Shown here in pieces: positions 1 to 64,000 of a stretch of 64,000 nucleotides of DNA (position 1 is the first letter of the stretch; every line of letters begins with the position of its first letter). The stretch is taken from positions 1 through 64,000 of the forward strand of contig JAGNBF010000031.1 in NCBI GenBank assembly GCA_018004935.1. Reading direction: 5' to 3'. Under the pieces are notes generated by a model. The model searched no databases, was not told the origin of the DNA, and worked only from the letters and a program-made list of their open reading frames with translations. This DNA is from Chloroflexota bacterium (GTDB taxonomy: Bacteria > Chloroflexota > Anaerolineae > Promineifilales > Promineifilaceae). The translations under genes and the position numbers were made by a program.

Positions 1-105
1 GTGGACACCATCTGTAGGGGCAACCCTTGTGGTTGCCCTCGGCGGGGCGGGCACAAGGCCAGCCCCTACCTCTAGCCGCACCCCACGAATTCCGAAAGAG
101 CCGTT
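1..105. repeat. Intergenic repeat family A, copy 1
   Basis: The core at 14-69 is an imperfect palindrome opening GTAGGGGC and closing GCCCCTAC, with an inner AACC..GGTT pair. The same core and flanks recur near 42590-42640 (truncated), 44930-45010 (diverged), 46553-46645 (reverse orientation) and 57505-57612. Flanks such as 'gacaccatct' and 'aattccgaaaga' are shared, so the mobile unit exceeds the hairpin. No coding potential is seen. It is probably a REP/MITE-like element. Confidence 0.8.
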
Positions 106-190
106 GTTTTTAGACGGTTTTTAGTAATTGTCAGCAATCATCCCCAATTGAGAATTACGGCACTTACTACCTACTCCGGCGCACGCAAGT

Positions 191-196
191 TATAAT
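191..196 (+). promoter_or_regulatory. -10 box TATAAT, short or no leader
   Basis: A consensus TATAAT ends 7 bases before the ATG at 204, so transcription would start at or just before the start codon. I see no good -35 hexamer and no Shine-Dalgarno sequence. This suggests a leaderless transcript (inference). Confidence 0.5.
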
Positions 197-203
197 CCTC
201 GCC

Positions 204-881
204 ATGGCATCACTATTTGGCAAACTCCTCACCCTATTCAAAGCCACCTTGCACGACATGGCCGACCGTGCTCTGGAACGGAGCGACCTCTCGGTGTACG
301 ATGAGTACATCCGCCAGGCCGAGCGCGAGGTGGAACAATACAAACGCACCATCGCCCCGCTCTATGCCCAGGTGAAAACCTCTAAAGGCCGCCGCGAAAA
401 CCTGGCCAACCAGGCGGCCCGGCTGGATGCGGCCATTGACCAGTTTCTCCTGCGTAACAAACGCACCGAAGCCATGGTCACACAAAAACAGCTTAGTTCG
501 GCCCTCAGCCTCATCAAAACCTACGATGACAGCCTGGTCAAACAAGTTTCGGCCCTGGAAAAGCTGGAAGATGTGAAGGTGAAGTTGGAAGGACGGCTGG
601 CCATCGCCAAACAAGAACGGGAAGAACTGGCTTACCTGCTCCAACTGGCCCAGGCCAAAGAAATCTCCGCCCAGGCCATGAAATCCCTGGATTCCCTCAC
701 CCGCTCCAGCGATTCCGAAATGTCCCGCGCCGCCGAAAATATCCGTAGCCGCCTGGATCATGCCGACGCCACCTGGGAAATTCAGGCCGGTAGCCTGGAC
801 AACCAGTTAGACGACGCCATGAACAGCCTGGAAGTGGAATCGGAACTGGCGGCCAGAATGGAACGGTTGGGGCTGAATTAG
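204..881 (+). CDS. PspA/IM30 (Vipp1)-like membrane-stress protein
   Basis: This 225-residue protein is predicted to be almost entirely alpha-helical and coiled-coil, with heptads running from about residue 30 to 150 and no signal peptide or membrane span. An amphipathic N-terminal helix (MASLFGKLLTLFKA), a length near 225 and AR/EQ-rich central helices match the PspA/IM30 family. Those ESCRT-III-like proteins bind stressed inner membranes. No PspB/C or PspF partners are adjacent. The next gene, a glycosyltransferase, starts 69 bases downstream beyond an inverted repeat, so cotranscription is possible but unproven. The ATG at 204 is the only good start and is preceded by TATAAT rather than an SD. 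Assignment rests on fold-like features; another coiled-coil family is possible. Confidence 0.72.
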   Translation: MASLFGKLLTLFKATLHDMADRALERSDLSVYDEYIRQAEREVEQYKRTIAPLYAQVKTSKGRRENLANQAARLDAAIDQFLLRNKRTEAMVTQKQLSSALSLIKTYDDSLVKQVSALEKLEDVKVKLEGRLAIAKQEREELAYLLQLAQAKEISAQAMKSLDSLTRSSDSEMSRAAENIRSRLDHADATWEIQAGSLDNQLDDAMNSLEVESELAARMERLGLN

Positions 882-887
882 TTATTA

Positions 888-950
888 GTGTATTGGTATA
901 TTGGTTTATTAGTACACCAATATACCAATACACCAATACACCAATACACC
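888..950. repeat. Iterated-unit inverted repeat at gene junction (unit CACCAATA)
   Basis: A perfect 18-bp inverted repeat (888-905 with 916-933) is built from repeats of CACCAATA and continues with more units right up to the ATG at 951. It leaves no room for a Shine-Dalgarno site. The same architecture with other units lies at 2872-2940, 3603-3664, 7168-7250 and 24759-24830. Confidence 0.85.
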
Positions 951-2045
951 ATGAAAACCGCCCTGGTACATGACTGGCTGAATCAGGTGGGGGGGGCTGA
1001 GGATGTCCTGGAGAGTCTGGTCAGCTTGTACCCGTCTGCGCCGTTGTATACCTCGCTGTATGATCGCCAGCGGATGCCTGCCCACTGGCAAAATTGGGAC
1101 ATTCGCCTGGGTTTTATTGACAAACTCCCCTTCGCCCGCAAACGGCAACAGCTTTACTTTCCCCTCTACCCGTTCTGTTTTGAACAATTCGATTTTCGTG
1201 GTTATGATGTCGTCATCAGCAACAAAAGTGGCTTTTGTCATGGCATCATCACCGGCCCGGAGACAACCCACATCTGCTACTGTCTGACGCCCACGCGCTA
1301 CGTGTGGCGGTATCACCAATATGCCGAGCAGGAACAGTTAGGGCGGTTGGTGCGGTTGGGGCTGACCCCCTTTCTCACCTTTTTGCGCCAGTGGGACCGG
1401 CTGGCGGCGGATCGGGTGGATCATTTCATTGCCATTTCGCAGGAAGTCCGTCGCCGAATCGGCAAGGTGTACCGGCGGGACGCGACTATCATCTACCCGC
1501 CGGTGGCGACGAGTCGGTTTGAACCGGCCAGCCGGGTGGATGATTATTACCTGTTTGTGGGGCGTTTGGTGCCGTACCGGCGGCTGGATTTGTTGATTGA
1601 GGCGTTTAATCAGATGGGGCGACCGTTGTTGATTGGCGGCCGCGGCCGCGATTTGCCCCGTCTGCAAGCCCTGGCCCAATCTAACATCACCTTCCTCGGC
1701 TACGTCCCCGATGACGAGCTACCCGGCCTCATGGCCCGTTGCCGCGCCTTCGTCTGGCCGGGGGAAGAAGATTTTGGCATCGCCCCCATCCAGGCCATGG
1801 CCGCCGGTCGGCCAGTGATTGCCTACGCCGCTGGGGGTGTGTTGGATACCGTTATCCCCGGAACCGGCGTTTTGTTTGCCGAACAGTCGGTGGCGGCTAT
1901 CATTAAGGCGGTTGAGGCGTTTGATGCCCAGGCTGTCAGCTCTGCTTTCATCCGCCGCCACGCCGAGCAATTCGATACGGCGGTGTTTAAGGCGAAGATG
2001 GAAGCGTTTGTGGCCGAGAAAGTGGGAACTCATAGGAACTTATAG
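951..2045 (+). CDS. GT4-family glycosyltransferase
   Basis: A 364-residue GT-B enzyme expected to transfer a sugar from a nucleotide donor to a lipid-linked acceptor on the cytoplasmic face. The N-terminal Rossmann half begins MKTALVHDWLNQVGGAE, a typical acceptor-side glycine loop. The C-terminal half has LFVGRLVPYRR and, at residues 272-285, EEDFGIAPIQAMAAG. This is the position of the GT4 E-x7-E donor motif, but the second Glu is Gln (Q281), which deserves checking. The reading frame stays open upstream to 888, but those residues are translated repeat, so I start at 951. The last residues (GTHRNL) come from an iterated ggaact repeat that also supplies the stop region. It opens the glycan locus. 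Confidence 0.9.
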   Translation: MKTALVHDWLNQVGGAEDVLESLVSLYPSAPLYTSLYDRQRMPAHWQNWDIRLGFIDKLPFARKRQQLYFPLYPFCFEQFDFRGYDVVISNKSGFCHGIITGPETTHICYCLTPTRYVWRYHQYAEQEQLGRLVRLGLTPFLTFLRQWDRLAADRVDHFIAISQEVRRRIGKVYRRDATIIYPPVATSRFEPASRVDDYYLFVGRLVPYRRLDLLIEAFNQMGRPLLIGGRGRDLPRLQALAQSNITFLGYVPDDELPGLMARCRAFVWPGEEDFGIAPIQAMAAGRPVIAYAAGGVLDTVIPGTGVLFAEQSVAAIIKAVEAFDAQAVSSAFIRRHAEQFDTAVFKAKMEAFVAEKVGTHRNL

Positions 2046-2075
2046 GAACTCAAGGGAACTCTGGGAACTTGGCTT
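2027..2075. repeat. Iterated ggaact repeat over gene end
   Basis: Five ggaact units at irregular 9-11 base spacing run across the last codons and stop of the glycosyltransferase gene. The repeat supplies the C-terminal residues of the protein. Confidence 0.7.
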
Positions 2076-2123
2076 CCATCTATTCCTTTTGCTAATCTGG
2101 GTGAACCAGAAAATTTACCCGCA

Positions 2124-2165
2124 GATTAACGCGGATTTTCGCTGATGAAAGAATCTGCGTTAATC
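2124..2165. repeat. Inverted repeat, GATTAACGCRGATT type
   Basis: GATTAACGCGGATT at 2124-2137 pairs with its near-perfect complement ending at 2165. It sits between two genes and could form a 14-bp stem. An in-frame ATG at 2145 lies in its loop and is not a credible start for the next gene. Confidence 0.7.
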
Positions 2166-2189
2166 CCCGAAATCTACGGTTCATGGTTT

Positions 2190-2870
2190 ATGGAATTAAG
2201 ACAATTGTGGCAAATGTTTAGGCGGCGATGGTTGGTGGCGGTCATTCCCGCGCTGATCGTGCTGGGGGTGGGGCTGGCAACGTACACTCCCCCCGGCTCG
2301 TTTTACAGTGTGGGGATACGCTTCATCGTGGGACAAGAACCAACGACCGCGGCCGCAACCGAGGACGAGGAGCGTTACTACAACTGGCTCACCTCAGAGT
2401 ATATCGTCAATGGCCTGACCGACTGGATACGGGGAGAACGGTTCGCGGCCGCGGTCTCCGCCCATCTCGCCCAACAGGGCATCGAGGTTTCCGCCGGAGA
2501 GATACGGGGCGGGCTGGCCGTGGACAACACCCGAAGCATGATGACCATCAGCCTCAATTCCGGGCGCGATCAGGCCACCGTCGAGCAGATGATCAACGCC
2601 GTGATTGCTGTTTTGCTCAGCCAAAATGGGGAAGCTCTGCCCCAATTGGGCGACGAACCAGCCTCTCTGGTGCAACTGGACAATCCCATCGTCAACCAGA
2701 TCACTCCCGGCATCCGCTCGCAACTGGGTTTACCCTTGCGTCTGGCCCTGGCGATTGGGGCTGGGGTAGGGCTGGTGTTTTTGGTGGAATATGTGGACCC
2801 AACGGTACGCGGCCGCGAAGAGTTAGAAGCGGCCGGTTGGGTGGTGTTGGGGGAAATCCCTAAGAAATAA
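2190..2870 (+). CDS. Wzz-like chain-length determinant protein (1)
   Basis: A polysaccharide co-polymerase-type inner-membrane protein of 226 residues. It has the Wzz topology: a short cytoplasmic N-terminus (MELRQLWQMFRRRW), TM1 at about residues 15-33, a mainly helical extracytoplasmic domain, and TM2 near residues 188-206 followed by a short tail ending in ...VVLGEIPKK. Such proteins set polymer length with a BY-kinase. The frame is open from 2145 and upstream, but MELRQ matches the usual Wzz beginning, so I start at 2190. The paralogue at 2956 and the ATPase at 3678 complete a split Wzc-like module. The extracytoplasmic domain is short for Wzz. Confidence 0.82.
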   Translation: MELRQLWQMFRRRWLVAVIPALIVLGVGLATYTPPGSFYSVGIRFIVGQEPTTAAATEDEERYYNWLTSEYIVNGLTDWIRGERFAAAVSAHLAQQGIEVSAGEIRGGLAVDNTRSMMTISLNSGRDQATVEQMINAVIAVLLSQNGEALPQLGDEPASLVQLDNPIVNQITPGIRSQLGLPLRLALAIGAGVGLVFLVEYVDPTVRGREELEAAGWVVLGEIPKK

Positions 2871-2871
2871 T

Positions 2872-2940
2872 GGTAAATGGTGAATGGTGAATGGTGAACA
2901 TCATTCACCATTTACCGTTTACGATTTACCATTCACAATT
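2872..2940. repeat. Iterated-unit inverted repeat (unit GGTGAAT/GGTAAAT)
   Basis: A perfect 15-bp inverted repeat, GGTAAATGGTGAATG at 2872-2886 with its complement at 2902-2916, is extended by further units. It fills the whole junction between the two Wzz-like genes. A small SD (GGGAG) follows at 2945-2949. Confidence 0.85.
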
Positions 2941-2955
2941 GTTCGGGAGATGAAC

Positions 2956-3606
2956 ATGGAATTGAATGACTATATCCGCATTTTGCGGCGGCGGGGCTGG
3001 TTGGTGCTATTGCTGGCGGGGCTGACGGCCGCGGCCGCGTTCGGCTTCAGCAAAGCCCAAACCCCCATCTACAAATCCACCGGGCGGATGTTGGTACAAC
3101 CGGCCCGCACCGATTTCGGCCAATCCCAGGCGGTGAAGGCCCTGTTACGCAGTTATGTGCAATGGTTGGATAGCGATTACCGCGCGGCCGCGGTCATAGA
3201 CAAACTCCAACTCGACATGACCCCCGGCGAACTGCGCTCCAACATCAGCGTGGCCTCCGACGATTCCAGCTTTGTCATTAACCTGGCTGTCGAAAACCCT
3301 GACCCCAACATCGCCAACGACATCGCCCGCGTGTGGGGGGAAGAACTCATCCAGTGGCGCATCGAAGACAATGCCCGTCAGCGCAACGAAGACCGGGTAG
3401 ATGTTTATTTCCTCGAAGACCCCAAAGCCGGTCTGGATTCGCCCAAAACCAGTATCAACACTGCCGCCGGGCTGGTCTTTGGCGCTTTGCTCGGCATTCT
3501 CCTCATCTTCGCTCTGGAATGGGTCGAATCTGGTATTCTCCGTCGCAGTGAAGATGTGGAGCGGTACTTGAACATACCTGTCATTGGTACAATCCCGAAT
3601 CAGTAA
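2956..3606 (+). CDS. Wzz-like chain-length determinant protein (2)
   Basis: A second Wzz-type membrane protein, 216 residues. N-terminal MELNDYIRILRRRGW is followed by TM1 (VLLLAGLTAAAAFGF), an extracytoplasmic helical domain and TM2 (TAAGLVFGALLGILLIFAL). The cytoplasmic tail ends NIPVIGTIPNQ, the proline-rich 'P-V-I-G-x-I-P' stretch that precedes the kinase domain in Wzc/CapA proteins. The protein stops there, and the kinase is the next gene. Two ATGs are possible (2950, 2956); GGGAG at 2945-2949 is well spaced only for 2956. The stop codon TAA lies inside the next iterated repeat. It acts with the ATPase at 3678 in polymer export (family inference). Confidence 0.85.
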   Translation: MELNDYIRILRRRGWLVLLLAGLTAAAAFGFSKAQTPIYKSTGRMLVQPARTDFGQSQAVKALLRSYVQWLDSDYRAAAVIDKLQLDMTPGELRSNISVASDDSSFVINLAVENPDPNIANDIARVWGEELIQWRIEDNARQRNEDRVDVYFLEDPKAGLDSPKTSINTAAGLVFGALLGILLIFALEWVESGILRRSEDVERYLNIPVIGTIPNQ

Positions 3607-3664
3607 ACAGTGAACAGTGAACAGTAAACAGTGAACAGTCTACTGTTTACTGTTCACTGTTTAC
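3603..3664. repeat. Iterated-unit inverted repeat (unit GTGAACA/GTAAACA)
   Basis: Alternating GTAAACA and GTGAACA units on the left pair with their complements after a 3-4 base turn, giving a stem of over 20 bp. The left arm contains the stop of the preceding gene. The same unit is used at 24759-24830, about 21 kb away in front of nuoL. Confidence 0.85.
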
Positions 3665-3677
3665 TTTCCCCCAACTT

Positions 3678-4325
3678 ATGACCCTAATCACCCTCACCAA
3701 CCCCCGTTCGCCTGTCAGTGAAGCGTATCGCACGCTCCGCACCAATTTGTCTTTTTACAGCCTGGATCACCCTCTGCGGAGCCTGGTTGTGACCTCAGCC
3801 GCCCCGGAAGAAGGAAAAAGCACGACGATTGCTAACCTGGCGGTGACGATGGCCCAAAGCGGCCGCAAAACCATCCTCGTTGACTGTGATCTGCGCCGCC
3901 CTTCGCTCCATACTTTGTTTGACCTGCAAAACAATGCCGGGTTTACCAACATGATGCTGGATGAGAACGCGGCCGCGCCCCTGCAAAAAACCGAAGTAGA
4001 CAACCTTTGGGTGCTCACCAGCGGCCCCAAACCCCCCAACCCCGCCGACCTGCTCGGCTCCCGCCAGATGGATCGGGTCATCGAGACGCTGGCCGGGCAG
4101 GCCGACCTGGTGTTGTTCGATGCCCCGCCCGTGGTAGCTGTTACGGATGCGGTCGTGTTGGGCGCCAAAGTGGATGGGGTTCTACTGGTGGTCAGTGCCG
4201 GTAAAACCCGCCGCGACCACGCCGAAAAAGCCAAACAAATCCTGGAAAAAGCCAACGTCCGCATCATCGGCGTCACCCTCACCAACGCCCCCAAAGACGC
4301 CTCTTTAAGTGACTACTATGGCTAA
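3678..4325 (+). CDS. BY-kinase/CpsD-type tyrosine kinase ATPase
   Basis: A 215-residue cytoplasmic P-loop ATPase of the bacterial tyrosine kinase family, which phosphorylates itself and partners to cycle polysaccharide synthesis. Visible motifs are Walker A APEEGKSTT (about residues 42-50), Walker A' ILVDCDLRRP (about 71-80) and Walker B LVLFDAPPV (about 145-153). The family usually ends in a cluster of tyrosines. Here the tail is only SDYYG, giving two possible phospho-sites. The kinase is a separate polypeptide from the two upstream Wzz-like activators, as in Gram-positive CpsC/CpsD systems. There is no Shine-Dalgarno before the ATG, only the end of the inverted repeat and a C-rich spacer. 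Confidence 0.92.
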   Translation: MTLITLTNPRSPVSEAYRTLRTNLSFYSLDHPLRSLVVTSAAPEEGKSTTIANLAVTMAQSGRKTILVDCDLRRPSLHTLFDLQNNAGFTNMMLDENAAAPLQKTEVDNLWVLTSGPKPPNPADLLGSRQMDRVIETLAGQADLVLFDAPPVVAVTDAVVLGAKVDGVLLVVSAGKTRRDHAEKAKQILEKANVRIIGVTLTNAPKDASLSDYYG

Positions 4326-4523
4326 AGGTGTATTGCCTTTTAGGATTTACGTAACGTAGCGGGTGTCCCCACCGAAGCCCAACGAGCACGGTCAGGAGAC
4401 CGGCTCGAGCAACCCTGTAAGTCCTTATGTTAGAGAAGCGGTAGACGCTCCCCTCGTTAATCATTCAACAATTCACAAATTCACCGATTCATTATTTTCT
4501 TCCGTTCAACCAAAATGAAACAC
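4326..4523. other. Non-coding spacer
   Basis: The stretch after the kinase gene has no open frame with family resemblance. It includes short inverted segments and leads into the tandem repeat array at 4524. I see no promoter or terminator. Confidence 0.5.
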
Positions 4524-4899
4524 ACCCTTTACCAAATCGCCCTACATTTTCGTAGGAGTTTCCCATGGACGGAACGCACACCAAGATGAATGAAAATGAT
4601 GCCACAATTTTCATCCCCATCCGTGTTTCTTCCTATCCGTGTTTCCAGTATCCGTGGCTATTTTCGCAGGAGTTCCCCATGGGCTTTGAGCGCACCAAGA
4701 GGAATGAAAATTTGTAGGACGATTTTTTAAATCGTCCACTGGGCGATTTACCAAATCGCCCTACATTTTCGTAGGAGTTTCCCATGGGCCTACGGCGCAC
4801 CAAGATGAATGAAAATGACGCCACCATTTTTCATTCCTATCCGTGTTTTTTCCTATCCGTGTTTCCACCATCAGTAGCTATTTTCGCAGGAGAAACCCC
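4524..4899 (+). repeat. Tandem array of SD-carrying repeat (family E), three units
   Basis: Three head-to-tail units share the order: TTTTCGTAGGAG or TTTTCGCAGGAG, a 5-6 base spacer, CCATGGGC..., a stretch reading GAATGAAAATGACGCC, then 'cacggat' motifs in complement. Each unit begins with a strong SD plus ATG and a short frame (MGLRRTKMNENDATIF-like; the middle unit stops early). A separate hairpin (about 4716-4765, GTAGGACGATTT type) is embedded. The last unit ends with the SD used by the glycosyltransferase at 4900. Other copies lie at 7038-7164, 19257-19387 and 57902-58147. Confidence 0.85.
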
Positions 4900-5859
4900 A
4901 TGTTTGAACATGCCACCGTAGCCGTTGTGGTTCCCTGTCACAATGAGGAAAAGCTGATCCGACGGGTGATTGAAACCATGCCCGATTGGGTGGACCGGAT
5001 TTATGTGGTGGATGATCAGAGCGGGGATAATACCGCGGCCGCGGTGCAGGAATACGTTCAGCAACAACCAGAACGAGTACGGCTAATCCGGCATGAGGTC
5101 AACCAGGGGGTGGGTGGCTCAATTGCCACTGGCTACAAAGCGGCTTGTGCGGATCAAATGGCGGTAACAGTCGTCATGGCCGGAGATGCTCAGATGGACC
5201 CGGACGATTTACCCGCCATCGTTGGCCCGGTAGCGCGAGGGGAATGTGATTACAGCAAGGGCAATCGTTTGTTTACCGGGGATGCCTGGAACCAGATTCC
5301 CCGAGTTCGTTACCTGGGTAACTCCATGCTTTCTTTGCTGACCAAGATTGCTTCCGGCTATTGGCATATTGCCGACTCCCAATCTGGTTATACGGCCATT
5401 AACTTAAAGGCATTACGCACCATTAATTGGGATGAGATGTACAAACGGTATGGTCAGCCCAATGATTTGCTGGTACGGCTCAACATTTACAACTTTCGCG
5501 TGGCTGATGTGCCGATTCGACCTATTTACGGCATTGGCGAAAAATCGGGCATCAAACCGATTCGGATGATTCCCCGGCTGGCTTTGCTCATTCTGCGCTT
5601 GTTTTGGTTCCGCATGTGGCAAAAATATGTTATTCGGGACTTCCACCCGCTGATTTTCTTTTACTGCTTTGGTCTGTTTTTACTGGGGCCAGGAACCTTG
5701 TTTGGTTTGTATTTGTTGGCTTTTCGCTTGTTTGTGGGCACGGTGGCCTCAACCAGTGCCTTGTTTGCCGTTTTTTTGTTTGTGACCGGGTTGCAGTCCA
5801 TCTTTTTTGCCATGTGGTTTGACATGGAGTACAACCGCAATCTGCGGGGGCAGGGATGA
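4900..5859 (+). CDS. GT2-family membrane-anchored glycosyltransferase
   Basis: A 319-residue polyprenyl-phosphate-sugar synthase-like enzyme. The N-terminal GT-A domain has VVVPCHNEEKLI, the nucleotide-binding VVDDQSGDNT and the acidic GDAQMDPDDL. Toward the C-terminus there is a basic amphipathic stretch and two membrane helices (about residues 245-270 and 275-305), as in DPM1/GtrB-type proteins that load a sugar onto a lipid carrier. The ATG at 4900 is chosen because the repeat-derived SD (GCAGGAG) lies 7 bases upstream; the upstream open frame is repeat sequence. Its TGA overlaps the next ATG (ATGA), so translation is probably coupled. The exact donor is unknown. Confidence 0.9.
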   Translation: MFEHATVAVVVPCHNEEKLIRRVIETMPDWVDRIYVVDDQSGDNTAAAVQEYVQQQPERVRLIRHEVNQGVGGSIATGYKAACADQMAVTVVMAGDAQMDPDDLPAIVGPVARGECDYSKGNRLFTGDAWNQIPRVRYLGNSMLSLLTKIASGYWHIADSQSGYTAINLKALRTINWDEMYKRYGQPNDLLVRLNIYNFRVADVPIRPIYGIGEKSGIKPIRMIPRLALLILRLFWFRMWQKYVIRDFHPLIFFYCFGLFLLGPGTLFGLYLLAFRLFVGTVASTSALFAVFLFVTGLQSIFFAMWFDMEYNRNLRGQG

Positions 5860-7052
5860 ACAAGGCTCCAGCGGTTTTGTTTGTAACGACCAGTTTTCCC
5901 CGTTTTCCGGGCGATTTTGCCGGGAGTTTTATCTACCGTTTTGCCCGGTATCTGGTGGAAGATGGGGTGCCGGTGACGGTGTTGGCTCCGGCCGCGGCCG
6001 CGTACCCTATCCAGGAAACCATGTCTGGCATTTACGTCCGGCGGTTCACCTATTTCTGGCCCCCCCAGCGACAACGACTGGCCTATGATGGGGGCGGTAT
6101 TCTGGCCAATATGCGTCTCTCCTGGCTGGCCCGGTTGCAGGTTCCCCTTTTTTTCCTCGCTCTATTGTGGCGGTTGTGGCGTGAACAGGATCAGCATCAG
6201 ATAATTCATTGCCACTGGTTGCCAACGGCCGCGGCCGCGTTACTCACCCGCCCTTTCAGTCGCACCAAACCCCCTATCGTGTTCACCAACTGGGGATCAG
6301 ACACCCGGCTCATGCCCACCTGGCTAACCCGCTGGGTAGTACAACGGGTCGAAGGGTGCATCTCCACCGCCGTAGAAACAGACGAACATTTACGCCAGGC
6401 TGGACGCGACGATTTTCGGCGTATTATGGCCCCGGTGGAAGAAGAGCGGTTTAACCGGGAAGTCGTGGCCCCAGACCTGGCGCAAGAATTGGGATTGACC
6501 CCGGATGTGCCGGTTATCGCTTTTGTGGGACGGTTGAATTATTTCAAAGACCCCCTGACGTTTATTCGGGCCTGCGGCCGCGTGCAAGAGCAAGGAGTTC
6601 CGTTTATAGCGTTGGTGGCAGGGGATGGAGATTTGCAGGCGGAGTGCCAGGCGGAAGTGACCCGGCTGGGGTTGGCCGATACGGTACGCTTTTTGGGCAT
6701 GCGGTCAGATCCAGAGAGAGTGCTACGGCTCGCGGCCGCGACGGTTCACATCAGCCCCATCGAAAACACCTGGGCCAATGCCATTGCCGAAGCCATGTTT
6801 ATGTCTGTGCCGGTGGTGTTAACTCGTGTGGGTTATACCGAACGGCTCTTTACCCATGAACGTGATTGCCTGCTGATTCCCCCCCAAGACCCGGACGCCC
6901 TGGCTTCGGCCTTGATCCGTCTATTGACCGATGCCGGGTTAGGTCAACACCTCGCCACCGGAGCCTGGAACCTGCTCCGGGAGCAAAAAAAGGAGAAGCG
7001 GGCCATTGTCACCGCCGTGCGGGCTTACTATGATGAACTCCTGCGAGAATAG
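5856..7052 (+). CDS. GT4-family glycosyltransferase
   Basis: A 398-residue GT-B enzyme. The N-terminal half carries TTSFPRFPGDFAGSF, typical of GT4 acceptor-binding loops. The C-terminal half has FVGRLNYFKDP and the donor-site region NTWANAIAEAMFMSVPVV near residue 305, with Asn in place of the first Glu of E-x7-E, as in many GT4 enzymes. It starts in a 4-base overlap with the GT2 gene, so the two probably act in succession. The final codons encode Glu-Leu-Leu-Arg-Glu-stop inside a family E repeat (CTCCTGCGAGAATAG), so the repeat has set the C-terminus. Several GCGGCCGC palindromes encode Ala-Ala-Ala runs here. Confidence 0.9.
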   Translation: MNKAPAVLFVTTSFPRFPGDFAGSFIYRFARYLVEDGVPVTVLAPAAAAYPIQETMSGIYVRRFTYFWPPQRQRLAYDGGGILANMRLSWLARLQVPLFFLALLWRLWREQDQHQIIHCHWLPTAAAALLTRPFSRTKPPIVFTNWGSDTRLMPTWLTRWVVQRVEGCISTAVETDEHLRQAGRDDFRRIMAPVEEERFNREVVAPDLAQELGLTPDVPVIAFVGRLNYFKDPLTFIRACGRVQEQGVPFIALVAGDGDLQAECQAEVTRLGLADTVRFLGMRSDPERVLRLAAATVHISPIENTWANAIAEAMFMSVPVVLTRVGYTERLFTHERDCLLIPPQDPDALASALIRLLTDAGLGQHLATGAWNLLREQKKEKRAIVTAVRAYYDELLRE

Positions 7053-7164
7053 CCACGAATGAAACACGGATAGGAAAGAACACGGATAAGAATGAAAACT
7101 TGTGGCGTCATTTTCATCCATCTTGGTGTGCCGTAGGCTCATGGGGAACTCCTGAGAAAATAAG
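7038..7164 (-). repeat. Family E repeat over the gene end
   Basis: One unit in reverse orientation runs from CTCCTGCGAGAATAG (the stop of the glycosyltransferase) through 'cacggata' motifs to the reverse of the SD/ATG edge near 7140-7150. On the minus strand the ATG near 7142 opens MSLRHTKMDENDATSF. Both edges carry the CTCCT(G)CGA / TTTTC..AGGAG signature. Confidence 0.85.
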
Positions 7165-7167
7165 TTG

Positions 7168-7250
7168 CGAGTGGCGAGTTTGCGAGTAGCGAATGAACGC
7201 TTACTCGCTACTCGTTACTCGTTACTCGCCATTCGCTACTCGCTACTCCC
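7168..7250. repeat. Iterated-unit inverted repeat (unit GCGAGTA)
   Basis: Units of GCGAGTAGCGAGT form a left arm, followed by many complementary ACTCGCT/ACTCGTT units. GAGTAGCGAATG pairs exactly with CATTCGCTACTC. It fills the junction before the epimerase gene, as at the other gene boundaries of this locus. Confidence 0.8.
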
Positions 7251-7276
7251 CCCTATTCATCTCATAAGGTGTACCA

Positions 7277-8245
7277 ATGAACAATGTACAAATCGAAAAC
7301 AAACAGATTTTTATTACTGGGGGGGCCGGTTTTATTGGCTCCTCACTGATTGGGCGGTTGGTGGAGAAAAATGAGATTGTGGCTTATGACAATCTGGTTC
7401 GTGACTCACTCAAAGATAAACCATTCCGTAACCATCCAAACCTGAAGCTGATACAGGGGGATATTCTGGATGTGCCTCGTCTACAAGAAGCGATGGTGGG
7501 GGCCAATATTGTGGTGCATTGTGCCGCCATTGCTGGGATTGATACGGTGATTAAAAAGCCGGTGCAGACCATGCGGGTGAATATGGTAGGGTCAGCGAAT
7601 GTGCTGGACGCGGCCGCGAACCTGCCTCATTGTGAGCGCGTCGTCTGTTTCTCTACCAGTGAAGTCTTCGGCCAACATGCTTTCCGCTCCAGTGAAACCG
7701 ACAACACCGTGATGGGACAGGTGGGCGAGGCCCGCTGGACTTATGCTGTTAGCAAACTGGCTGAAGAACACCTGGCTATCGCCTACTTCCAGGAACGCTG
7801 GTTGCCTACGACTGTCGTCCGCCCGTTTAACGTTTATGGCCCAGGACAGGTGGGTGAGGGGGCCTTACGCACCTTCATCATCCGCGCCCTGCAAAATTTG
7901 CCCATTGAAATCCACGGTGACGGCACCCAGATTCGTGCCTGGTGTTATGTGGATGACATGATTGACGGCGTTTTATTGGCAATGATACACCCCAAGGCCC
8001 CCGGCGAATCGTTCAACATTGGCAACCCCAGAGCGGTGACCACCATTTACGGTCTGGCCAATACTGTCGTGCGTGTTCTGCAATCCTCGTCGCCCATTCA
8101 TTTCACCCGCAAAGATTATGCCGATGTGGAGTTGCGTGTCCCGGCAGTCAGCAAAGCACGGGAACTGCTACAGTTTGAAGCTAAAATTGATCTAGAAGAA
8201 GGGATTCGTCACACGGCGGAGTTTTACCGGAGTCACCTGTCATGA
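7277..8245 (+). CDS. NAD-dependent nucleotide-sugar epimerase/dehydratase (extended SDR)
   Basis: A 322-residue extended short-chain dehydrogenase acting on a nucleotide-sugar in the cytoplasm. The NAD-binding [10 protein letters not shown] is at about residues 16-25, the catalytic YAVSK motif at about 156-160, and NVYGPGQ, typical of the sugar-binding half, follows. It overlaps the following aminotransferase by four bases (ATGA). The pair resembles oxidise-or-epimerise-then-aminate steps in making an amino-sugar. Substrate cannot be read from sequence. An AAGGTG element 6 bases before ATG 7277 supports the start. Confidence 0.92.
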
Positions 8246-9378
8246 TACGACTGACTATTCCTTCTCTGGATGAGGACGATTTTGCCGCTGTGCGGGCGGT
8301 GTTGGAAACCGGTTATCTGGTGCAGGGGGCACAGGTACGCGCCTTTGAGCAGGCGGTAGCCGAATTTGTGGGTTGCGCCGAAGCCGTGGCCGTGTCGAAT
8401 TGCACTGCCGCCCTCCACCTGGCCTTGTTGGCGCTGGGGGTTGGCTCCGGCGATCTGGTGCTGGTGACGACCTACTCCTGGCCTGCCACTGCCAACGTTA
8501 TTGAGCTGTGCGGGGCGCAACCCGTTTTTGTGGAGATTGAGCCGGACACGTTTAATATGTCTCCAGAGCGACTGGAAGCGGCGTTGCGGCCGCTGATGGC
8601 AAACCCCACCACCGCCCGCCGGGTTAAAGCCATTCTGCCTGTACACACCTTTGGTCAAATGGCCGACATGGCCGCGATTACAGCCATTGCCGCCCGTTAT
8701 GATTTGCCGGTGATTGAGGATGCCGCCTGTGCCCTAGGCGCATCATGGCAAGAAAAAGCGGCAGGAACCTGGGGGGCGCTGGGCTGTTTTAGCTTCCATC
8801 CGCGTAAGGCGGTCACGACGGGCGAGGGGGGCATTATCACCACTCAGGATGGGGAACTGGCCCGGCAATTACGGGCGTTGCGTAATCATGGGCAAGACCC
8901 CGCGGCCGCGATGATTGATTTTGTTATGCCCGGTTTCAACTACCGGCTGACAGAATTCCAGGGGGCGTTGGGCCTTACCCAAATGGCGAAGTTGGCCCGG
9001 ATTATAGCGGCGCGGCGAGAAAAAGCGGCCGCGTATGATCGGTTGTTGGCTGGTGGCCCCATTGAGGCCCCATTTGTGCCCGTGGGTAGCCAGCCCGTCT
9101 ACCAGTCCTATGTGGTATTGTTGCCGGAAGCGGTGATGGACAGGCGTGCGGCCGCGAGCCAACAACTGCGCCAATTGGGTATCGAAACCACCATCGGCAC
9201 CTGGCACATGCCCCTTACTACCTATTTCCGTACCCGCTACACCTTCCAACCGGGCGATTTTCCCGTCACGGATGCTGTTTTTGCCCGTACCCTCACCTTG
9301 CCCCTGCATGAATTTTTGACCCTAGATGAGCAGAAACAGGTGGTGACACAGTTGATGAGCGTTTTATTCGGTGAATGA
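8242..9378 (+). CDS. DegT/DnrJ/EryC1-type sugar aminotransferase
   Basis: A 378-residue PLP-dependent fold-type I enzyme that aminates keto-sugars. N-terminal [17 protein letters not shown] and the glycine/serine substrate loop match the family. [10 protein letters not shown] (about residues 157-166) supplies the PLP-contacting Asp. [15 protein letters not shown] (about 178-192) contains the Lys that forms the Schiff base. Its start overlaps the epimerase stop. The product is probably an amino-sugar later acylated by the next enzyme (inference). Length is normal and no key residue is missing. Confidence 0.95.
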
Positions 9379-9423
9379 ACCGGCAGGAAAGGCCGTTTTA
9401 CAGGCGAGAGTAGAGCATTGACA

Positions 9424-9954
9424 ATGAATTCTGGGTATCCCATACGACGTTCACATGGCACGGGGGAATTTACACTGGAGCAGTTTGCCCGTTTGGGAGA
9501 TGGGGTAGTGTTTGAGCCGGGAGTGTTGGTGTTTCACCCGGAAAATATCGAAATTGGGGCTGGGGTATATGTGGGCCACCAGACTATTTTGAAGGGGTAT
9601 TATCAAAACAAACTGATCATCGGTTCCGGAACCTGGATTGGTCAACAATGTTTTTTTCATAGCGCGGGAGGCATTACCATCGGCACGAATGTAGGTATTG
9701 GGCCGGGGGTGAAGATGATCACCTCATATCACCAGGAAGAAGGGATAGACAAGCCCATTTTGCACAGCCAGATTACCTTTGCGCCCATTGTGATTGGCGA
9801 TGATAGCGATGTGGGTGTCGGGGCGATTATTTTGCCTGGAGTACGCCTGGGCCGAGGGGTTCAGGTGGGTGCTGGAGCGGTTGTCAGCCATGATTTGCCT
9901 GATTTTGCAGTGGCGGCCGGGGTTCCGGCACGGGTGTTGCGTTTACGCGGCTAA
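9424..9954 (+). CDS. Hexapeptide-repeat (LbH) acyltransferase
   Basis: A 176-residue left-handed beta-helix protein with imperfect I-G-x-G-x-x hexads from about residue 20 to 165 (IEIGAGVYVGHQ, ITIGTNVGIGPG, VGVGAIILPGVRLGRGVQVGAGAVV). This is the fold of O- and N-acetyltransferases that use acyl-CoA. The loop YHQEEG contains a candidate catalytic His. With the aminotransferase before it, N-acetylation of an amino-sugar is plausible; O-acetylation is the alternative. An in-frame TTG at 9418 could also start the protein; I prefer ATG 9424. The next gene begins only 5 bases after its stop. Confidence 0.9.
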   Translation: MNSGYPIRRSHGTGEFTLEQFARLGDGVVFEPGVLVFHPENIEIGAGVYVGHQTILKGYYQNKLIIGSGTWIGQQCFFHSAGGITIGTNVGIGPGVKMITSYHQEEGIDKPILHSQITFAPIVIGDDSDVGVGAIILPGVRLGRGVQVGAGAVVSHDLPDFAVAAGVPARVLRLRG

Positions 9955-9959
9955 GATAC

Positions 9960-10973
9960 ATGCCCGATGCGGCGACCAAACGAAGGGCGATAGGGCAAAA
10001 AACGTTAGAGAGTCCCTTCTTCTGGATAGAACGTGACATTATGACAGATGGGCGACTAGAGGAAACCAGGTGGCAGATGATGTGGCGGGTATGGCGGCCG
10101 CGAGTCTCACGCCTGTTTACCATAACCATCCTGGCCTGGCTGGTGGTCTGGATGTGGCAACAGCGGGCCACCCTGCAACAGATTTTCCGGCAGTTGCAGG
10201 GGGGGCAAATTTTGCTCCTACTGTTTTGGTTAACCCTGAGTGTGGGGTTGGCGGCCTGGAGCTTTACCTTGTTGGTGCGGGGGATGGGGTATTCGTTTAG
10301 CTACGGCGACGGCTATCATAGTTTGAATTTATCCCAGGTGGCGGCGATGGTTCCGGGCAAGGTGTGGGGGTTTGCCGGGTTGGCGGCGTTGTTGTGGAAT
10401 AAGGGTATCTCCAAAGGGGATAGCCTGTTGATTATAACGTTGCATACAGTGTTGATGCTGAGCGCGGCCGCGATCACCGGCACCGTAGGTTTCATCGCCT
10501 TGTTAGGCTGGCAATACACCTTGTTGGCGCTACTGCCCATTGTGGCTTTGGTGGTGGGGCGTAATGGCTGGGAAAAATTATGGCAACGGTTCTTCCGCCA
10601 GACATCCCACTTCCCTTCCGCCGGACGGCTAGGACTGATTTTGGTAGTTGGTTGTGGCAGTTGGGCGGCTACCTCGGCTAGTTTTGCCCTGTTGGTGCAT
10701 CAGGTTGTCGGCAGTTGGCTGGTGTCACCCTGGTTATTAGCCAGCACATTTTCGGCGGGTTATGTAGTGGGCTACTTGAGCTTCATCACACCCGCCGGTT
10801 TAGGCGTGCGCGAGGGGGTAATGAGCCTGATTCTTGGCCCGGTTTTAGGCCCCGAACAGGCTTTAGGGTTGGCGCTGGTGTTCCGTGTCCTGCACATGGC
10901 CGTTCTCTGGTTGAATATCTTGATCACGCTGGTGTTGGTATCGCTGTTTCACTCTGGGAACCCCAAAAGGTAA
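9960..10973 (+). CDS. LPG-synthase-TM/UPF0104-family membrane protein
   Basis: A 337-residue polytopic inner-membrane protein with about 8 predicted helices. Family hallmarks visible are VPGKVWGFAGLAALLW (about residues 131-146) and SFITPAGLGVREGVM near residue 280. The family includes the flippase-like half of MprF and glycan-locus proteins thought to move lipid-linked sugars. It lacks the soluble lysyl-transferase domain. In this locus without an obvious Wzx it is a candidate translocator (inference). ATG 10041 (MTDGRLEE) is an alternative start that removes an unusual basic N-terminus. The stop codon TAA is part of the left terminal repeat of a MITE. Confidence 0.82.
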   Translation: MPDAATKRRAIGQKTLESPFFWIERDIMTDGRLEETRWQMMWRVWRPRVSRLFTITILAWLVVWMWQQRATLQQIFRQLQGGQILLLLFWLTLSVGLAAWSFTLLVRGMGYSFSYGDGYHSLNLSQVAAMVPGKVWGFAGLAALLWNKGISKGDSLLIITLHTVLMLSAAAITGTVGFIALLGWQYTLLALLPIVALVVGRNGWEKLWQRFFRQTSHFPSAGRLGLILVVGCGSWAATSASFALLVHQVVGSWLVSPWLLASTFSAGYVVGYLSFITPAGLGVREGVMSLILGPVLGPEQALGLALVFRVLHMAVLWLNILITLVLVSLFHSGNPKR

Positions 10974-11217
10974 GCGTTCAGTTACCCCACCCGGCGGTCA
11001 AACCGCCGGGCTAAATAGATGGAGCTTTGCGGGCTAAAAGCCCAGGCCAGCGGCCTTTGTCACCATAGCCCGGTCGTTATGCGTTTTGAAAATCAAAATC
11101 GGTATAAACAGTACACCCCACAGGAAGGTACACGCCCTTTTTTACCGGTTTTGATGGTAAAAACTGATTACGACCGGGCGGGTCTGGCCGATGAATATAT
11201 ATGATTGAACGCTTACC
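10969..11217. mobile_element. MITE-like element family D, full copy
   Basis: Terminal inverted repeats GGTAAGCGTTCAGTTA (left) and TGATTGAACGCTTACC (right) bound 249 bp without a gene. Inside are hairpins CCCGGCGGTcaaACCGCCGGG and GGGCTaaaAGCCC. A 160-bp copy with the same ends lies at 59644-59803 and a 79-bp deletion form at 46740-46818. The left end overlaps the stop codon of the preceding gene. Confidence 0.88.
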
Positions 11218-11259
11218 AGAAATGGGTAGTGACGCCACTGAAAAAAGGTCAAAACAGTT

Positions 11260-11320
11260 AAAAGCCCGGTTTCTTTCTCTCTGGAAGCGACGGTTAGATT
11301 AGTCAGAAACCGGGCTTTTT
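11260..11320. terminator. Stem-loop with T-tract
   Basis: AAAAGCCCGGTTTCT (11260-11274) pairs with AGAAACCGGGCTTTTT (11305-11320) across a 30-base loop. The T-run follows the stem on the + strand. It could end the glycan operon, though the long loop is unusual for a classic terminator. Confidence 0.6.
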
Positions 11321-11346
11321 GCAGTAGACTCAGTAGTGGACAATGA

Positions 11347-11452
11347 ATTTACTGAAAAAAAGGGGAGTTTTTACCGCCAAGACGCAAATCGTAAAGGTTT
11401 TCTCGGGACTTCTTCTGTTCCTGGCGGTCTTGGTGGGTCTTTTTTTCAGTGG
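11347..11452. repeat. Long imperfect inverted repeat
   Basis: TTTACTGAAAAAAAGG..ACCGCCAAGAC on the left is mirrored by GTCTTGGTGGGT..TTTTTTTCAGTGGAC on the right. No coding frame is present. It fills the spacer before the gene at 11506 together with the MITE and the stem-loop. Confidence 0.65.
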
Positions 11453-11505
11453 ACTCAATTGTGAACGATTACTAACGGCTGTTTATTGTTTACTCCGAGG
11501 CGCAG

Positions 11506-13395
11506 GTGGATAACGCAAACAAACATCGTTACGGTTATTTAAGGTTGGCGTTGGCCGTGGCTTTTTTGCTGGCCCTTTGGGTGCAATATGCGCGTTTGAT
11601 AGACCCGTATAGTGTAGAAGAAGATTTTCGCAACTTCTACTGGATGCACCGCTTCCAAAACCCGGATCTGTTTGTGGATGATCCTACCATTTATGGTCGG
11701 GTTGTCTCCTTTGTCATTGGGCCAATCGAATTCATCATGGACAATGGCAGTCCGCTGTACAGTGTACTGTTCCAATTGACCAGCGGCCTGATTGAGCCGG
11801 TTTTGTTGAGTAAATTACTCATTTTCCCTTTGTTGCTGACCGGAGCTTATTACGCTTTCGCTATTGGGGATCGGTTAAAGGGGTCGGGAACTGGGCTGGC
11901 CCTGTCCCTGGCTTTTACCAGTTTGATCCTGGCGTCCCATTCGGCGATTTCGGTTGTGGGGGGGTTGCAACGCTCTTTTGTGACGCCGTTACTCCTGGCG
12001 ATGGTGTATCACCTGTTGGTAGGGCAGTGGCACGCGGCCGCGATCTGGCTTCTGTTTGGTGGTCTTATTTACCCTCCGACTTTTCTGGTGGGAGCGGGTA
12101 CCTATGGTCTGCTCTGCCTGGGGTGGGACAAAAGTCGCCGTTGGCCGCTCATCATTCATTGGCGGCGGCTGATTCCTCTGTTGGTTGTGACCTTTTTGGT
12201 GTTGCTGGTTTTGTTGCCGGTGACATTGAGTGGTCTAAACAACACGGCGACCATTGCCAATGACGCGGCCGCGGACGGAACCAAACCGTTTATCCTGAAC
12301 GATCCCCTCTACCAAAAAGGGGGACGGTTTGCCTTTTTCCTTCTCTTTCCTTTGGTTGGGCGTGGCGGCATCGTCATAGATGGCACCGAATTGGTACATA
12401 TCCTCTTCCTGTTTGGCCTTATCATCTGGTTTTGGCGTATGAAACCCACCCTGATGACAGAGATTCCCCCCGTTCTAAAGGCCTTTTTCTTTGCCGGTGT
12501 CTTCTGTTATCTGCTCTCCTGGGTTAGTATTTTGCTCACCTCATCCTTTGTTCTCTATTTGCCCAGCCGCTTTACTCAGGCAACCTTCTTCCTGTTTGGC
12601 CTCATCGTCGCCATCATTCATCTACCCGAAGGGTTAAACAACGCCGCCCGTTGGATAATGCGCCTACAGGGAAAGCTGATCTGGGGAATTGTGCCTTTGC
12701 TGGCTCTCTCTGGGTTAATTCTCGTCCTGCCTGTTTCACCGGATAACCCATTTTTACGTACTACGGGAAGTCGCTGGTTATTATTAGGATTAATATTGGT
12801 CTGCATTGGGTTAATGGTGGTGATACAGCGACGCCGAACCAGGCTTCCTCTAGCGACTCCGGTGACGCAGGGAACAAAAACGACGCCTTCACCCTTTGTC
12901 TGGCCGTTGGTGGGGGGAATTTTGTTTGTGGCCTCGTTGTTTTATGTGCAATTGATGGGGGCAGGTTTTTACCAGGCAACCACTGATGAGCGTGCCTTGT
13001 TGGCTTTCCTGGCAACCTTACCAGAAGATAGTTTATTGGTCGGTCCCCCTTGTTTGCTTGATGGTGTACCCCTTTTTGCCCGGCGGCAGGTGCTCTTTAC
13101 CTGCGAGCGGCCGCATCCCGATCCTGATGTCGTTCGCCTGGCTTTAGAAACATACTACGCCCCGACGTTGGCCGGATTGGCCCCCTTTTGCCTGGCCCAC
13201 GGCGTTGATTATGTTGTCGTGAATGAAGCTGATTTCACCCCTGCCCGTATTGCCAGCGGCTCCTACTTCTTTGAACCCTACGATTCAGAACTGCGCCCGG
13301 TTCTACAACAACAACAAACGTTTGCCCTGGCTAAACTTGACCAGACAGAGAAACTATTTCAGCAGGGTGATCTGGTAGTTATTGCTTGCCGTTGA
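11506..13395 (+). CDS. Large polytopic membrane protein, GT-C-like architecture
   Basis: I do not recognise a named family. The 629-residue protein has a cytoplasmic N-terminus, about 11-12 hydrophobic helices up to residue 490, and a roughly 135-residue C-terminal extracytoplasmic domain starting around TDERALLAFLATLPEDS. The first loop (VEEDFRNFYWMHRFQNPDLF) is long and acidic. Acidic first loop, many helices and a soluble tail resemble GT-C glycosyltransferases and O-antigen ligase/polymerase-like proteins. This fits its place at the end of a glycan locus lacking an obvious Wzy. It starts with GTG at 11506 and a weak upstream GAGG. Function is inference only. Confidence 0.75.
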   Translation: MDNANKHRYGYLRLALAVAFLLALWVQYARLIDPYSVEEDFRNFYWMHRFQNPDLFVDDPTIYGRVVSFVIGPIEFIMDNGSPLYSVLFQLTSGLIEPVLLSKLLIFPLLLTGAYYAFAIGDRLKGSGTGLALSLAFTSLILASHSAISVVGGLQRSFVTPLLLAMVYHLLVGQWHAAAIWLLFGGLIYPPTFLVGAGTYGLLCLGWDKSRRWPLIIHWRRLIPLLVVTFLVLLVLLPVTLSGLNNTATIANDAAADGTKPFILNDPLYQKGGRFAFFLLFPLVGRGGIVIDGTELVHILFLFGLIIWFWRMKPTLMTEIPPVLKAFFFAGVFCYLLSWVSILLTSSFVLYLPSRFTQATFFLFGLIVAIIHLPEGLNNAARWIMRLQGKLIWGIVPLLALSGLILVLPVSPDNPFLRTTGSRWLLLGLILVCIGLMVVIQRRRTRLPLATPVTQGTKTTPSPFVWPLVGGILFVASLFYVQLMGAGFYQATTDERALLAFLATLPEDSLLVGPPCLLDGVPLFARRQVLFTCERPHPDPDVVRLALETYYAPTLAGLAPFCLAHGVDYVVVNEADFTPARIASGSYFFEPYDSELRPVLQQQQTFALAKLDQTEKLFQQGDLVVIACR

Positions 13396-13682
13396 ATGAG
13401 GGAAGACGAACCCCATTCTGCATATTGCCCACGTTAGAAAACTCCCCGCCTCTGGGGATGGGTCGGGGGTGGGGAAACCCCAATTATGCAATCACCCGGC
13501 AACAAGGGTTATTTTTCGTGCCCGCCAATACAAATCAGATATACTTAGCGTGCCGTATGACGCATAGCGTTGTCACCGGTTGTGTTACCTGAAAACCAGA
13601 GCGGACAGGTCATGAGACAAGTGCCAGTGCTGAAAGTCATCGTCTGTCCATAACATCCCCTGTTTCACAATTGGAGGCCTGC
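13396..13682. other. Leader region before citrate synthase
   Basis: No gene is seen. It holds a small G/C-rich hairpin near 13440-13485. A GGACAG...CTGTCC pair at about 13601-13650 could fold in the mRNA leader. A TATACT sequence near 13547 might be a -10 box. No known riboswitch consensus is recognised. The SD GGAGG at 13673-13677 fixes the downstream start. Confidence 0.45.
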
Positions 13683-14969
13683 ATGACCCAAGAAACCCTA
13701 ACTATTACTGATAATCGTACTGGTCGTAGCTACGAAATTCCGATTCAACACGGGAGCATCAAAGCCAATGACCTCCGCCAGATCAAAAGCAGTGCTGATG
13801 ATTTTGGCATTATGAGTTATGACCCTGGCTTTAAAAATACTGCTTCTACCAAAAGCACCATTACTTACATTGATGGTGATCTTGGTATCCTGGAGTATTG
13901 TGGTTATCCCATTGATCAACTGGCAGAGAAGGCCACATATTTAGAGATAGCTTATCTCCTTCTAAATCGGGAACTGCCTGATCAAAGTCAGTTAAACCAA
14001 TGGGAAGACGAAATTAAATACCACACGATGGTTCATGAAAGCATGAAACAGTTTGTGGAAAGCTTCCGCTATGATGCTCACCCTATGGGGATGTTCATCA
14101 GTAATCTGGCGGCTATGTCTACTTTTTACCCGGAAGCGCGTAACATTGATGATCCAGAAATTCGGAACTTGCAAATAAAACGCCTTATTGCCAAAGTTCC
14201 CACGATTGCCGCGTATGCTTATCGGCATAGCATGGGTTTCCCGATCAATTATCCCGATAATAATCTGTCTTATACGGGTAACTTCCTCAATATGATGTTC
14301 CGCATGGTGGAGCCGCGTTATGAGCCAAATGAGGCCTTACGTAATGCGCTGGATGTATTATTTATTCTTCACGCGGATCATGAGCAAAATTGTGGGACGA
14401 ATGCCATGCGTGCTGTGGGTAGTTCTAAAGTGGATCCGTACAGCGCGGCCGCGGCCGCGGCCGCCGCTCTTTATGGCCCCTTACACGGTGGGGCTAATGA
14501 AGAGGTCCTGCGTATGCTCACCCAAATCGGGCATGTAAACAACATCCCCGAATTTATTAAACGGGTGAAAAACCGGGAAGTCCGCTTGATGGGGTTTGGC
14601 CATCGGGTGTACAAAAATTATGATCCCCGCGCCAAAATCATCAAAAAGGTGGCCGATGAGGTGTTTGAAGTGACCGGCCGTAATCCTTTGCTGGACATCG
14701 GTCTGGAGTTGGAGCGTATTGCTCTGCAAGATGAATATTTCATCGAACGCAAACTGTACCCCAATGTGGATTTCTATTCAGGCATCATTTACCAGGCCAT
14801 TGGTCTGCCCACCAGTATGTTCCCGGTGCTGTTCGCCATTCCGCGTATGTCGGGCTGGCTGGCCCAATGGGTGGAAAGTGTGATTGATCCTGAGCAATCC
14901 ATTGCGCGGCCGCGACAACTCTACCTGGGTTCCCCCCGGCGCGATTTCAAACTCATAGATCAACGCTAA
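13683..14969 (+). CDS. gltA: Citrate synthase
   Basis: A 428-residue citrate synthase condensing acetyl-CoA with oxaloacetate at the entry of the TCA cycle. The active-site segments are intact: LHADHEQNCGTNAMR, YGPLHGGANEE with one catalytic His, MGFGHRVYKNYDPR with the other, and VDFYSGIIY with the catalytic Asp region. Length matches hexameric type II-like enzymes. SD GGAGG sits 5 bases before ATG 13683. Residues before GPLHGG form an eight-Ala run encoded by three overlapping GCGGCCGC palindromes (14445-14464), where relatives usually have mixed small residues. The gene is monocistronic, with repeat-free spacer upstream and a strong terminator downstream. Confidence 0.98.
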   Translation: MTQETLTITDNRTGRSYEIPIQHGSIKANDLRQIKSSADDFGIMSYDPGFKNTASTKSTITYIDGDLGILEYCGYPIDQLAEKATYLEIAYLLLNRELPDQSQLNQWEDEIKYHTMVHESMKQFVESFRYDAHPMGMFISNLAAMSTFYPEARNIDDPEIRNLQIKRLIAKVPTIAAYAYRHSMGFPINYPDNNLSYTGNFLNMMFRMVEPRYEPNEALRNALDVLFILHADHEQNCGTNAMRAVGSSKVDPYSAAAAAAAALYGPLHGGANEEVLRMLTQIGHVNNIPEFIKRVKNREVRLMGFGHRVYKNYDPRAKIIKKVADEVFEVTGRNPLLDIGLELERIALQDEYFIERKLYPNVDFYSGIIYQAIGLPTSMFPVLFAIPRMSGWLAQWVESVIDPEQSIARPRQLYLGSPRRDFKLIDQR

Positions 14970-14997
14970 ACCCCCTCGCCTTATACCCACACAACAC

Positions 14998-15036
14998 AAA
15001 AACGTCAGCGGTCTACACAACCGCTGACGTTTTTTG
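14998..15036. terminator. Rho-independent terminator (bidirectional)
   Basis: AACGTCAGCGG (15001-15011) pairs perfectly with CCGCTGACGTT (15021-15031), flanked by A-run and T-run. It lies between the convergent citrate synthase and beta-propeller genes and can serve both. Confidence 0.93.
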
Positions 15037-15072
15037 TTCCTGCGAAAATGTTCTTATAACGCGGTATTCCAA

Positions 15073-17616
15073 CTACTCCGCTGGTTTGGCCAGTAAAGGC
15101 ATATACATCAGCCAGGTTGTCGTTGTGTCCAGGGATGTCTCCCAAATGCCTCGCCCGTGGGTGGCCGCCCGCAACATGAATGTGACCGGATGAATTTCCA
15201 GACCGAAGATTGCTACCTGGGGTAAACCTGTGCCAAATGGCAACCAGGTAGCCCCGCCATCGGTTGAGGCATACACACCGATATCGGTGCCCACAAAAAC
15301 CAGGTTGGGTTGGGTGGGGTGGATGACGATGGCGTTGATCGGTACATCGGGAAGGCCATTGGCGGAAGCGGTCCAGGTAGCGCTGGCCCCGGCGCTCAGG
15401 TTGGTGGTTTTCCATACATTAAAGCCGGGGGTACCAAAGTAGCCAGAGTAGGTTACGTAAGCGATAGCGCTATTGGTGGGGTCAATCGCGGCCGCGCCCA
15501 CATCAAAGGTTGTGGGGAAGGGGCTGGTGGGTGGGGTCACATCTACCAGGGTAGAAGAACCGGTGCTGGTAGCAAAGACCTGGCCGGTAGTCAGGCCCAC
15601 CAGACGCACATTATCGTTTGCGGGGGCAATAGCGATGGCGCTCGCGGCCGCGCCCAAATTCTGGCTCACCGCCGTCATTGTCACCCCTTCATTACTGGAA
15701 CGATACAGTTTGCTCGTGCCAAAATAAAGTGTATTAGGATTTCCCGGCCCCCGCTCCAGGGGGGCATAAAAGCGCACGGCATCCGCACAGCTAATCCCAT
15801 TCGCTGTGCCGCCACAGCCAAAAAACACCCAACTCCCATCACTGGCACTGGCTGTATTGGTAATACGACCATAGCCAATGAGATTATTCGTCTGATTGTA
15901 ATAGGTGTGATAAATCGTTACATCAGATGTATTGGTCGCATTTTGATCAATCACAGCATACCCACCATCACCCCAGTCCGCCCGAATCCAGGTTTGGTTG
16001 GCATTGCCCCCGCATTCACCATAACAAGGGGTACCGTTGTCCTGTGTTCCCCCAATCATGAAATCAGGATCAACCGGATGTAGTTCAATGCCCATGAATT
16101 GGGTTGCGCTAAACCCACTGTTATTCAGACTGGTATATGAGGCACCCCGATTGGTAGAACGCCAGATACCGCCATCACTGCCTAAATAAACGATATTGGG
16201 ATTGGAAGGTGCCACAGTAACCACGTGGGAATCGGCATGTAAACCTACATCCACAGGGGAAAAGGATGTGCCTCCATTGGTGGAACGGATGAAGACTGTG
16301 TTGAATGCTCCCCCCACATGAATGATGTTTGAATCGTCCGGATCAACGGCAATGCCCATATCGTACCAACATTGGGGCGAGCAGAAACCCGTACCACCCG
16401 TTACGGCTGTCCAGGTGATCCCATCCGGTGATTTGATAATCTTGCCGCCCCCTTCGCCCGTTCCGGCGACAAACACAGAGCCATTGGTTGATAACTCGAT
16501 GCGGGCACTTTCCGAAGAGGTGGAAGTAATGGGGGTATAGACCCGGGTAAAAATGGGTGTTACTGCCCAGACATCGGTCGTGTGGTAAATACCGGCTTCG
16601 CCAGTGGTGGTCGTGGTGGCATCTAACACGGTGGCTAATACTGTTCCGTGGGTAACATCATTGGGATCATAAAGCAGATCGATCACTCGTTTATCTGTGG
16701 AGGCTGATACGGGTACATATTCAAAGGTGGGTGAGGCGGAGAGGGCGTTGGTAGAACGGTATAGCCCCCGTGTGGGCGCGGCCGCGGGAGTAGAACAGCC
16801 AATTCCCCCAATGCCGCCCCCCATCGCCAGCAAAATCTTGTTCGGATCAACCGGGTCTACCAGGATTTCCCCCACAGACCGTTTACCGAGAACGTTTGCC
16901 CCTACACTGTTCTGATTATACGGCCCGGCTAAATTGGCTGTTGTTTCGGCATTGGTGATAATGTAAAGTCCCACACCCGCGTAGCTGTCACAAGAATTGC
17001 TGTTCTCACCCGTTCCGATAAAGAGACGGGTGCTATCCGTTGGGTCAATGGTAATGGCCCCAATTGCCAGGGAAAGGGCATTATCCATGAGGGGTGTCCA
17101 GGTCTGACCCCCATCCAGGGTGCGATATAACCCGCCCTGAGCGGTGCCTACATAAGCGATATCTGAATTGGTGGGATGAACGGCAATGGCAATGGTGCGG
17201 CCGCTAACGGGGGCCGATTGCGTGTTTGTTTGCCCATTGGGCATGGGAGCAGGGCCGACAAAGTTCCAGGTTGGTGTGCCAAAAAATGGGGCGCGGCCGC
17301 TGGCCTGTTGTTGCATTTGTTCCAGGGCCAAAACGCGAGCATCGTAGGGTAAATCATAGGGTAAACCGCGCATTTGGGCGACGGCTGTATCTCGCATTTG
17401 TAGGTACAAACTTTCATCTACTAAATGCTCAGCAAAAGGGGGAACATCTGGATTGTAATCTTTACCTGCGTATAGATTGGTGTAGATTCCGGGGGCTAAT
17501 CCGGAACGAGCCAACGGATCATGTGCAGAAAATCCCCCTGGCCAGAAGAGCCAATAGCCTAGAAAGAGCAGGGGCACGATAAAGAAGACAAGGCGGATCA
17601 AGTTTTTAGTTTTCAT
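15073..17616 (-). CDS. Secreted BNR/sortilin-like beta-propeller protein
   Basis: An 847-residue exported protein. The N-terminal signal or anchor is MKTKNLIRLVFFIVPLLFLG. Repeated Asp-box/BNR blades follow: YRTLDGGQTWTPL, IIKSPDGITWTAV, FIRSTNGGTSFSP, WRSTNRGASYTSL and YASTDGGATWLPFG, each after V-x-V-G-T-type strands. The fold is like VPS10/sortilin and GH74 xyloglucanases, but I cannot identify catalytic Asp residues, so enzymatic activity is unproven. The C-terminus, WLMYMPLLAKPAE, carries the [LM]-P-[LIV]-[LI]-x-[KR] tail shared with three other exported proteins in the window. It is convergent with citrate synthase and has an independent start at 17616. Confidence 0.88.
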   Translation of the reverse strand: MKTKNLIRLVFFIVPLLFLGYWLFWPGGFSAHDPLARSGLAPGIYTNLYAGKDYNPDVPPFAEHLVDESLYLQMRDTAVAQMRGLPYDLPYDARVLALEQMQQQASGRAPFFGTPTWNFVGPAPMPNGQTNTQSAPVSGRTIAIAVHPTNSDIAYVGTAQGGLYRTLDGGQTWTPLMDNALSLAIGAITIDPTDSTRLFIGTGENSNSCDSYAGVGLYIITNAETTANLAGPYNQNSVGANVLGKRSVGEILVDPVDPNKILLAMGGGIGGIGCSTPAAAPTRGLYRSTNALSASPTFEYVPVSASTDKRVIDLLYDPNDVTHGTVLATVLDATTTTTGEAGIYHTTDVWAVTPIFTRVYTPITSTSSESARIELSTNGSVFVAGTGEGGGKIIKSPDGITWTAVTGGTGFCSPQCWYDMGIAVDPDDSNIIHVGGAFNTVFIRSTNGGTSFSPVDVGLHADSHVVTVAPSNPNIVYLGSDGGIWRSTNRGASYTSLNNSGFSATQFMGIELHPVDPDFMIGGTQDNGTPCYGECGGNANQTWIRADWGDGGYAVIDQNATNTSDVTIYHTYYNQTNNLIGYGRITNTASASDGSWVFFGCGGTANGISCADAVRFYAPLERGPGNPNTLYFGTSKLYRSSNEGVTMTAVSQNLGAAASAIAIAPANDNVRLVGLTTGQVFATSTGSSTLVDVTPPTSPFPTTFDVGAAAIDPTNSAIAYVTYSGYFGTPGFNVWKTTNLSAGASATWTASANGLPDVPINAIVIHPTQPNLVFVGTDIGVYASTDGGATWLPFGTGLPQVAIFGLEIHPVTFMLRAATHGRGIWETSLDTTTTWLMYMPLLAKPAE

Positions 17617-17824
17617 GTGTATCCTCTAACGGTTAAGTGGTTGTCTCAAAATGCGTCCCCTATTATGACGTTATTGGATCAAAACACCCGCACTTCTGGT
17701 GTTTCCCCCTTCCCGCCGGAAATCGCAAGGGGATGGCGAATCAACGCATGACTCGATCCGGTTTAGACCTGACAGGTTTTCGGAAACCTGTCAGGTCTGC
17801 GCGGAACTTATTCTTGGACGATTA
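17617..17824. repeat. Spacer with CTGACAGG hairpin (family F, copy 1)
   Basis: At about 17765-17797, GACCTGACAGGTTTtcgGAAACCTGTCAGGTC forms a near-perfect hairpin. The same stem recurs at about 21797-21823 and 52169-52202. The rest of this spacer shows no gene. Confidence 0.8.
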
Positions 17825-19252
17825 CTAAGCATTTTGGGCGACAAGTTCGCCAAATTTGAGTAAAGCCCGGACGCGGCCGCTGTTGGGGGCTTCAGCATAC
17901 ACCCGCAATACTGGCTCTGTTCCCGAAGGCCGGATGAGTAACCAACTGCCATCATTGAGGTAATATTTCACCCCATCCAGGGTACTAACCTGCTCGATCG
18001 GTACTCCCTCAATCTGAGCGGGAGCCGAATCCACCAACATTTTGACCATCGTTTTCTTTTCGATGGCCCGTTTGAGTTTCATATCGGTGCGTTTATATTC
18101 GGCGGGACCATAATACTGTAACAAATCGGCGACGAGTTCGTGTAAGGGGGCACGATGATAAGCCATCACTTCCAAGATGAGCAGACCAAGGAGGACACCA
18201 TCCCCTTCGGGGATATGGCCTTGAATGCTCATACCGCCTGATTCTTCACCCCCCATGAGGACGCCCCCTCGGAGCATCAGGTCAGCGATGTGGTTGAAAC
18301 CAACGGGCGTTTCGGTAAGGGGTAAACCGTTCGCGGCCGCGATGCGGTCAATCATCCGAGTTGTAGAAACGGTACGGATGACCTCACCCGTGCAACCCCG
18401 CTTTTCAATGAGATAGCGCAACACCAGGGCGAAGATACGGTGGGGGTCTACAAATTCCCCATGGGCATTCACCGCCCCAATGCGGTCGGCATCGCCATCC
18501 GTTGCCAACCCCACATCCCAATGCCCGCCCTGAATAGTGGACATGAGTTGCCCCAGGTGCCGGGCGATAGGTTCTGGGTGAATGCCCCCAAAACCGGGAT
18601 TCATCTCGTGGCGAATGTTAAGTACCCGGGTGCGGCCGCGGGCCAACACTTCACCAATCACACCTCGCCCGGAGCCAAACATGCCATCAGCGATCACCTT
18701 TAGCTCTCCCCCAGAAACAATATCCAGATCGACCAATGTGCTGAGATGTTCGTAATAAGCCCAGGCTGGGTCAAACTTACGAATTTTCTCCTGAGATAAC
18801 GCCTGATCTACATCCATCAGCCGAGGTGTCTTATTTTCCGCCAGGTTTCGGGCCAGAATGGCCTCAACGTGTTTGTGCTGTTCTGGAGTGGCACTCCCGC
18901 CAAAACTGGCTTTCAGTTTTACGCCATTGTAGCGGGGCGGATTATGACTGGCCGTAATCATCACTCCAGCAGTAGCTTTTTTGTGGACAATGGCGTAGCT
19001 GACGGCTGGGGTAGGGGTGTCAGCACGTGCCAGCCAGGTCGAAATACCATTGCCTGCCATTACGCAGGCCACTTCTAGAGCATATCGGTCCGACAGAAAG
19101 CGGGTATCAAATCCCACTACTGCTGTGGGGTGGGGATTCCCCTGTTCATGAATAAAATCGGCAATAGCTTGAGCCACCAGGCGCAGGTTAGCAAAAGTAA
19201 AGGTATCGCTGATGACGGCACGCCAGCCGTCGGTACCAAATTTGATAGACAT
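17825..19252 (-). CDS. Phosphoglucomutase/phosphomannomutase family enzyme
   Basis: A 475-residue alpha-D-phosphohexomutase interconverting hexose 1- and 6-phosphates, which would feed nucleotide-sugar synthesis. All four family motifs are present: TASHNPP with the phosphoserine (about residue 100), the metal loop DGDADRIG (about 240-247), the sugar loop GEESGGM, and the phosphate-binding RPSGTEP near the C-terminus. The start MSIKFGTDGWR at 19252 is preceded by TAGGAG from a family E repeat. An upstream in-frame ATG at 19276 lies inside that repeat and is less likely. Sugar specificity (glucose, mannose or glucosamine) is not resolved. Confidence 0.95.
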   Translation of the reverse strand: MSIKFGTDGWRAVISDTFTFANLRLVAQAIADFIHEQGNPHPTAVVGFDTRFLSDRYALEVACVMAGNGISTWLARADTPTPAVSYAIVHKKATAGVMITASHNPPRYNGVKLKASFGGSATPEQHKHVEAILARNLAENKTPRLMDVDQALSQEKIRKFDPAWAYYEHLSTLVDLDIVSGGELKVIADGMFGSGRGVIGEVLARGRTRVLNIRHEMNPGFGGIHPEPIARHLGQLMSTIQGGHWDVGLATDGDADRIGAVNAHGEFVDPHRIFALVLRYLIEKRGCTGEVIRTVSTTRMIDRIAAANGLPLTETPVGFNHIADLMLRGGVLMGGEESGGMSIQGHIPEGDGVLLGLLILEVMAYHRAPLHELVADLLQYYGPAEYKRTDMKLKRAIEKKTMVKMLVDSAPAQIEGVPIEQVSTLDGVKYYLNDGSWLLIRPSGTEPVLRVYAEAPNSGRVRALLKFGELVAQNA

Positions 19253-19256
19253 ATTT

Positions 19257-19387
19257 ACTCCTACGAAAATAAGCACTGATTAAAAAACACGGATGGGAAG
19301 GAACACGGATAGGAATGAAAAATGGTGGCGTTATTTTCATTCCTCTTGGTGCGCCGTAGGCCCATGGGGAACTCCTACGAAAATAAG
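19257..19387 (-). repeat. Family E repeat supplying the SD of the mutase gene
   Basis: The minus-strand unit carries TTTTCGTAGGAG at both edges. The downstream edge is the SD for the gene starting at 19252. The upstream edge precedes ATG 19363, opening MGLRRTKRNENNATIF-type codons. 'cacggat' motifs lie between. Confidence 0.85.
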
Positions 19388-19457
19388 ATGTGCCCACGGG
19401 GCGAGTGGGCGATGGGGCGAAAAAACCGCCGTGTCTCCGCGTCGCCTCCTCGCGTTT

Positions 19458-21107
19458 TCATTCCTGTTGACTTGGCGCATCAAATGCCATGCCCAACTGC
19501 TGAAACGCATGCAATCGATCTAGAAACTCGGCAAATCGTTGCGCCGCCGAATCGCTATAACGTGACCAGATATTGAAAGACCAGCCGGGCATGTCTAATC
19601 GGAATTGGGCGTAATATTCATAAGCCAGACATACTTCACCCGGTGCGCCAAAGGTGTTGTTTAGATTAAATACTCGTTCGAAAGGTAATAAGGCAGAGAG
19701 TAGGGTGTGACTATTGGCAAAGGGTAAATCTAACAGAAGCGGGGCCGCCGGATTTAAATCCTGAAAACGGAGAGCGATCTGATCATAATCGTATTGGTAA
19801 TCTCGCCCTGTCGCCAGGCCACCAAACTCCCGCAATAGCCATTGTTGTAACGTCTGAGGATCATCGGCCAGATGTCGGCCTACTTCCGCCAGGTCGAGGG
19901 ATGGTACTTCTTCTGCGCCATCGGGGTAAATGAGGAAAAACCGGGTGGGCATTGCCTGGCTGATCACGGTGTAGAGTAAAAAACTCATGAGGTGAATGAC
20001 ATTTGCTGGTTGCAGATAGGTCAGGGGGCCGGGTTCGGGTATTAATCCGGCAATCTGTTGTCCAAAGTGGCGGAGAAGGGGTAAAAGCAATGGTTCCAGC
20101 ACCAGGTAGCGAACGTGTTGGGGGGAGGCAATAAATCCTTTTACTATTTTGAAGAAGGGGATGTTGATTCCCCGTTCGATGATCGCGTGGCGTACTTTTT
20201 GGCCGAGCGCGGCCGCATGCTGGGCATTCAGCCAGGAACTCCATTCGTTAAGGCGTAGTAGTGACTCGATAGCTGAGGCACTACGAATGGCATAGCGACG
20301 TAGGGGGATTTTATGGGGATGATTGTTGTCTTGCAGACGGATACCGGCATTGCCTAATAGGCCCATGTAAGAGGTGAGGGGAATTTCGTATGCGGCCGCG
20401 TCCAGAATAGTTAAAAACGCCGATACATCACCCCCGAGGATCGCCTGTCGTGCCCGCAAATAGGTACCAATTGGCTCCATCTCCCGCTGAGACAGGTTTT
20501 TGCCTTTGTGGAAACAAAGATCATGGATGATTAGTTCGCGTTCTGTCTCAAAGCGAAACCGTTGCAACGCGGCCGCGCTCTTGACGGTCTGGCGGTATTT
20601 TAGCAGAGCAAGTGGTGGGGCCTGGGCCAGTAACTCGCGAAATAGCTCACGCAGGGCAGGGTAACGAGGATCATCTACCAGGCGAAAAGTCAGAGATTTA
20701 CGCCACCCGGTGAAAAGGTGCTCCGCCGGTTTGAGGACAGCAATGGGAAAACCCAACCGCCAATGCCAGGGTAACGCTTGCAGAAAGGTGCGTGTTAGCT
20801 CATCCTGCCCATTGCTCCAGGCCCGTAGTGCCAGCAGAAGTTTGTAATCATTGAGGAGTAGCTGGGCCTGTTGCCCCAAAATGACCATATCATTTGGGGT
20901 AGCTTCTTTGACCAAATGCCAGGCACGTCCCAGGTGATCAGCCTCACTCATCGTAGCCGTTACCACTAGTTTATCGGTCAGGGCGGCGTCATAGAGAGGA
21001 TGACCGGTAGAAAGGGGTAAAGAGGTGGCCATATCAGCCAGAGGCAGAGCACGGTGAAGCGCCAGATTGGTTTTATAGCGGCCTTTAAGTTCGCGGATGG
21101 AAAGCAT
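19458..21107 (-). CDS. Unrecognised 549-residue protein
   Basis: I do not recognise the family. There is no signal peptide or clear membrane helix. The protein is rich in Leu, Ala, His and Trp, mostly helical, with a His/Trp segment (LPWHWRLGFPIAVLKPAEHL, about residues 112-131). The C-terminal third, containing LNNTFGAPGEVCLAYEYYAQFRLDMP split over strands, looks more beta. Base composition and three GCGGCCGC sites match neighbouring genes, so it is a resident gene. Its start has no SD: ATG 21107 follows a short-unit repeat. It is separated from the mutase by a repeat and is probably transcribed alone. Function is unknown. Confidence 0.75.
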   Translation of the reverse strand: MLSIRELKGRYKTNLALHRALPLADMATSLPLSTGHPLYDAALTDKLVVTATMSEADHLGRAWHLVKEATPNDMVILGQQAQLLLNDYKLLLALRAWSNGQDELTRTFLQALPWHWRLGFPIAVLKPAEHLFTGWRKSLTFRLVDDPRYPALRELFRELLAQAPPLALLKYRQTVKSAAALQRFRFETERELIIHDLCFHKGKNLSQREMEPIGTYLRARQAILGGDVSAFLTILDAAAYEIPLTSYMGLLGNAGIRLQDNNHPHKIPLRRYAIRSASAIESLLRLNEWSSWLNAQHAAALGQKVRHAIIERGINIPFFKIVKGFIASPQHVRYLVLEPLLLPLLRHFGQQIAGLIPEPGPLTYLQPANVIHLMSFLLYTVISQAMPTRFFLIYPDGAEEVPSLDLAEVGRHLADDPQTLQQWLLREFGGLATGRDYQYDYDQIALRFQDLNPAAPLLLDLPFANSHTLLSALLPFERVFNLNNTFGAPGEVCLAYEYYAQFRLDMPGWSFNIWSRYSDSAAQRFAEFLDRLHAFQQLGMAFDAPSQQE

Positions 21108-21217
21108 TGTCGTGAATGGTGAACTGTGAACAGCAAGCAGGACAAGAGGTGCTATCGGTTGGGTGGCCCCTGAGTGATGATTGTCTTCCCTGCTCGCTGT
21201 CTATTGTCTTCGTCAGT
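21108..21217. repeat. Imperfect short-unit inverted repeat
   Basis: GAACAGCAAGCAGGACAA near 21126-21143 is mirrored by TTGTCTTCCCTGCTCGCTGT near 21182-21201. It abuts the start of the minus-strand gene at 21107 and the left end of the family B element at 21218. Confidence 0.55.
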
Positions 21218-21487
21218 TATACTGTCAAAGGGCATAATCTGACATTTTTTCGCCCTGTCGCCGTCTCACTTTATCGTCGAGTTGGGTTTATTCAAGGCCA
21301 CCCCCACCCCTAACCCCGCCCCAGGGGCGGGGAACTACTTTCGGCGCGGTTTGGCGAGCGTCCGCTCGCCAAACCGCGCCGGTAGGTTTCTCCCCCCTTC
21401 CCTCTGGGAAGGGGGATGGGTCTTCAGTCCAAACCTACCAATCTGTTGCCGCTAACAAAATGTCACTTTATGACCGTGGTAAGTATA
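21218..21487 (+). mobile_element. MITE-like element family B, copy 1 (variable central hairpin)
   Basis: 270 bp between TATACTG..CATAATCTGACATTTT and its imperfect mirror AAAATGTCACTTTATG..AGTATA. Three hairpins lie inside: CCCCGCCCC/GGGGCGGGG, a central stem CGGCGCGGTTTGGCGAGCG with its complement (about 21342-21381), and CCCCCTTCCC/GGGAAGGGGG. Copies lie at 39083-39349 (reversed) and 46312-46523 (left-truncated). Outer parts are conserved; the central stem sequence differs in each copy. TA at both tips suggests TA target duplication as for IS630/Tc1-type elements (inference). Confidence 0.88.
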
Positions 21488-22000
21488 GCAAGCGTTTCGT
21501 CCCTTTGGAGAAGCTGAACTTTTAGCCCTGCTGAATGACGTATTACCAGAGAAAAGTTCAACTTCTTGACTAAACGGTTACGTCAGTTAAATCAAACAGG
21601 CCAGAATGTGAAAGCTGGCCTGGGGATTGGCGGGTGCCGCCGGGTACATAGGATCGGCGGCATTAGGAGTGGTCTTGAGAACCTGAACGCTCCACGATAC
21701 ATAGGTTATGGAGCCTGAAGATCGTAGCAGGTTGCGGCCGCAACGACAAACCGCACCAGGATAATAAGTAAACCTATGAATTGGCGGATGAAAATCTGAC
21801 AGGTTTCCAAAACCTGTCAGGCCTCTCCCAAAATGGGGTACTTCGCCTCCCATTTTGCCCCCAGATCAGGTTACTCCTGCCCCAATTGGGAAATTGCTAC
21901 AGGAATAGGTCATTTTTGGGAGTAAATAATCGCCCTACCTGGTCGTTTCCCTGGATTGCCAGCCACCATAATTGCAGGTAGAATCCCCATCACCCGTGCA
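21488..22000. other. Repeat-rich spacer before nuoA
   Basis: No gene is supported. It contains an inverted repeat GAAGCTGAACTTTT (21510-21523) with AAAAGTTCAACTTC (21552-21565), a hairpin CAGGCCAG/CTGGCCTG (about 21597-21622), a family F hairpin (CTGACAGG, 21797-21823), and at 21734-21741 the only GCGGCCGC site I found outside a predicted gene. Confidence 0.6.
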
Positions 22001-22029
22001 TTGTCATGCTTCCTGGCATGTGTTATAAA
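22001..22029 (+). promoter_or_regulatory. Promoter of the nuo operon
   Basis: TTGTCA (22001-22006), a 17-base spacer, and an extended -10 TGtTATAAA (TATAAA 22024-22029) form a good housekeeping-type promoter. Predicted start is near 22036, giving a leader of about 57 bases before nuoA. Confidence 0.75.
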
Positions 22030-22092
22030 TGAAACGCTCTTGCGATATATTTCACAATCACCCGTTTTTCTCTGGTGAGGAGGCTTTCCAGC

Positions 22093-22449
22093 GTGTTAAC
22101 TGACTGGCAATTCGTCGGCATTTTCTTTCTGCTGTCCCCAATCTTTCCGGCCGCCCCGGTGATCGCTCAACATCTACTTGGTCCGCGCAAACCTAACCGG
22201 ATTAAGCAGGAAACCTATGAGTGTGGTATTGAGACGGTGGGGGATAGCTGGATTCAGTTTAAGGTGCAGTATTACATCTATGCATTGGCCTTTGTGGTCT
22301 TTGACGTAGAGGCGATCTTTTTGTTCCCGATTGCGGCCGCATACGGGCACATTGATTTGTTTGGTATCGGCGCGGCCGCGCTTTTCATCTTCCTCTTGGC
22401 CGACGGTCTGGTTTACGCCTGGGATCGCGGTATTTTGGAGTGGGTATAA
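22093..22449 (+). CDS. nuoA: NADH-quinone oxidoreductase subunit A (ND3)
   Basis: A 118-residue membrane subunit of complex I next to the quinone site. It has three membrane helices and the diagnostic loop QETYECGIE with the conserved Cys, followed by QYYIYALAFVVFDVEAIFLFP. The frame is open from GTG 22075, but the SD GAGGAGG at 22077-22083 lies after that codon, so GTG 22093 (reading MLTDWQF) is the likely start. It is first gene of an eight-gene membrane-arm cluster. The usual next genes nuoB, C and D are absent. Confidence 0.95.
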   Translation: MLTDWQFVGIFFLLSPIFPAAPVIAQHLLGPRKPNRIKQETYECGIETVGDSWIQFKVQYYIYALAFVVFDVEAIFLFPIAAAYGHIDLFGIGAAALFIFLLADGLVYAWDRGILEWV

Positions 22450-22544
22450 AAAGTTGCCAGCGATGAGGGCGAGGCCGGAGTTCTACCCTGTCCCTTTCGA
22501 CTCTCATCTCTTTAATCTCAGTCCTATTTAGGAGTAACCTCAAT

Positions 22545-23846
22545 ATGGATCCCATCAAGTTACTCGAAAGCACCCTAAGCCTCGTCCCGTTTGAATATTT
22601 ACGGGGGGTGTGGGTTGCTGGGGGAATGGACCCCAGTCTGGCTAAACTGCTCACGGACACCATCGGAGTGGTTATCCTGGCCAGCTTCTGCCTGCTCATC
22701 GTTTTGTTCCTCATTTGGTTAGAGCGTAAGGTACTGGCCCGAATGCAGGATCGTATCGGCCCTAACCGGGTAGGTGGCAAATTTGGCCTTCTCCAAACAC
22801 TGGCCGATGCCCTTAAACTGGTTTCCAAAGAAGCCATCACCCCTGCCGGAGCGGACAAAGTAGCCTATAATCTGGCCCCGATTCTCCTGGTAATGACAGC
22901 CCTGCTTATGTGGGCTGTGATTCCTTTTGCGCCCGGTGTGATTGGTTCTGACCTTAACATCGGGCTTTTTTATGTCCTGGCTGTTAGTTCTGCCTCTGTT
23001 GTTTGCCTTTTGCTGGCAGGTTGGGGTTCAAACAACAAGTACGCCCTTTTAGGGGCGTTCCGTTCGGTAGCCCAATTGGTTAGTTACGAAGTGCCGATGG
23101 TACTTTCTCTGATTGTGCCCATTGTGTTAGCTCGCAGTATGCAGATGGGTGAAATCATCGTCGCTCAGGACATACCTTTCCTGATTCTGGCCCCCATTTC
23201 TGCACTTATCTTTTTCATTTCAGCCCTGGCCGAAACCGGACGTACTCCCTTTGACCTGTTAGAGGCTGAATCGGAAATTATCGCTGGTTTCCATGTGGAA
23301 TATGGCGGCATGAAATGGAGCATGTTTATGCTCGCCGAATTTGTCGGCACGTTATTCATGTCGGCTTTATTTACCACGGTTTACCTGGGTGGCTGGCGCT
23401 TATTTGGTATCGAAAATATCGTTGTCGGTAATATCCAATTGGGGAATTTGCTGGCGATGGGTGTCTTCTTTGCCAAAGTATTTGCCGTATTCATGGTATT
23501 CATTTGGATTCGGGGAACGTTACCGCGGGTGCGCATTGACCAACTTCTGGACCTGAACTGGAAATTCCTGGTGCCGTTGACTATTGTCCTGACGATGATG
23601 GTGGTTATTTTGGACAAGGTTTTGGAAGAAAATGGTGTTGTGACCTGGAATAGAGCGTTGATTCATCTAATCAGCAATGTCGTTTTAGCGGTTGTCACCC
23701 TGGAATTGCTTCGCCGCCGCGGCCGCCAGATTCGGGAAGAGGTGGAAGGGGCGCATTTAACTGATGGTGACGACCATCATGATGATCATGGTCATGGAGA
23801 AACGCATGACCACGGGCACGAACTGGCCCATGCCGCTGGCGATTAG
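22545..23846 (+). CDS. nuoH: NADH-quinone oxidoreductase subunit H (ND1) with His-rich tail
   Basis: A 433-residue subunit forming the quinone tunnel and linking the Q module to the proton-pumping arm. Family motifs are WLERKVLARMQDRIGPNRVG (about residues 62-81), the quinone-chamber loop AETGRTPFDLLEAESE and VEYGGMKW. About 8 helices are followed by a charged tail; the last about 25 residues (after EEVEGAH) are very rich in His and Asp. Normal NuoH is about 325-350 residues, so N- and C-terminal extensions are notable. The tail could bind metal (inference). An AGGAG precedes ATG 22545. Confidence 0.97.
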   Translation: MDPIKLLESTLSLVPFEYLRGVWVAGGMDPSLAKLLTDTIGVVILASFCLLIVLFLIWLERKVLARMQDRIGPNRVGGKFGLLQTLADALKLVSKEAITPAGADKVAYNLAPILLVMTALLMWAVIPFAPGVIGSDLNIGLFYVLAVSSASVVCLLLAGWGSNNKYALLGAFRSVAQLVSYEVPMVLSLIVPIVLARSMQMGEIIVAQDIPFLILAPISALIFFISALAETGRTPFDLLEAESEIIAGFHVEYGGMKWSMFMLAEFVGTLFMSALFTTVYLGGWRLFGIENIVVGNIQLGNLLAMGVFFAKVFAVFMVFIWIRGTLPRVRIDQLLDLNWKFLVPLTIVLTMMVVILDKVLEENGVVTWNRALIHLISNVVLAVVTLELLRRRGRQIREEVEGAHLTDGDDHHDDHGHGETHDHGHELAHAAGD

Positions 23847-23907
23847 TCACCCATTATGAGTTACTTGTGTGTTTGCCTCTGATGCAACACACAACACGCA
23901 ACCCGTT

Positions 23908-24447
23908 ATGATCGCACAACAAATCATCTTCTTTCTTATCTCTGCCGCAACGATTATTGCGGCCCTGATTGTGGTAACGAATAAAAATCTGTTCCACGCG
24001 GCCCTGGCGTTGATGGCGTCGTTTTTGGGTGTGGCCGGGTTATATATCTTGTTGGATGCGGGTTTTTTCGCGGCCGCGCAATTGCTCGTTTACATTGGAG
24101 CTATTTCCATCCTCATTATTTTCGCCATCATGCTCACCCGGCGCCTCATGTCCGCGAATGAGCCTAGTTTTAATTCGCAATGGATCATGGCCCTGTTCGC
24201 TTCCGTATTGGTCGGGGGATTATTCATCTTTGTCCTGATTCAGGGATGGGGTGGAGCGGTGGCAGAAACGTTCCCGGTCCTACAATCCCCTGTTCAAGAT
24301 CCTGCAATTGCTGATAGTGTGCGGGCTATGGGTGCGATGTTGGTTAATGCAGAAGGTTATGTTCTGCCTTTTGAAGTCGCGTCTGTCTTACTTTTGGGGG
24401 CACTGATTGGCGCAATTGTGGTGGCCCAGCCGGAGAAGAAATCATGA
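23908..24447 (+). CDS. nuoJ: NADH-quinone oxidoreductase subunit J (ND6)
   Basis: A 179-residue subunit with five membrane helices. Conserved features are NLFHAALALMASFLGVAGLY and the glycine/tyrosine helix LLVYIGAISILIIFAIML, whose pi-bulge couples quinone reduction to pumping. A large periplasmic loop (residues about 105-140) precedes the last helix. GTG 23869 is also in frame, but ATG 23908 directly before the first helix fits the family. There is no SD; the stretch before it is ACAACACG repeats. The stop overlaps nuoK (ATGA). Confidence 0.94.
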   Translation: MIAQQIIFFLISAATIIAALIVVTNKNLFHAALALMASFLGVAGLYILLDAGFFAAAQLLVYIGAISILIIFAIMLTRRLMSANEPSFNSQWIMALFASVLVGGLFIFVLIQGWGGAVAETFPVLQSPVQDPAIADSVRAMGAMLVNAEGYVLPFEVASVLLLGALIGAIVVAQPEKKS

Positions 24448-24758
24448 GTGGTATTCCTTTATCCTGGTATCTTATCGTTGCCGCAATTTTGTTTGCGATT
24501 GGTCTCTATGGGGTGTTAGCGCGACGAAATGCCGTTGCTATCCTTATGGCGGTTGAGCTAATGCTGAATGCGGTCAACATTAACTTAATTGCTTTCTGGC
24601 GTTACCTGACACCTGATCGGCCTGTCGGATTAGCCTGGGTACTGTTTGTGTTTACCGTCGCGGCCGCGGAAGCTTCCGTTGGTCTGGCGTTGGTCATCTC
24701 CATTTATCGCCAACGCGATTCTGTTATTGCTGAAGAGATGGACATTCTGAAATATTAG
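24444..24758 (+). CDS. nuoK: NADH-quinone oxidoreductase subunit K (ND4L)
   Basis: A 104-residue, three-helix subunit of the proton-translocating arm. Both essential membrane Glu positions are visible: MAVELMLNAVN in helix 2 and VAAAEASVGLALV in helix 3. Its start overlaps the nuoJ stop by four bases. The stop lies at the edge of an iterated inverted repeat, so the repeat separates nuoAHJK from nuoLMMN. Confidence 0.97.
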   Translation: MSGIPLSWYLIVAAILFAIGLYGVLARRNAVAILMAVELMLNAVNINLIAFWRYLTPDRPVGLAWVLFVFTVAAAEASVGLALVISIYRQRDSVIAEEMDILKY

Positions 24759-24830
24759 TAAACAGTCAACAGTGAAAAGTCGGCAAGTAGAAAGCTACTG
24801 GACTGGACACTGTTTACTGGTCACTGTTCA
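24759..24830. repeat. Iterated-unit inverted repeat inside the nuo operon
   Basis: GTAAACAGTCAACAGTGAAAAGT pairs in part with ACTGTTTACTGGTCACTGTTCACTG across an imperfect spacer. The unit matches the element at 3603-3664. It lies between nuoK and nuoL with no SD before nuoL, so it could act as an attenuating or processing hairpin. Confidence 0.75.
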
Positions 24831-24837
24831 CTGACCT

Positions 24838-27090
24838 ATGAACGAAGCAACCTTAACCACTTTCACCTGGCTCATCCCGGCATTTCCCCTGGCGAGCTTC
24901 TTCATCATTTTCCTGTTTACCCGGCGTAATCGCACGTTGACCTGGATGCTATCCTGGGCGGCGATCATCACCTCATTGGTGATGGGGTGGATTATCGCCG
25001 CCGAGGTTTTTGGCTTGCGCGAATTAACCGCGCATGGCCTTGAAGGATTGGAAGAGCATTTCCATCACCTGGCTGAGCACCCGGTAGCGATTGCCAGTTC
25101 CGTAGCCTGGTTGCCGTTCCTGTCTGATATTGGTGCATGGTTGCGAATGGGGGTGGCGGTTGACCCACTGACGGCGGTGATGCTGTTTATGGTTCCTTTC
25201 GCCATAACCATGATCTTCATTTACAGTGTGGGCTACCATAACTATGGTAAACCGCGTGGTACCAAACCGGGCGTGCCCAATCATGGTAAAGAAGAGCCAA
25301 TGTTTAGCCGCTTTTTTGGGTTTTTTAACCTTTTCGCGGCAGCGATGCTAACCCTGGTTGTGGCAGATAACCTGCTCTTGCTCTTTGTGGGCTGGGAAGT
25401 AATGGGGTTATGCTCTTATTTGCTCATCGGTTTCTGGTATGGCCGTGAATATGATGACCCGAAGGCAACCCCCCCGCGCAAAGCCTCAATCAAAGCGTTT
25501 ATGACGACCCGTGTAGCTGATGTTATCATGCTCATGGGTATCGTTTTCTTCTACCGTGCTTTTGGCACGCTCAATTTCGCTCAGGCATTTTCTGCGGAAG
25601 CGTTGGCTGAGGTTGGTCCGGCAGTTGGAGGGATCATTGCTTTACTTCTCTTCGCTGGTACGGTAGGTAAATCAGCCCAATGGCCGTTGCATGTCTGGTT
25701 GCCAGATGCGATGGAAGGTCCAACACCGGTTAGCGCAATGATCCATGCGGCCGCGATGGTTTCGGCTGGTGTTTACATGGTTGTGCGTATCTTCCCTCTG
25801 ATGGCTCTGGGTTTTGCTGGAAATGAAACTGTTAGTCTTGTGGTGGGTGGTATTGGCGCTTTCACTGCCATTATGTCTGCGACAATTGCCGTCGCTCAGA
25901 ATGATGTGAAGCGGGTGTTAGCTTACTCTACCATTTCCCAATTGGGCTTTATGATTGCGGCCATCGGGATTGGGGCGTATGTTGCGGCCGCGTTCCACCT
26001 CATTACCCATGCCTTCTTCAAAGCTCTGCTCTTTCTCGGTTCCGGCTCCATCATTCATGGTATGGAACACGGCGCGGAACATGTCCATGATCACCACACC
26101 GATCCACAAGATATGATGAACATGGGCGGACTAAAAGACAAAATGCCGCTCACCTTCCTCACCTTTGTCATTGGTGGTCTGGCGCTGGCTGGGTTCCCGT
26201 TTGTCACTGCCGGTTTCTGGTCCAAAGACGAAATTCTGGCCGATGCCTGGCACCAGGGTAGTACCGGCAACCCGTTGGCGATGGTTATTTTTGTGACTTT
26301 GGCTGTTGCCGCTTTCCTGACCGCCTTCTACACGATGCGCCAGATTGCCCTGACCTTCCTGGGTAAACCTCGCACCCCCCTGGCCGAACATGCCCACGAA
26401 AGCAGTAACTACATGACCTTCCCCTTGTTGGCGTTGGCCGTTTTTGCCATTAGTTTTGGCTGGTTGGGCATTCCTGAAGATTTCTTGGGCACGGAAGGGG
26501 TTTTCTTTAACTTCTACCACCATTTTGTGGGTGCGACAGTAGAACATACCCTCGAACATCTCAGTGAATTGGTTCCGGGCGTTCATGCCCTGGAGACATT
26601 GGAATTTAATTGGGTTCCTTTGACAACTTCTTTTGTGGTAGCGCTGGGTGGTTTGTTTTTCGGTTATTTGGTGTATGGCCGCAAACCCCTCAAGGCCAAC
26701 GAACCAGATCCGCTCATTGCTCCCCTTGGCCCATTGCATGTTTTCCTCAAGAATAAATGGTACTGGGACGAGTTATACAACACTGTGTTTATTCAACCAG
26801 CGGTCTGGTTCTCGGAGACCTTTGTCTATGAGTGGGTAGACAAAGGGGTGATTGACGGTACGCTCCATCTGGTAGCCCGTAGCACCTATGCTTTGGGCCA
26901 ATATGTGAAACTGTTTGAAGAACGGGTGGTTAGTGATGGAGTGGATGCCATTAAGGATGCCGCCTTATGGTTGTCCAAGGAATTCCGCTCGATTCAGGCG
27001 GGAAATATACAGGAATACGCGCTGATGTCGGTTCTGACCGCGGCCGCGTTCACTATTTTGCTCATCATTTTGCCGAGTTTACTTAACTAA
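24838..27090 (+). CDS. nuoL: NADH-quinone oxidoreductase subunit L (ND5), long form
   Basis: A 750-residue antiporter-like distal subunit, clearly longer than the roughly 610-650 residues common in the family. The core is normal: WEVMGLCSYLLIGFWY with the essential Glu, WLPDAMEGPTPVSAMIHAA with channel Lys/His positions, and LAYSTISQLGFM. The extra length is in two places: a His-rich loop around HGMEHGAEHVHDHH (about residues 404-417), and a long C-terminal section after about residue 590 containing the horizontal helix and last membrane helix. A lengthened lateral helix would be needed to span two NuoM subunits, matching the two nuoM genes downstream (inference). Confidence 0.97.
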   Translation: MNEATLTTFTWLIPAFPLASFFIIFLFTRRNRTLTWMLSWAAIITSLVMGWIIAAEVFGLRELTAHGLEGLEEHFHHLAEHPVAIASSVAWLPFLSDIGAWLRMGVAVDPLTAVMLFMVPFAITMIFIYSVGYHNYGKPRGTKPGVPNHGKEEPMFSRFFGFFNLFAAAMLTLVVADNLLLLFVGWEVMGLCSYLLIGFWYGREYDDPKATPPRKASIKAFMTTRVADVIMLMGIVFFYRAFGTLNFAQAFSAEALAEVGPAVGGIIALLLFAGTVGKSAQWPLHVWLPDAMEGPTPVSAMIHAAAMVSAGVYMVVRIFPLMALGFAGNETVSLVVGGIGAFTAIMSATIAVAQNDVKRVLAYSTISQLGFMIAAIGIGAYVAAAFHLITHAFFKALLFLGSGSIIHGMEHGAEHVHDHHTDPQDMMNMGGLKDKMPLTFLTFVIGGLALAGFPFVTAGFWSKDEILADAWHQGSTGNPLAMVIFVTLAVAAFLTAFYTMRQIALTFLGKPRTPLAEHAHESSNYMTFPLLALAVFAISFGWLGIPEDFLGTEGVFFNFYHHFVGATVEHTLEHLSELVPGVHALETLEFNWVPLTTSFVVALGGLFFGYLVYGRKPLKANEPDPLIAPLGPLHVFLKNKWYWDELYNTVFIQPAVWFSETFVYEWVDKGVIDGTLHLVARSTYALGQYVKLFEERVVSDGVDAIKDAALWLSKEFRSIQAGNIQEYALMSVLTAAAFTILLIILPSLLN

Positions 27091-27126
27091 AACTCACTCT
27101 GCCATTCAGCAACACGGAATAAGCCC

Positions 27127-28674
27127 ATGACCTTTTCCGAACCTACCCTACTCTTACTCGCTGTTTTCTTTCCGGTGTTGGCCGCTTTTATCGTTTTCCT
27201 TTTGCCGGATGACGAGAAAACCCTGACCAAACGGTTGGCCTTCATTCTTAGCCTTGTCCCCCTAGGCATTGTCCTGGCGATGTGGTTCATCTATTCCGAT
27301 AAATATCGTCTGGCCAGTGGCTTCCAATTTGAAACCGTTGCTGATTGGTTCCCCCTGATTGGTGCCGGTTTCCATATGGGTGTAGATGGTATCAGCCTAC
27401 CCATGATGCTCCTGACGGTCATCTTAACACCGCTTGGTATTTTGGCGTCTTTCAATATCGAAGACAAAACCAAGATGTTCATGGCGCTTTTCCTTTTATT
27501 GGAAACGGCCATGTTGGGTTACTTTGCGGCCCTTGACCTGGTGATCTTCTTCATTTTCTGGGAATTCAGTCTGGTGCCCATGTATTTCCTCATTAAAATC
27601 TGGGGTGGAGCGGATCGGGAATATGCCTCGTTTAAATTTTTTGTTTATACGATGGCCGGTAGTTTGGGTTTACTACTCTCTATTCAGGTCATGGGACTTT
27701 CGATGGGGACGTTTGACCTGGTGCAACTGATGGACAAATGGGTTCACCTGGCGGGTGATGTTCTGCCCAATACAGGTGTTTCCATTCCGTTTATTAAAAC
27801 CTTTGCCTTCTGGTCATTTGTCATTGCCTTTGCCATCAAGGTACCAATTTGGCCTTTCCACACATGGTTGCCTGATGCCCATACGCAGGCTCCCACTGCC
27901 GGGTCTATGATTTTGGCGGGTGTATTGTTAAAACTGGGGGCATATGGCTTTCTGCGGCTGGTTATTCCCCTATTCCCCGAATACGCGAATCAGGCGGCCT
28001 GGGTTTTAGCTATTTTGGGGATGTTAAGTATTGTTCTGGGTGGGTTTGCGGCATTTGGTCAGTGGGACTTTAAGCGGTTGGTCGCCTATTCATCTATCAA
28101 CCATATGGGTTTTGTGGTGTTGGGTATAGCGGTGATGGCTTTTGCTTATGGCCGTAATGTAGGTGCTTTTGAGGCTGATGCAATCATGGCTACGAATGGG
28201 GCGGTCATGCAAATGTTTAATCATGGCTTGAGCGCGGCCGCAATGTTCTTCATGGTTGGTGTTTTCTATGACCGGCTTCATACCCGTGATTTGCGTAAAT
28301 TCGGTGGCTTTTGGGCCGTTGCTCCCGTTACAGGGGGCATCCTTATCTTTAATAGCATGGCGTCTCTGGGTTTGCCCGGTTTGAATGGCTTTGTGGGTGA
28401 GTTTTTGATTACCCGGGGAGCCTGGGGGCCGTTCCCTTGGGCTGTGGCTATCTCCATGATCGGGTTGTTGATGACTGGTGCCTATATTTTAAAGGGGATT
28501 GGTGCAACTTTGCATGGCCCCATCAAAGACAAAGAGCTGGCCCATCACCTGACCCCTATGACCACAATTGAACATCTGGTTATCTGGCCGCTTATGTTGC
28601 TCATGCTCAGCCTTGGCCTCTGGCCTCAATGGCTGTTAGCAATTATTAACGACACGGTTTCCCGACTCTTCTAA
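27127..28674 (+). CDS. nuoM: NADH-quinone oxidoreductase subunit M (ND4), copy 1
   Basis: A 515-residue antiporter-like proton-pumping subunit. Visible motifs are FIFWEFSLVPMYFLI with the key Glu, PIWPFHTWLPDAHTQAPTAG, ILAGVLLKLGAYGFLR with the channel Lys, and AYSSINHMGFV. It is 37 bases after nuoL and 13 before a second, clearly different nuoM. The two are only moderately similar by eye, so the duplication is not recent. Confidence 0.96.
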   Translation: MTFSEPTLLLLAVFFPVLAAFIVFLLPDDEKTLTKRLAFILSLVPLGIVLAMWFIYSDKYRLASGFQFETVADWFPLIGAGFHMGVDGISLPMMLLTVILTPLGILASFNIEDKTKMFMALFLLLETAMLGYFAALDLVIFFIFWEFSLVPMYFLIKIWGGADREYASFKFFVYTMAGSLGLLLSIQVMGLSMGTFDLVQLMDKWVHLAGDVLPNTGVSIPFIKTFAFWSFVIAFAIKVPIWPFHTWLPDAHTQAPTAGSMILAGVLLKLGAYGFLRLVIPLFPEYANQAAWVLAILGMLSIVLGGFAAFGQWDFKRLVAYSSINHMGFVVLGIAVMAFAYGRNVGAFEADAIMATNGAVMQMFNHGLSAAAMFFMVGVFYDRLHTRDLRKFGGFWAVAPVTGGILIFNSMASLGLPGLNGFVGEFLITRGAWGPFPWAVAISMIGLLMTGAYILKGIGATLHGPIKDKELAHHLTPMTTIEHLVIWPLMLLMLSLGLWPQWLLAIINDTVSRLF

Positions 28675-28687
28675 CGGAGCATTGGTA

Positions 28688-30313
28688 ATGGAATTTCCGT
28701 TTTTATCCATCATAACCTTATCGCCCATCGTGGCGGCGGTCATCATTTTGCTGTTGCCCAAGGAACGGGGTGAGAATGCCCGGATGTTGGGATTGGCAAC
28801 GATGATCATTGGCCTGATCCTGAGTGCATATGTGTACTTTACGTATAACATAGATGCGGCCGCGGGTCAGACTTGGCGTAACACCCTCCAGTTTGTTGAA
28901 GATGTCAACTGGCTTCCTAGCCTGGGCATTGGTTATATATTGGGGGTTGATGGCATGAGTGCAACGCTCGTTTTCCTCACCGCCATTGTTGGCCTGGGAG
29001 GGGTCTTTATCTCTTGGGGTATTGATGACCGTCCGCGTGAGTTCTATGCCTTCTTCATGCTCCTGGTCGCTGGTGTTCATGGTGTTTTTGTGTCCGTAGA
29101 TGGTTTCTTACTCTTCTTCTTCTACGAACTCGCCGTACTCCCCATGTATGTCATGATTGTCATTTGGGGATGGGCAAAAACACGCGAGTACGCCGCCATG
29201 AAACTCACCCTTTATCTGCTGATTGGTAGCTTCATCGCGTTTATCGGCTATCTGGTGTTGTATTTCAATATGCCGGTCGAGATGCGTACCTTTGACTTGC
29301 GGGTATGGGCTGAGTTTGATTTCCCCTTTAACCTGCAACGAATCTGGTTTATGCCAGTATTCTTGGGATTTGCCATTCTGGCCGGTCTTTTCCCCTTTCA
29401 CAACTGGTCACCTGATGGTCACGTGGCCGCACCCACTGCGGTTTCCATGATTCATGCAGGTGTGCTGATGAAGCTTGGCGCTTATGCGGCTATGCGGGTT
29501 GCTATCCAAATGTTGCCCGAAGGCGCTGTCTATTGGATGCCGTTGGTCATCATACTGGCAACCATCAATGTGGCGTATGGTTCATTTATCGCTATGCGCC
29601 AACGCGACATGAAATACCTGATTGGGTATTCTAGCGTGAGCCACATGGGACTGGTTTCATTGGGTTTTGCGGCCATGACGCTGAACGGTTACACCGGAGC
29701 CGGTATCCAAATGGTGAGCCATGGCGTAATGACAGCCCTTTTCTTTTCTGTGGTCGGTATGATTTATGATCGTGCGCATACCCGGAGCATGGATGAACTC
29801 AGCGGTATGGCTAAAGCCTTGCCCTGGACCGTTGTTGCCTTCATCATCGGCGGTCTGGTTTCTATGGGTATGCCCGGCTTGTCTGGCTTTGTCGCCGAGT
29901 ACCCTATCTTCCTGAGTGTGTGGGATGGTGGGGATCTGAACCTGTCGGGAACGTTGTGGGGTTTGAACCCAGCAGACTATTACCCTTACCTGGTTATTCC
30001 TATGGCTCTTGGTATCGTTATCACGGCCGCTTATATTCTGCGGGCCGTCCATGGTGTATTTTTTGGCGATTATGATGAACACAAATGGCACGACATGAAA
30101 CCCATTCGTGCGGTGGACAAAATCACCTTAGTAATGTTTGTGAGCATTTTGATTGTCATTGGTTTATATCCGGGGATCATCGCTCCCATCGTCGAATCAG
30201 GAGTTGCACCCGTAATTGCTCGTGTTCAGGAAGCGCAAAGCAACCTGACTGTGTGGCACACGGTTCAATCTGCGGCGACGAATATCTTTGTTTGGTTAGG
30301 AGGAGGTGCTTAA
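28688..30313 (+). CDS. nuoM: NADH-quinone oxidoreductase subunit M (ND4), copy 2
   Basis: A second NuoM-type subunit, 541 residues, with FFFYELAVLPMYVMI (key Glu), LFPFHNWSPDGHVAAPTA, HAGVLMKLGAYAAMR (channel Lys) and GYSSVSHMGLV. All residues expected for pumping are present, so it is probably an active extra pump module and not a relic. GGAG at 28676-28679 supports ATG 28688; TTG 28682 is also in frame. Its stop abuts nuoN directly. Tandem NuoM genes with a long NuoL are the hallmark of the '2M' complex I class reported in several phyla. Confidence 0.95.
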   Translation: MEFPFLSIITLSPIVAAVIILLLPKERGENARMLGLATMIIGLILSAYVYFTYNIDAAAGQTWRNTLQFVEDVNWLPSLGIGYILGVDGMSATLVFLTAIVGLGGVFISWGIDDRPREFYAFFMLLVAGVHGVFVSVDGFLLFFFYELAVLPMYVMIVIWGWAKTREYAAMKLTLYLLIGSFIAFIGYLVLYFNMPVEMRTFDLRVWAEFDFPFNLQRIWFMPVFLGFAILAGLFPFHNWSPDGHVAAPTAVSMIHAGVLMKLGAYAAMRVAIQMLPEGAVYWMPLVIILATINVAYGSFIAMRQRDMKYLIGYSSVSHMGLVSLGFAAMTLNGYTGAGIQMVSHGVMTALFFSVVGMIYDRAHTRSMDELSGMAKALPWTVVAFIIGGLVSMGMPGLSGFVAEYPIFLSVWDGGDLNLSGTLWGLNPADYYPYLVIPMALGIVITAAYILRAVHGVFFGDYDEHKWHDMKPIRAVDKITLVMFVSILIVIGLYPGIIAPIVESGVAPVIARVQEAQSNLTVWHTVQSAATNIFVWLGGGA

Positions 30314-31825
30314 GTGTCTCCGGAATTGTTACGTAACTATCTAGCTCTACTCCCCGAAATCGCTTTGGTGGTGATGATAATTGTCATTTTCGCCTATGAG
30401 CGACACTTGGCTCCAGAAAATCGCCGTCAATTGGGTCTGGTCTCTGCTTGGGGTGCATTTGTCATCCTTTTGGCAACGTTAGGCTTGTGGTATTTTGCTG
30501 GTATTCCTGACCTGAACACCAGTAACTCCATAGGTGAGACACTCATCTGGGGTGGAATGATGCGGAATGATGGGTTTACCCTGGTATTCCGTATTATGTT
30601 TTTGATGGCTCTGGGGTTGACCAGCCTCATTTCCATGGATGTAAAATCGCTCCAACGAGGCGAGTTTTACATCTTGCTCCATGTGGCAACAATTGGGTTT
30701 AGCTTAATGGCCGCGGCCGCGGACTTGATCATGCTCTATGTTGCCCTGGAAACAGCCAGTCTTTCTCTCTATGTAATGGTAGGTTTTGTGACCAGTAGCC
30801 CACGCTCTACAGAAGGGGGCATGAAATATTTCGTCTATGGGGCTTTTGCCTCGGCGTTAATGCTCTATGGTCTAAGTTTGATCTACGGCATGACCGGGCA
30901 GACAAATATTTATGCCATCGCCCAGGGCGTTTTAAATGGTGGTTTACAGGTTGCTGAACTGAACTTTAATAATGCCTTTCTTGTTGCGGCTATTCTCATC
31001 CTGGCTGGATTTGCTTTTAAGGTTTCGGCTGTTCCGTTCCATTTTTGGACCCCGGACGCTTATGAAGGTGCACCTACACCCGTAACCGCCTTCTTATCTA
31101 CAGCCTCTAAGGCGGCTGGTTTTGCCGTTCTATTCCGCGTGTTTTCCATCGGTATGCTGGGTGCCCCGGTTCCTGATCGTAGTAACGCCTGGTGGACCAT
31201 CCTGGTCGCCATGTGTATTGTTACCATGACTCTGGGTAATATGTTGGCGATTTACCAGAGTAGCATCAAACGGATGTTGGCCTATTCTAGTATTGCTCAG
31301 GCTGGGTATATCATTGTGGGATTGGTCACATTTACCGCCGATGGTTTGGGCGCGGCGATGTTTTACCTGTTTATGTATGTTCTGACAAACATTACAGCTT
31401 TTGGGGTAGTGGTATTGTTTGACAATCAAACGGGCACAGATGACCTGAAAGCTTATTCTGGTTTGAGCCGTCGTTCTCCTTACCTGGCTCTGGCTATGAT
31501 GTTGGCGCTCTTATCGTTGGGAGGTATTCCGCCGACAGCAGGGTTTATCGCCAAGTTCTTGCTTTTTCGAGCCGCTGTAGATGCAGGATTGTGGTGGTTG
31601 GCTTTGATCGGGATCGTGAATGCCTTCATTGCCCTCTACTATTATCTTTCGGTATTGAAATACTTGTATCTGTACCGCTCTGAAGAAGAGGAAATTGGTA
31701 TTCCTTCACCGCGAGCTGCGACCGTGGCCCTTTTGTTCTCGTCATTAGGGATTATTATCCTTGGTACAGTTGCCGCCCCGCTTATTGAGTGGACTCAGCG
31801 TGCGGCCGCGGCTTTTCTCGGCTAA
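30314..31825 (+). CDS. nuoN: NADH-quinone oxidoreductase subunit N (ND2)
   Basis: A 503-residue antiporter-like subunit nearest the Q module. Motifs are LYVALETASLSLYVMVG with the essential Glu, VPFHFWTPDAYEGAPTPV, FLSTASKAAGFAVLFR with the channel Lys, and LAYSSIAQAGYI. It starts with GTG at 30314, immediately after the NuoM2 stop, with a strong SD GGAGGAGG at 30299-30306 inside the upstream gene. It is last gene of the cluster; no nuoB/C/D/E/F/G/I follows. Confidence 0.96.
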   Translation: MSPELLRNYLALLPEIALVVMIIVIFAYERHLAPENRRQLGLVSAWGAFVILLATLGLWYFAGIPDLNTSNSIGETLIWGGMMRNDGFTLVFRIMFLMALGLTSLISMDVKSLQRGEFYILLHVATIGFSLMAAAADLIMLYVALETASLSLYVMVGFVTSSPRSTEGGMKYFVYGAFASALMLYGLSLIYGMTGQTNIYAIAQGVLNGGLQVAELNFNNAFLVAAILILAGFAFKVSAVPFHFWTPDAYEGAPTPVTAFLSTASKAAGFAVLFRVFSIGMLGAPVPDRSNAWWTILVAMCIVTMTLGNMLAIYQSSIKRMLAYSSIAQAGYIIVGLVTFTADGLGAAMFYLFMYVLTNITAFGVVVLFDNQTGTDDLKAYSGLSRRSPYLALAMMLALLSLGGIPPTAGFIAKFLLFRAAVDAGLWWLALIGIVNAFIALYYYLSVLKYLYLYRSEEEEIGIPSPRAATVALLFSSLGIIILGTVAAPLIEWTQRAAAAFLG

Positions 31826-31853
31826 TTGAACTGACTGTATTTTGTAACTCCGG

Positions 31854-31881
31854 TTGGACGAATAGTTGTTTGTGATATAAT
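31854..31881 (+). promoter_or_regulatory. Promoter of the Fo operon
   Basis: TTGGAC (31854-31859), a 16-base spacer and a consensus TATAAT (31876-31881). It lies in the short gap between nuoN and the first atp gene, so the ATP synthase genes can be transcribed separately from nuo. Confidence 0.8.
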
Positions 31882-31913
31882 TCGCAAACAGTCGCCCCTG
31901 GCGTAAATTAATA

Positions 31914-32192
31914 ATGTCTCAAATTCGGCCCGAACAAGTGCGACAAATCAACATGATGATGAGTGTAGTCACTCAGGTTGGTTGTGGCACGGTCCTATTT
32001 ATTGGCCTGGCTCTAGGTGGAGGTATGCTTTTGGATAACCTCTTGGGTACAGGTCGAATCATTACCGTTCTTTTGATGGTAGGTAGTGTGCCGTTATCCC
32101 TTTTCTTGATATTCAAGATATGGTTACGGGCTATTGAGCAAATGCAGACGAAAGAAGATACCCAAAAAAGGGAGGAAGAAATCAACTCATGA
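31914..32192 (+). CDS. AtpZ/AtpI-family Fo assembly protein
   Basis: A 92-residue membrane protein with two helices (about residues 22-42 and 48-70) and a charged C-terminal tail (EQMQTKEDTQKREEE). Size, hairpin topology and position directly before atpB match the AtpZ/AtpI family, which helps assemble the c-ring. Its TGA overlaps the atpB ATG by four bases. The start lies 33 bases downstream of the -10 box without a strong SD. Between AtpZ and AtpI I cannot decide. Confidence 0.85.
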   Translation: MSQIRPEQVRQINMMMSVVTQVGCGTVLFIGLALGGGMLLDNLLGTGRIITVLLMVGSVPLSLFLIFKIWLRAIEQMQTKEDTQKREEEINS

Positions 32193-33208
32193 AGAAAAGG
32201 TACATCATTTACCTTTGTCTACTCGGACTGTTGGCACTCACGTTTGTATTGCCACCCGTGTTACCAGTCATTCAATTGCCTGGTGAAGCGATTATCCGTA
32301 ATGAATTCTTTAGCACGATATTTAGTGAAAGCCTGGGTTTTACGAATACTGCGGTGGGGGCAATTTTTGCCGCCTTGTTGGTTCTCTTGATCGCTTTCAT
32401 CACACGTGCTCCTTCCCGCAAAGCGGATGAGGTTCCTACTGGGTTCTACAATTTCATGGAAATGTTAATTGAAGGGGCCTATGGTTATGTGGCCAATATG
32501 TCTGGCAAATGGGCCAGAACCTTTTTCCCCTTCTTTATGACGTTCATTCTGTGGATTGTCATTGGCAACTGGCTGGAATTGGTTCCTTTTGTGGACTCTT
32601 TAGGTAAAGTAGAGACAATGGGTGAACTGGCTTTGCACAAAGCAGAAGCTGAAGGTGTGCATGACGAAGCCGAGTTACACGCCATCGAAGAAGAGGCGAT
32701 GGAAGCCAATTCTGGGGCCTGCCATAATGGAATTTTCCTGACTCGTGATGGTTGTGCTGAGGAAGAGAAGGATTACACCATTGTGCCGTTTGTCCGTGCG
32801 GCCGCAACGGATCTCAATTTCACGTTGGCGTTAGCCATTATTTCTGTCGTAATGACCCAATATTATGGCATGAAAGCCCAAGGTCTACGCTACTGGAATA
32901 AGTTCTTTGTCTGGAAATCAGACGAAATTGCTAAGAACCCTCTGGCGATAATGGATACCGGTGTTGGTTTGTTGGAGTTCGTTAGTGAAGTATTTAAAAT
33001 CGTCTCCTTCGCCTTCCGGTTGCTAGGTAACATTTTCGCTGGACAAATCTTGTTGTTCGTTATCGGTTCCTTGCTACCCATCGGCAACCTGCTCTTCTGG
33101 CATTTGGAGTTTGGTGTGGGTGCGTTGCAGGGTGTCGTGTTTGCCCTTTTGACCCTGACCTTCATGAAAGGTGCGACTGAGTCCCATCATGGAGATGATC
33201 ATCACTAG
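32189..33208 (+). CDS. atpB: ATP synthase Fo subunit a with acidic insertion
   Basis: A 339-residue subunit forming the proton half-channels beside the c-ring. The essential Arg is in FAFRLLGNIFAGQ (about residues 273-285). NWLELVPF and AATDLNFTLALA match the family. Between these two a roughly 60-residue, mostly acidic segment (about residues 140-200), with two Cys and repeated Glu/His, interrupts the normal short loop. The C-terminus ends ESHHGDDHH. Insertion and His-rich tail are unusual compared with bacterial subunit a (about 240-270 residues). Start overlaps the previous gene. Confidence 0.96.
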   Translation: MKKRYIIYLCLLGLLALTFVLPPVLPVIQLPGEAIIRNEFFSTIFSESLGFTNTAVGAIFAALLVLLIAFITRAPSRKADEVPTGFYNFMEMLIEGAYGYVANMSGKWARTFFPFFMTFILWIVIGNWLELVPFVDSLGKVETMGELALHKAEAEGVHDEAELHAIEEEAMEANSGACHNGIFLTRDGCAEEEKDYTIVPFVRAAATDLNFTLALAIISVVMTQYYGMKAQGLRYWNKFFVWKSDEIAKNPLAIMDTGVGLLEFVSEVFKIVSFAFRLLGNIFAGQILLFVIGSLLPIGNLLFWHLEFGVGALQGVVFALLTLTFMKGATESHHGDDHH

Positions 33209-33280
33209 TCAGCCGTCAATTGTCGGTGGTCAGTTATCAAGAAATCGAAACTCGAAAAAGAATTTGGAGGAAATAACATA

Positions 33281-33538
33281 ATGGATGCTGAAGCTGCTCT
33301 GTTGATTGCCAATGGCTTAAAACTTCTCGGCGCTGGTCTGGCTATGACCGGGGCTATCGGTGCCGGTGCTGGTGTGGGTATCGTTGTTGGTGGGGCTGTA
33401 CAAGGTATTGCCCGTAACCCTGATGCTTCCGGTAACATTCAAGCGAACATGATTTTGGGTGTGGCTCTGGCTGAAGCCGTCGCTATTTATGCGTTGGTAG
33501 TGGCTCTGATCCTCATCTTCGTGGCTCAAGTCCAATAA
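33281..33538 (+). CDS. atpE: ATP synthase Fo subunit c
   Basis: An 85-residue hairpin of two helices joined by the polar loop ARNPD. The ion-binding carboxylate is the Glu in [14 protein letters not shown]. The residue after it is Ala where Na+-binding rings have Ser or Thr, so a proton ring is expected (family knowledge). The glycine-rich first helix is typical. SD GGAGG lies at 33266-33270 before ATG 33281. Confidence 0.97.
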
Positions 33539-33566
33539 TTCTGTAACTTGACCAGGAGGTGGCTAA

Positions 33567-34271
33567 ATGGAAGCATTAGGTATTAATATCGGTTATCTGG
33601 TGATGCAGATCCTGCTCTTCATCATCTTGTTTCTGGTGTTAAGAGGTTATTTGTATGATCCGATTCTGCGCACGCTAGAAGAGCGGAAAAGTCGTATTGC
33701 TAAGGGATTGGAAGATTCCCGGCAGGCGGCGGTAGCTCGCGAAAATGCTGACGCAGAGGCGAAGAAAATTTTGGATGCGGCCCGACTGGAATCAGCCAAG
33801 GTTCGTCAGGATGCGGCCGCCCAAGCGCAAGACACAGCCGAAGGTATTATTGCTAAGGCAAACGAAGATGCAAAAGCGATGATGGTTCAGGCCGATGAAG
33901 ATGCTAAAGAGGAACGGAATCGCATTTTAGCGGAATTACGTGGTCAGGTAGCGAGTATCGCTATCGCGGCCGCTAACCGTCTCATTGGTGAAGCGTTAGA
34001 CGAGAAACGGCAACATGCCCTTATTGCTGATTTCTTTGCTGGAGTTCCTGCTAATATAGCGCAACTTACTGGTAACCAAGCCGAAGTTACCAGCGCTCTT
34101 CCCTTGACAGAAGCCGAAAAAGCCAATGTTGCTAACACCATTAAAGCCCAGAATATTAGTTACAAGGTTGACCCTGGTATTTTGGGTGGTGTGATTGTAC
34201 GGGTGGGTGATCAGGTTGTGGATAACAGTGTTGCTTCACAAATGAGTGCTCTCAGAAACGTCTTAAGTTAA
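33567..34271 (+). CDS. ATP synthase subunit b fused to subunit delta C-terminal domain
   Basis: A 234-residue protein. Residues 1-30 hold the single membrane anchor of subunit b (MQILLFIILFLVLRG). Residues about 40-155 are the long charged coiled-coil stalk. From about residue 172 the sequence changes to TSALPLTEAEKANV and ends VDPGILGGVIVRVGDQVVDN, which is the conserved C-terminal domain of delta/OSCP that caps F1. The helical N-terminal delta domain appears missing or merged with the stalk. One polypeptide thus seems to replace AtpF and AtpH. SD AGGAGG precedes ATG 33567. It is the last gene; F1 genes do not follow. Confidence 0.92.
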   Translation: MEALGINIGYLVMQILLFIILFLVLRGYLYDPILRTLEERKSRIAKGLEDSRQAAVARENADAEAKKILDAARLESAKVRQDAAAQAQDTAEGIIAKANEDAKAMMVQADEDAKEERNRILAELRGQVASIAIAAANRLIGEALDEKRQHALIADFFAGVPANIAQLTGNQAEVTSALPLTEAEKANVANTIKAQNISYKVDPGILGGVIVRVGDQVVDNSVASQMSALRNVLS

Positions 34272-34303
34272 ACCCGTCTCGCCTAAAGGCAAGAAGAAGA
34301 AAG

Positions 34304-34336
34304 AAAAGGCCAGGGATCAACTCCACTGGCCTTTTT
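34304..34336 (+). terminator. Rho-independent terminator of the Fo operon
   Basis: AAAAGGCCAG pairs with CTGGCC followed by TTTTT across a 12-base loop. It lies 33 bases after the b-delta gene and ends the operon before any F1 subunit gene. Confidence 0.9.
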
Positions 34337-34402
34337 CATTTATTGGGGAGATTGCCGCACTCTTAAGACTGGTACGATCTTAACAGACAGTATTTGTAGC
34401 TA

Positions 34403-35086
34403 CTAACTGCTCTTAACAGGCATATACTGAGCCAGTTTGGAGGCTAGATTGGCCAGCGGTAAGCTTTGTAGCCAGACAGTGCCAGGACCCGTTAGGGTAG
34501 CCAGAAACAGGCCTTCACCGCCGAAGAAAATGTTTTTGACCCCTTTCACTGTGGTAATTTCATAGTTTACCGATGGTTCATACATGGCAATATGGCCAGG
34601 ATCAACTTTCATTGTCTGGCCAGCTTGTAGGGTGTACGAACGGACTTCGCCGGAGATTTCCACAAACGCGGTGCCGGGGCCAGTTAGTTTTTGCAGGATA
34701 AATCCTTCACCACCAAATAAGCCTGCACCTAATTTCTTGCGAAAATGAATTTCTAATTGCACAGAATCTTCAGCGACCATAAAAGCATCTTTTTGGCAAA
34801 TTCGACTCTCATTTGCTTTTAGATCGACGGCGATGATGGAACCGGGAGCTTCGGGAGTAAAGGTGATCATTGCCTGATTGCCTTCACAAATATAGCTGGT
34901 TAGAAAGAGTGATTCGCCAGATAAACTACGAGCCAGCCCTTTAAGAAGACCGCCACGGGTGTTAGTTTCCATTTTGACATTGCCAACCATCCAGGCCATG
35001 CCGCCAGATTCGGTGAAAACCTTTTCTCCCTGGTTCAAGTATATGTCTAATGTCTGTAATGTTGTTCCTTTAATTTCGTGACGCAT
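34403..35086 (-). CDS. AIM24/TIGR00266-family protein
   Basis: A 227-residue, all-beta protein of the AIM24 (DUF124) family. It has the repeated Gly-rich turns typical of the family: ESGGMAWMVGNVKMET, FGGEGFILQKLTGPGTAF and FGGEGLFLATLTGPGTVWLQ, giving an internal pseudo-repeat. Mitochondrial AIM24 affects inner-membrane organisation; the bacterial role is not established. There is no signal peptide or membrane helix. SD AAGGAG lies 8 bases before the start (minus strand). It is divergent from the phosphodiesterase gene and convergent with the Fo operon. Confidence 0.93.
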   Translation of the reverse strand: MRHEIKGTTLQTLDIYLNQGEKVFTESGGMAWMVGNVKMETNTRGGLLKGLARSLSGESLFLTSYICEGNQAMITFTPEAPGSIIAVDLKANESRICQKDAFMVAEDSVQLEIHFRKKLGAGLFGGEGFILQKLTGPGTAFVEISGEVRSYTLQAGQTMKVDPGHIAMYEPSVNYEITTVKGVKNIFFGGEGLFLATLTGPGTVWLQSLPLANLASKLAQYMPVKSS

Positions 35087-35387
35087 AACAAGGGTCTCCT
35101 TTCAATAGAGATATATTCAGATGGAGTTTAGAGTTTTGCCATAGAGTTAAGACTAATGGGGTCAATTGGCCGCCAAATTTGGGGGCTTGCTCTAAACTTA
35201 GGGGAAGAGACGTCTGAATCTGGGGATTTTGTGAGTGATAAGTCTTTCGAGTAAAGTGGGTAGCAACCCAGTCCTTACCGTTTGGTATCAACTCTCAATT
35301 CCCCAAGAGTTGCATACAATAAGTTTACGGATTAGGTGTGAAACTGCAAGAGATAAACCTGTCACTTTGTGTCGTAAAGGATAAATC
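35087..35387. other. Divergent intergenic region
   Basis: About 300 bases separate two divergent genes. There is no gene and no convincing -35/-10 pair in either direction. A short inverted match, AACTCT..AGAGTT (about 35289-35313), lies before the + gene. SDs for both genes sit at the edges. Confidence 0.4.
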
Positions 35388-36629
35388 ATGAAACCTGTAT
35401 CGTTTCCGGAAGATTTTGTTTGGCCTGATTATCAGGGGGGTTCTATTGCTAATGTGGCCCCAACCGCGGCCGCGTTGCTTCACATTCCTTTCATAGGGTT
35501 GCCACCATTGCGGGATACCTTTTGGCACGCGCTGGCCGGTGACATTCGCCGTGTTATTGTGTTCACGTTAGATGCATTAGGCTGGAATCTAATCCAGCAG
35601 GAACAAGAAGCTCTGACCAGCTTGTTGCAACAAGCGAAAACGGTGGCCAAAATCACATCTGTATTCCCTTCCACGACGGTGAATGCGTTGTCTAGTATCT
35701 GGACAGGAGCCGCACCGGCACAACATGGTCTGGTAGCTCTCCGTATGTTAATGCCGGATCAGGCAGTGTTAGGCAATATGATTAGCTGGGGAGCCAATTT
35801 TACCTGGGGTGAAGAAACGTTGGTGAAAGCGGGTGTAGACCCGGAAAAATTTCTGGCCGTGCCTGGGGTGGCGGAACAATTCGCGGCCGCGGGCGTACCT
35901 ACCTATGACTTTAAATCCTATGCCTTTGTGGATTCCCCGCTGAGCAAAATGCATGGTCGCGGGGTCAAAAAGCGGTACGGTATTCGCAGTATGGCCGATA
36001 TGGTGGTTCAGATTCGCCAACTTCTGGAATCCCAGCCCGACACCCCCATGTATATTTCGGCTTATTGGCATGAAGTGGATAACCTGAGTCATTACCGTGG
36101 GCCACATCATGAGACAACGGCCGCGGAAGTCAGAACGGTTCTGCATTTGATTGAAGAAGAACTGATAGGACGAACCAACGCGGCCGCACGTAATCACACC
36201 GCAGTTTTCATCATTGCCGATCATGGTCAAATCGTTACCCCACCCGAGCAGTTCATTCATCTGGATGGACATCCCGAACTACAAAAAATGCTCTTTATGC
36301 GTCCTGCCGGTGAACCACGCGTGACCAACTTCTATGCCCGGCATGGTTGTGTGGAAGACGTAATAGCCTATCTGCGTACTTATCTGGGCCATGCCATTTG
36401 GGCTATCCGTGCGGATGAAGCCCTGGAAATGGGGTTGTATGGATCTCCGCCCTACGCCCCAGATGTAGCCCACCGATTAGGCGATGTGATTGCTGTAACC
36501 CGTGCTGGTTATGGTCTATTCCCCCCAGATGAAAAAGAAAAAGCAGCCAAAATGATTGGTCGCCATGCTGGTTTAACCGTAGCGGAAATGGAAGCTCCCT
36601 TCCTCGGTTTCCGTTTGGATCAACCATAA
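35388..36629 (+). CDS. Alkaline-phosphatase-superfamily phosphodiesterase
   Basis: A 413-residue cytoplasmic enzyme of the nucleotide pyrophosphatase/phosphodiesterase type. Metal-binding and catalytic elements are in order: FTLDALGWNL (first Asp, about residue 63), FPSTTVNALSS (Thr nucleophile, about 95-105), YWHEVDNLSHYRG (Asp/His ligands, about 225) and IIADHGQI (Asp-His pair, about 277). There is no signal peptide, which is unusual for the superfamily. It could act on nucleotide, phospholipid or phosphoglycan substrates; none can be chosen. The next gene makes phospholipid headgroup links, hinting at lipid metabolism. SD AAAGGA precedes ATG. Confidence 0.9.
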   Translation: MKPVSFPEDFVWPDYQGGSIANVAPTAAALLHIPFIGLPPLRDTFWHALAGDIRRVIVFTLDALGWNLIQQEQEALTSLLQQAKTVAKITSVFPSTTVNALSSIWTGAAPAQHGLVALRMLMPDQAVLGNMISWGANFTWGEETLVKAGVDPEKFLAVPGVAEQFAAAGVPTYDFKSYAFVDSPLSKMHGRGVKKRYGIRSMADMVVQIRQLLESQPDTPMYISAYWHEVDNLSHYRGPHHETTAAEVRTVLHLIEEELIGRTNAAARNHTAVFIIADHGQIVTPPEQFIHLDGHPELQKMLFMRPAGEPRVTNFYARHGCVEDVIAYLRTYLGHAIWAIRADEALEMGLYGSPPYAPDVAHRLGDVIAVTRAGYGLFPPDEKEKAAKMIGRHAGLTVAEMEAPFLGFRLDQP

Positions 36630-36949
36630 CCTGGTCAAGCCAGAAATAAAGAGGTTTTTGCCACGAACTAAACGAATTAGCGGGTTTTTAGGATTTCAGG
36701 GGGGTGATCACCCATCCACACCCCTGCCATGGAAATGGGGCCAAGGGGCTGGGTTCATTCTGAGGAGTATGCAATCACCCTGAAACATTAGCCCTATAAG
36801 TTGACAGTTGCCTGCTGTTTCGATAGCATCAGCCTGTCATGGTTACCGTATTTTGTTTTTGACACAACGATTGCTTGCCAGAGGGCGAGACGAAAAGATC
36901 TGGGGAATACAATACCTTGTTGCTGTCTTGACAAATAGAGGCGAAAAAG
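36630..36949. other. Spacer with a promoter for the next gene
   Basis: No gene is seen. A short palindrome GGGTGATcaCCC lies near 36700-36712. A promoter is marked separately. The spacer shares the 'aggatttcagggggg' string with arms of repeat family A. Confidence 0.45.
36801..36829 (+). promoter_or_regulatory. Promoter, TTGACA-17-TAGCAT
   Basis: A consensus TTGACA (36801-36806) stands exactly 17 bases before TAGCAT (36824-36829). Transcription would begin near 36836 and give a leader of about 115 bases before the ATG at 36950. Confidence 0.6.
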
Positions 36950-37588
36950 ATGGAACCTGTAAAAACACACCCAATAACTTCTGCCCCCCAGCCGCGTGTT
37001 ACCCTGACAGACCATTTACGGGCACGAACGGCCATAATCATTAACCCAACCGTTGAGTTTCTAGCGCGTTGGCGGTTTACTCCGGATGGCCTGACCATTA
37101 CCGGGATGTTGTTTCACTTCTTCTTTGCCTGGCTCATTGCTACGGGGCATTCAATTGAGGCGGGTATTGCGATCATGTTTATTGCTCCTCTGGATGCACT
37201 GGATGGGGCATTGGCGCGGAAATTGGGGCGGAAGCAGGGTGGATTTGGGGCTTTTTTGGATTCAACCCTGGATCGCCTGGCTGAGATCATCCTATTTGGC
37301 GGTTATATGTTGTACTTCAGTCGAGAAGGGGCCGGGTTATGGCAGGCCGTGGCTTACCTGGCGATCACCGGTTCTCTTATGGTGAGTTACGCCCGGTCAC
37401 GCGCCGAAGCTTTGAACCTGGAATGTAAAATCGGTATTGCCAGCCGGGTTGAGCGTTATATCATCATCATCGTTACCCTTCTGCTGAACCTGCCTGAGGT
37501 GGGATTGCTTATTTTGGCAGTGACAACTTACATTACCCTTGTCCAACGCATCTGGCATGTCTGGAAGCAAACACGACCGGCTGAGTGA
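36950..37588 (+). CDS. CDP-alcohol phosphatidyltransferase
   Basis: A 212-residue membrane enzyme joining a CDP-activated lipid to an alcohol. The family signature D-x2-D-G-x2-A-R-x(8-9)-G-x3-D-x3-D is complete: PLDALDGALAR followed by GAFLDSTLD (about residues 78-109). About six helices surround it. It is of the PgsA/PIS type; the alcohol (glycerol-3-phosphate, inositol phosphate or other) is not readable. It lies between the AP-superfamily phosphodiesterase and lgt, a small membrane-lipid neighbourhood. Confidence 0.94.
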   Translation: MEPVKTHPITSAPQPRVTLTDHLRARTAIIINPTVEFLARWRFTPDGLTITGMLFHFFFAWLIATGHSIEAGIAIMFIAPLDALDGALARKLGRKQGGFGAFLDSTLDRLAEIILFGGYMLYFSREGAGLWQAVAYLAITGSLMVSYARSRAEALNLECKIGIASRVERYIIIIVTLLLNLPEVGLLILAVTTYITLVQRIWHVWKQTRPAE

Positions 37589-37750
37589 TTCGTAATGAGT
37601 GGCACATGTACCCGATTAGGGCAACCCCTTTGTTTTGGGCGTTAAAGTTTGGCGCTTTGATGATCTGCCCTTGACCATAAAATAGCTTTGTTTGCCTGTT
37701 TAACCGGGCAAAAGCTCAAGAATGCTAACACTATGTCAGGAATATTGTAG

Positions 37751-38950
37751 ATGACAATACGTTCTTTATTTCGTGCCGAACCCTATTGGTACATTATCAT
37801 TCTGTTTTGGCTGGTGACTGGGGGTGTTTATATAGCCCATCTGGTTTCTGGCTGGATGCCTGACCGAGTCATCATAAATCTGCCGCTTTTTGGAACTGAT
37901 TTCCCTGTGTACTGGTATGGCGTAGTTATTATGGCGGGGGTGACATTGGGGGCTTATGTGGCTTCCCGGTTAGCTTATAACCGTGCTTTAACTATCTTTG
38001 TGGCGACTGTTCCCGCCCATATACGGGATAAAGGGTTGACTGCACTGGCATTACCAGGAGATATTCGTACTGCCCTGGCTCAAAACAACATCACAACCTT
38101 GGGGCATTTGCTCTTATTATGGGGATTTAACCCGGATTTGTTGGGGTTAAAGCGAGGTGGGGTAAAAACGGTGCGTGAGGCACTCGCGGCCGCGAACCTT
38201 GACCCTCTCTGGATTGGTGACGATTCTCCCTGGCGCCAATGGAACCCCGATTATGTCTGGGGAGGCGTGGGTGTTTGCCTGGTACTGGGCGTAATAGGTG
38301 CACGCCTCTACCACGTGATGACCCCATCGCCCAGTATGGCCGCTATCGGCATTACCTCACCTTTAGATTACTTTCGCAACCCCATGCAATTGATCAACAT
38401 CCGTAATGGGGGTTTGGGTATTTATGGTGGCATTATTGGGGGCGTGTTAGGCTTGTTCTGGTACACCCGACGGCATCGCCTCCCTTTATTGGCCTGGGCC
38501 GATCTGGCCGCGATTGGTCTGACGTTGGGGCAAATGATGGGGCGCTGGGGCAACTTCTTTAACCAGGAGCTATATGGTAGTCCTACAAATCTGCCCTGGG
38601 CAGTTACGATTAATCCCAATAACCGTCTACCCGCCTATGCCGACGTAGAACAGTTTCATCCAGCCTTTCTTTACGAATCTCTGTGGAGCCTGATGACCTT
38701 TCTTGTCTTGTATGCCCTGGCTAAACGTTATACCAGCAAAATACAGCCGGGAGAGCTGACTGCCCTTTACCTGATTTTTTATGGGGTGGGACGTACTTTG
38801 CTAGAAATTGTGCGGCTAGATAGCCGTACCGTCTCTCTGGGGGGTGTTGATATCCATTTGCCTGTGGCTACCCTTATTTCCCTGGTAATAGCCGTTGTGA
38901 TGGGCATTTGGCTGATTGTGCGCCGCCGCAATGTGCATTTTAAGGCATAG
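37751..38950 (+). CDS. lgt: Prolipoprotein diacylglyceryl transferase with inserted helical domain
   Basis: A 399-residue inner-membrane enzyme that moves diacylglycerol from phosphatidylglycerol to the lipobox Cys. The Lgt signature GRWGNFFNQELYG (about residues 276-288), the N-terminal FPVYWYGVVIMAGV and FLYESLW are intact. Between TM helices, residues about 85-150 form a soluble insertion not usual in Lgt: a helix-hairpin-helix-like run ALPGDIRTALAQNNITTLG...LGLKRGGVKTVREALAAANL that resembles the RNA polymerase alpha C-terminal domain. Normal Lgt is about 260-300 residues, so the insertion explains most of the extra length. A candidate lipoprotein substrate is encoded at 60723-61597. Confidence 0.95.
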   Translation: MTIRSLFRAEPYWYIIILFWLVTGGVYIAHLVSGWMPDRVIINLPLFGTDFPVYWYGVVIMAGVTLGAYVASRLAYNRALTIFVATVPAHIRDKGLTALALPGDIRTALAQNNITTLGHLLLLWGFNPDLLGLKRGGVKTVREALAAANLDPLWIGDDSPWRQWNPDYVWGGVGVCLVLGVIGARLYHVMTPSPSMAAIGITSPLDYFRNPMQLINIRNGGLGIYGGIIGGVLGLFWYTRRHRLPLLAWADLAAIGLTLGQMMGRWGNFFNQELYGSPTNLPWAVTINPNNRLPAYADVEQFHPAFLYESLWSLMTFLVLYALAKRYTSKIQPGELTALYLIFYGVGRTLLEIVRLDSRTVSLGGVDIHLPVATLISLVIAVVMGIWLIVRRRNVHFKA

Positions 38951-39082
38951 GGTTGATCATAAAAATGATGGGTCTACTCAAGGTTGTAGGGTCAAAAATC
39001 ATAAGATTACCAGTGTCTCATAATGTGTAGGACATTAGGGGGATAGATGTCACTCAGGCGGGGGTGTATGGTGTTTCTTTAC
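38951..39082. other. Spacer after lgt
   Basis: Non-coding sequence leading into the family B element. No terminator or promoter is evident. Confidence 0.4.
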
Positions 39083-39349
39083 TATACTTACCATGGTCAT
39101 AAAGTGACATTTTGTTGGCGGTAACAGATTGGGTAAGCCCAGACGGAAGACCCGTCCCCCGTCCCTTTCCCAGAGGGAAGGGGAGAAACCCAACGGCTCG
39201 GTTGGGCGGGTGGACGCCCGTCCAACCGAGCCGGAAATCGTTCCCCGCCCCGGGGGGCGGGGGTAGGAGTGGGGGTGGCCCCAGACAAACCTGACGCGAC
39301 GATAAAACGATACGGCGAAAAATGTCAGATTATGCCCTTTAGCAGTATA
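39083..39349 (-). mobile_element. MITE-like element family B, copy 2 (reverse)
   Basis: 267 bp from TATACTTACC to CAGTATA, the reverse orientation of the copy at 21218. Conserved hairpins CCCTTTCCC/GGGAAGGGG and CCCCGCCCC/GGGGGCGGGG flank a central stem CGGCTCGGTTGGGCGGG with its complement (about 39196-39233). This stem differs from copy 1 on both arms yet keeps pairing, with two G-T wobbles. Confidence 0.88.
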
Positions 39350-39411
39350 GTTGCTCAGCGTACTACCAATGGTTTTGGTGGGTGGTTTGTGGTAAATGAA
39401 GGAGTTTTCCC

Positions 39412-40329
39412 ATGATTGATGCTGAACATTTGGCCAAACAGTTTGATGATTTTGTGGCCGTGCATGATGTTTCTTTGCATGTGCCGCAAGGGGAATTACT
39501 GGCTTTGTTAGGGCCGAATGGGGCAGGGAAGACCACAACTGTGCGCATTTTGAGTGCGATTCTGCGACCAACCCGCGGCCGCGCTTCCCTGGCTGGTTAT
39601 GACACGGTGCAACAAGCCGATCAGGTGCGCCGCTCTGTGGGTTTGTTGACCGAACAGCCCGGTCTCTATGACCGGATGACAGGGATTGAATATCTGCAAT
39701 TTTATGGCCGTCTTTATGGCCTTTCTGATGCGCAGAGTAAAAAGCGAAGCCAGCAAATGTTTGAACGTTTTGCCATGCCCGGAGCCGAAGTCCGCCGCCT
39801 GGGCGAATATTCCAAAGGTATGCGCCAAAAAGTGGGCCTCATTCGCGCCTTGTTGCATGATCCGCCCGTTTTATTGCTCGATGAACCCACCTCTGCGATG
39901 GATCCCCATAGTGCTCGCCTGGTGCGTGATGCCATTTATGAACTTCGCCATGATCACCGCACTGTCATTCTCTGTACCCACAACTTATATGAGGCCGAAA
40001 GCCTGGCCGACCGCATTGCCATTATCCGGCAGGGGCGTATTCTTACTCAGGGAACACCTGCCTGGTTGAAGCAGGAGTTATTGGGTTTGCCACAGATGGA
40101 AGTGAAGCTAGATCGCTCCCTCAATGGTCAGGTAAAAGAACTTAATGACCTGGTAACTGTGGAATATTTTGCTGGGGATACGATTCGCTACCGGGCCGAG
40201 CGGCCGCAAATCGTCAACCCTCTATTGGTGCGTCGTCTCCATGAGTTGGGGCTAGGTGTGGTTGGCCTCTACGAAGTACCTCAGAGTTTGGAAGAGGTGT
40301 ATTTACGCGTAGTGAGTGGGGAAAAATAA
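39412..40329 (+). CDS. ABC transporter ATP-binding protein
   Basis: A 305-residue nucleotide-binding subunit of an ABC-2 type exporter. Walker A GPNGAGKTTT (about residues 38-47), Q-loop EQPGLYDRMT, signature YSKGMRQKVG (about 137-146), Walker B VLLLDEPTSAMDP and the H-loop THN are complete. The C-terminal 80 residues are the accessory domain seen in CcmA/DrrA-type ATPases. SD AAGGAG lies before ATG. The gene for its permease follows after 50 bases. The substrate is unknown. Confidence 0.96.
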   Translation: MIDAEHLAKQFDDFVAVHDVSLHVPQGELLALLGPNGAGKTTTVRILSAILRPTRGRASLAGYDTVQQADQVRRSVGLLTEQPGLYDRMTGIEYLQFYGRLYGLSDAQSKKRSQQMFERFAMPGAEVRRLGEYSKGMRQKVGLIRALLHDPPVLLLDEPTSAMDPHSARLVRDAIYELRHDHRTVILCTHNLYEAESLADRIAIIRQGRILTQGTPAWLKQELLGLPQMEVKLDRSLNGQVKELNDLVTVEYFAGDTIRYRAERPQIVNPLLVRRLHELGLGVVGLYEVPQSLEEVYLRVVSGEK

Positions 40330-40379
40330 GACGTGCGGTACCGGTTTTGTCTTTGCGGTCATATCTTTTGGAGTAAACC

Positions 40380-41834
40380 ATGGCTACCCTGACATCCTCT
40401 TTGCCTGTAACGCGTCATGACTGGCAGATGGCATCAATTATTGCTCGTCGGGAAATACGAGATTCTTTCCGGGATTGGCGTATTGTTGTGCCCACCGTTT
40501 TCCTGACCCTCATGTTTCCTAGTTTGATGAATTTTACGGCTGATCGGATTTTAAGTCTGGCTTCCCGCTACAACCCTGAAATGATTGCCGACCGGCTTTT
40601 TCCCTTTCTGCTGATGGTCGTAGGGTTTTTCCCGGCGTCTTTTTCGTTGGTAATTGCCCTGGAAACGTTTGTGGGGGAAAAAGAGCGCAAAAGCCTGGAA
40701 CCTCTCTTGGCGGCTCCTTTAACCAATACCCAACTTTATCTGGGTAAGATGCTGGCCGCCCTGTGCCCGCCGCTTCTTGCCAGCTATTTGGGCATAACTG
40801 TTTATACGGTAGGCCTGTGGCTCACTGAGGACACCGTGGTGCCATTTGGTCTGTTTGCGCTTGTTGTCTTGCTGACAACTGTGCAAGCTATGGTGATGGT
40901 TGCCGGAGCCGTTGTGGCCTCTACCCAAACGACCAGTGTCCGGGCCGCTAATCTGTTAGCCAGTTTCATTATCATTCCCATGGCTCTATTGCTACAGTTT
41001 GAGGCCGCGATGATGTTTATTGGCAATCGTGAGGGGATGTGGTGGATTTTGTTGGCATTGGTTATTGTGTTGGTGGTGTTGGTGCGGATGGGTGTGAAGA
41101 TGTTTAACCGGGAGGAGTTGCTGGGCCGGGAACTAGATCAGTTGCAACTGGGAGCGATGGGGCGGCGGTTCTGGCACCGGTTTCGCGGCCGCGATACTGG
41201 TGCGACTACCCCTTTATCCTGGTACCGGGAAACCTTTGGTTTGTTAAAGGCTTTACGTGCCCCGGCCTTGATTTTAGGGGGAGCTTTTGGGCTGGCCCTG
41301 GTGTTAGGGTATTACATGACACAGCGGTACGGCTTACCAAAAGAGTTATACAATTCGCTAACCGGGGAAAACCGGCAACAATATCTATATAATCTTCAAC
41401 TGTTGGCGAATCAATTGCCGTTTACTATTTTCTGGCACAATGTGCGGGCACTCTTACTCATTGCTTTTTTGGGTATATTCTCTATTGGTATGGCCGATAT
41501 TGTTTTTTTTGCCCTGCCCTGGGTTGTCTTGAGCCTGGTGGCTTTGCCCATCGCGGCCGCAGGAGAAAGCCCACTGGTCTTTATCTTGGCTACTGTCGTG
41601 CCTCATGGGGTGGTGGAAATACCGGCCTTAGTGCTCGCGGCCGCGGGTGCCATTCGTTGGCACACAGTCGTTATTGCCCCACCCCCGGAACGTAGTTTAA
41701 GCGAAAGTTGGGTGCTCGCGGCCGCGGACTACTTTCGCATCTTTATTGGCCTTGTCATTCCCTTACTCTTCCTGGCTGGCTTATTGGAAGCCTACCTGAC
41801 CCCCCAGATTTTGCTCCGTGTTTACGGAAACTGA
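40380..41834 (+). CDS. ABC-2 permease fused to SpoIIM-like domain
   Basis: A 484-residue membrane protein. Residues about 1-240 are an ABC-2 permease half: a cytoplasmic start RREIRDSFRDWRIV, then six helices with GEKERKSLEPLLAAPL, the coupling-helix motif of this family. Residues about 300-484 carry further helices with VVPHGVVEIPALVLAAAGA, the signature of SpoIIM/DUF95 proteins. A charged linker (about 240-290) joins them. The transporter pairs with the ATPase upstream. Three GCGGCCGC sites encode Ala-Ala-Ala in the SpoIIM-like part. The domain pair suggests export linked to a membrane-shape or envelope function (inference). Confidence 0.88.
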   Translation: MATLTSSLPVTRHDWQMASIIARREIRDSFRDWRIVVPTVFLTLMFPSLMNFTADRILSLASRYNPEMIADRLFPFLLMVVGFFPASFSLVIALETFVGEKERKSLEPLLAAPLTNTQLYLGKMLAALCPPLLASYLGITVYTVGLWLTEDTVVPFGLFALVVLLTTVQAMVMVAGAVVASTQTTSVRAANLLASFIIIPMALLLQFEAAMMFIGNREGMWWILLALVIVLVVLVRMGVKMFNREELLGRELDQLQLGAMGRRFWHRFRGRDTGATTPLSWYRETFGLLKALRAPALILGGAFGLALVLGYYMTQRYGLPKELYNSLTGENRQQYLYNLQLLANQLPFTIFWHNVRALLLIAFLGIFSIGMADIVFFALPWVVLSLVALPIAAAGESPLVFILATVVPHGVVEIPALVLAAAGAIRWHTVVIAPPPERSLSESWVLAAADYFRIFIGLVIPLLFLAGLLEAYLTPQILLRVYGN

Positions 41835-41836
41835 GT

Positions 41837-41842
41837 ATAATT
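41837..41842 (+). promoter_or_regulatory. -10 box TATAAT
   Basis: TATAAT lies just after the permease stop, 41 bases before the next ATG. A possible -35, TTGCTC (41812-41817), is 19 bases upstream, which is longer than ideal. It may give the SpoIIAA-like gene its own transcript. Confidence 0.45.
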
Positions 41843-41882
41843 GTTCGCTGGTCAGGTTACAAAAGCACAGGATTGATTAGCA

Positions 41883-42290
41883 ATGAGCGAAAGCACTCTG
41901 AAAAGTTATTGGCGTGACGATGGCATTTTGGTTTTTAAAGCCACAGATACCTCTGCGGCTACCGTTGAAGACTGGTACAACCAGTCTCAGGCTTTGTTAG
42001 AAAAAACAGATGCTTATAGCAAACGGCTTTACGACCTGCGCGAACTTAATACCCTTTCCATCATGGCCCTACGCACGGCCATCCGTCTCAAATCCCACCG
42101 CAACGCCCACTTTGTTTACGCCATCGTCCTCACTCGTTCCAGCCGCACCGCTTCCCTGGTCCAGACCGTTTTAGCCATCCAACCAGGGGGAAATTTTCAG
42201 GTGATGCTAGATGAGGCAGATGCCGTCCACTGGCTCAACGCCAAAGTTCCTCCAGGCACTGGCTTCCACCATCCTCACCCCGATTCATAG
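41883..42290 (+). CDS. SpoIIAA-like (STAS-type) small protein
   Basis: A 135-residue soluble protein with alternating strands and helices. KRLYDLRELNTLSIMALR resembles the central strand-helix of SpoIIAA-like proteins, and DEADAVHWLNAKV matches their usual ending (F-x-[DE]-x-[DE]-A-x-x-W-L). The Ser normally phosphorylated in anti-sigma antagonists is not clear, so a switch role is doubtful. It follows a SpoIIM-fused exporter, but the two names do not imply sporulation; no spore genes are present. No strong SD is seen. Confidence 0.6.
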   Translation: MSESTLKSYWRDDGILVFKATDTSAATVEDWYNQSQALLEKTDAYSKRLYDLRELNTLSIMALRTAIRLKSHRNAHFVYAIVLTRSSRTASLVQTVLAIQPGGNFQVMLDEADAVHWLNAKVPPGTGFHHPHPDS

Positions 42291-42589
42291 CCCTTCCCTA
42301 AAGCTCTCCAGTACTATTGCATTCACAACTCACTCACCTAAATTTCGCGACCCCTTCACTGTTGATACGCCCCAACTTGTTAGAATCGTAATCACCAAGC
42401 TCAGCCCTCGAGGCCGTGTATAGTAACTAAACGGATTTTCCAGAGGCCGCTCTTAATCCGTTCCTTTCAAAATCCGTTGTTGTAACCCAAAATGGCACAA
42501 CACAGTCTCTGGACTGAACGGTTACTCATCTACGTTATTGATCGTAGTCGCTGTAACTCTTAGCTCTTTGGGAATTCACGGAATTGACA
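42291..42589. other. Spacer with small inverted repeat
   Basis: No gene is supported. AACGGATT (about 42430-42437) and AATCCGTT (about 42454-42461) form a small hairpin. No promoter is evident. Confidence 0.45.
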
Positions 42590-42640
42590 CCCATATAGGG
42601 GCAACCCTTGTGGTTGTCCTCGACTGGGCAAGCACAAGAC
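42590..42640. repeat. Family A repeat, truncated copy
   Basis: GGGGCAACCCTTGTGGTTG and the following GGGCAAGCACAAG match the left two thirds of the element at 14-69; the GCCCCTAC arm is missing. It ends about 20 bases before the ATG of the amidase gene. Confidence 0.7.
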
Positions 42641-42659
42641 ATTATTCTAGAGGTGCAAT

Positions 42660-44906
42660 ATGACGAAGTTACGTATCTTTTTGCTATTACTCTTTGTGTT
42701 TGTGGTGGCGGCTGATGGCTCATCTCCGGTGCAGGCCAGTGGTATTTTCGCCGCTGACATGGTGTTTGCTGGACTGGATTTTGCCACCGGGGAGATGGAA
42801 CAGATGGTTGTGACGACTGAAGGATTGACCCCCAGCGCCGCGGCCGCAACTGCTACCTACATTTCTCCTATCTTCACGGCTCCCCGTCCCTTTAATGCCC
42901 TTGTTCCACAATGGGTAGCCACTCTGCCCTCGGATACGGCCATACAGATGCGCTTGCGCACGGCCAATGCCGCTGGTGTCTGGAATGAGTGGTACGATAT
43001 TGTCCCGAATGAAGATTGGATGGTACCGGAAGATACCGATACGGTGGGTAACATGGTGGTTGCCCCAGAGGTAGATGGAACCCATAGCTATTTTCAATAC
43101 ACCGTTACATTTAGCCGACGCATAACCGCGGCCGCGCCGTTCCTACATCAGATTCGCTTTACCTTCATAGACGCCACCGCTGGTCCTACCTCTGCCGAAC
43201 TGGCCGCCCTGGCCCAAACCGAACCCCAAACCCCTGAAGATGGCTATCCCAAACCCCCGGTTGTCAGCCGGGATGTCTGGTGTACCGATCCCGCCTGTGA
43301 TTACACCACTGGTTTAGAATATTATCCAGTGAGCCACCTCATCATTCACCACACCGTTTCGGCCAATACCAGCACCAACTGGGCCGCCGTTGTTCGGGCA
43401 ATCTGGTATTTCCACACCTTTACCCGGGGCTGGGGTGACATCGGCTATAACTACCTGGTAGACATGAATGGTATCTTATACGAAGGTCACAATGGGGGGG
43501 ATGATGTCGTTGGCACCCATTCTAGTGGCGCTAATGCCGGTTCGATGGCCCTTTCCTTCATAGGTACCTTTACTTTGCCGACGCAGGACCCGCCGGGTAT
43601 TCCGCCACCCCAGGCTATGCTCGACTCTGCTATTGAACTACTGGCCTGGAAAGCTGATCAGAAAGAGATAGATGTTTATGACTCTAGCCAGTTGCCGAAT
43701 ATGGATTGGGGGTTGCCGCACCTGATGGGCCACCGAGATGCCTATGGCACTACCGCCTGCCCCGGCGAACAGGCGCATGATCTGATACCCTGGATTCGGG
43801 ATATGGTCGCGGCCGCGATTGGTTTTACCCCACCCCACACCTACATTGACGAACAAACCCCGGCGTTTACCCGAAGCAACTCCACCTGGACAGATGGCCC
43901 CAATAGTTGTGGCTACAATGTCCACGCCTGGTATGCCCGTTCCACTACCGGCACGGCCACGCATTGGGGACGCTGGCAGTTGCCCGTTACCCAGTCTGGG
44001 TACTACATCGTCGAAGTCTATGCCCCCTATTGCAATACCGGTTTTAGTGATACCCATGGGGCAACATATGAGGTGCATCATACGGGTGGCTCAACGCCGG
44101 TAACGGTGGATCAGGGAAATAACCTGGGTTTATGGGTCTCCTTAGGTGAATTCTATTTTGCTTCGGGAGAAGATAACTACATTTACCTGAATAACCAGAC
44201 AACCACGGACAGCAATCTGGGGATGTGGTTTGATGCGATTCGTATGCGGCCGCAGGTCACCCCCGCGCCCACGGTCAACCTACAATTCCCCCCACCCGAT
44301 ACCTGGCTCAACAATCCCCAGGTTTACTTCGGTTGGGAAGTCACTAACACCGCTAACATCCAAAGCCAAACCCTGGAACTCGCTACAGACCCAGTTTTTA
44401 CGGATCTACTCTTCACCGGAACCTTCAGTGCGACCATTACTTCCCACATCGTTACCTTTAGCCAGGATTATCATGACCTTTATTGGCGTGTCCGGGTGAA
44501 CCCCATCGTGGGGCCAGCCATTACTTCCAACACTGGTCACTTGGGGCTGGATTCCGTGGCACCTACATCTGGAATAACGGGCATTTACGTCATCACCCCT
44601 ACGCAACTCATCACGTCTACTCAGCATCAGGTGTTTTGGGGAGGTAATGACGCTATATCAGGTATCACCAGTTATACCATTGAGTACCAGGCCGAAGGTG
44701 ACAACACCTGGACCCCCTGGTACACCAGCACCCTCAGCACGAATGGAATGTTTGTGGCCCCAGTGCCAGGAACTGTTTATTGGTTCCGTGCCCAGGCCAT
44801 AGATGCGGCCAGCAACCTTGAACCAGCTCATGCCAGCGGTGATATGTCCACAGCGCAGGCAATACTACTAGACAATCAGGTGATGCTTCCTATAATTCAG
44901 CGTTAA
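42660..44906 (+). CDS. Secreted PGRP/amidase_2 protein with golvesin-like and Ig-like domains
   Basis: A 748-residue exported protein. Its signal peptide is MTKLRIFLLLLFVFVVAADG. Residues about 50-180 are a beta domain. Residues about 220-385 are an N-acetylmuramoyl-L-alanine amidase/PGRP domain with Zn ligands in LIIHHTVS, LMGHRDAYGTTACPG and IGYNYLVDMNG. Next comes a golvesin-like domain (about 395-540, YYIVEVYAPY, GLWVSLGEFYF, WFDAIRMRP), then two fibronectin/Ig-like segments. The tail is NQVMLPIIQR, one of four similar C-termini here. Likely target is peptidoglycan of other cells or its own sheath (inference). Confidence 0.92.
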   Translation: MTKLRIFLLLLFVFVVAADGSSPVQASGIFAADMVFAGLDFATGEMEQMVVTTEGLTPSAAAATATYISPIFTAPRPFNALVPQWVATLPSDTAIQMRLRTANAAGVWNEWYDIVPNEDWMVPEDTDTVGNMVVAPEVDGTHSYFQYTVTFSRRITAAAPFLHQIRFTFIDATAGPTSAELAALAQTEPQTPEDGYPKPPVVSRDVWCTDPACDYTTGLEYYPVSHLIIHHTVSANTSTNWAAVVRAIWYFHTFTRGWGDIGYNYLVDMNGILYEGHNGGDDVVGTHSSGANAGSMALSFIGTFTLPTQDPPGIPPPQAMLDSAIELLAWKADQKEIDVYDSSQLPNMDWGLPHLMGHRDAYGTTACPGEQAHDLIPWIRDMVAAAIGFTPPHTYIDEQTPAFTRSNSTWTDGPNSCGYNVHAWYARSTTGTATHWGRWQLPVTQSGYYIVEVYAPYCNTGFSDTHGATYEVHHTGGSTPVTVDQGNNLGLWVSLGEFYFASGEDNYIYLNNQTTTDSNLGMWFDAIRMRPQVTPAPTVNLQFPPPDTWLNNPQVYFGWEVTNTANIQSQTLELATDPVFTDLLFTGTFSATITSHIVTFSQDYHDLYWRVRVNPIVGPAITSNTGHLGLDSVAPTSGITGIYVITPTQLITSTQHQVFWGGNDAISGITSYTIEYQAEGDNTWTPWYTSTLSTNGMFVAPVPGTVYWFRAQAIDAASNLEPAHASGDMSTAQAILLDNQVMLPIIQR

Positions 44907-44929
44907 AACAGGATGCGTGATATGGCTCG

Positions 44930-45010
44930 GTAACGTGCTTGCCCTAAACTGGGCAGGCACAAGGCCCCCCTTACGTTGGTGCAACCCGCTGAAGGTCCAA
45001 AGAGTCATGT
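44930..45010. repeat. Family A repeat, diverged copy
   Basis: GGGCAGGCACAAGGCCCCCCTTAC and the following 'ggtgcaacccgctgaa' match the right arm and tail of family A. It lies between the amidase and flavoprotein genes. The upstream reading frame of the flavoprotein gene runs through it but is repeat sequence. Confidence 0.65.
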
Positions 45011-45081
45011 TTTTTTGGCTCGCCGGACAAAATCTGACGGGCAAGGTATCATCACGCATTACAAAACACGTTGGAGGGATC

Positions 45082-46260
45082 ATGTTAGCGGTCATATCTG
45101 TAGATGTGTTAATCATCGGTTCCGGGCCATCCGGGATGTCCACGGCCCTACATTTGGTTCACCAGGATAAAAACTGGGCCAAACGCATTGTCGTGATTGA
45201 TAAAGCCATTCACCCTCGCGAAAAGTTATGTGGTGGGGGAATCACCCATTTGGGGCAAAATGTATTGGCCCGGCTGGGTTTGCCCATTGGTGTTTCTAAC
45301 TTTGAGGTACACGAAGTCCGACTGGTTTATGAGGATAAAAGTTACTCTTTCTATGGCAATCCGGTTTTTCGTATTGTCCGCCGGGATGAGTTTGATCATT
45401 GGCTGGTTAAGACAGGGGAGAAATGGGGTATCACAGTCCGCCAGGGCGAAACCATGAAGGATGTGGTCGTTTATGATGATTATGTGGAAGTAACTACTGA
45501 TCAGGCGATTTTCCGAGCCAAGGTGCTGGTGGGCGCAGATGGCTCGCGGAGTGTTGTCCGCACCAAACTGAAATGGGACGATGAGTCGCGGGTGGCGCGT
45601 CTGTTAGAAGTATTGACTCCTGAAGATGGGCACAAGGATGTTTTGTTTCAGGAAGGGGTGGCGGTTTTTGATTTTACGCGGATGACGAGTGGGTTGCAGG
45701 GGTATTACTGGGATTTTCCTAGCTATGTGAAAGGGGAAGCGGTGATGAACCGAGGGGTTTTTGATAGCCGGGCCTGTCCTGATTTGCCCAAGCCAGATCT
45801 AAAGACGGAGTTACGGGAGGCGATGGGGGAACGCGGCCGCGACCTCACCCAATATAAACTTAAAGGCCACCCCATCCGCTGGTATGACAAAAAAGGCAAA
45901 CTCGCTACCAATCGCGTCATCCTTGTCGGGGACGCCGCCGGTGCCGATGCCCTTATGGGAGAAGGCATTTCCTTTGCCCTGGGGTACGGCGAACCCGCCG
46001 CCGAAGCTATCAACGATGCCTTTACCCGGCAGGATTTTACCTTTGCCACCTATGCTCGGCGGGTGCGTCGTCATCCTCTCTTTTACCAATTACAAGTACG
46101 CACTAATTTGGCCCGCTGGGTTTATATGCTTCGCTATCCCTGGTTTGTACGCCTGGGCTGGCAGATGGCCCGCTTCATCATTAAGTTAACCCCCTGGCGC
46201 AACCGCAACTATGTACCAGCCATTCCCCCGCAATTGCGGCTGATAAATAGTGAACAGTGA
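45082..46260 (+). CDS. Geranylgeranyl-reductase-family FAD-dependent oxidoreductase
   Basis: A 392-residue flavoprotein. The N-terminal FAD site is VLIIGSGPSGMSTAL with the acidic end of strand 2 at VVIDKAIHPREKLCGGG. The C-terminal FAD motif is RVILVGDAAGADALMGEGI (about residues 278-296). This is the GGR/p-hydroxybenzoate-hydroxylase fold, used to saturate isoprenoid chains or in oxidation of aromatic rings. Saturation of quinone or lipid side chains is a fair guess; the substrate is not readable. SD GGAGGG precedes ATG 45082; the longer upstream frame is repeat. The stop is in AGTGAACAGTGA, an iterated-repeat fragment. Confidence 0.9.
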   Translation: MLAVISVDVLIIGSGPSGMSTALHLVHQDKNWAKRIVVIDKAIHPREKLCGGGITHLGQNVLARLGLPIGVSNFEVHEVRLVYEDKSYSFYGNPVFRIVRRDEFDHWLVKTGEKWGITVRQGETMKDVVVYDDYVEVTTDQAIFRAKVLVGADGSRSVVRTKLKWDDESRVARLLEVLTPEDGHKDVLFQEGVAVFDFTRMTSGLQGYYWDFPSYVKGEAVMNRGVFDSRACPDLPKPDLKTELREAMGERGRDLTQYKLKGHPIRWYDKKGKLATNRVILVGDAAGADALMGEGISFALGYGEPAAEAINDAFTRQDFTFATYARRVRRHPLFYQLQVRTNLARWVYMLRYPWFVRLGWQMARFIIKLTPWRNRNYVPAIPPQLRLINSEQ

Positions 46261-46311
46261 GTCTACTAAAAAGCTCGTGTAGAAACACAGAGACACAAGC
46301 TACCATTTGGG

Positions 46312-46523
46312 CGTGGTTTGTCCGGGGCCACCCCCACCCCTAACCCCGCCCCCAGGGGCGGGGAACTTTTCTAAGGGGCATTTTTCGGGGCATTCGCCCC
46401 GAAAAATGCCCCATGGGAATTCCCCCTTCCCTCGGGAATCGGCAGGGGGGATGGGTCTTCAGCCCCAACCTACCCAGACTGTTGCCGCCAACACAATGTC
46501 ACTTTATGCCCGTGGTAAGTATA
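46312..46523 (+). mobile_element. MITE-like element family B, left-truncated copy 3
   Basis: It lacks the left terminal repeat but keeps CCACCCCCACCCCTAACC, the CCCCGCCCC hairpin and the right end AATGTCACTTTATG..AGTATA. Its central hairpin (about 46376-46414) is GGGGCATTTTTCGGGGC with a perfect complement, unrelated to the stems of the other two copies. Confidence 0.85.
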
Positions 46524-46552
46524 GGACTCATTCCTTAAGGTAATAATTCAGG

Positions 46553-46645
46553 GCAGGGGCTGGCCTTGTGCCTGCCCCGCCGAGGGCAACCACAAGGCCA
46601 GCCCCTACAGATGGTGTCAACCCCCTGAAATCGCCAAGACCCATC
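46553..46645 (-). repeat. Family A repeat, reverse copy
   Basis: The reverse complement of the element at 14-69, complete with both GTAGGGGC-type arms and the flank 'ggtgtcaaccccctgaaat'. Confidence 0.85.
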
Positions 46646-46739
46646 TTTTTCTTAAAAGTTATAGTTGCAAATAAAGAGCCTCAAAAAGTAGTGCCAGGAA
46701 GAGGGTGTCCCTCCATAGGGTTTCAACCCTCTGAATTTC

Positions 46740-46818
46740 GTAAGCGTTCAGTCATATATATTCATCGGCCAGACCTGCTCGATCGTAAACAACCGGGCGG
46801 GATAACTGAACGCTTACC
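46740..46818. mobile_element. MITE-like element family D, short deletion copy
   Basis: GTAAGCGTTCAGTCATATA at the left mirrors GGGATAACTGAACGCTTACC at the right. Only 79 bp remain, with the internal hairpins of the 249-bp copy lost. Confidence 0.85.
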
Positions 46819-47011
46819 GAATTCCCAAAGGATCACCACCATTTAATAATATTTATGACCATTCCTTTATATTTCTTACAACTTCCCTGAAAATGAGTGC
46901 TAAAAATAGAGATCTCCATCTGATTTGTGGCATAATAGGGAAAATTCGGTGACACTCACTCGATTGTCCCATCGTTTTAACCGCGTTCCCTCAGTCGTCA
47001 GGATACATACT
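46819..47011. other. Leader region before the subtilase gene
   Basis: AT-rich non-coding sequence without repeat. CATAAT near 46931 could be a -10 box, but no -35 at a good distance is visible. The SD before ATG 47012 is weak (AGGATA). Confidence 0.4.
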
Positions 47012-50000
47012 ATGAAAAAAGTAATCCCTCTGCTCTTGGTTCTTCTCTTTGGTCTTACCATTTTGACCGCTGTCGCAACTCCCGTACCTCAGGCAGAAAC
47101 TGATTTGATGGCACCGGCGCAGGAAAAAGCCGCCAGCAAAATCAATCCGACGGTGTTGGATCTCTTATTCAACAACCCTGATACACCACTCACGGTTATT
47201 GTCCATATCGGGGGTGAAGCGGATTTGCGGGCCGCGGCCGCGTTCTCTGACCCCGCCGCTAAAGGGGCTTATGTTTACCAGGCCCTCCAGACCTTCGCCG
47301 AAACCCGGCAGGCCGGGATACGCGCCTTCTTACAACAAGAATTGTCTCGCGGCCGCGACCTCACCTTCCAATCCTTCTTCATTTTCAATGGGCTGGCCCT
47401 CACCACCACCCCTGACCTCATTTGGCAAATCGCCGCTCGCGACGATGTCCAGGCCATCACCCCCAATAACACCTACCAGCTTGACCGCCACACCCAATTG
47501 ATAACAGGCGGTTTGTCCCTCCCACTTGCCCCACAAAGTGAAAATAGTCAATCTGCCAACGCCAATCCTGAGTGGAACATTGCTAAAATCAACGCTGATG
47601 ATGTGTGGGCTACATATGGCATCACTGGCACGGGCATCCTTGTCGCTAATCTGGATAGTGGCGTGCAATACACCCACCCTGCCCTGGTGCGCCAATACGC
47701 TGGCAATAACGGTGGGGGCAATTTTAATCACAATTTTCACTGGTACGACGCCACTGGCCTCAACCTGGCCGCCCCCTTTGATGATAACGGCCACGGCACA
47801 CACACCATGGGCACAATCGTGGGAGGGGATGGGGCTGGCCCCTTCGCCGACGATATTGGTGTGGCTCCAGGGGCCGATTGGATCGCCGTCAAAGCATTTA
47901 ACGCGCAAGGAACCGGCGACACTATCCATCTACATGCCGCTTTTGAATGGCTGTTAGCCCCCTGCCCGGCTGGGGTTCAACCCGGCTCGCCCAGTTGTGA
48001 CCCGGCCCGTGCTCCCCGCATTGTCAACAACTCCTGGGGCAGTAGCAATGGTGCCCGCATTGAATTTTTGCCTGATGTGCAGGCGCTCCGTTCTGCCGGT
48101 ATCTGGCCAGAATTTAGCGCGGGTAACAATGGCCCTGGGGTGGGTTCCATCAGTTCACCGGCCAGTTTTGCCGAAGCCTTTGCTACAGGGGCTACCGATA
48201 GCAATGACCTGATTGCCGATTTTTCTGGGCGCGGCCCTTCTCCACTCACCGATGATATTAAACCGGATGTGACGGCCCCTGGGGTAAATGTGCGCTCCAG
48301 TTTGCCTGGTAATGGTTACGGGGCGTTTAATGGAACCAGCATGGCCGGACCGCACGTTTCTGGGCTGGCCGCACTCATGTTCGCGGCCGCGCCCAATCTC
48401 GACTTTGCCACCTTAGAAAACATCATCCGGCACACCGCCATAGACCTGGGAACCCCCGGCCCAGACATGCTCTACGGTTATGGCCGCATTGACGCCTTGG
48501 CCGCCGTGCAACGGCTCCTTAGCTCCGGGGATCTCACCGGTCTCGTGCGCGATGATGCTACCCTGGCCCCCATTCCGGGGGCTGAGGTACGGGCACAGGG
48601 GGTCGGTTTGGACGAGACAACAACCGCGAACCTCAGCGGCAATTACACCCTGCCTTACCTGCTCAATGGCAGTTATACCGTGAGCGGCCGCTATTACGGC
48701 TATGAACCCTTCACCGTCACCAATGTCACCATCATCACCGACCAGATCACCACATTGAACCTTAACCTGCATTCTTTGCCCCGATTTATCCTTTCTGGTC
48801 ATATTTATGACGCGGCCGCGCCCACCATCCCCATCACCAACGCCCGTCTTACCGCCCTGGACACACCACTGCCCTTTGTCCAAACCGATGCCAATGGTTA
48901 CTACGAGATTGAGGTAGCCGCCGGAAGTGTGGTTTTGGAAGCGGCCGCGTTCGGTTATGCCACCAACTTCACCACCACTCTTGTCACCGCCCACCAGACC
49001 ATTGACTTCTACCTGGATCCACTCCCCCCGGTATTGCTCATAGACGATGATGAAGGGCAGTTGCGCTCCTACTCCCCCCATGTCGAGTCCTACTACTTCA
49101 CTGCCCTGGATGCCAATGGGTTTAACTATGTCTACTGGGATTTAGAAACAGAAGGCAACGCTCCCACTTTTGACTACCTGCGCCAATTTCGCGCCGTCAT
49201 CTGGTTTGGAGGCGAATTTGGCCGCATCAAAGACATCAGCGACGCCGCCCAGGCTCAGATTATCATGGATTACCTGGATATTGGGGGAAACTTCCTCTAC
49301 ATTGCTGAGGAGCACACCTTTTATTATGGGGATGATGCCGCCTGTGAACCCCCAGCAGGCCCCTGCACTTTCACCCGTGATTATCTGGGTATACAAAGCT
49401 GGGTAGAAGACCGAGGCGCAGATGTGCATTATGGGGTGACGGGCAACCCATTTGCCAACGGCCTTGGCCCCATTCCTATGGTATACCCTGCCGGTCTCAC
49501 CGACTACAGTGATAATCTCACCGGCGGCGTGGCCGCCAGTCTGGCTCTGACCGCTACGGATGCCACACCCCCACCCGGCGAGGTCAATCGTACCACTTAC
49601 ACCCATATCAGCCCTACCGTCGGGTTTAAGGTCATCTACATGGCGACACCGCTGGAAGCGATGGCCGATGGGGACGCCGCCGATGTGATGTACGCGGCAA
49701 TGCAATGGTTCGGTGTTACCGGACTGGCTGAAGGGTTGACCCTGGTGCCGCCGCAAAAAACCGACAAAGCGTATCCTGGCGCTACCATCACCTATACCCT
49801 GCGCGTTCGCAACCTGAGCAACTTTGCCGATACTTACAGCCTGGATGTGGCTAACGCCGACTGGCCCACTACCCTATGGGATGAAACACTTAGCACGCCG
49901 ATTAGCCAACTTGGCCCTATTGCTCCGGACAGTACTGCTGACTTTAAGGTAGTGATCGAGGTTCCGGCGGGCAGTCAGCCCGGCAGTCACACCAATAGCC

Positions 50001-52117
50001 TCATTCGGGCCACCTCGCAAAGTAGTACTCCCTATGTGGACGAGACAACATTGGTGGCGCAGGCGCAGATGAGTTACACCTATCGGGATAACGATCAGTG
50101 TAATAGTGGCGTGCACTTTCAGTGGGTAGATGCCACCGTGGGCGACCGCTGGGATTTGGATGATAGTAGCTCTACCTCCACACCCGAATTCCTGGCGATT
50201 CCGTTGCCGCAACCGTTTACCTTCTACAATGTAACCTATAGCCACCTGTGGGTGAATGATCACGGCCAGATTCTCTTTGGCGATGACAACAGCTACACGG
50301 ATAGTACCCCTTCAGGGACGCCCCCCATCCCCAACAGCACCATCAGCGACCCCAATGGGGCGATTTATATGGCCTGGGGCAACCTGTACTGGCACCCAGC
50401 GGCTCAGCACCCTGATTCGGCCGTGTATAGTTACCATGATACCAGTAGCGGCCGCAACCGTTTTGTTGTTGAATATTACCTGTATGAAAACCTGTTGGGC
50501 GATGTAGATACCTTCGAGGCCATTTTGGACCTGGACACGGGTGAGGTGACGGTACAGTATCAGGTCATGAGTTATCACAACTTTACAGTGGTGGGGATGG
50601 AGAACCAGACCGGGCTGGAAGGGGTTTTATACGTCAACGATCAGCAACCCCCGGCCAATGTTCTACATAATCAACTGGCCGTTCATTTTGATGTAAGCGA
50701 GCCGGATACGGTGCTAGAGTTGGCGCTTAGCCCAACGCAGGCCAGCCAGACGGGTGCTCCCGGTGGTCAGGTGGATTATCTCCTAACAGTTAATAGTACC
50801 AGCAGTATCACTGATAGTTATGACCTGGAAGTGGTATCACAATTGCCCACAACGCTGTGGGATGCAACCTTTACTAACCCCATCAGCACCATTGGCCCGC
50901 TGACACCCTGCACAGCGCAACAATTTGGGGTGCGGGTACAATTGCCCCCTAGCACCACTTACGTGGCCGATGTAGCCACCATTCGCGCCCGCTCTCAGGC
51001 TGATCCACTTATCACCGCTTCCAGCCAGCTTACAACCGATAATGCCGCCCCTGGCGTAGCAATCAGTGGTCCCTACAACGGCAGTGGCCCCTCTGGGGGT
51101 ACGGTCAGTTATACGGTAACAGTCACCAATACGGGCAACGTAACGGATACGTATGACCTGTCCCTGACCGGTTTTGTCTGGCCCACTGGCTTTAACCCCC
51201 CTGCTACACAGACAAATGTTTTGTCCCCAGGCCAGAGTCAAGCCTTGACGGTTGAGGTGGACATTCCGGCCAACGTTCCTGCCAATATGACAGATTTGGC
51301 CGGATTAACGGTGAGTTCAGCCGTCTATACGGGCACATTAGCGAGCACGTCATTAACCACGACCGCGGCCGCGAATGTGGGTGTCAATATTCAGGAGCAC
51401 AAACAAACAAAAACCGGCGCGGCTGGTACCATTGTCAGTTACTATCTTCATGTGCAGAACAGTGGCAATCTGGATGATCAATTCCAATTGGAAGCGGTGG
51501 GGAATACCTGGGAAACGGTCATCTGGAATGATTCGTTTACGCAGGTGATTACGCAGACACAACTATTGGGGGTGGATGAGGTTCAGCGTATTGGGGTAAG
51601 GGTAAGGGTAGCCAGCGGCGCGGCCGCGCCCGATCAAGATATTGCCCTTATCCAGGCTATTTCTACCCTGGATAACACCATTAGCGACCTCTCTCTGTTG
51701 GTAACAGGTGTTACCCCAGCCACACCAGGCACTCATGGTGTTACCCTGGCTCCGGCTGGAGATTGGCAATCGGCTGGCCCCGGTGACGTGCTCCAGTTTA
51801 CCCTCACCCTGACCAATACTGGCTCTTTTATGGATAGCTACGTCGTAACAGCCAGCGGCAATAGTTGGACAGCCCAGATAACGGGAAACTTTAGCAACGT
51901 GGCCTCTGGGACAGCACGTACGGTGACGGTAATGATCACGGTACCGGGCACTGCCAGCGATGGCGAATGGGATCAAACTACCCTCACCGCCCGCTCTCTA
52001 GCTAACCCCCCGGTCCATGATCGGGCGGATCTGGTGGTAGCCCTTAACCAAAATGGCCCCCTGCCTCTCCCCACTACCCCTCCCCTCATTTACCTGCCGT
52101 TACTGATGAAGGATTAA
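47012..52117 (+). CDS. Giant secreted subtilisin-like protease (S8)
   Basis: A 1701-residue exported protease. The signal peptide is MKKVIPLLLVLLFGLTILTA. An I9-like propeptide spans about 50-155. The catalytic domain (about 180-500) shows Asp in VANLDSGVQYTHP, His in NGHGTHTMGT and Ser in FNGTSMAGPHVSG. Two carboxypeptidase-regulatory-like beta domains follow (about 510-660), then a segment with LLIDDDEGQLRSY, then at least five related beta modules with the pattern T-N-T-G-x-x-x-D-x-Y-x-L, ending near residue 1680. The C-terminus IYLPLLMKD follows a Pro/Thr-rich linker and matches the shared exported-protein tail. A longer upstream frame exists, but the signal peptide fixes the start. Confidence 0.95.
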   Translation: MKKVIPLLLVLLFGLTILTAVATPVPQAETDLMAPAQEKAASKINPTVLDLLFNNPDTPLTVIVHIGGEADLRAAAAFSDPAAKGAYVYQALQTFAETRQAGIRAFLQQELSRGRDLTFQSFFIFNGLALTTTPDLIWQIAARDDVQAITPNNTYQLDRHTQLITGGLSLPLAPQSENSQSANANPEWNIAKINADDVWATYGITGTGILVANLDSGVQYTHPALVRQYAGNNGGGNFNHNFHWYDATGLNLAAPFDDNGHGTHTMGTIVGGDGAGPFADDIGVAPGADWIAVKAFNAQGTGDTIHLHAAFEWLLAPCPAGVQPGSPSCDPARAPRIVNNSWGSSNGARIEFLPDVQALRSAGIWPEFSAGNNGPGVGSISSPASFAEAFATGATDSNDLIADFSGRGPSPLTDDIKPDVTAPGVNVRSSLPGNGYGAFNGTSMAGPHVSGLAALMFAAAPNLDFATLENIIRHTAIDLGTPGPDMLYGYGRIDALAAVQRLLSSGDLTGLVRDDATLAPIPGAEVRAQGVGLDETTTANLSGNYTLPYLLNGSYTVSGRYYGYEPFTVTNVTIITDQITTLNLNLHSLPRFILSGHIYDAAAPTIPITNARLTALDTPLPFVQTDANGYYEIEVAAGSVVLEAAAFGYATNFTTTLVTAHQTIDFYLDPLPPVLLIDDDEGQLRSYSPHVESYYFTALDANGFNYVYWDLETEGNAPTFDYLRQFRAVIWFGGEFGRIKDISDAAQAQIIMDYLDIGGNFLYIAEEHTFYYGDDAACEPPAGPCTFTRDYLGIQSWVEDRGADVHYGVTGNPFANGLGPIPMVYPAGLTDYSDNLTGGVAASLALTATDATPPPGEVNRTTYTHISPTVGFKVIYMATPLEAMADGDAADVMYAAMQWFGVTGLAEGLTLVPPQKTDKAYPGATITYTLRVRNLSNFADTYSLDVANADWPTTLWDETLSTPISQLGPIAPDSTADFKVVIEVPAGSQPGSHTNSLIRATSQSSTPYVDETTLVAQAQMSYTYRDNDQCNSGVHFQWVDATVGDRWDLDDSSSTSTPEFLAIPLPQPFTFYNVTYSHLWVNDHGQILFGDDNSYTDSTPSGTPPIPNSTISDPNGAIYMAWGNLYWHPAAQHPDSAVYSYHDTSSGRNRFVVEYYLYENLLGDVDTFEAILDLDTGEVTVQYQVMSYHNFTVVGMENQTGLEGVLYVNDQQPPANVLHNQLAVHFDVSEPDTVLELALSPTQASQTGAPGGQVDYLLTVNSTSSITDSYDLEVVSQLPTTLWDATFTNPISTIGPLTPCTAQQFGVRVQLPPSTTYVADVATIRARSQADPLITASSQLTTDNAAPGVAISGPYNGSGPSGGTVSYTVTVTNTGNVTDTYDLSLTGFVWPTGFNPPATQTNVLSPGQSQALTVEVDIPANVPANMTDLAGLTVSSAVYTGTLASTSLTTTAAANVGVNIQEHKQTKTGAAGTIVSYYLHVQNSGNLDDQFQLEAVGNTWETVIWNDSFTQVITQTQLLGVDEVQRIGVRVRVASGAAAPDQDIALIQAISTLDNTISDLSLLVTGVTPATPGTHGVTLAPAGDWQSAGPGDVLQFTLTLTNTGSFMDSYVVTASGNSWTAQITGNFSNVASGTARTVTVMITVPGTASDGEWDQTTLTARSLANPPVHDRADLVVALNQNGPLPLPTTPPLIYLPLLMKD

Positions 52118-52306
52118 GTGTAGTGAGCAGGCGTAGGCGTGAGGGTCAGCAACAGATCTCGTGCGGTCAAGACCTGACAGGTTTTCAGAAGCCTGTCAGG
52201 TTTCTATGATCCCACAGGGAAGGGGGGAACCCGATGGCGTCAACTCCCTGAAATCCCGAAGACCCTAATTATTTTTAGACGCTCACAAAGTACCCCCTTT
52301 GGCTCA
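52118..52306. repeat. Convergent spacer with CTGACAGG hairpin and family A arm
   Basis: GACCTGACAGGTTTTcagAAGCCTGTCAGGT (about 52169-52200) is a family F hairpin. It is followed by 'gatggcgtcaactccctgaaat', a remnant of the family A flank. The hairpin may also terminate transcription from either convergent gene. Confidence 0.75.
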
Positions 52307-53662
52307 TCACTTCATCAACACAGGCAGAAAGAAGTGATTCGTCCAATTGGGCGTATCGGCTACGGTACGCACCAACCGCACAAAATTATCAATCCGTACC
52401 ACATCCCCTTGTGGTCCATTGCCCAGGGGCCAATCGGCAGGGTCGCCACTTTTGGGATCACTGCGTTGCGCCCCAGCACCATGAACATCCTGCAATTCAT
52501 AATTCCCGGAACTGGGCGGGAATTCTATCCAACCTAATGCTTCACCAAAGGCCACATACACTCCCCATAAACCTGGCGCTGATGTCCAGTTGACGTGGGT
52601 GGTACCAGACCAGTAAGATGGGTAATCGGTGTTACCCCCTTCATTTATGATGGTGGTAACTGTAAATAAGGGATCAATAGCGGCTGATTGGGTACTGCTT
52701 GGAGAGCGACTGTAATCTATGATGCTTTGTAATTCTTTGGCATCGGGCAAGCGCCAATCGTTGTAACCCAGGTGGTTTTGTTGGTTCATTTGTTGTACCC
52801 AGGCTAACGCCTCGCCCCAATCCATACCCACACCGCTATCCATCTGTGACCACATCAACCCGGTGGCCTGGTCGGTAATTGTGCCATTACTATTGTCTAC
52901 CAGATTGTTGATGCCATAAGCCGTGTTGCCCCGTACAAAGCGGACGAAAGCGGTCATTAGGAAGGTGTTTCCGGGTGGCCCCATTGGTACGTTAGGGTAG
53001 CCTTTGATACGACCATCGGCAAAGTTGACACCAAAAGTGGTGGCCGCGCCGCCCATAGTGGTGGAGACATATTCGGTGCTGGACCAGTATTGGGCGTCAA
53101 TGAGCCGTTCCCCGGCAGTGACATCACCATATTCAAAATCAAAGTAGGTGGTGTTAATAAAGGGGGTGAGGCCAGAGGTGTCACTTCCGCTGTAACCACT
53201 CGGGTCTGTGCCATTGAATTGCATAAGGGAGTACAGCTCTTTGATGGTGGGGAGACGCCAATCGGTATAACCGGCCAGGGTGAAAGGGTCCGCGGCCGCG
53301 ACCGCTTCGGCATAATTCATCTTCTCACTCACCGCCTGTTGCCACATCAACCCGGTATTGTTATCGGTGACGGTGCCATCTCCGTTGTCGGTGTAACTGG
53401 GGGCGTGTCCGGTGTACTGGGCATCTTGACCATAAAAAGAGTCACCGGCAGAGGGGCACGCGGCCGCTAAGCCATTGGCGTCATAACACGTCACCTGCGC
53501 CGTATCCACCACCACGTAATCGCCTACAAACGTCGGTTGGGGCAGTGGCTCCGAGGAGCCACCTGCTTGGGCCGTACAGTTTGCCCGAAGTAATACCAAC
53601 GGCCAGAGGAATAGAAAAAGCCAGCTTTTGGAGTGTATTGAAATTTTGCGGAGAGCCATCAT
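52307..53662 (-). CDS. Secreted protein with two DUF1566 (Lcl C-terminal-like) domains
   Basis: A 451-residue exported protein. The signal peptide is SWLFLFLWPLVLLRANCTAQA. Two DUF1566 domains occur at about residues 90-245 and 255-440. Each has T-V-T-D-x-x-T-G-L-M-W-x-Q, a Trp-rich DWRLPTIKELYSL or DWRLPDAKELQSI, and a YWSSTE or YWSGTT strand. In Legionella Lcl a related C-terminal domain binds glycans; here the role is not known. The C-terminus HFFLPVLMK matches the tail of three other exported proteins. Minus-strand SD AAGGA lies before the tandem ATGs at 53662. Confidence 0.92.
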   Translation of the reverse strand: MMALRKISIHSKSWLFLFLWPLVLLRANCTAQAGGSSEPLPQPTFVGDYVVVDTAQVTCYDANGLAAACPSAGDSFYGQDAQYTGHAPSYTDNGDGTVTDNNTGLMWQQAVSEKMNYAEAVAAADPFTLAGYTDWRLPTIKELYSLMQFNGTDPSGYSGSDTSGLTPFINTTYFDFEYGDVTAGERLIDAQYWSSTEYVSTTMGGAATTFGVNFADGRIKGYPNVPMGPPGNTFLMTAFVRFVRGNTAYGINNLVDNSNGTITDQATGLMWSQMDSGVGMDWGEALAWVQQMNQQNHLGYNDWRLPDAKELQSIIDYSRSPSSTQSAAIDPLFTVTTIINEGGNTDYPSYWSGTTHVNWTSAPGLWGVYVAFGEALGWIEFPPSSGNYELQDVHGAGAQRSDPKSGDPADWPLGNGPQGDVVRIDNFVRLVRTVADTPNWTNHFFLPVLMK

Positions 53663-54160
53663 TTATTTCCTTTTTTGGGGGACTTGTGGAAATATTTCAT
53701 CTTCTTAGGGGGTGATTTCCCCCTATGGCAGGCGGAGTTTAGCCACTTCTAACCGCTGATGGTAGTGGCATCAAGCACGATTTTTTCTGGGTAGGAAACA
53801 TGGATGATTCTTTGCAGGGGCAGGTCAAATCTGACTTTTGCTAAGAGTTTGCTCACGATCAAGTTGAGTGGCACGGTGGTCAGAAGGTCGGCCACATTAA
53901 CCAACGGTTAAAACCGTTGCCGCCAAAAGCACGCTCGAAAAATGGCCCCAGCCGTAGAACAGCCTTTCAGGCTGTTCACTCGCCCGAAAAAACAAAAAGG
54001 GGCAAACACCAGGAGCAAACCAAATTGAGAATTGCTACACTTCTAGCCACAGGTCTCATTTTGAACGATAAACGTTCCGTTAATCCACCCGGTGGTCAAA
54101 CCGCCGGGCTATCCATACCAAGCCCTACGGGCTAAAACAGCAGGCCAACGGCCTTCGTAA
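53663..54160. repeat. Repeat-rich spacer with family D-related element
   Basis: No intact gene. Hairpins AACGGTTaAAACCGTT (about 53902-53917) and GAACAGCCTttcAGGCTGTTC (about 53957-53977) are present. From about 54060 an element with CGGTGGTcaaACCGCCGGG and CCCTACGGG resembles the interior of family D, but its ends are AACGTTCCGTTA and TAACGAACGTT. Confidence 0.65.
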
Positions 54161-54334
54161 CGAACGTTTGCCCTGAAACCGGCGCTGTTTGACACCTTGC
54201 TGGATATATTGGTAGAAGGGGCCTACCAGGATTTACCCGTTTTGCAGGCGGTGATCAGCACCGTTTTTACTCAATTTGAAGCGATTTTTGCCACGCTGGG
54301 CATTGAACTCTATGACCAGGATATTGCCCCGTAA
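54161..54334 (+). pseudogene. Possible 3' remnant of a disrupted gene
   Basis: Immediately after the repeat element an open frame without start runs to TAA at 54332-54334. It encodes LKPALFDTLLDILVEGAY followed by about 35 residues of ordinary soluble-protein composition and ends ELYDQDIAP. Codon use is similar to neighbours. I do not recognise the family. The most likely reading is the end of a gene cut by the element; chance open frame is the alternative. It overlaps the proposed start of the next gene in another frame. Confidence 0.4.
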
Positions 54335-57300
54335 TCATTCATTGCCTTTAGGGAAGTTGGCCTTTTTGACGCCATCTCCCCTGTTGCCGTTGACCATGCT
54401 CTGTTTATTGGCGTTCTGGCCGCTTCTACGGGCCGGTTATCCGACGATTGGAGATGGCTTTATTCATTTTTACCGGCTGGTGGAGTTTGATCATTTGCTT
54501 CACCAGGGGATTTGGTTTCCCCGCTGGGCGACGGACTTGGGGTATGGGTATGGTTATCCCCTCTTTAATTTTTATCCACCGCTGGTTTATTATCTGGGGG
54601 CGTTTTTTCATGCGCTGGGGTTGAATTATGCTCATAGCCTGGTAGCGGTTTATGGGTTGGCCCTGGTGAGTGGGATAGTGGGAAGTTATCAGCTGGCCCG
54701 GTTATGGGGCGATAGGGCAGGGGGAGTGCTGACCGCGGCCGCGTACGCTTTCTCCCCTTATCTTGCCTTCAATACCCTGGCCCGGGGGGCCTTGCCAGAA
54801 ACCTTTGCCCTGGGGTTGTTGCCCTGGACCATCTGGGCGTATCTGCGCCTGGCCCGTAAACCGCAGAACCCAGCGCTGGTGCTGGTCGCTACCCTGCTCT
54901 ATGCCGCCATCTGCCTCACCCACTTCTTGAGCGCACTCATCGCCTTCCCCCTTATCCTCATAATCGTTGTGGCCCACATCAAACCCTTTACCCTTAGCCC
55001 TCTTCGCTCTACCCTCATCTCCCTTCTTCTGGCCCTCGGTCTGGGCGCTTATTTTTTGCTACCAGCGGTTTTGGAGACAAACAGCGTCCAAATCCACCAG
55101 CTTACAGGCCCGGCAGACCTGGATTTCCGCAATAATTTTCTCTCGCTGACACAACTATGGGCGTTGCCCCGCCCCTTTGATGCCCGTCTGGTGTTCATTC
55201 CCCAAAACCCCAGCCTACACCTGATCACCCTTTTGGGGGCGGTAGGGGGGTATATGGGCAGTTTGTTCCTGAAGGGAAGAGAGTCGCGTCCCTATACTGG
55301 CCTGGGGGTCATCGCCTTCAGTTGCTTGGGCTTGTGTTATTTGACTCTCCCCGTCGCACGTTTTTTGTGGGAAATTTTCCCCCTGGCCTACATTCTACAA
55401 TTTCCCTGGCGGCTGGTTGGCCCAGCCAGCCTGTTGTTGGCCCTATTGGTGACACCGTTGCCCCAGGTTTTCCGTGCCTGGTTACAATCTGGGCGTTCGC
55501 TGATAGCCCAGGTGTTAATATTTGCCTTGTTTCCTACGGCGCTGTATCTGTACAGTTTGCCATGGACGTTCGCGGCCGCGGCCGCTGTCCCCCTCTCCCC
55601 TTCCATTGCCGACCTGCCCGCCTATGAAGCCACCAGCGGCCAACTGGGGACCACCTCTACCGGTGAGTTTCTACCTCTCACCGTCCAACAACTCCCTGAT
55701 CCCACCTCGCTCCAGGGAGAGTATGTCACTCACCCTATCATTGATCGGGTGGCCCCTTTGCCCGCTGGTGTCACCCTGCTTCACCAAACAGCCACACCCA
55801 TCTCGGCCGAAGCGCTCATCACAACCTCCCAACCTGCCACCATTACCTTCGCTTTCTTTCATTTTCCCGGGTGGCAGGCAACGGTGGATGGAGAGCCTGT
55901 CCCCATTACTGCCTCAAGTCCCCACGGATTAATCACTGTTCCCGTTCCTGGCGGTCAACACAACGTGATGGTGGTCTTTGGCTCCACCCCACTTCGTAGC
56001 CTGAGTATTGCCCTTTCCTGGCTTAGCTTCCTCATCCTGGTGGCTCTTCTCATCCGGGTGTATCGTCAACGCCCGGCCCGGCTCCCGCAAAGCCCACCCC
56101 TTGCCCCCTCGGCCTTCAGCTTACAGAGCCTGCGCCTGTTTGGCCTTACCTGTCTGCTCCTTTTGGGCCTGAGAATATGGATTATAGACACCCGACCCAC
56201 CTTATTTGCTCGCTCCCGTTTTGATGGCGTAACCGTGGCGGGAGTGGATCAGGTGGTTTCGGTCAATTTTGCGCACCAACTGGCGTTGATTGGCGTAGAT
56301 TGGCCCGCAGAAAACCTGCCCGCCGACAGTCTCCTGCCTTTGACATTGTATTGGCGGCCGCAAAATCCCCTTTCAGCCAATTATGCTGTTAGTGTGAAGG
56401 TGTCTGATGAAGATGGTCATCTCTTTGGACAATCTGACGCTCAGCATCCAGGGCGTATGCCGACCTCACGGTGGTTGCCCGACCAGTATGCCCAGGACGC
56501 TCACCTGATTGCCCTTCTGCCCGGCACTCCCCCAGGGCATTACCAGGTTACGGTTACGGTGTATCAGGTGGGTGGCCCCTCGCTGGATGTGTTAGATGCC
56601 AATCAAGCTCCTGTGGGGCAAGCATACCGGCTGGGAACCGTGACGGTGATACGGGCAGAGCAACCCCCCGTGACGTTGGATGCAGAGACGAGGGTAGAAG
56701 GAATCGCGGCCGCGATCTCCCCCATTGGTCTGACAATAGACAATACCGATATGATGGTAGGTAATGATCTTCACGCCACGCTATTTTGGCAGGTTCAGGC
56801 CACCCCAGACGATGACTTTCGTCTGCGCCTGGAACTGGTAGCTCCAGATGGAGAACTTTTGCATGTGGAAGAGATTGCCCCCGCCAGAGCGGATTATCCT
56901 ACGTCGCAATGGCAGATCGGTGAAATTGTACGCGCTCCGCTCACCTTGCGCGTTCCGGCCACCATTCCCGCTGGCCCGGCCTTATGGCGTGCCCGCCTGC
57001 TCACCCCCACTGAAACCCCAACCTTCATTCTTTCGCCCATCACCGTTCGGGTTCCCGAACGGTCTTTTATCCTGCCTGTTATCTCTCAGCCGCAAACCAT
57101 CATTTGGGATGAAAAAATAAAATGGCTGGGTTACGATCTTCGTCCCGAGGGTGTTACCCTTTATTGGCAGGCCTTGGCGGTTTTGGCTAAACCCTACATC
57201 GCCTTTGTCCATGTGCTTGATGGACAGGATCACATCCTGGCTCAAATAGATGCTCCCCCGCTCGGTGGGGCACGGCCTACCACAAGCTGGCTTCCCGGTG

Positions 57301-57413
57301 AAGTCTTGACTGATAACTACGTCATTCCCTTAATTGATGCAGTGACCATTGAAATCGGCTTCTACGATTCCCAAACCCAGGTTCGCCTGGGCACGGCCAG
57401 GATAACACCCTAG
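54312..57413 (+). CDS. GT-C-like membrane protein (PTPS-related family) with extracytoplasmic domains
   Basis: A large membrane protein of about 1033 residues. The N-terminal part has the pattern of the '6-pyruvoyl-tetrahydropterin-synthase-related' membrane family: YPTIGDGFIHFYRLVEFDHL, WFPRWATDLGYGYGYPLF and NFYPPLVYYLGAFFHALG, with about 11 helices up to residue 430. The first acidic loop (GDG) resembles GT-C catalytic loops. A beta domain, one more helix pair and three Ig-like modules follow. It probably glycosylates or handles lipid-linked sugars (inference). Start is uncertain: TTG 54276, ATG 54312 and ATG 54396 are in frame; upstream sequence belongs to the remnant. Confidence 0.82.
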   Translation: MTRILPRNHSLPLGKLAFLTPSPLLPLTMLCLLAFWPLLRAGYPTIGDGFIHFYRLVEFDHLLHQGIWFPRWATDLGYGYGYPLFNFYPPLVYYLGAFFHALGLNYAHSLVAVYGLALVSGIVGSYQLARLWGDRAGGVLTAAAYAFSPYLAFNTLARGALPETFALGLLPWTIWAYLRLARKPQNPALVLVATLLYAAICLTHFLSALIAFPLILIIVVAHIKPFTLSPLRSTLISLLLALGLGAYFLLPAVLETNSVQIHQLTGPADLDFRNNFLSLTQLWALPRPFDARLVFIPQNPSLHLITLLGAVGGYMGSLFLKGRESRPYTGLGVIAFSCLGLCYLTLPVARFLWEIFPLAYILQFPWRLVGPASLLLALLVTPLPQVFRAWLQSGRSLIAQVLIFALFPTALYLYSLPWTFAAAAAVPLSPSIADLPAYEATSGQLGTTSTGEFLPLTVQQLPDPTSLQGEYVTHPIIDRVAPLPAGVTLLHQTATPISAEALITTSQPATITFAFFHFPGWQATVDGEPVPITASSPHGLITVPVPGGQHNVMVVFGSTPLRSLSIALSWLSFLILVALLIRVYRQRPARLPQSPPLAPSAFSLQSLRLFGLTCLLLLGLRIWIIDTRPTLFARSRFDGVTVAGVDQVVSVNFAHQLALIGVDWPAENLPADSLLPLTLYWRPQNPLSANYAVSVKVSDEDGHLFGQSDAQHPGRMPTSRWLPDQYAQDAHLIALLPGTPPGHYQVTVTVYQVGGPSLDVLDANQAPVGQAYRLGTVTVIRAEQPPVTLDAETRVEGIAAAISPIGLTIDNTDMMVGNDLHATLFWQVQATPDDDFRLRLELVAPDGELLHVEEIAPARADYPTSQWQIGEIVRAPLTLRVPATIPAGPALWRARLLTPTETPTFILSPITVRVPERSFILPVISQPQTIIWDEKIKWLGYDLRPEGVTLYWQALAVLAKPYIAFVHVLDGQDHILAQIDAPPLGGARPTTSWLPGEVLTDNYVIPLIDAVTIEIGFYDSQTQVRLGTARITP

Positions 57414-57504
57414 AACAGCCTGGCGAAAGTAGAAACCAGGTTTTTACAGCAAATTCGGAATGTTTTACAGGAGAAAAACCTGGTTTCGGGTCTTTGGAAT
57501 TCAG

Positions 57505-57612
57505 GGGGTTGACACCATCTGTAGGGGCAACCCTTGTGGTTGCCCTTGACGGGGCAGGCACAAGGCCAGCCCCTACATGTAGCCACACCCCGCAAATTCC
57601 GAAAGAACCCTG
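57505..57612. repeat. Family A repeat, full copy
   Basis: Complete with both flanks ('ggaattcagggggttgacacc' on the left, 'gcaaattccgaaaga' on the right) and the GTAGGGGC...GCCCCTAC core. It lies just after the membrane-protein gene and is the best copy for defining element ends. Confidence 0.88.
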
Positions 57613-57713
57613 GTTTCTAAACCGACTAGAGACCTCCGCCCTGATGTACTAGTACCGTTTTGCGGGAGTAGGACGTATGTTTTTATGACAAGCCTCACCC
57701 TTCGTTTGTCGTC

Positions 57714-57770
57714 GGAAACCCTCACCCCTAACCCTGCCCCTCAGGGGCGGGGTTAGGGGTGAGGGTTTCC
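57714..57770. repeat. Near-perfect 57-base palindrome
   Basis: A 28-base arm (57714-57741) and its complement (57743-57770) differ at one position (a G-T wobble) and have a single-base centre. The arms include CACCCCTAACCC and GCCCCT, as in the interior of family B elements. It is not followed by a T-run. Confidence 0.9.
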
Positions 57771-57901
57771 CCGGTGTGGGTACTCTGTATCCAGGACATG
57801 GATCGCTGGCAAACGCATACCAACGGTTTCCATTGGCATGTGTTGAGATGCTGGGGACAGCACTCCCCGGCTGACAAGCTAACAAGCTGACAAGCTGACA
57901 A

Positions 57902-58147
57902 GCTATTTTCAAAGGAGTTCCCCATGGGCCTACGACGCACCAAGAGGAATGAAAATAACGCCACCATTTTCATTCCCATCCGTGTTTTTTCCTATCCGTG
58001 TTTCCATTATCCGTGGCTATTTTCGCAGGAGTTCCCCATGGGTCTACGGCGCACCAAGAGGAATGAAAATAACGCCACCATTTTTCATTCCTATCCGCGT
58101 TCCTTCCCATCCGTGTTTTTTTAATCAGTGGCTATTTTCGTAGGAGA
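57902..58147 (+). repeat. Family E repeat, two tandem units
   Basis: Two units of about 120 bp each start with AGGAGTTCCCCATGGG and read MGLRRTKRNENNATIF. They are preceded by ACAAGCTG tandem units (about 57877-57903). The right edge TTTTCGTAGGAG, read on the minus strand, encodes Leu-Leu-Arg-Lys-stop of the ammonia-lyase gene. Confidence 0.88.
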
Positions 58148-59109
58148 AAGCGGGTGTAGCTGGCGGTATCAATATTCGTCCCGCACACAATCAGGGCCAC
58201 GCGTTTTCCCTGTAACCGTTGCCGCAGGGGACCAATGAGGGCGGCCGTCGCGGCCGCGCCCGCTGGTTCAACCGCCAGCTTCATCTCGCGAAATAGCAGA
58301 GCCAGCGCGGCCTTGAGTTGGTCATCATTGACCAGAACTACTTCATCCACAAACTGCTGACACAAAGCAAAACTATAGGGCAAGGCATACGGTGCTCCCA
58401 GACTATCGGCAATCGTGCGCACCGCCTCAATCTTTTCCGGTTGCCCACTTTGCAAACTGCGAAACATAGAATCGGCCCCTTCTGGCTCCACCCCGTAAAC
58501 CTGGATAGAAGGGGAGAGTTGTTTGATCGCGGCCGCGATGCCCGCAATCAGTCCCCCACCCCCAATGGGCACAATTACGGCGTCCAGGTCTGGCAACTGT
58601 TGCGCCAACTCCAGCCCCAAGGTAGCCGTTCCTAAGGCCGTTTGTCGCCCCTCAAACGGATGAATGAAACGCCGTCCTTCTTCTTGTTGAATTTGCTCCA
58701 CCCGGTCAAATGCTTCATGTACATTGGCGACCAGTTCCACATCGGCCCCATACGCCCGGCACAAGGCCACCCGTGCCGGGTTTGCATTCTGGGGCATTAC
58801 CACTTTGGCGTGAGAACCCACAATTTGCGCCGCATAGGCCAGGGCAATGGCATGATTTCCGGCACTCACAGCCGTAAAACCCCGCAGGCGCGTTGTCTCA
58901 TCCAGGGAGAGCACATTGGCTAGAGCGCCCCGAGGTTTAAAGGTGCCGGTGTACTGCCATAGCTCTAGTTTAAGGAAAACCTGAGTGTTGGGTGCGATAA
59001 GCGTAGAGAGTTCGCGGCCGCGCCACAACCAGACCGGCGTGGTCACAATATAGGGGTCAATCAAGGTTCGCGTGGCTTGAATATCGGCTAAACTAAGAGA
59101 TACACGCAT
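58132..59109 (-). CDS. Serine/threonine ammonia-lyase (PLP fold-type II)
   Basis: A 325-residue PLP enzyme deaminating threonine or serine to a 2-oxo acid. Schiff-base Lys is in TGTFKPRGA (about residue 50), the phosphate loop is PIGGGGLIAGIA (about 180), and SAGNHAIALAYAA is the substrate loop. It lacks the C-terminal ACT regulatory domain of biosynthetic IlvA, so it resembles catabolic enzymes; serine racemase activity is an alternative. ATG 59109 after GGTGAG is preferred over the long upstream frame, which lies antisense to another gene. The final residues LLRK and the TAG are encoded by a family E repeat. Confidence 0.92.
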   Translation of the reverse strand: MRVSLSLADIQATRTLIDPYIVTTPVWLWRGRELSTLIAPNTQVFLKLELWQYTGTFKPRGALANVLSLDETTRLRGFTAVSAGNHAIALAYAAQIVGSHAKVVMPQNANPARVALCRAYGADVELVANVHEAFDRVEQIQQEEGRRFIHPFEGRQTALGTATLGLELAQQLPDLDAVIVPIGGGGLIAGIAAAIKQLSPSIQVYGVEPEGADSMFRSLQSGQPEKIEAVRTIADSLGAPYALPYSFALCQQFVDEVVLVNDDQLKAALALLFREMKLAVEPAGAAATAALIGPLRQRLQGKRVALIVCGTNIDTASYTRFLLRK

Positions 59110-59128
59110 AAACTCACCTTCGGTAAAG

Positions 59129-59156
59129 TTGACACTTTCCCTGACCTCGTTAGAAT
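59129..59156 (+). promoter_or_regulatory. Strong promoter TTGACA-16-TAGAAT, short leader
   Basis: TTGACA (59129-59134), a 16-base spacer and TAGAAT (59151-59156). Transcription should start near 59163, only about four bases before ATG 59167, so the mRNA would be nearly leaderless. Confidence 0.7.
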
Positions 59157-59166
59157 CCAGGGAACT

Positions 59167-59583
59167 ATGGTAGAAAAATACTCCCCTCGCCCCAAAATTG
59201 TTGCCACCGCCCACAAACGGCCGCAACGTGTCCAAAAAATGAATCGCCCAGCCGCGGCCGCGCCCCCCCCCTATTCCCTGGCCCGCATGATTGGTGTGTT
59301 TTCCGCCTGTGCCCGGTGTAGCTTCTTTTTCACCGGCTACCGGGCGTTGTATCTGGATGAACAAGTTCAACAAGAAGTGGCTAAGACCGATAACGTCTGG
59401 CTAACGTTACGTTGGTCTCATCAGGTTGCTGAGTTAATCCACCAATCGTTTGGCCGTAACCTCACCAATGATCTGGTGAAATATCAATTTTGTTGTTTGG
59501 AATGCATGCGACTTTATAACTACGAAATACGGGAGAACGAGATTCCCGTTTTACTCGTCCAGCTAGATCCGCAAAAACATTGA
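59167..59583 (+). CDS. Small protein with paired Cys motifs (zinc-ribbon-like)
   Basis: A 138-residue protein I do not recognise. After a basic, Pro/Ala-rich N-terminus, two Cys pairs occur: CARC (residues about 48-51) and CCLEC (about 108-112). Both lie in hydrophobic/aromatic surroundings, consistent with one zinc site. The segment between is mostly helical (EQVQQEVAKTDNVW). It has its own promoter and is divergent from the ammonia-lyase gene. The start lies within 11 bases of the -10 box, so translation may be leaderless. DNA-binding or redox roles are both possible; neither is supported further. Confidence 0.65.
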   Translation: MVEKYSPRPKIVATAHKRPQRVQKMNRPAAAAPPPYSLARMIGVFSACARCSFFFTGYRALYLDEQVQQEVAKTDNVWLTLRWSHQVAELIHQSFGRNLTNDLVKYQFCCLECMRLYNYEIRENEIPVLLVQLDPQKH

Positions 59584-59643
59584 GGAAACAGGGCTTATTG
59601 TGCCATTTCGTTTCTTCTCAATATGGCGGAGGAAACGTAGCCT
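59584..59643. other. Short spacer
   Basis: Non-coding sequence between the zinc-ribbon gene and the MITE. No terminator hairpin is seen. Confidence 0.4.
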
Positions 59644-59803
59644 GGTAAGCGTTCAGTTATCCTGCCCTGTGGTCAAACCACCGGGCTAAACATACGGAGC
59701 TTTGCGGGCTAAAACCCCAGGCCAGCGGCCTTTGTAACCATAGCCCGGTCGTTTTACGTTCGGGCGGGTCTGGCAGATGAATTTATATGACTGAACGCTT
59801 ACC
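59644..59803. mobile_element. MITE-like element family D, 160-bp copy
   Basis: Ends GGTAAGCGTTCAGTTAT and ATGACTGAACGCTTACC. The interior has the CTGTGGTcaaACCACCGGG and GCGGGCTAAAA hairpin segments. Relative to the 249-bp copy it lacks about 90 internal bases. Confidence 0.88.
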
Positions 59804-59895
59804 GTAGCCTGAGCCTGTCGAAGGCGGTTGGTTGTGACAAACTTAACCAACATCATCATCTTTTATTGAGAAGACACGCCATTTCCGCCTTCCCG

Positions 59896-60726
59896 CTATC
59901 CCTTTTCTTCGGTTCGGGAGCTAACAAACCAATCAATCAGGCGGCGGGAGATACTAATTTTGCCAGGAATGAGGGGTAAAGCCGCGGCCGCGAACCAATC
60001 CGCCTCCGTAATTTCCGTGCCATCTGTGACAATCTCACCCCCCACATAGGTAGCCGTAAACGCAATCATCAATGAATGAGGAAACGGCCAGGGCTGACTG
60101 CCAAAATAGTGAATATTGTCTACCAGGACACCCGTTTCCTCTAACACTTCCCGCACCACACATTCTTCCAACGTCTCACCCGGTTCCACAAAACCAGCAA
60201 TGACACTGAAAAAGCCTGCCGGAAAACGCCCATTCCGTGCCAGAAGCAATTTGTCCCCTCGGGTAACCGCCACAATAATAGCCGGAGACAGACGGGGAAA
60301 ATTGGTCAGGCCACAATGAGGACAGAGTTTAGCTCGTTCGTGGGGTTGATAAATGGTGGGAGAACCACAGCGGCCGCAAAACTGATGGGTGCGTTCCCAA
60401 TTAACAATCTGAATAGCCCGCCCCGCTACCAGGAACAACGGCTCCGCCAGCTTCTCCCCCAGACGGCGCAACCCCTGACAACTCATACCTTCGGGAGGCG
60501 TAATCGCTTCTCCCAAATCAGCCGCAAAACAGGGCACACCTTCTAATGTCCCCAGGTAATGCTGATTGACTGGCGTCAGGCCGATTTCGGCCAGCGTTTC
60601 CAGACGCGGTATAGTCGGCTCACTCTCATGAAGATAGACAAGCAGATTGTCACCAGAAAAAGCAAACCACCAGGCCGGTTCTGGTAAATACTCCGGTGGG
60701 GTTACAGCAGGTAGAAAAGAAATCAT
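59896..60726 (-). CDS. nudC: NADH/NAD-RNA pyrophosphatase NudC
   Basis: A 276-residue Nudix hydrolase cleaving NADH and removing NAD caps from RNA. The zinc ribbon has four Cys (FCGRCGSP and LCPHCGL, about residues 116-138). The Nudix box is complete (GFVEPGETLEECVVREVLEE, about 177-196), and the NudC-specific SQPWPFPHS follows. Its ATG overlaps the TGA of the upstream lipoprotein frame, so expression is probably coupled. There is no SD of its own. Downstream lies a MITE. Confidence 0.97.
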   Translation of the reverse strand: MISFLPAVTPPEYLPEPAWWFAFSGDNLLVYLHESEPTIPRLETLAEIGLTPVNQHYLGTLEGVPCFAADLGEAITPPEGMSCQGLRRLGEKLAEPLFLVAGRAIQIVNWERTHQFCGRCGSPTIYQPHERAKLCPHCGLTNFPRLSPAIIVAVTRGDKLLLARNGRFPAGFFSVIAGFVEPGETLEECVVREVLEETGVLVDNIHYFGSQPWPFPHSLMIAFTATYVGGEIVTDGTEITEADWFAAAALPLIPGKISISRRLIDWFVSSRTEEKG

Positions 60727-61597
60727 GGATAGGGTGTAGTTTCGGTAGTGGGTTTAGGTGGATAACCATTGCCGGTGGGGGTAGGCGATGGAGTGGCAGG
60801 GGGTGTCCCTGTCCCTGCGGGTAATGTGGGCGTCGGCGTACTCCCATTTGGTGTCCCGGATAAAGTGGGGGTAGTGTAGATGAGGCAGTCGGCGTTGTGG
60901 TAGTTGTTGTGGATGCGGCTGGTGTAGGCGGAACTAACCGCGTCTGAGTGGGGCTGGGGGTAACAGAAAGGGTAGGTGAACTGGTCGGGAAGGTGTCTGG
61001 GGTGGGCAATCCTGGCTCTGTTGGTGTTTCTGTTCCCGAGGGCAAAGGGGTCTCTCCCGGCAAAGGAGCCTCTCCTGAAGGGGGTGTTCCCTGCGGCACT
61101 ACCGGGGTCAGATTGGGGTTATTTTCCAGGAAAAAATCGGGAATGGGGTTAGGTTCAATGATACGAATTGCTTCCAGATACCAACTGATGCCGGAAGCGG
61201 CGTTTTTGCCGCAACCCAATGGCCCTTCATATTTGCGCCAGACACCATCTAATGTCATGGTCAACCCTTCCCAGGCCAGGGGTACAACTACTTGCTCAAA
61301 ATTGAGTACCCGCATTTGTTTACTATCGGCCACTAAGGACCATTGTGGCTGTGGGCCACGGGGGGGAAAACAAGGTGCGGCCGCTAAGGGTGTATATACC
61401 CCGGTAATGCGTACCAACGTATTTTGATATCGTTCCAGGTTCTGGGCCAATTGATCAAAACTCAGCAAAATGGGTTCGCCAAGAATCATTTGATTGCCAG
61501 GGGTGGGTGTAGGCCGAATGGGGCCAAAAAAGCCCTGTTGTTGGCAAGCAACCAGGAGAAAAAAGGGCAAGAAAATAAGAAAAGGAAGACGACGCAT
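60723..61597 (-). CDS. Lipoprotein with Pro/Thr-rich linker, interrupted by a frameshift
   Basis: The signal peptide with lipobox, MRRLPFLIFLPFFLLVACQ, gives a Cys-18 lipoprotein, a substrate for Lgt. Residues about 40-155 form a small beta domain (LVRITGVYTPLAAAPCFPP, MTLDGVWRKYEGPLGCG). A long Pro/Thr/Ser linker follows. Around 60860-60920 the reading frame changes: the uninterrupted frame becomes Arg/His-rich and runs antisense-like into nudC to 60650. The neighbouring frame instead reads GTPNGSTPTPTLPAGTG and ends ETTPYP with TGA at 60723-60725, overlapping the nudC ATG. A one-base loss, possibly in a C5 run, explains this. Sequencing error, pseudogene or slippage cannot be told apart. 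Confidence 0.72.
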
Positions 61598-61636
61598 GGG
61601 CAGGGTGAGGGTTAAAGAGTTCGTAATGGGCCAGGT

Positions 61637-62839
61637 TTACACTTGAGTGGAGTCATGAGAGTTCATGAGATAGTGCGCGGCCGCGTAAGCCATTGTCGCT
61701 ACCCCATTAATCATCGCCCGTTCATCAAAATCAAATTGGGGGTGATGGTGGGGGAACATAAGCCCTTTTTCCTCGTTGCGTGCCCCAATGAAAAAATAAC
61801 AACCGGGAATTTCTTCCAGAACATAGCCCATATCTTCTGAGGCCATCTCTCGCCCGTGTACGAGGTTTTCGCGGCCGACAATACGGCGGGCGGCAGTATT
61901 GACCACATCGGTGGGTTCGGGAGAGTTGACAACCGCCGGGACAATCGCCACAGTCTCCATAGAAGCACTACAGCGAAAAGCCGTAGACATATTACGCGCC
62001 ATTTCCAAAATACGGCGGTAGATAATATGATGAATTTCGTTATTGTAACTACGGACCGTTCCCTTTAGTACCGCATGATCAGGGATGACATTAAAGGTGG
62101 TTCCGGCAGTCATTTGTCCCACGGTAACAACCACACTTTCTTGTGGATCCACATTGCGACTGACGATACTTTGTAAAGCTGTGACAATGTGCGCGGCCGC
62201 GAGAATCGGGTCAATAGATTCATGCGGTGCCGCCCCATGTCCCCCCTTACCCTGTACCGTTAGGGTAAACACACTCGAGGCGGCCATCGTTGGGCCGACC
62301 GCCGTACGCACCTGCCCGTAAGGTACGCCTGTCCACAGATGCATAGCAAAAACCACATCCGGGCGCGGGTCCTCTAACACCCCATCGGCAATCATCGCAA
62401 ACGCCCCACCCAAACCCTCTTCAGCCGGTTGAAAAACTAGTTTGACCGTTCCGGTCAATTGGTTTTGGTATTTAGCCAGGATACGGGCCAATCCCAATCC
62501 CATCGAAACATGCCCATCATGACCACAGGCGTGCATCACCCCCGACGTTTTTGAGGCATAACTCACCTGGCTTTGTTCCTGGATGGGCAGAGCATCCATA
62601 TCAAAGCGAAGCATGATGGTGGGACCAGGTTGGTTGCCTTCTAATAAACCAATCACACCGGTTTGGGCGATGCCGCGTTGCACTTCGTAACCCAATTGTT
62701 GCAAAGTTTCGGCCACCAGATTAGAGGTGCGATGTTCTTGAAACCCTAATTCGGGGTATTGGTGCAAATCACGCCGCACACGAACAAGTTCGTCAAAGAG
62801 AGTATGGGCTTCTTGTTTGAAATCGGGTAAGGCGTTCAT
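61637..62839 (-). CDS. M20 family amidohydrolase/peptidase
   Basis: A 400-residue metallo-hydrolase of the IAA-amino-acid/N-acyl-amino-acid amidohydrolase (M20D) type. Metal ligands are seen in MHACGHDGHVSMGLG (about residues 97-111), QPAEEGLGGA (about 132-141) and the C-terminal FPHHHPQFDFDE. The dimerisation domain includes GKGGHGAAPHESIDP. Start MNALPDF at 62839 is preferred; the upstream extension contains low-similarity sequence. No SD is obvious. Substrate among N-acyl amino acids cannot be set. Confidence 0.94.
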   Translation of the reverse strand: MNALPDFKQEAHTLFDELVRVRRDLHQYPELGFQEHRTSNLVAETLQQLGYEVQRGIAQTGVIGLLEGNQPGPTIMLRFDMDALPIQEQSQVSYASKTSGVMHACGHDGHVSMGLGLARILAKYQNQLTGTVKLVFQPAEEGLGGAFAMIADGVLEDPRPDVVFAMHLWTGVPYGQVRTAVGPTMAASSVFTLTVQGKGGHGAAPHESIDPILAAAHIVTALQSIVSRNVDPQESVVVTVGQMTAGTTFNVIPDHAVLKGTVRSYNNEIHHIIYRRILEMARNMSTAFRCSASMETVAIVPAVVNSPEPTDVVNTAARRIVGRENLVHGREMASEDMGYVLEEIPGCYFFIGARNEEKGLMFPHHHPQFDFDERAMINGVATMAYAAAHYLMNSHDSTQV

Positions 62840-63128
62840 GGTTTCGTTTTCACTTCTTGGTAATCGTTCGGTTTTAACTGAGGAATTGTCTAAGAATAAC
62901 TTAGCGATTTGCTGTGGCCGGTCTCCTGACCGCGCCACCCATCTTATTTCCGAACGATTACTTAGGTATCCACAAAAAGCTTCCTGATTGAGACCCTAAA
63001 AGTAGGCGGCAACCTTCAAAGGGTGATTGTGACAATTGTAATTGCATAATAAGCGGTGGCTAACATTAGCATAACCCGCCAGAGAGAGCAACGCTGGATC
63101 CGGTTATCTTATCAGGTGTTAGGATTTT
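62840..63128. other. Spacer between rph and the amidohydrolase gene
   Basis: GGCCGGTCtcctGACCGCGCC (about 62918-62938) forms a small hairpin. The rest shows no gene and no clear promoter for the minus-strand amidohydrolase. Confidence 0.45.
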
Positions 63129-63857
63129 TCAGACTGTAGTAGCGAGCAATTCTTGCTGATGGGTCAATAGCGTTTGGATACCGGCGGTGGCCAGGTTAAG
63201 CAGAATGTCTAATTGCGGCCGCGTATAAGGCTGTCCTTCAGCGGTTCCTTGTACTTCCACAAATTCCCCTTCGCCCGTCATCACCACATTAAAATCTACC
63301 TCTGCGGCCGCGTCCTCTGGATAATCCAGGTCTAGCACCGGTTGACCATTCACCACCCCCACACTAATAGCCGCCACCTGACGTTGCAACACATTGGCGG
63401 GAATGAGACCCTGCTGAATCAGCGGCCGCAAGGCCAACGCCACCGCCAGCCAGGCTCCCGTAATGGCCGCCGTACGGGTTCCTCCATCCGCCTGTAACAC
63501 ATCACAATCAATAATCAACTGGCGTGGGCCTAACTTCACCAGATCAACAGCCATTCGCAAACTACGCCCCACTAACCGGGAAATTTCTTGCGTCCGCCCC
63601 TTTGGCCACCGTTGCTCCCTGTCCACCCGTTGTTTGGTACTTCGCGGCAAAAGCGCGTACTCCGCCGTGAGCCAGCCATGGGGTGATCCTTTTGCCTTCA
63701 GCCACGGTGGCAACCGTTCTTCCAAAGTCACATTACACAACACGTGGGTATGACCAAACTGCGCCAACACCGACCCTTCAGCCCAACGAGTAAAATGGGC
63801 CTCAAAATGAAGCGGCCGCAACTGATCCGGCAGGCGTTTATCGTGACGAGTTTCCAT
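63129..63857 (-). CDS. rph: Ribonuclease PH
   Basis: A 242-residue phosphorolytic 3'-exoribonuclease that trims tRNA 3' ends. Family motifs are complete: FTRWAEGSVLAQFGHTHVLC, PRSTKQRVDRE, RSLRMAVDLVKLGPRQ and the phosphate/active-site DCDVLQADGGTRTAAITG. METRHDKR at 63857 gives the normal length; ATG 63866 is an alternative. A minus-strand TATAAT (63877-63882) lies 20 bases upstream and a weak AAGGA serves as SD. Four GCGGCCGC sites fall in this gene and its ends. Confidence 0.98.
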   Translation of the reverse strand: METRHDKRLPDQLRPLHFEAHFTRWAEGSVLAQFGHTHVLCNVTLEERLPPWLKAKGSPHGWLTAEYALLPRSTKQRVDREQRWPKGRTQEISRLVGRSLRMAVDLVKLGPRQLIIDCDVLQADGGTRTAAITGAWLAVALALRPLIQQGLIPANVLQRQVAAISVGVVNGQPVLDLDYPEDAAAEVDFNVVMTGEGEFVEVQGTAEGQPYTRPQLDILLNLATAGIQTLLTHQQELLATTV

Positions 63858-63876
63858 GAAGAGCATCCTTGCAAAC

Positions 63877-63882
63877 ATTATA
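63877..63882 (-). promoter_or_regulatory. -10 box TATAAT for rph
   Basis: The minus-strand consensus TATAAT is 11 bases before ATG 63866 and 20 before ATG 63857, again giving a very short leader. No clear -35 is seen. Confidence 0.5.
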
Positions 63883-63968
63883 ACGAAAGGACAATAACCT
63901 GCCGATGTTTTCTGCAATCATTTTAGGGTGATGACCGACTCCCCAAAATGAATCCATGACCCACAAAT

Positions 63969-64000
63969 AAAAAACGCCAAAACCGGGACGGCTCTGGCGT
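63969..64000. terminator. Hairpin cut by window end
   Basis: AAAAAACGCCA pairs with TGGCGT at the last six bases of the window, with a 16-base loop. The A-run on the left would be a T-run for a minus-strand transcript, so it probably terminates a gene outside the window. Confidence 0.55.

What the first reader, a model, noticed from the sequence alone, without database searches (positions are those of the whole stretch)
37751..38950. Lgt with an inserted RNA-polymerase-alpha-CTD-like helical domain
Residues about 85-150 read as a helix-hairpin-helix domain (LPGDIRTALAQNNITTLG...LKRGGVKTVREALAAANL), like the alpha C-terminal domain, placed between membrane helices of an otherwise normal Lgt. 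I know of no such domain in this enzyme. It could dock a partner or the lipid-modification machinery.
Basis: partly seen in the sequence, partly recalled or inferred. Interest (0 to 1): 0.65.

Follow-up and report, generated by a model that had tools for sequence, protein, structure and literature searches.

The report
Lipoprotein enzyme carrying an RNA-polymerase-like domain
In one family of Chloroflexota bacteria, the membrane enzyme that starts lipoprotein anchoring (Lgt) carries an extra 84-residue domain on its inner face, predicted to fold like the tail of the RNA polymerase alpha subunit; it most likely works as a docking handle, but what it binds is unknown.

Summary
Window 37751-38950 (+) encodes a 399-aa Lgt. 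An 84-residue block (about residues 81-164) sits between the first two core membrane helices. Predicted alone it reaches pLDDT 94, and its PDB matches are almost all RNA polymerase alpha C-terminal domains. The full model is an ordinary Lgt plus this domain.

It is no assembly quirk. Forty of 52 searched genomes of the same family carry the insert. The WYG-to-GAR loop is 41 residues in 65 relatives and 121-126 in 29 carriers. The sister family, with the same gene order, lacks it. By sequence profile the nearest relative is NusA's C-terminal HhH domain, then the alpha CTD. The alpha-CTD DNA-contact residues are not kept.

Lgt active-site residues are intact in all insert-bearing copies aligned. 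Five insertless copies of this gene within the family have degenerate active sites.

Best reading: an active Lgt with a cytoplasmic, NusA-AR2-like protein-docking module. Anatomy about 95% secure; docking about 55%; partner unknown. No description of such an Lgt was found in the papers searched. New variant of a known kind.

The parts
37751..38950 (+). lgt, 399 aa prolipoprotein diacylglyceryl transferase with inserted domain
37991..38242 (+). inserted block, residues 81-164 (84 residues), between E. coli-numbered TM1 and TM2, inferred cytoplasmic
   Evidence: alignment to insertless orthologues and loop-length survey
38015..38200 (+). dual helix-hairpin-helix, alpha-CTD/NusA-AR2-like core, residues 89-150
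   Evidence: AF2 pLDDT 94; VIA Z 8.6 to 1z3e_B; hhalign to NusA HhH P 5e-10
38210..38242 (+). Trp-rich C-terminal flank of the insert (W154, W161, W164 invariant in 28 of 28), leading into TM2
37913..38008 (+). continuous helix residues 55-86: TM1 (with the Y26-equivalent Y56) running on into the insert
37781..37849 (+). extra N-terminal membrane helix, residues 11-33, shared with the sister family but absent from more distant Lgts
38540..38578 (+). Lgt signature GRWGNFFNQELYG with R265, N268, E273, G276 (E. coli R143, N146, E151, G154)
36950..37588 (+). CDP-alcohol phosphatidyltransferase, syntenic with lgt across the class
39412..40329 (+). ABC transporter ATP-binding protein, syntenic with lgt
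   Evidence: family assigned from reading the sequence
40380..41834 (+). ABC transporter permease-like protein, syntenic with lgt
   Evidence: family assigned from reading the sequence
35388..36629 (+). phosphodiesterase/nucleotide pyrophosphatase-like protein (PF01663), commonly upstream of the lgt locus in the family

Best explanation
The gene encodes a catalytically competent Lgt. In the ancestor of this bacterial family it acquired an 84-residue dual-HhH domain of the NusA-AR2/alpha-CTD type in the cytoplasmic loop between TM1 and TM2 (E. coli numbering). Shown or strongly computed: the insertion, its fold, its retention across the family, its position between the two halves of the membrane core, and intact catalytic residues. 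Inferred: the domain lies in the cytoplasm; it does not bind DNA as alpha CTD does; and it serves as a protein-docking module that brings Lgt to a cytoplasmic-side partner, for example the translocation or translation machinery delivering prolipoproteins. Catalysis itself would proceed in the membrane cavity as in E. coli Lgt.
For: Fold: AF2 of the insert pLDDT 94. Foldseek and VIA hits are almost entirely RNAP alpha CTD, best 1z3e_B Z 8.6 over 66 residues at 2.3 A. The full model matches E. coli Lgt 5azb (E 4.4e-8, TMt 0.74) and separately alpha CTD 3k4g. Homology: the insert profile, searched over 52 family genomes, finds besides the Lgts mainly weak hits in the NusA and RpoA HhH domains (sampled ORFs read as NusA and RpoA). 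hhalign P is 5e-10 to NusA HhH and 3e-6 to RpoA CTD, against 0.03 or worse for shuffled columns and 0.003 or worse for unrelated windows. Docking rather than DNA: the R265 position is acidic in 22 of 28 and the N268 position is Asn in only 1 of 28. NusA AR2, a dual HhH, is a protein-binding domain that contacts alpha CTD and SuhB (PMC6614801). Retention and selection. Competence: Y26, R143, N146, E151, G154, R239, E243, R246 equivalents invariant in 27 of 27 insert-bearing copies. Within the family, insertless syntenic copies have lost Y26 and others of these residues, so at this locus the insert goes with an intact enzyme.
Against: No partner is identified. The Foldseek E-values for the insert are weak (best 0.085), as expected for a small domain, and its best VIA Z (8.6) is only at the edge of the range the tool calls middling. 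The insert evolves faster than the core (37% against 65% identity) and, beyond hydrophobic core positions and the Trp flank, no conserved surface patch was demonstrated. Insertless orthologues with intact active sites in the sister family and the rest of the class show that the domain is not needed for Lgt chemistry.
Confidence: 0.55

Rival explanations
1. Structural brace or hinge: the domain clamps the cytoplasmic ends of TM1 (major TM domain) and TM2 (minor TM domain), tuning the opening of the cavity between them, with no external partner.
For: The insert joins exactly the two TM domains between which the E. coli cavity lies (PMC4728403). TM1 runs as one helix into the insert (residues 55-86), and the full model has a high pTM, 0.90. 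The Trp-rich flank next to TM2 is the most conserved part.
Against: An HhH fold related to NusA and alpha docking domains is an odd choice for a mere spacer. Sister-family enzymes keep intact active sites with a short loop.
Confidence: 0.2
2. Neutral ornament: a domain acquired by chance that is kept folded only because misfolding would harm an important membrane enzyme.
For: Faster evolution than the core, dN/dS 0.14-0.45 against 0.03-0.21. The sister family lacks it and appears to be active.
Against: Retained across the family with a precise loop length (125-126 residues in 28 of 29 carriers, 121 in the other). The losses seen within the family accompany loss of the active site.
Confidence: 0.18
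3. Nucleic-acid tether: the domain binds DNA or RNA as alpha CTD does and anchors the membrane enzyme near the nucleoid or nascent transcripts.
For: The fold is that of a minor-groove-binding domain, and some members are basic (up to 19 K+R against 8 D+E).
Against: The DNA-contacting Arg position (R265, PMC5101437) is acidic in 22 of 28 and the N268 position is Asn in only 1 of 28. Net charge varies from +11 to -6 across members.
Confidence: 0.07

Closest known systems
Escherichia coli Lgt (5azb/5azc)
   Same: Overall fold, signature motif, Y26/R143/N146/E151/G154/R239 equivalents, cavity between minor and major TM domains
   Different: Window protein has an 84-residue insert inferred to be cytoplasmic, an extra N-terminal membrane helix, and Tyr in place of H103 (also Tyr in Firmicutes, PMC13251419)
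NusA C-terminal HhH domain (AR2 type)
   Same: Dual-HhH fold; best profile-profile match (P 5e-10 over 63 columns)
   Different: Inserted in a membrane enzyme; Trp-rich C-terminal flank; second hairpin lacks the usual GxGxK motif
RNA polymerase alpha subunit C-terminal domain (PF03118)
   Same: Nearly all PDB fold matches; shared helix arrangement
   Different: Scores below the Pfam cut-off; DNA-contact residues not conserved
Mycobacterium tuberculosis Lgt with C-terminal extension
   Same: Another Lgt with an added segment
   Different: That extension is terminal and has no known homology (PMC13251419); this one is an internal folded HhH domain

Membership tests
Lgt (PF01790, TIGR00544) | Curated profile score above cut-off | tested here: met
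   PF01790 205.1 bits (cut-off 24.9), TIGR00544 152.9 (cut-off 118.9)
Lgt (PF01790, TIGR00544) | Essential residues Y26, R143, N146, G154, R239 | tested here: met
   Y56, R265, N268, G276, R348; invariant in 27 of 27 insert-bearing copies
Lgt (PF01790, TIGR00544) | H103 (essential in E. coli, but not a universal feature of the family) | tested here: not met
   Y225. H103 is Tyr in Firmicutes and Trp in Actinobacteria (PMC13251419), so it does not define the family and its absence does not exclude membership
Lgt (PF01790, TIGR00544) | Lgt fold | tested here: met
   5azb is the only significant PDB match of the full model
Lgt (PF01790, TIGR00544) | Diacylglyceryl transfer activity | not testable with these tools
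   needs complementation or an assay
RNA polymerase alpha CTD (PF03118) | Pfam score above cut-off for the insert | tested here: not met
   No hit in the window insert; 3 of 26 relatives match weakly, best E 0.061
RNA polymerase alpha CTD (PF03118) | Alpha-CTD fold | tested here: met
   VIA Z up to 8.6; list dominated by alpha CTD, on a predicted model
RNA polymerase alpha CTD (PF03118) | DNA-contact residues (R265, N268) | tested here: not met
   R265 position acidic in 22 of 28; N268 position Asn in 1 of 28
NusA AR2-type HhH domain | Significant profile-profile similarity to NusA HhH | tested here: met
   hhalign P 5e-10, prob 96.6, 63 columns
NusA AR2-type HhH domain | Binds alpha CTD or another protein | not testable with these tools
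   needs binding experiments

The most novel reading that the evidence does not exclude
The insert docks Lgt onto the cell's HhH-bearing gene-expression machinery (RNA polymerase alpha or NusA, or the ribosome through the L31-HhH fusion found in the same genomes). Lipoprotein modification would then be physically coupled to transcription or translation at the membrane.
Probability: 0.1. Interest if true: 0.85.

Novelty: new variant of a known kind. Interest (0 to 1): 0.56.

Why it matters
Lgt is a compact, widely essential membrane enzyme for which I found no described cytoplasmic domain. A whole bacterial family keeps a transcription-factor-type protein-docking fold on its inner face. This offers a natural handle for asking whether lipoprotein modification is recruited to export or gene-expression machinery. 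The lineages without the insert, which have also lost the active site, are a ready comparison.

Tried and rejected
Direct Pfam, NCBIfam and PDB sequence searches with the single insert gave nothing significant; only the family profile and the fold revealed the relationship. The PDB profile search gave only sub-threshold hits, two of the six to HhH-type domains (RAD51C N-terminal domain 0.032, alpha CTD 1doq 0.66). Apparent long Lgts elsewhere (e.g. L045, L070) are stop-to-stop reading frames running on upstream, not insertions. A first loop survey by HMM alignment lost the insertless sequences and was replaced. An assembly or frame artefact was rejected because independent genomes share the insert. 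A literature search for an Lgt with HhH or such an insertion found no paper, and terms for an added domain or insertion do not occur in the broad Lgt survey PMC13251419; subscription journals are not covered. The packing of the insert against the membrane core was not judged because no PAE was available.

Full report
What is there. Window 37751-38950 (+) is a 399-aa ORF with an ATG start. It scores far above the Lgt cut-offs (PF01790 1.4e-60; TIGR00544 152.9 bits), but the main Pfam stretch starts only at residue 167, because a block is inserted before it. Alignment with relatives shows an added block at residues 81-164, between the helix that carries the Y26-equivalent (Y56) and the helix that carries GARLYHV.

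How real it is. The same insert is found in relatives from the same GTDB-type family: 28 distinct sequences were aligned, and 40 of 52 family genomes carry it by profile search. In a 400-genome sample of the phylum, the only strong full-length matches are in this family. The other matches are weak and partial, mostly in reading frames of NusA length (about 630-840 aa) or RpoA length (about 330-470 aa). Frame identities outside the family are inferred from size; in family genomes sampled sequences were read. The spacing between the WYG and GAR motifs is 41 residues in 65 other sequences; it is 125 or 126 in 28 carriers and 121 in one more. The insert is under purifying selection (dN/dS 0.14-0.45), weaker than on the core.

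Where it came in. The gene order CDP-alcohol phosphatidyltransferase, lgt, ABC ATPase, ABC permease is shared by carriers, by the insertless sister family and by more distant members of the class, so this is the ancestral lgt locus and not a paralogue moved in. A tree of the two neighbouring genes makes the family monophyletic (support 100) with the sister family outside. The simplest history is one gain in the family's ancestor.

A natural experiment. Five family members have the syntenic gene without the insert: L128, L194, L196, L197 and L198. All five have lost essential active-site residues: Y26 is replaced in all, R143 in four, N146 in two. In the neighbour-gene tree L128 is nested among carriers (support 94); the other four form a clade nested with weak support. 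L128's loop is 52 residues by my count from its sequence, 11 longer than the insertless norm, which would fit an incomplete deletion. Two of these genomes (G002, G005) were seen with another, ordinary Lgt. All 27 carriers in the full alignment keep the Y26, R143, N146, E151, G154, R239, E243 and R246 equivalents. Absence of the insert and loss of the active site therefore go together at this locus within the family; cause and order cannot be told.

What it folds as. Predicted on its own with 26 sequences the block reaches pLDDT 94, pTM 0.83. The PDB matches are almost all RNA polymerase alpha C-terminal domains, with RAD51-paralogue N-terminal HhH domains next. The best VIA value is Z 8.6, 66 residues, 2.3 A. 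Single values near 8 are not decisive by the tool's own note; what persuades is the consistency of the list together with the sequence-profile evidence. The full-length model (pLDDT 93.9, pTM 0.90) has E. coli Lgt 5azb as its only significant hit, and the alpha CTD as a separate local match.

Sequence relationship. The insert's profile, searched in the family's genomes, picks up weakly the C-terminal HhH of NusA and the CTD of RpoA (NusA confirmed, RpoA read). Profile-profile comparison gives P 5e-10 to NusA over 63 columns and 3e-6 to RpoA over 36, against at best 0.034 for column-shuffled inserts and 0.003 for unrelated alignments. NusA's domain is thus the nearest relative tested, although only three distinct NusA sequences were used.

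How it probably works. In E. [quoted passage not shown] It follows that the TM1-TM2 loop is cytoplasmic. The basic N-terminus and C-terminus of the window protein and its extra N-terminal helix agree with this. The insert therefore hangs from TM1 and TM2 into the cytoplasm, and joins the major and minor TM domains. It lacks the alpha-CTD DNA-contact residues: the R265 position is acidic in 22 of 28 and the N268 position is Asn in only one, L004 (R265 as a contact: PMC5101437). NusA AR2 is a precedent for the same fold as a protein-binding device (PMC6614801). I therefore favour a docking module (about 55%), then a brace between the two TM halves (20%), neutral retention (18%) and a nucleic-acid tether (7%).

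Known or new. Lgt itself is a known family; the internal alpha-CTD-like domain was not found described in the papers searched. Subscription literature was not searchable, so this is absence of evidence in an open-access library. I rate it a new variant of a known kind.

Noticed in passing
L135:1480-1983 (-), G000 contig C135; also L212, L218, L220, L215: Ribosomal protein L31 fused to a C-terminal alpha-CTD-like HhH domain (PF01197 + PF03118). The fusion was also read in the sister family and one other family; similar frames of about 150-175 aa with PF03118 hits occur in most genomes of the window's family.
   Followed up: partly
L136:802-2346 (+), G000 contig C62: A second, diverged DNA polymerase III beta clamp (515 aa reading frame) with an HhH/alpha-CTD-like segment inserted in its middle domain. 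None of the other 58 genomes searched has a full-length match; an ordinary-sized 395-aa DnaN frame is on C155.
   Followed up: partly
L128, L194, L196, L197, L198: Lgt-like proteins at the ancestral lgt locus that have lost Y26 and other essential residues: probable non-catalytic Lgt homologues kept in synteny.
   Followed up: partly
window 37781-37849: An extra N-terminal membrane helix ahead of the Lgt core, present in this and the sister family and absent from the more distant Lgts aligned.
   Followed up: partly
G000 contigs C113, C151, C134, C218: The genome holds five PF01790 proteins in all; C113 (307 aa, next to an IMP-dehydrogenase-like gene) keeps most essential residues but has Leu at the H103 position.
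   Followed up: no
G064 C138:97356-97781; G063 C1:44020-44763: Large reading frames (913 and 2901 aa) with two alpha-CTD-like hits each.
   Followed up: no
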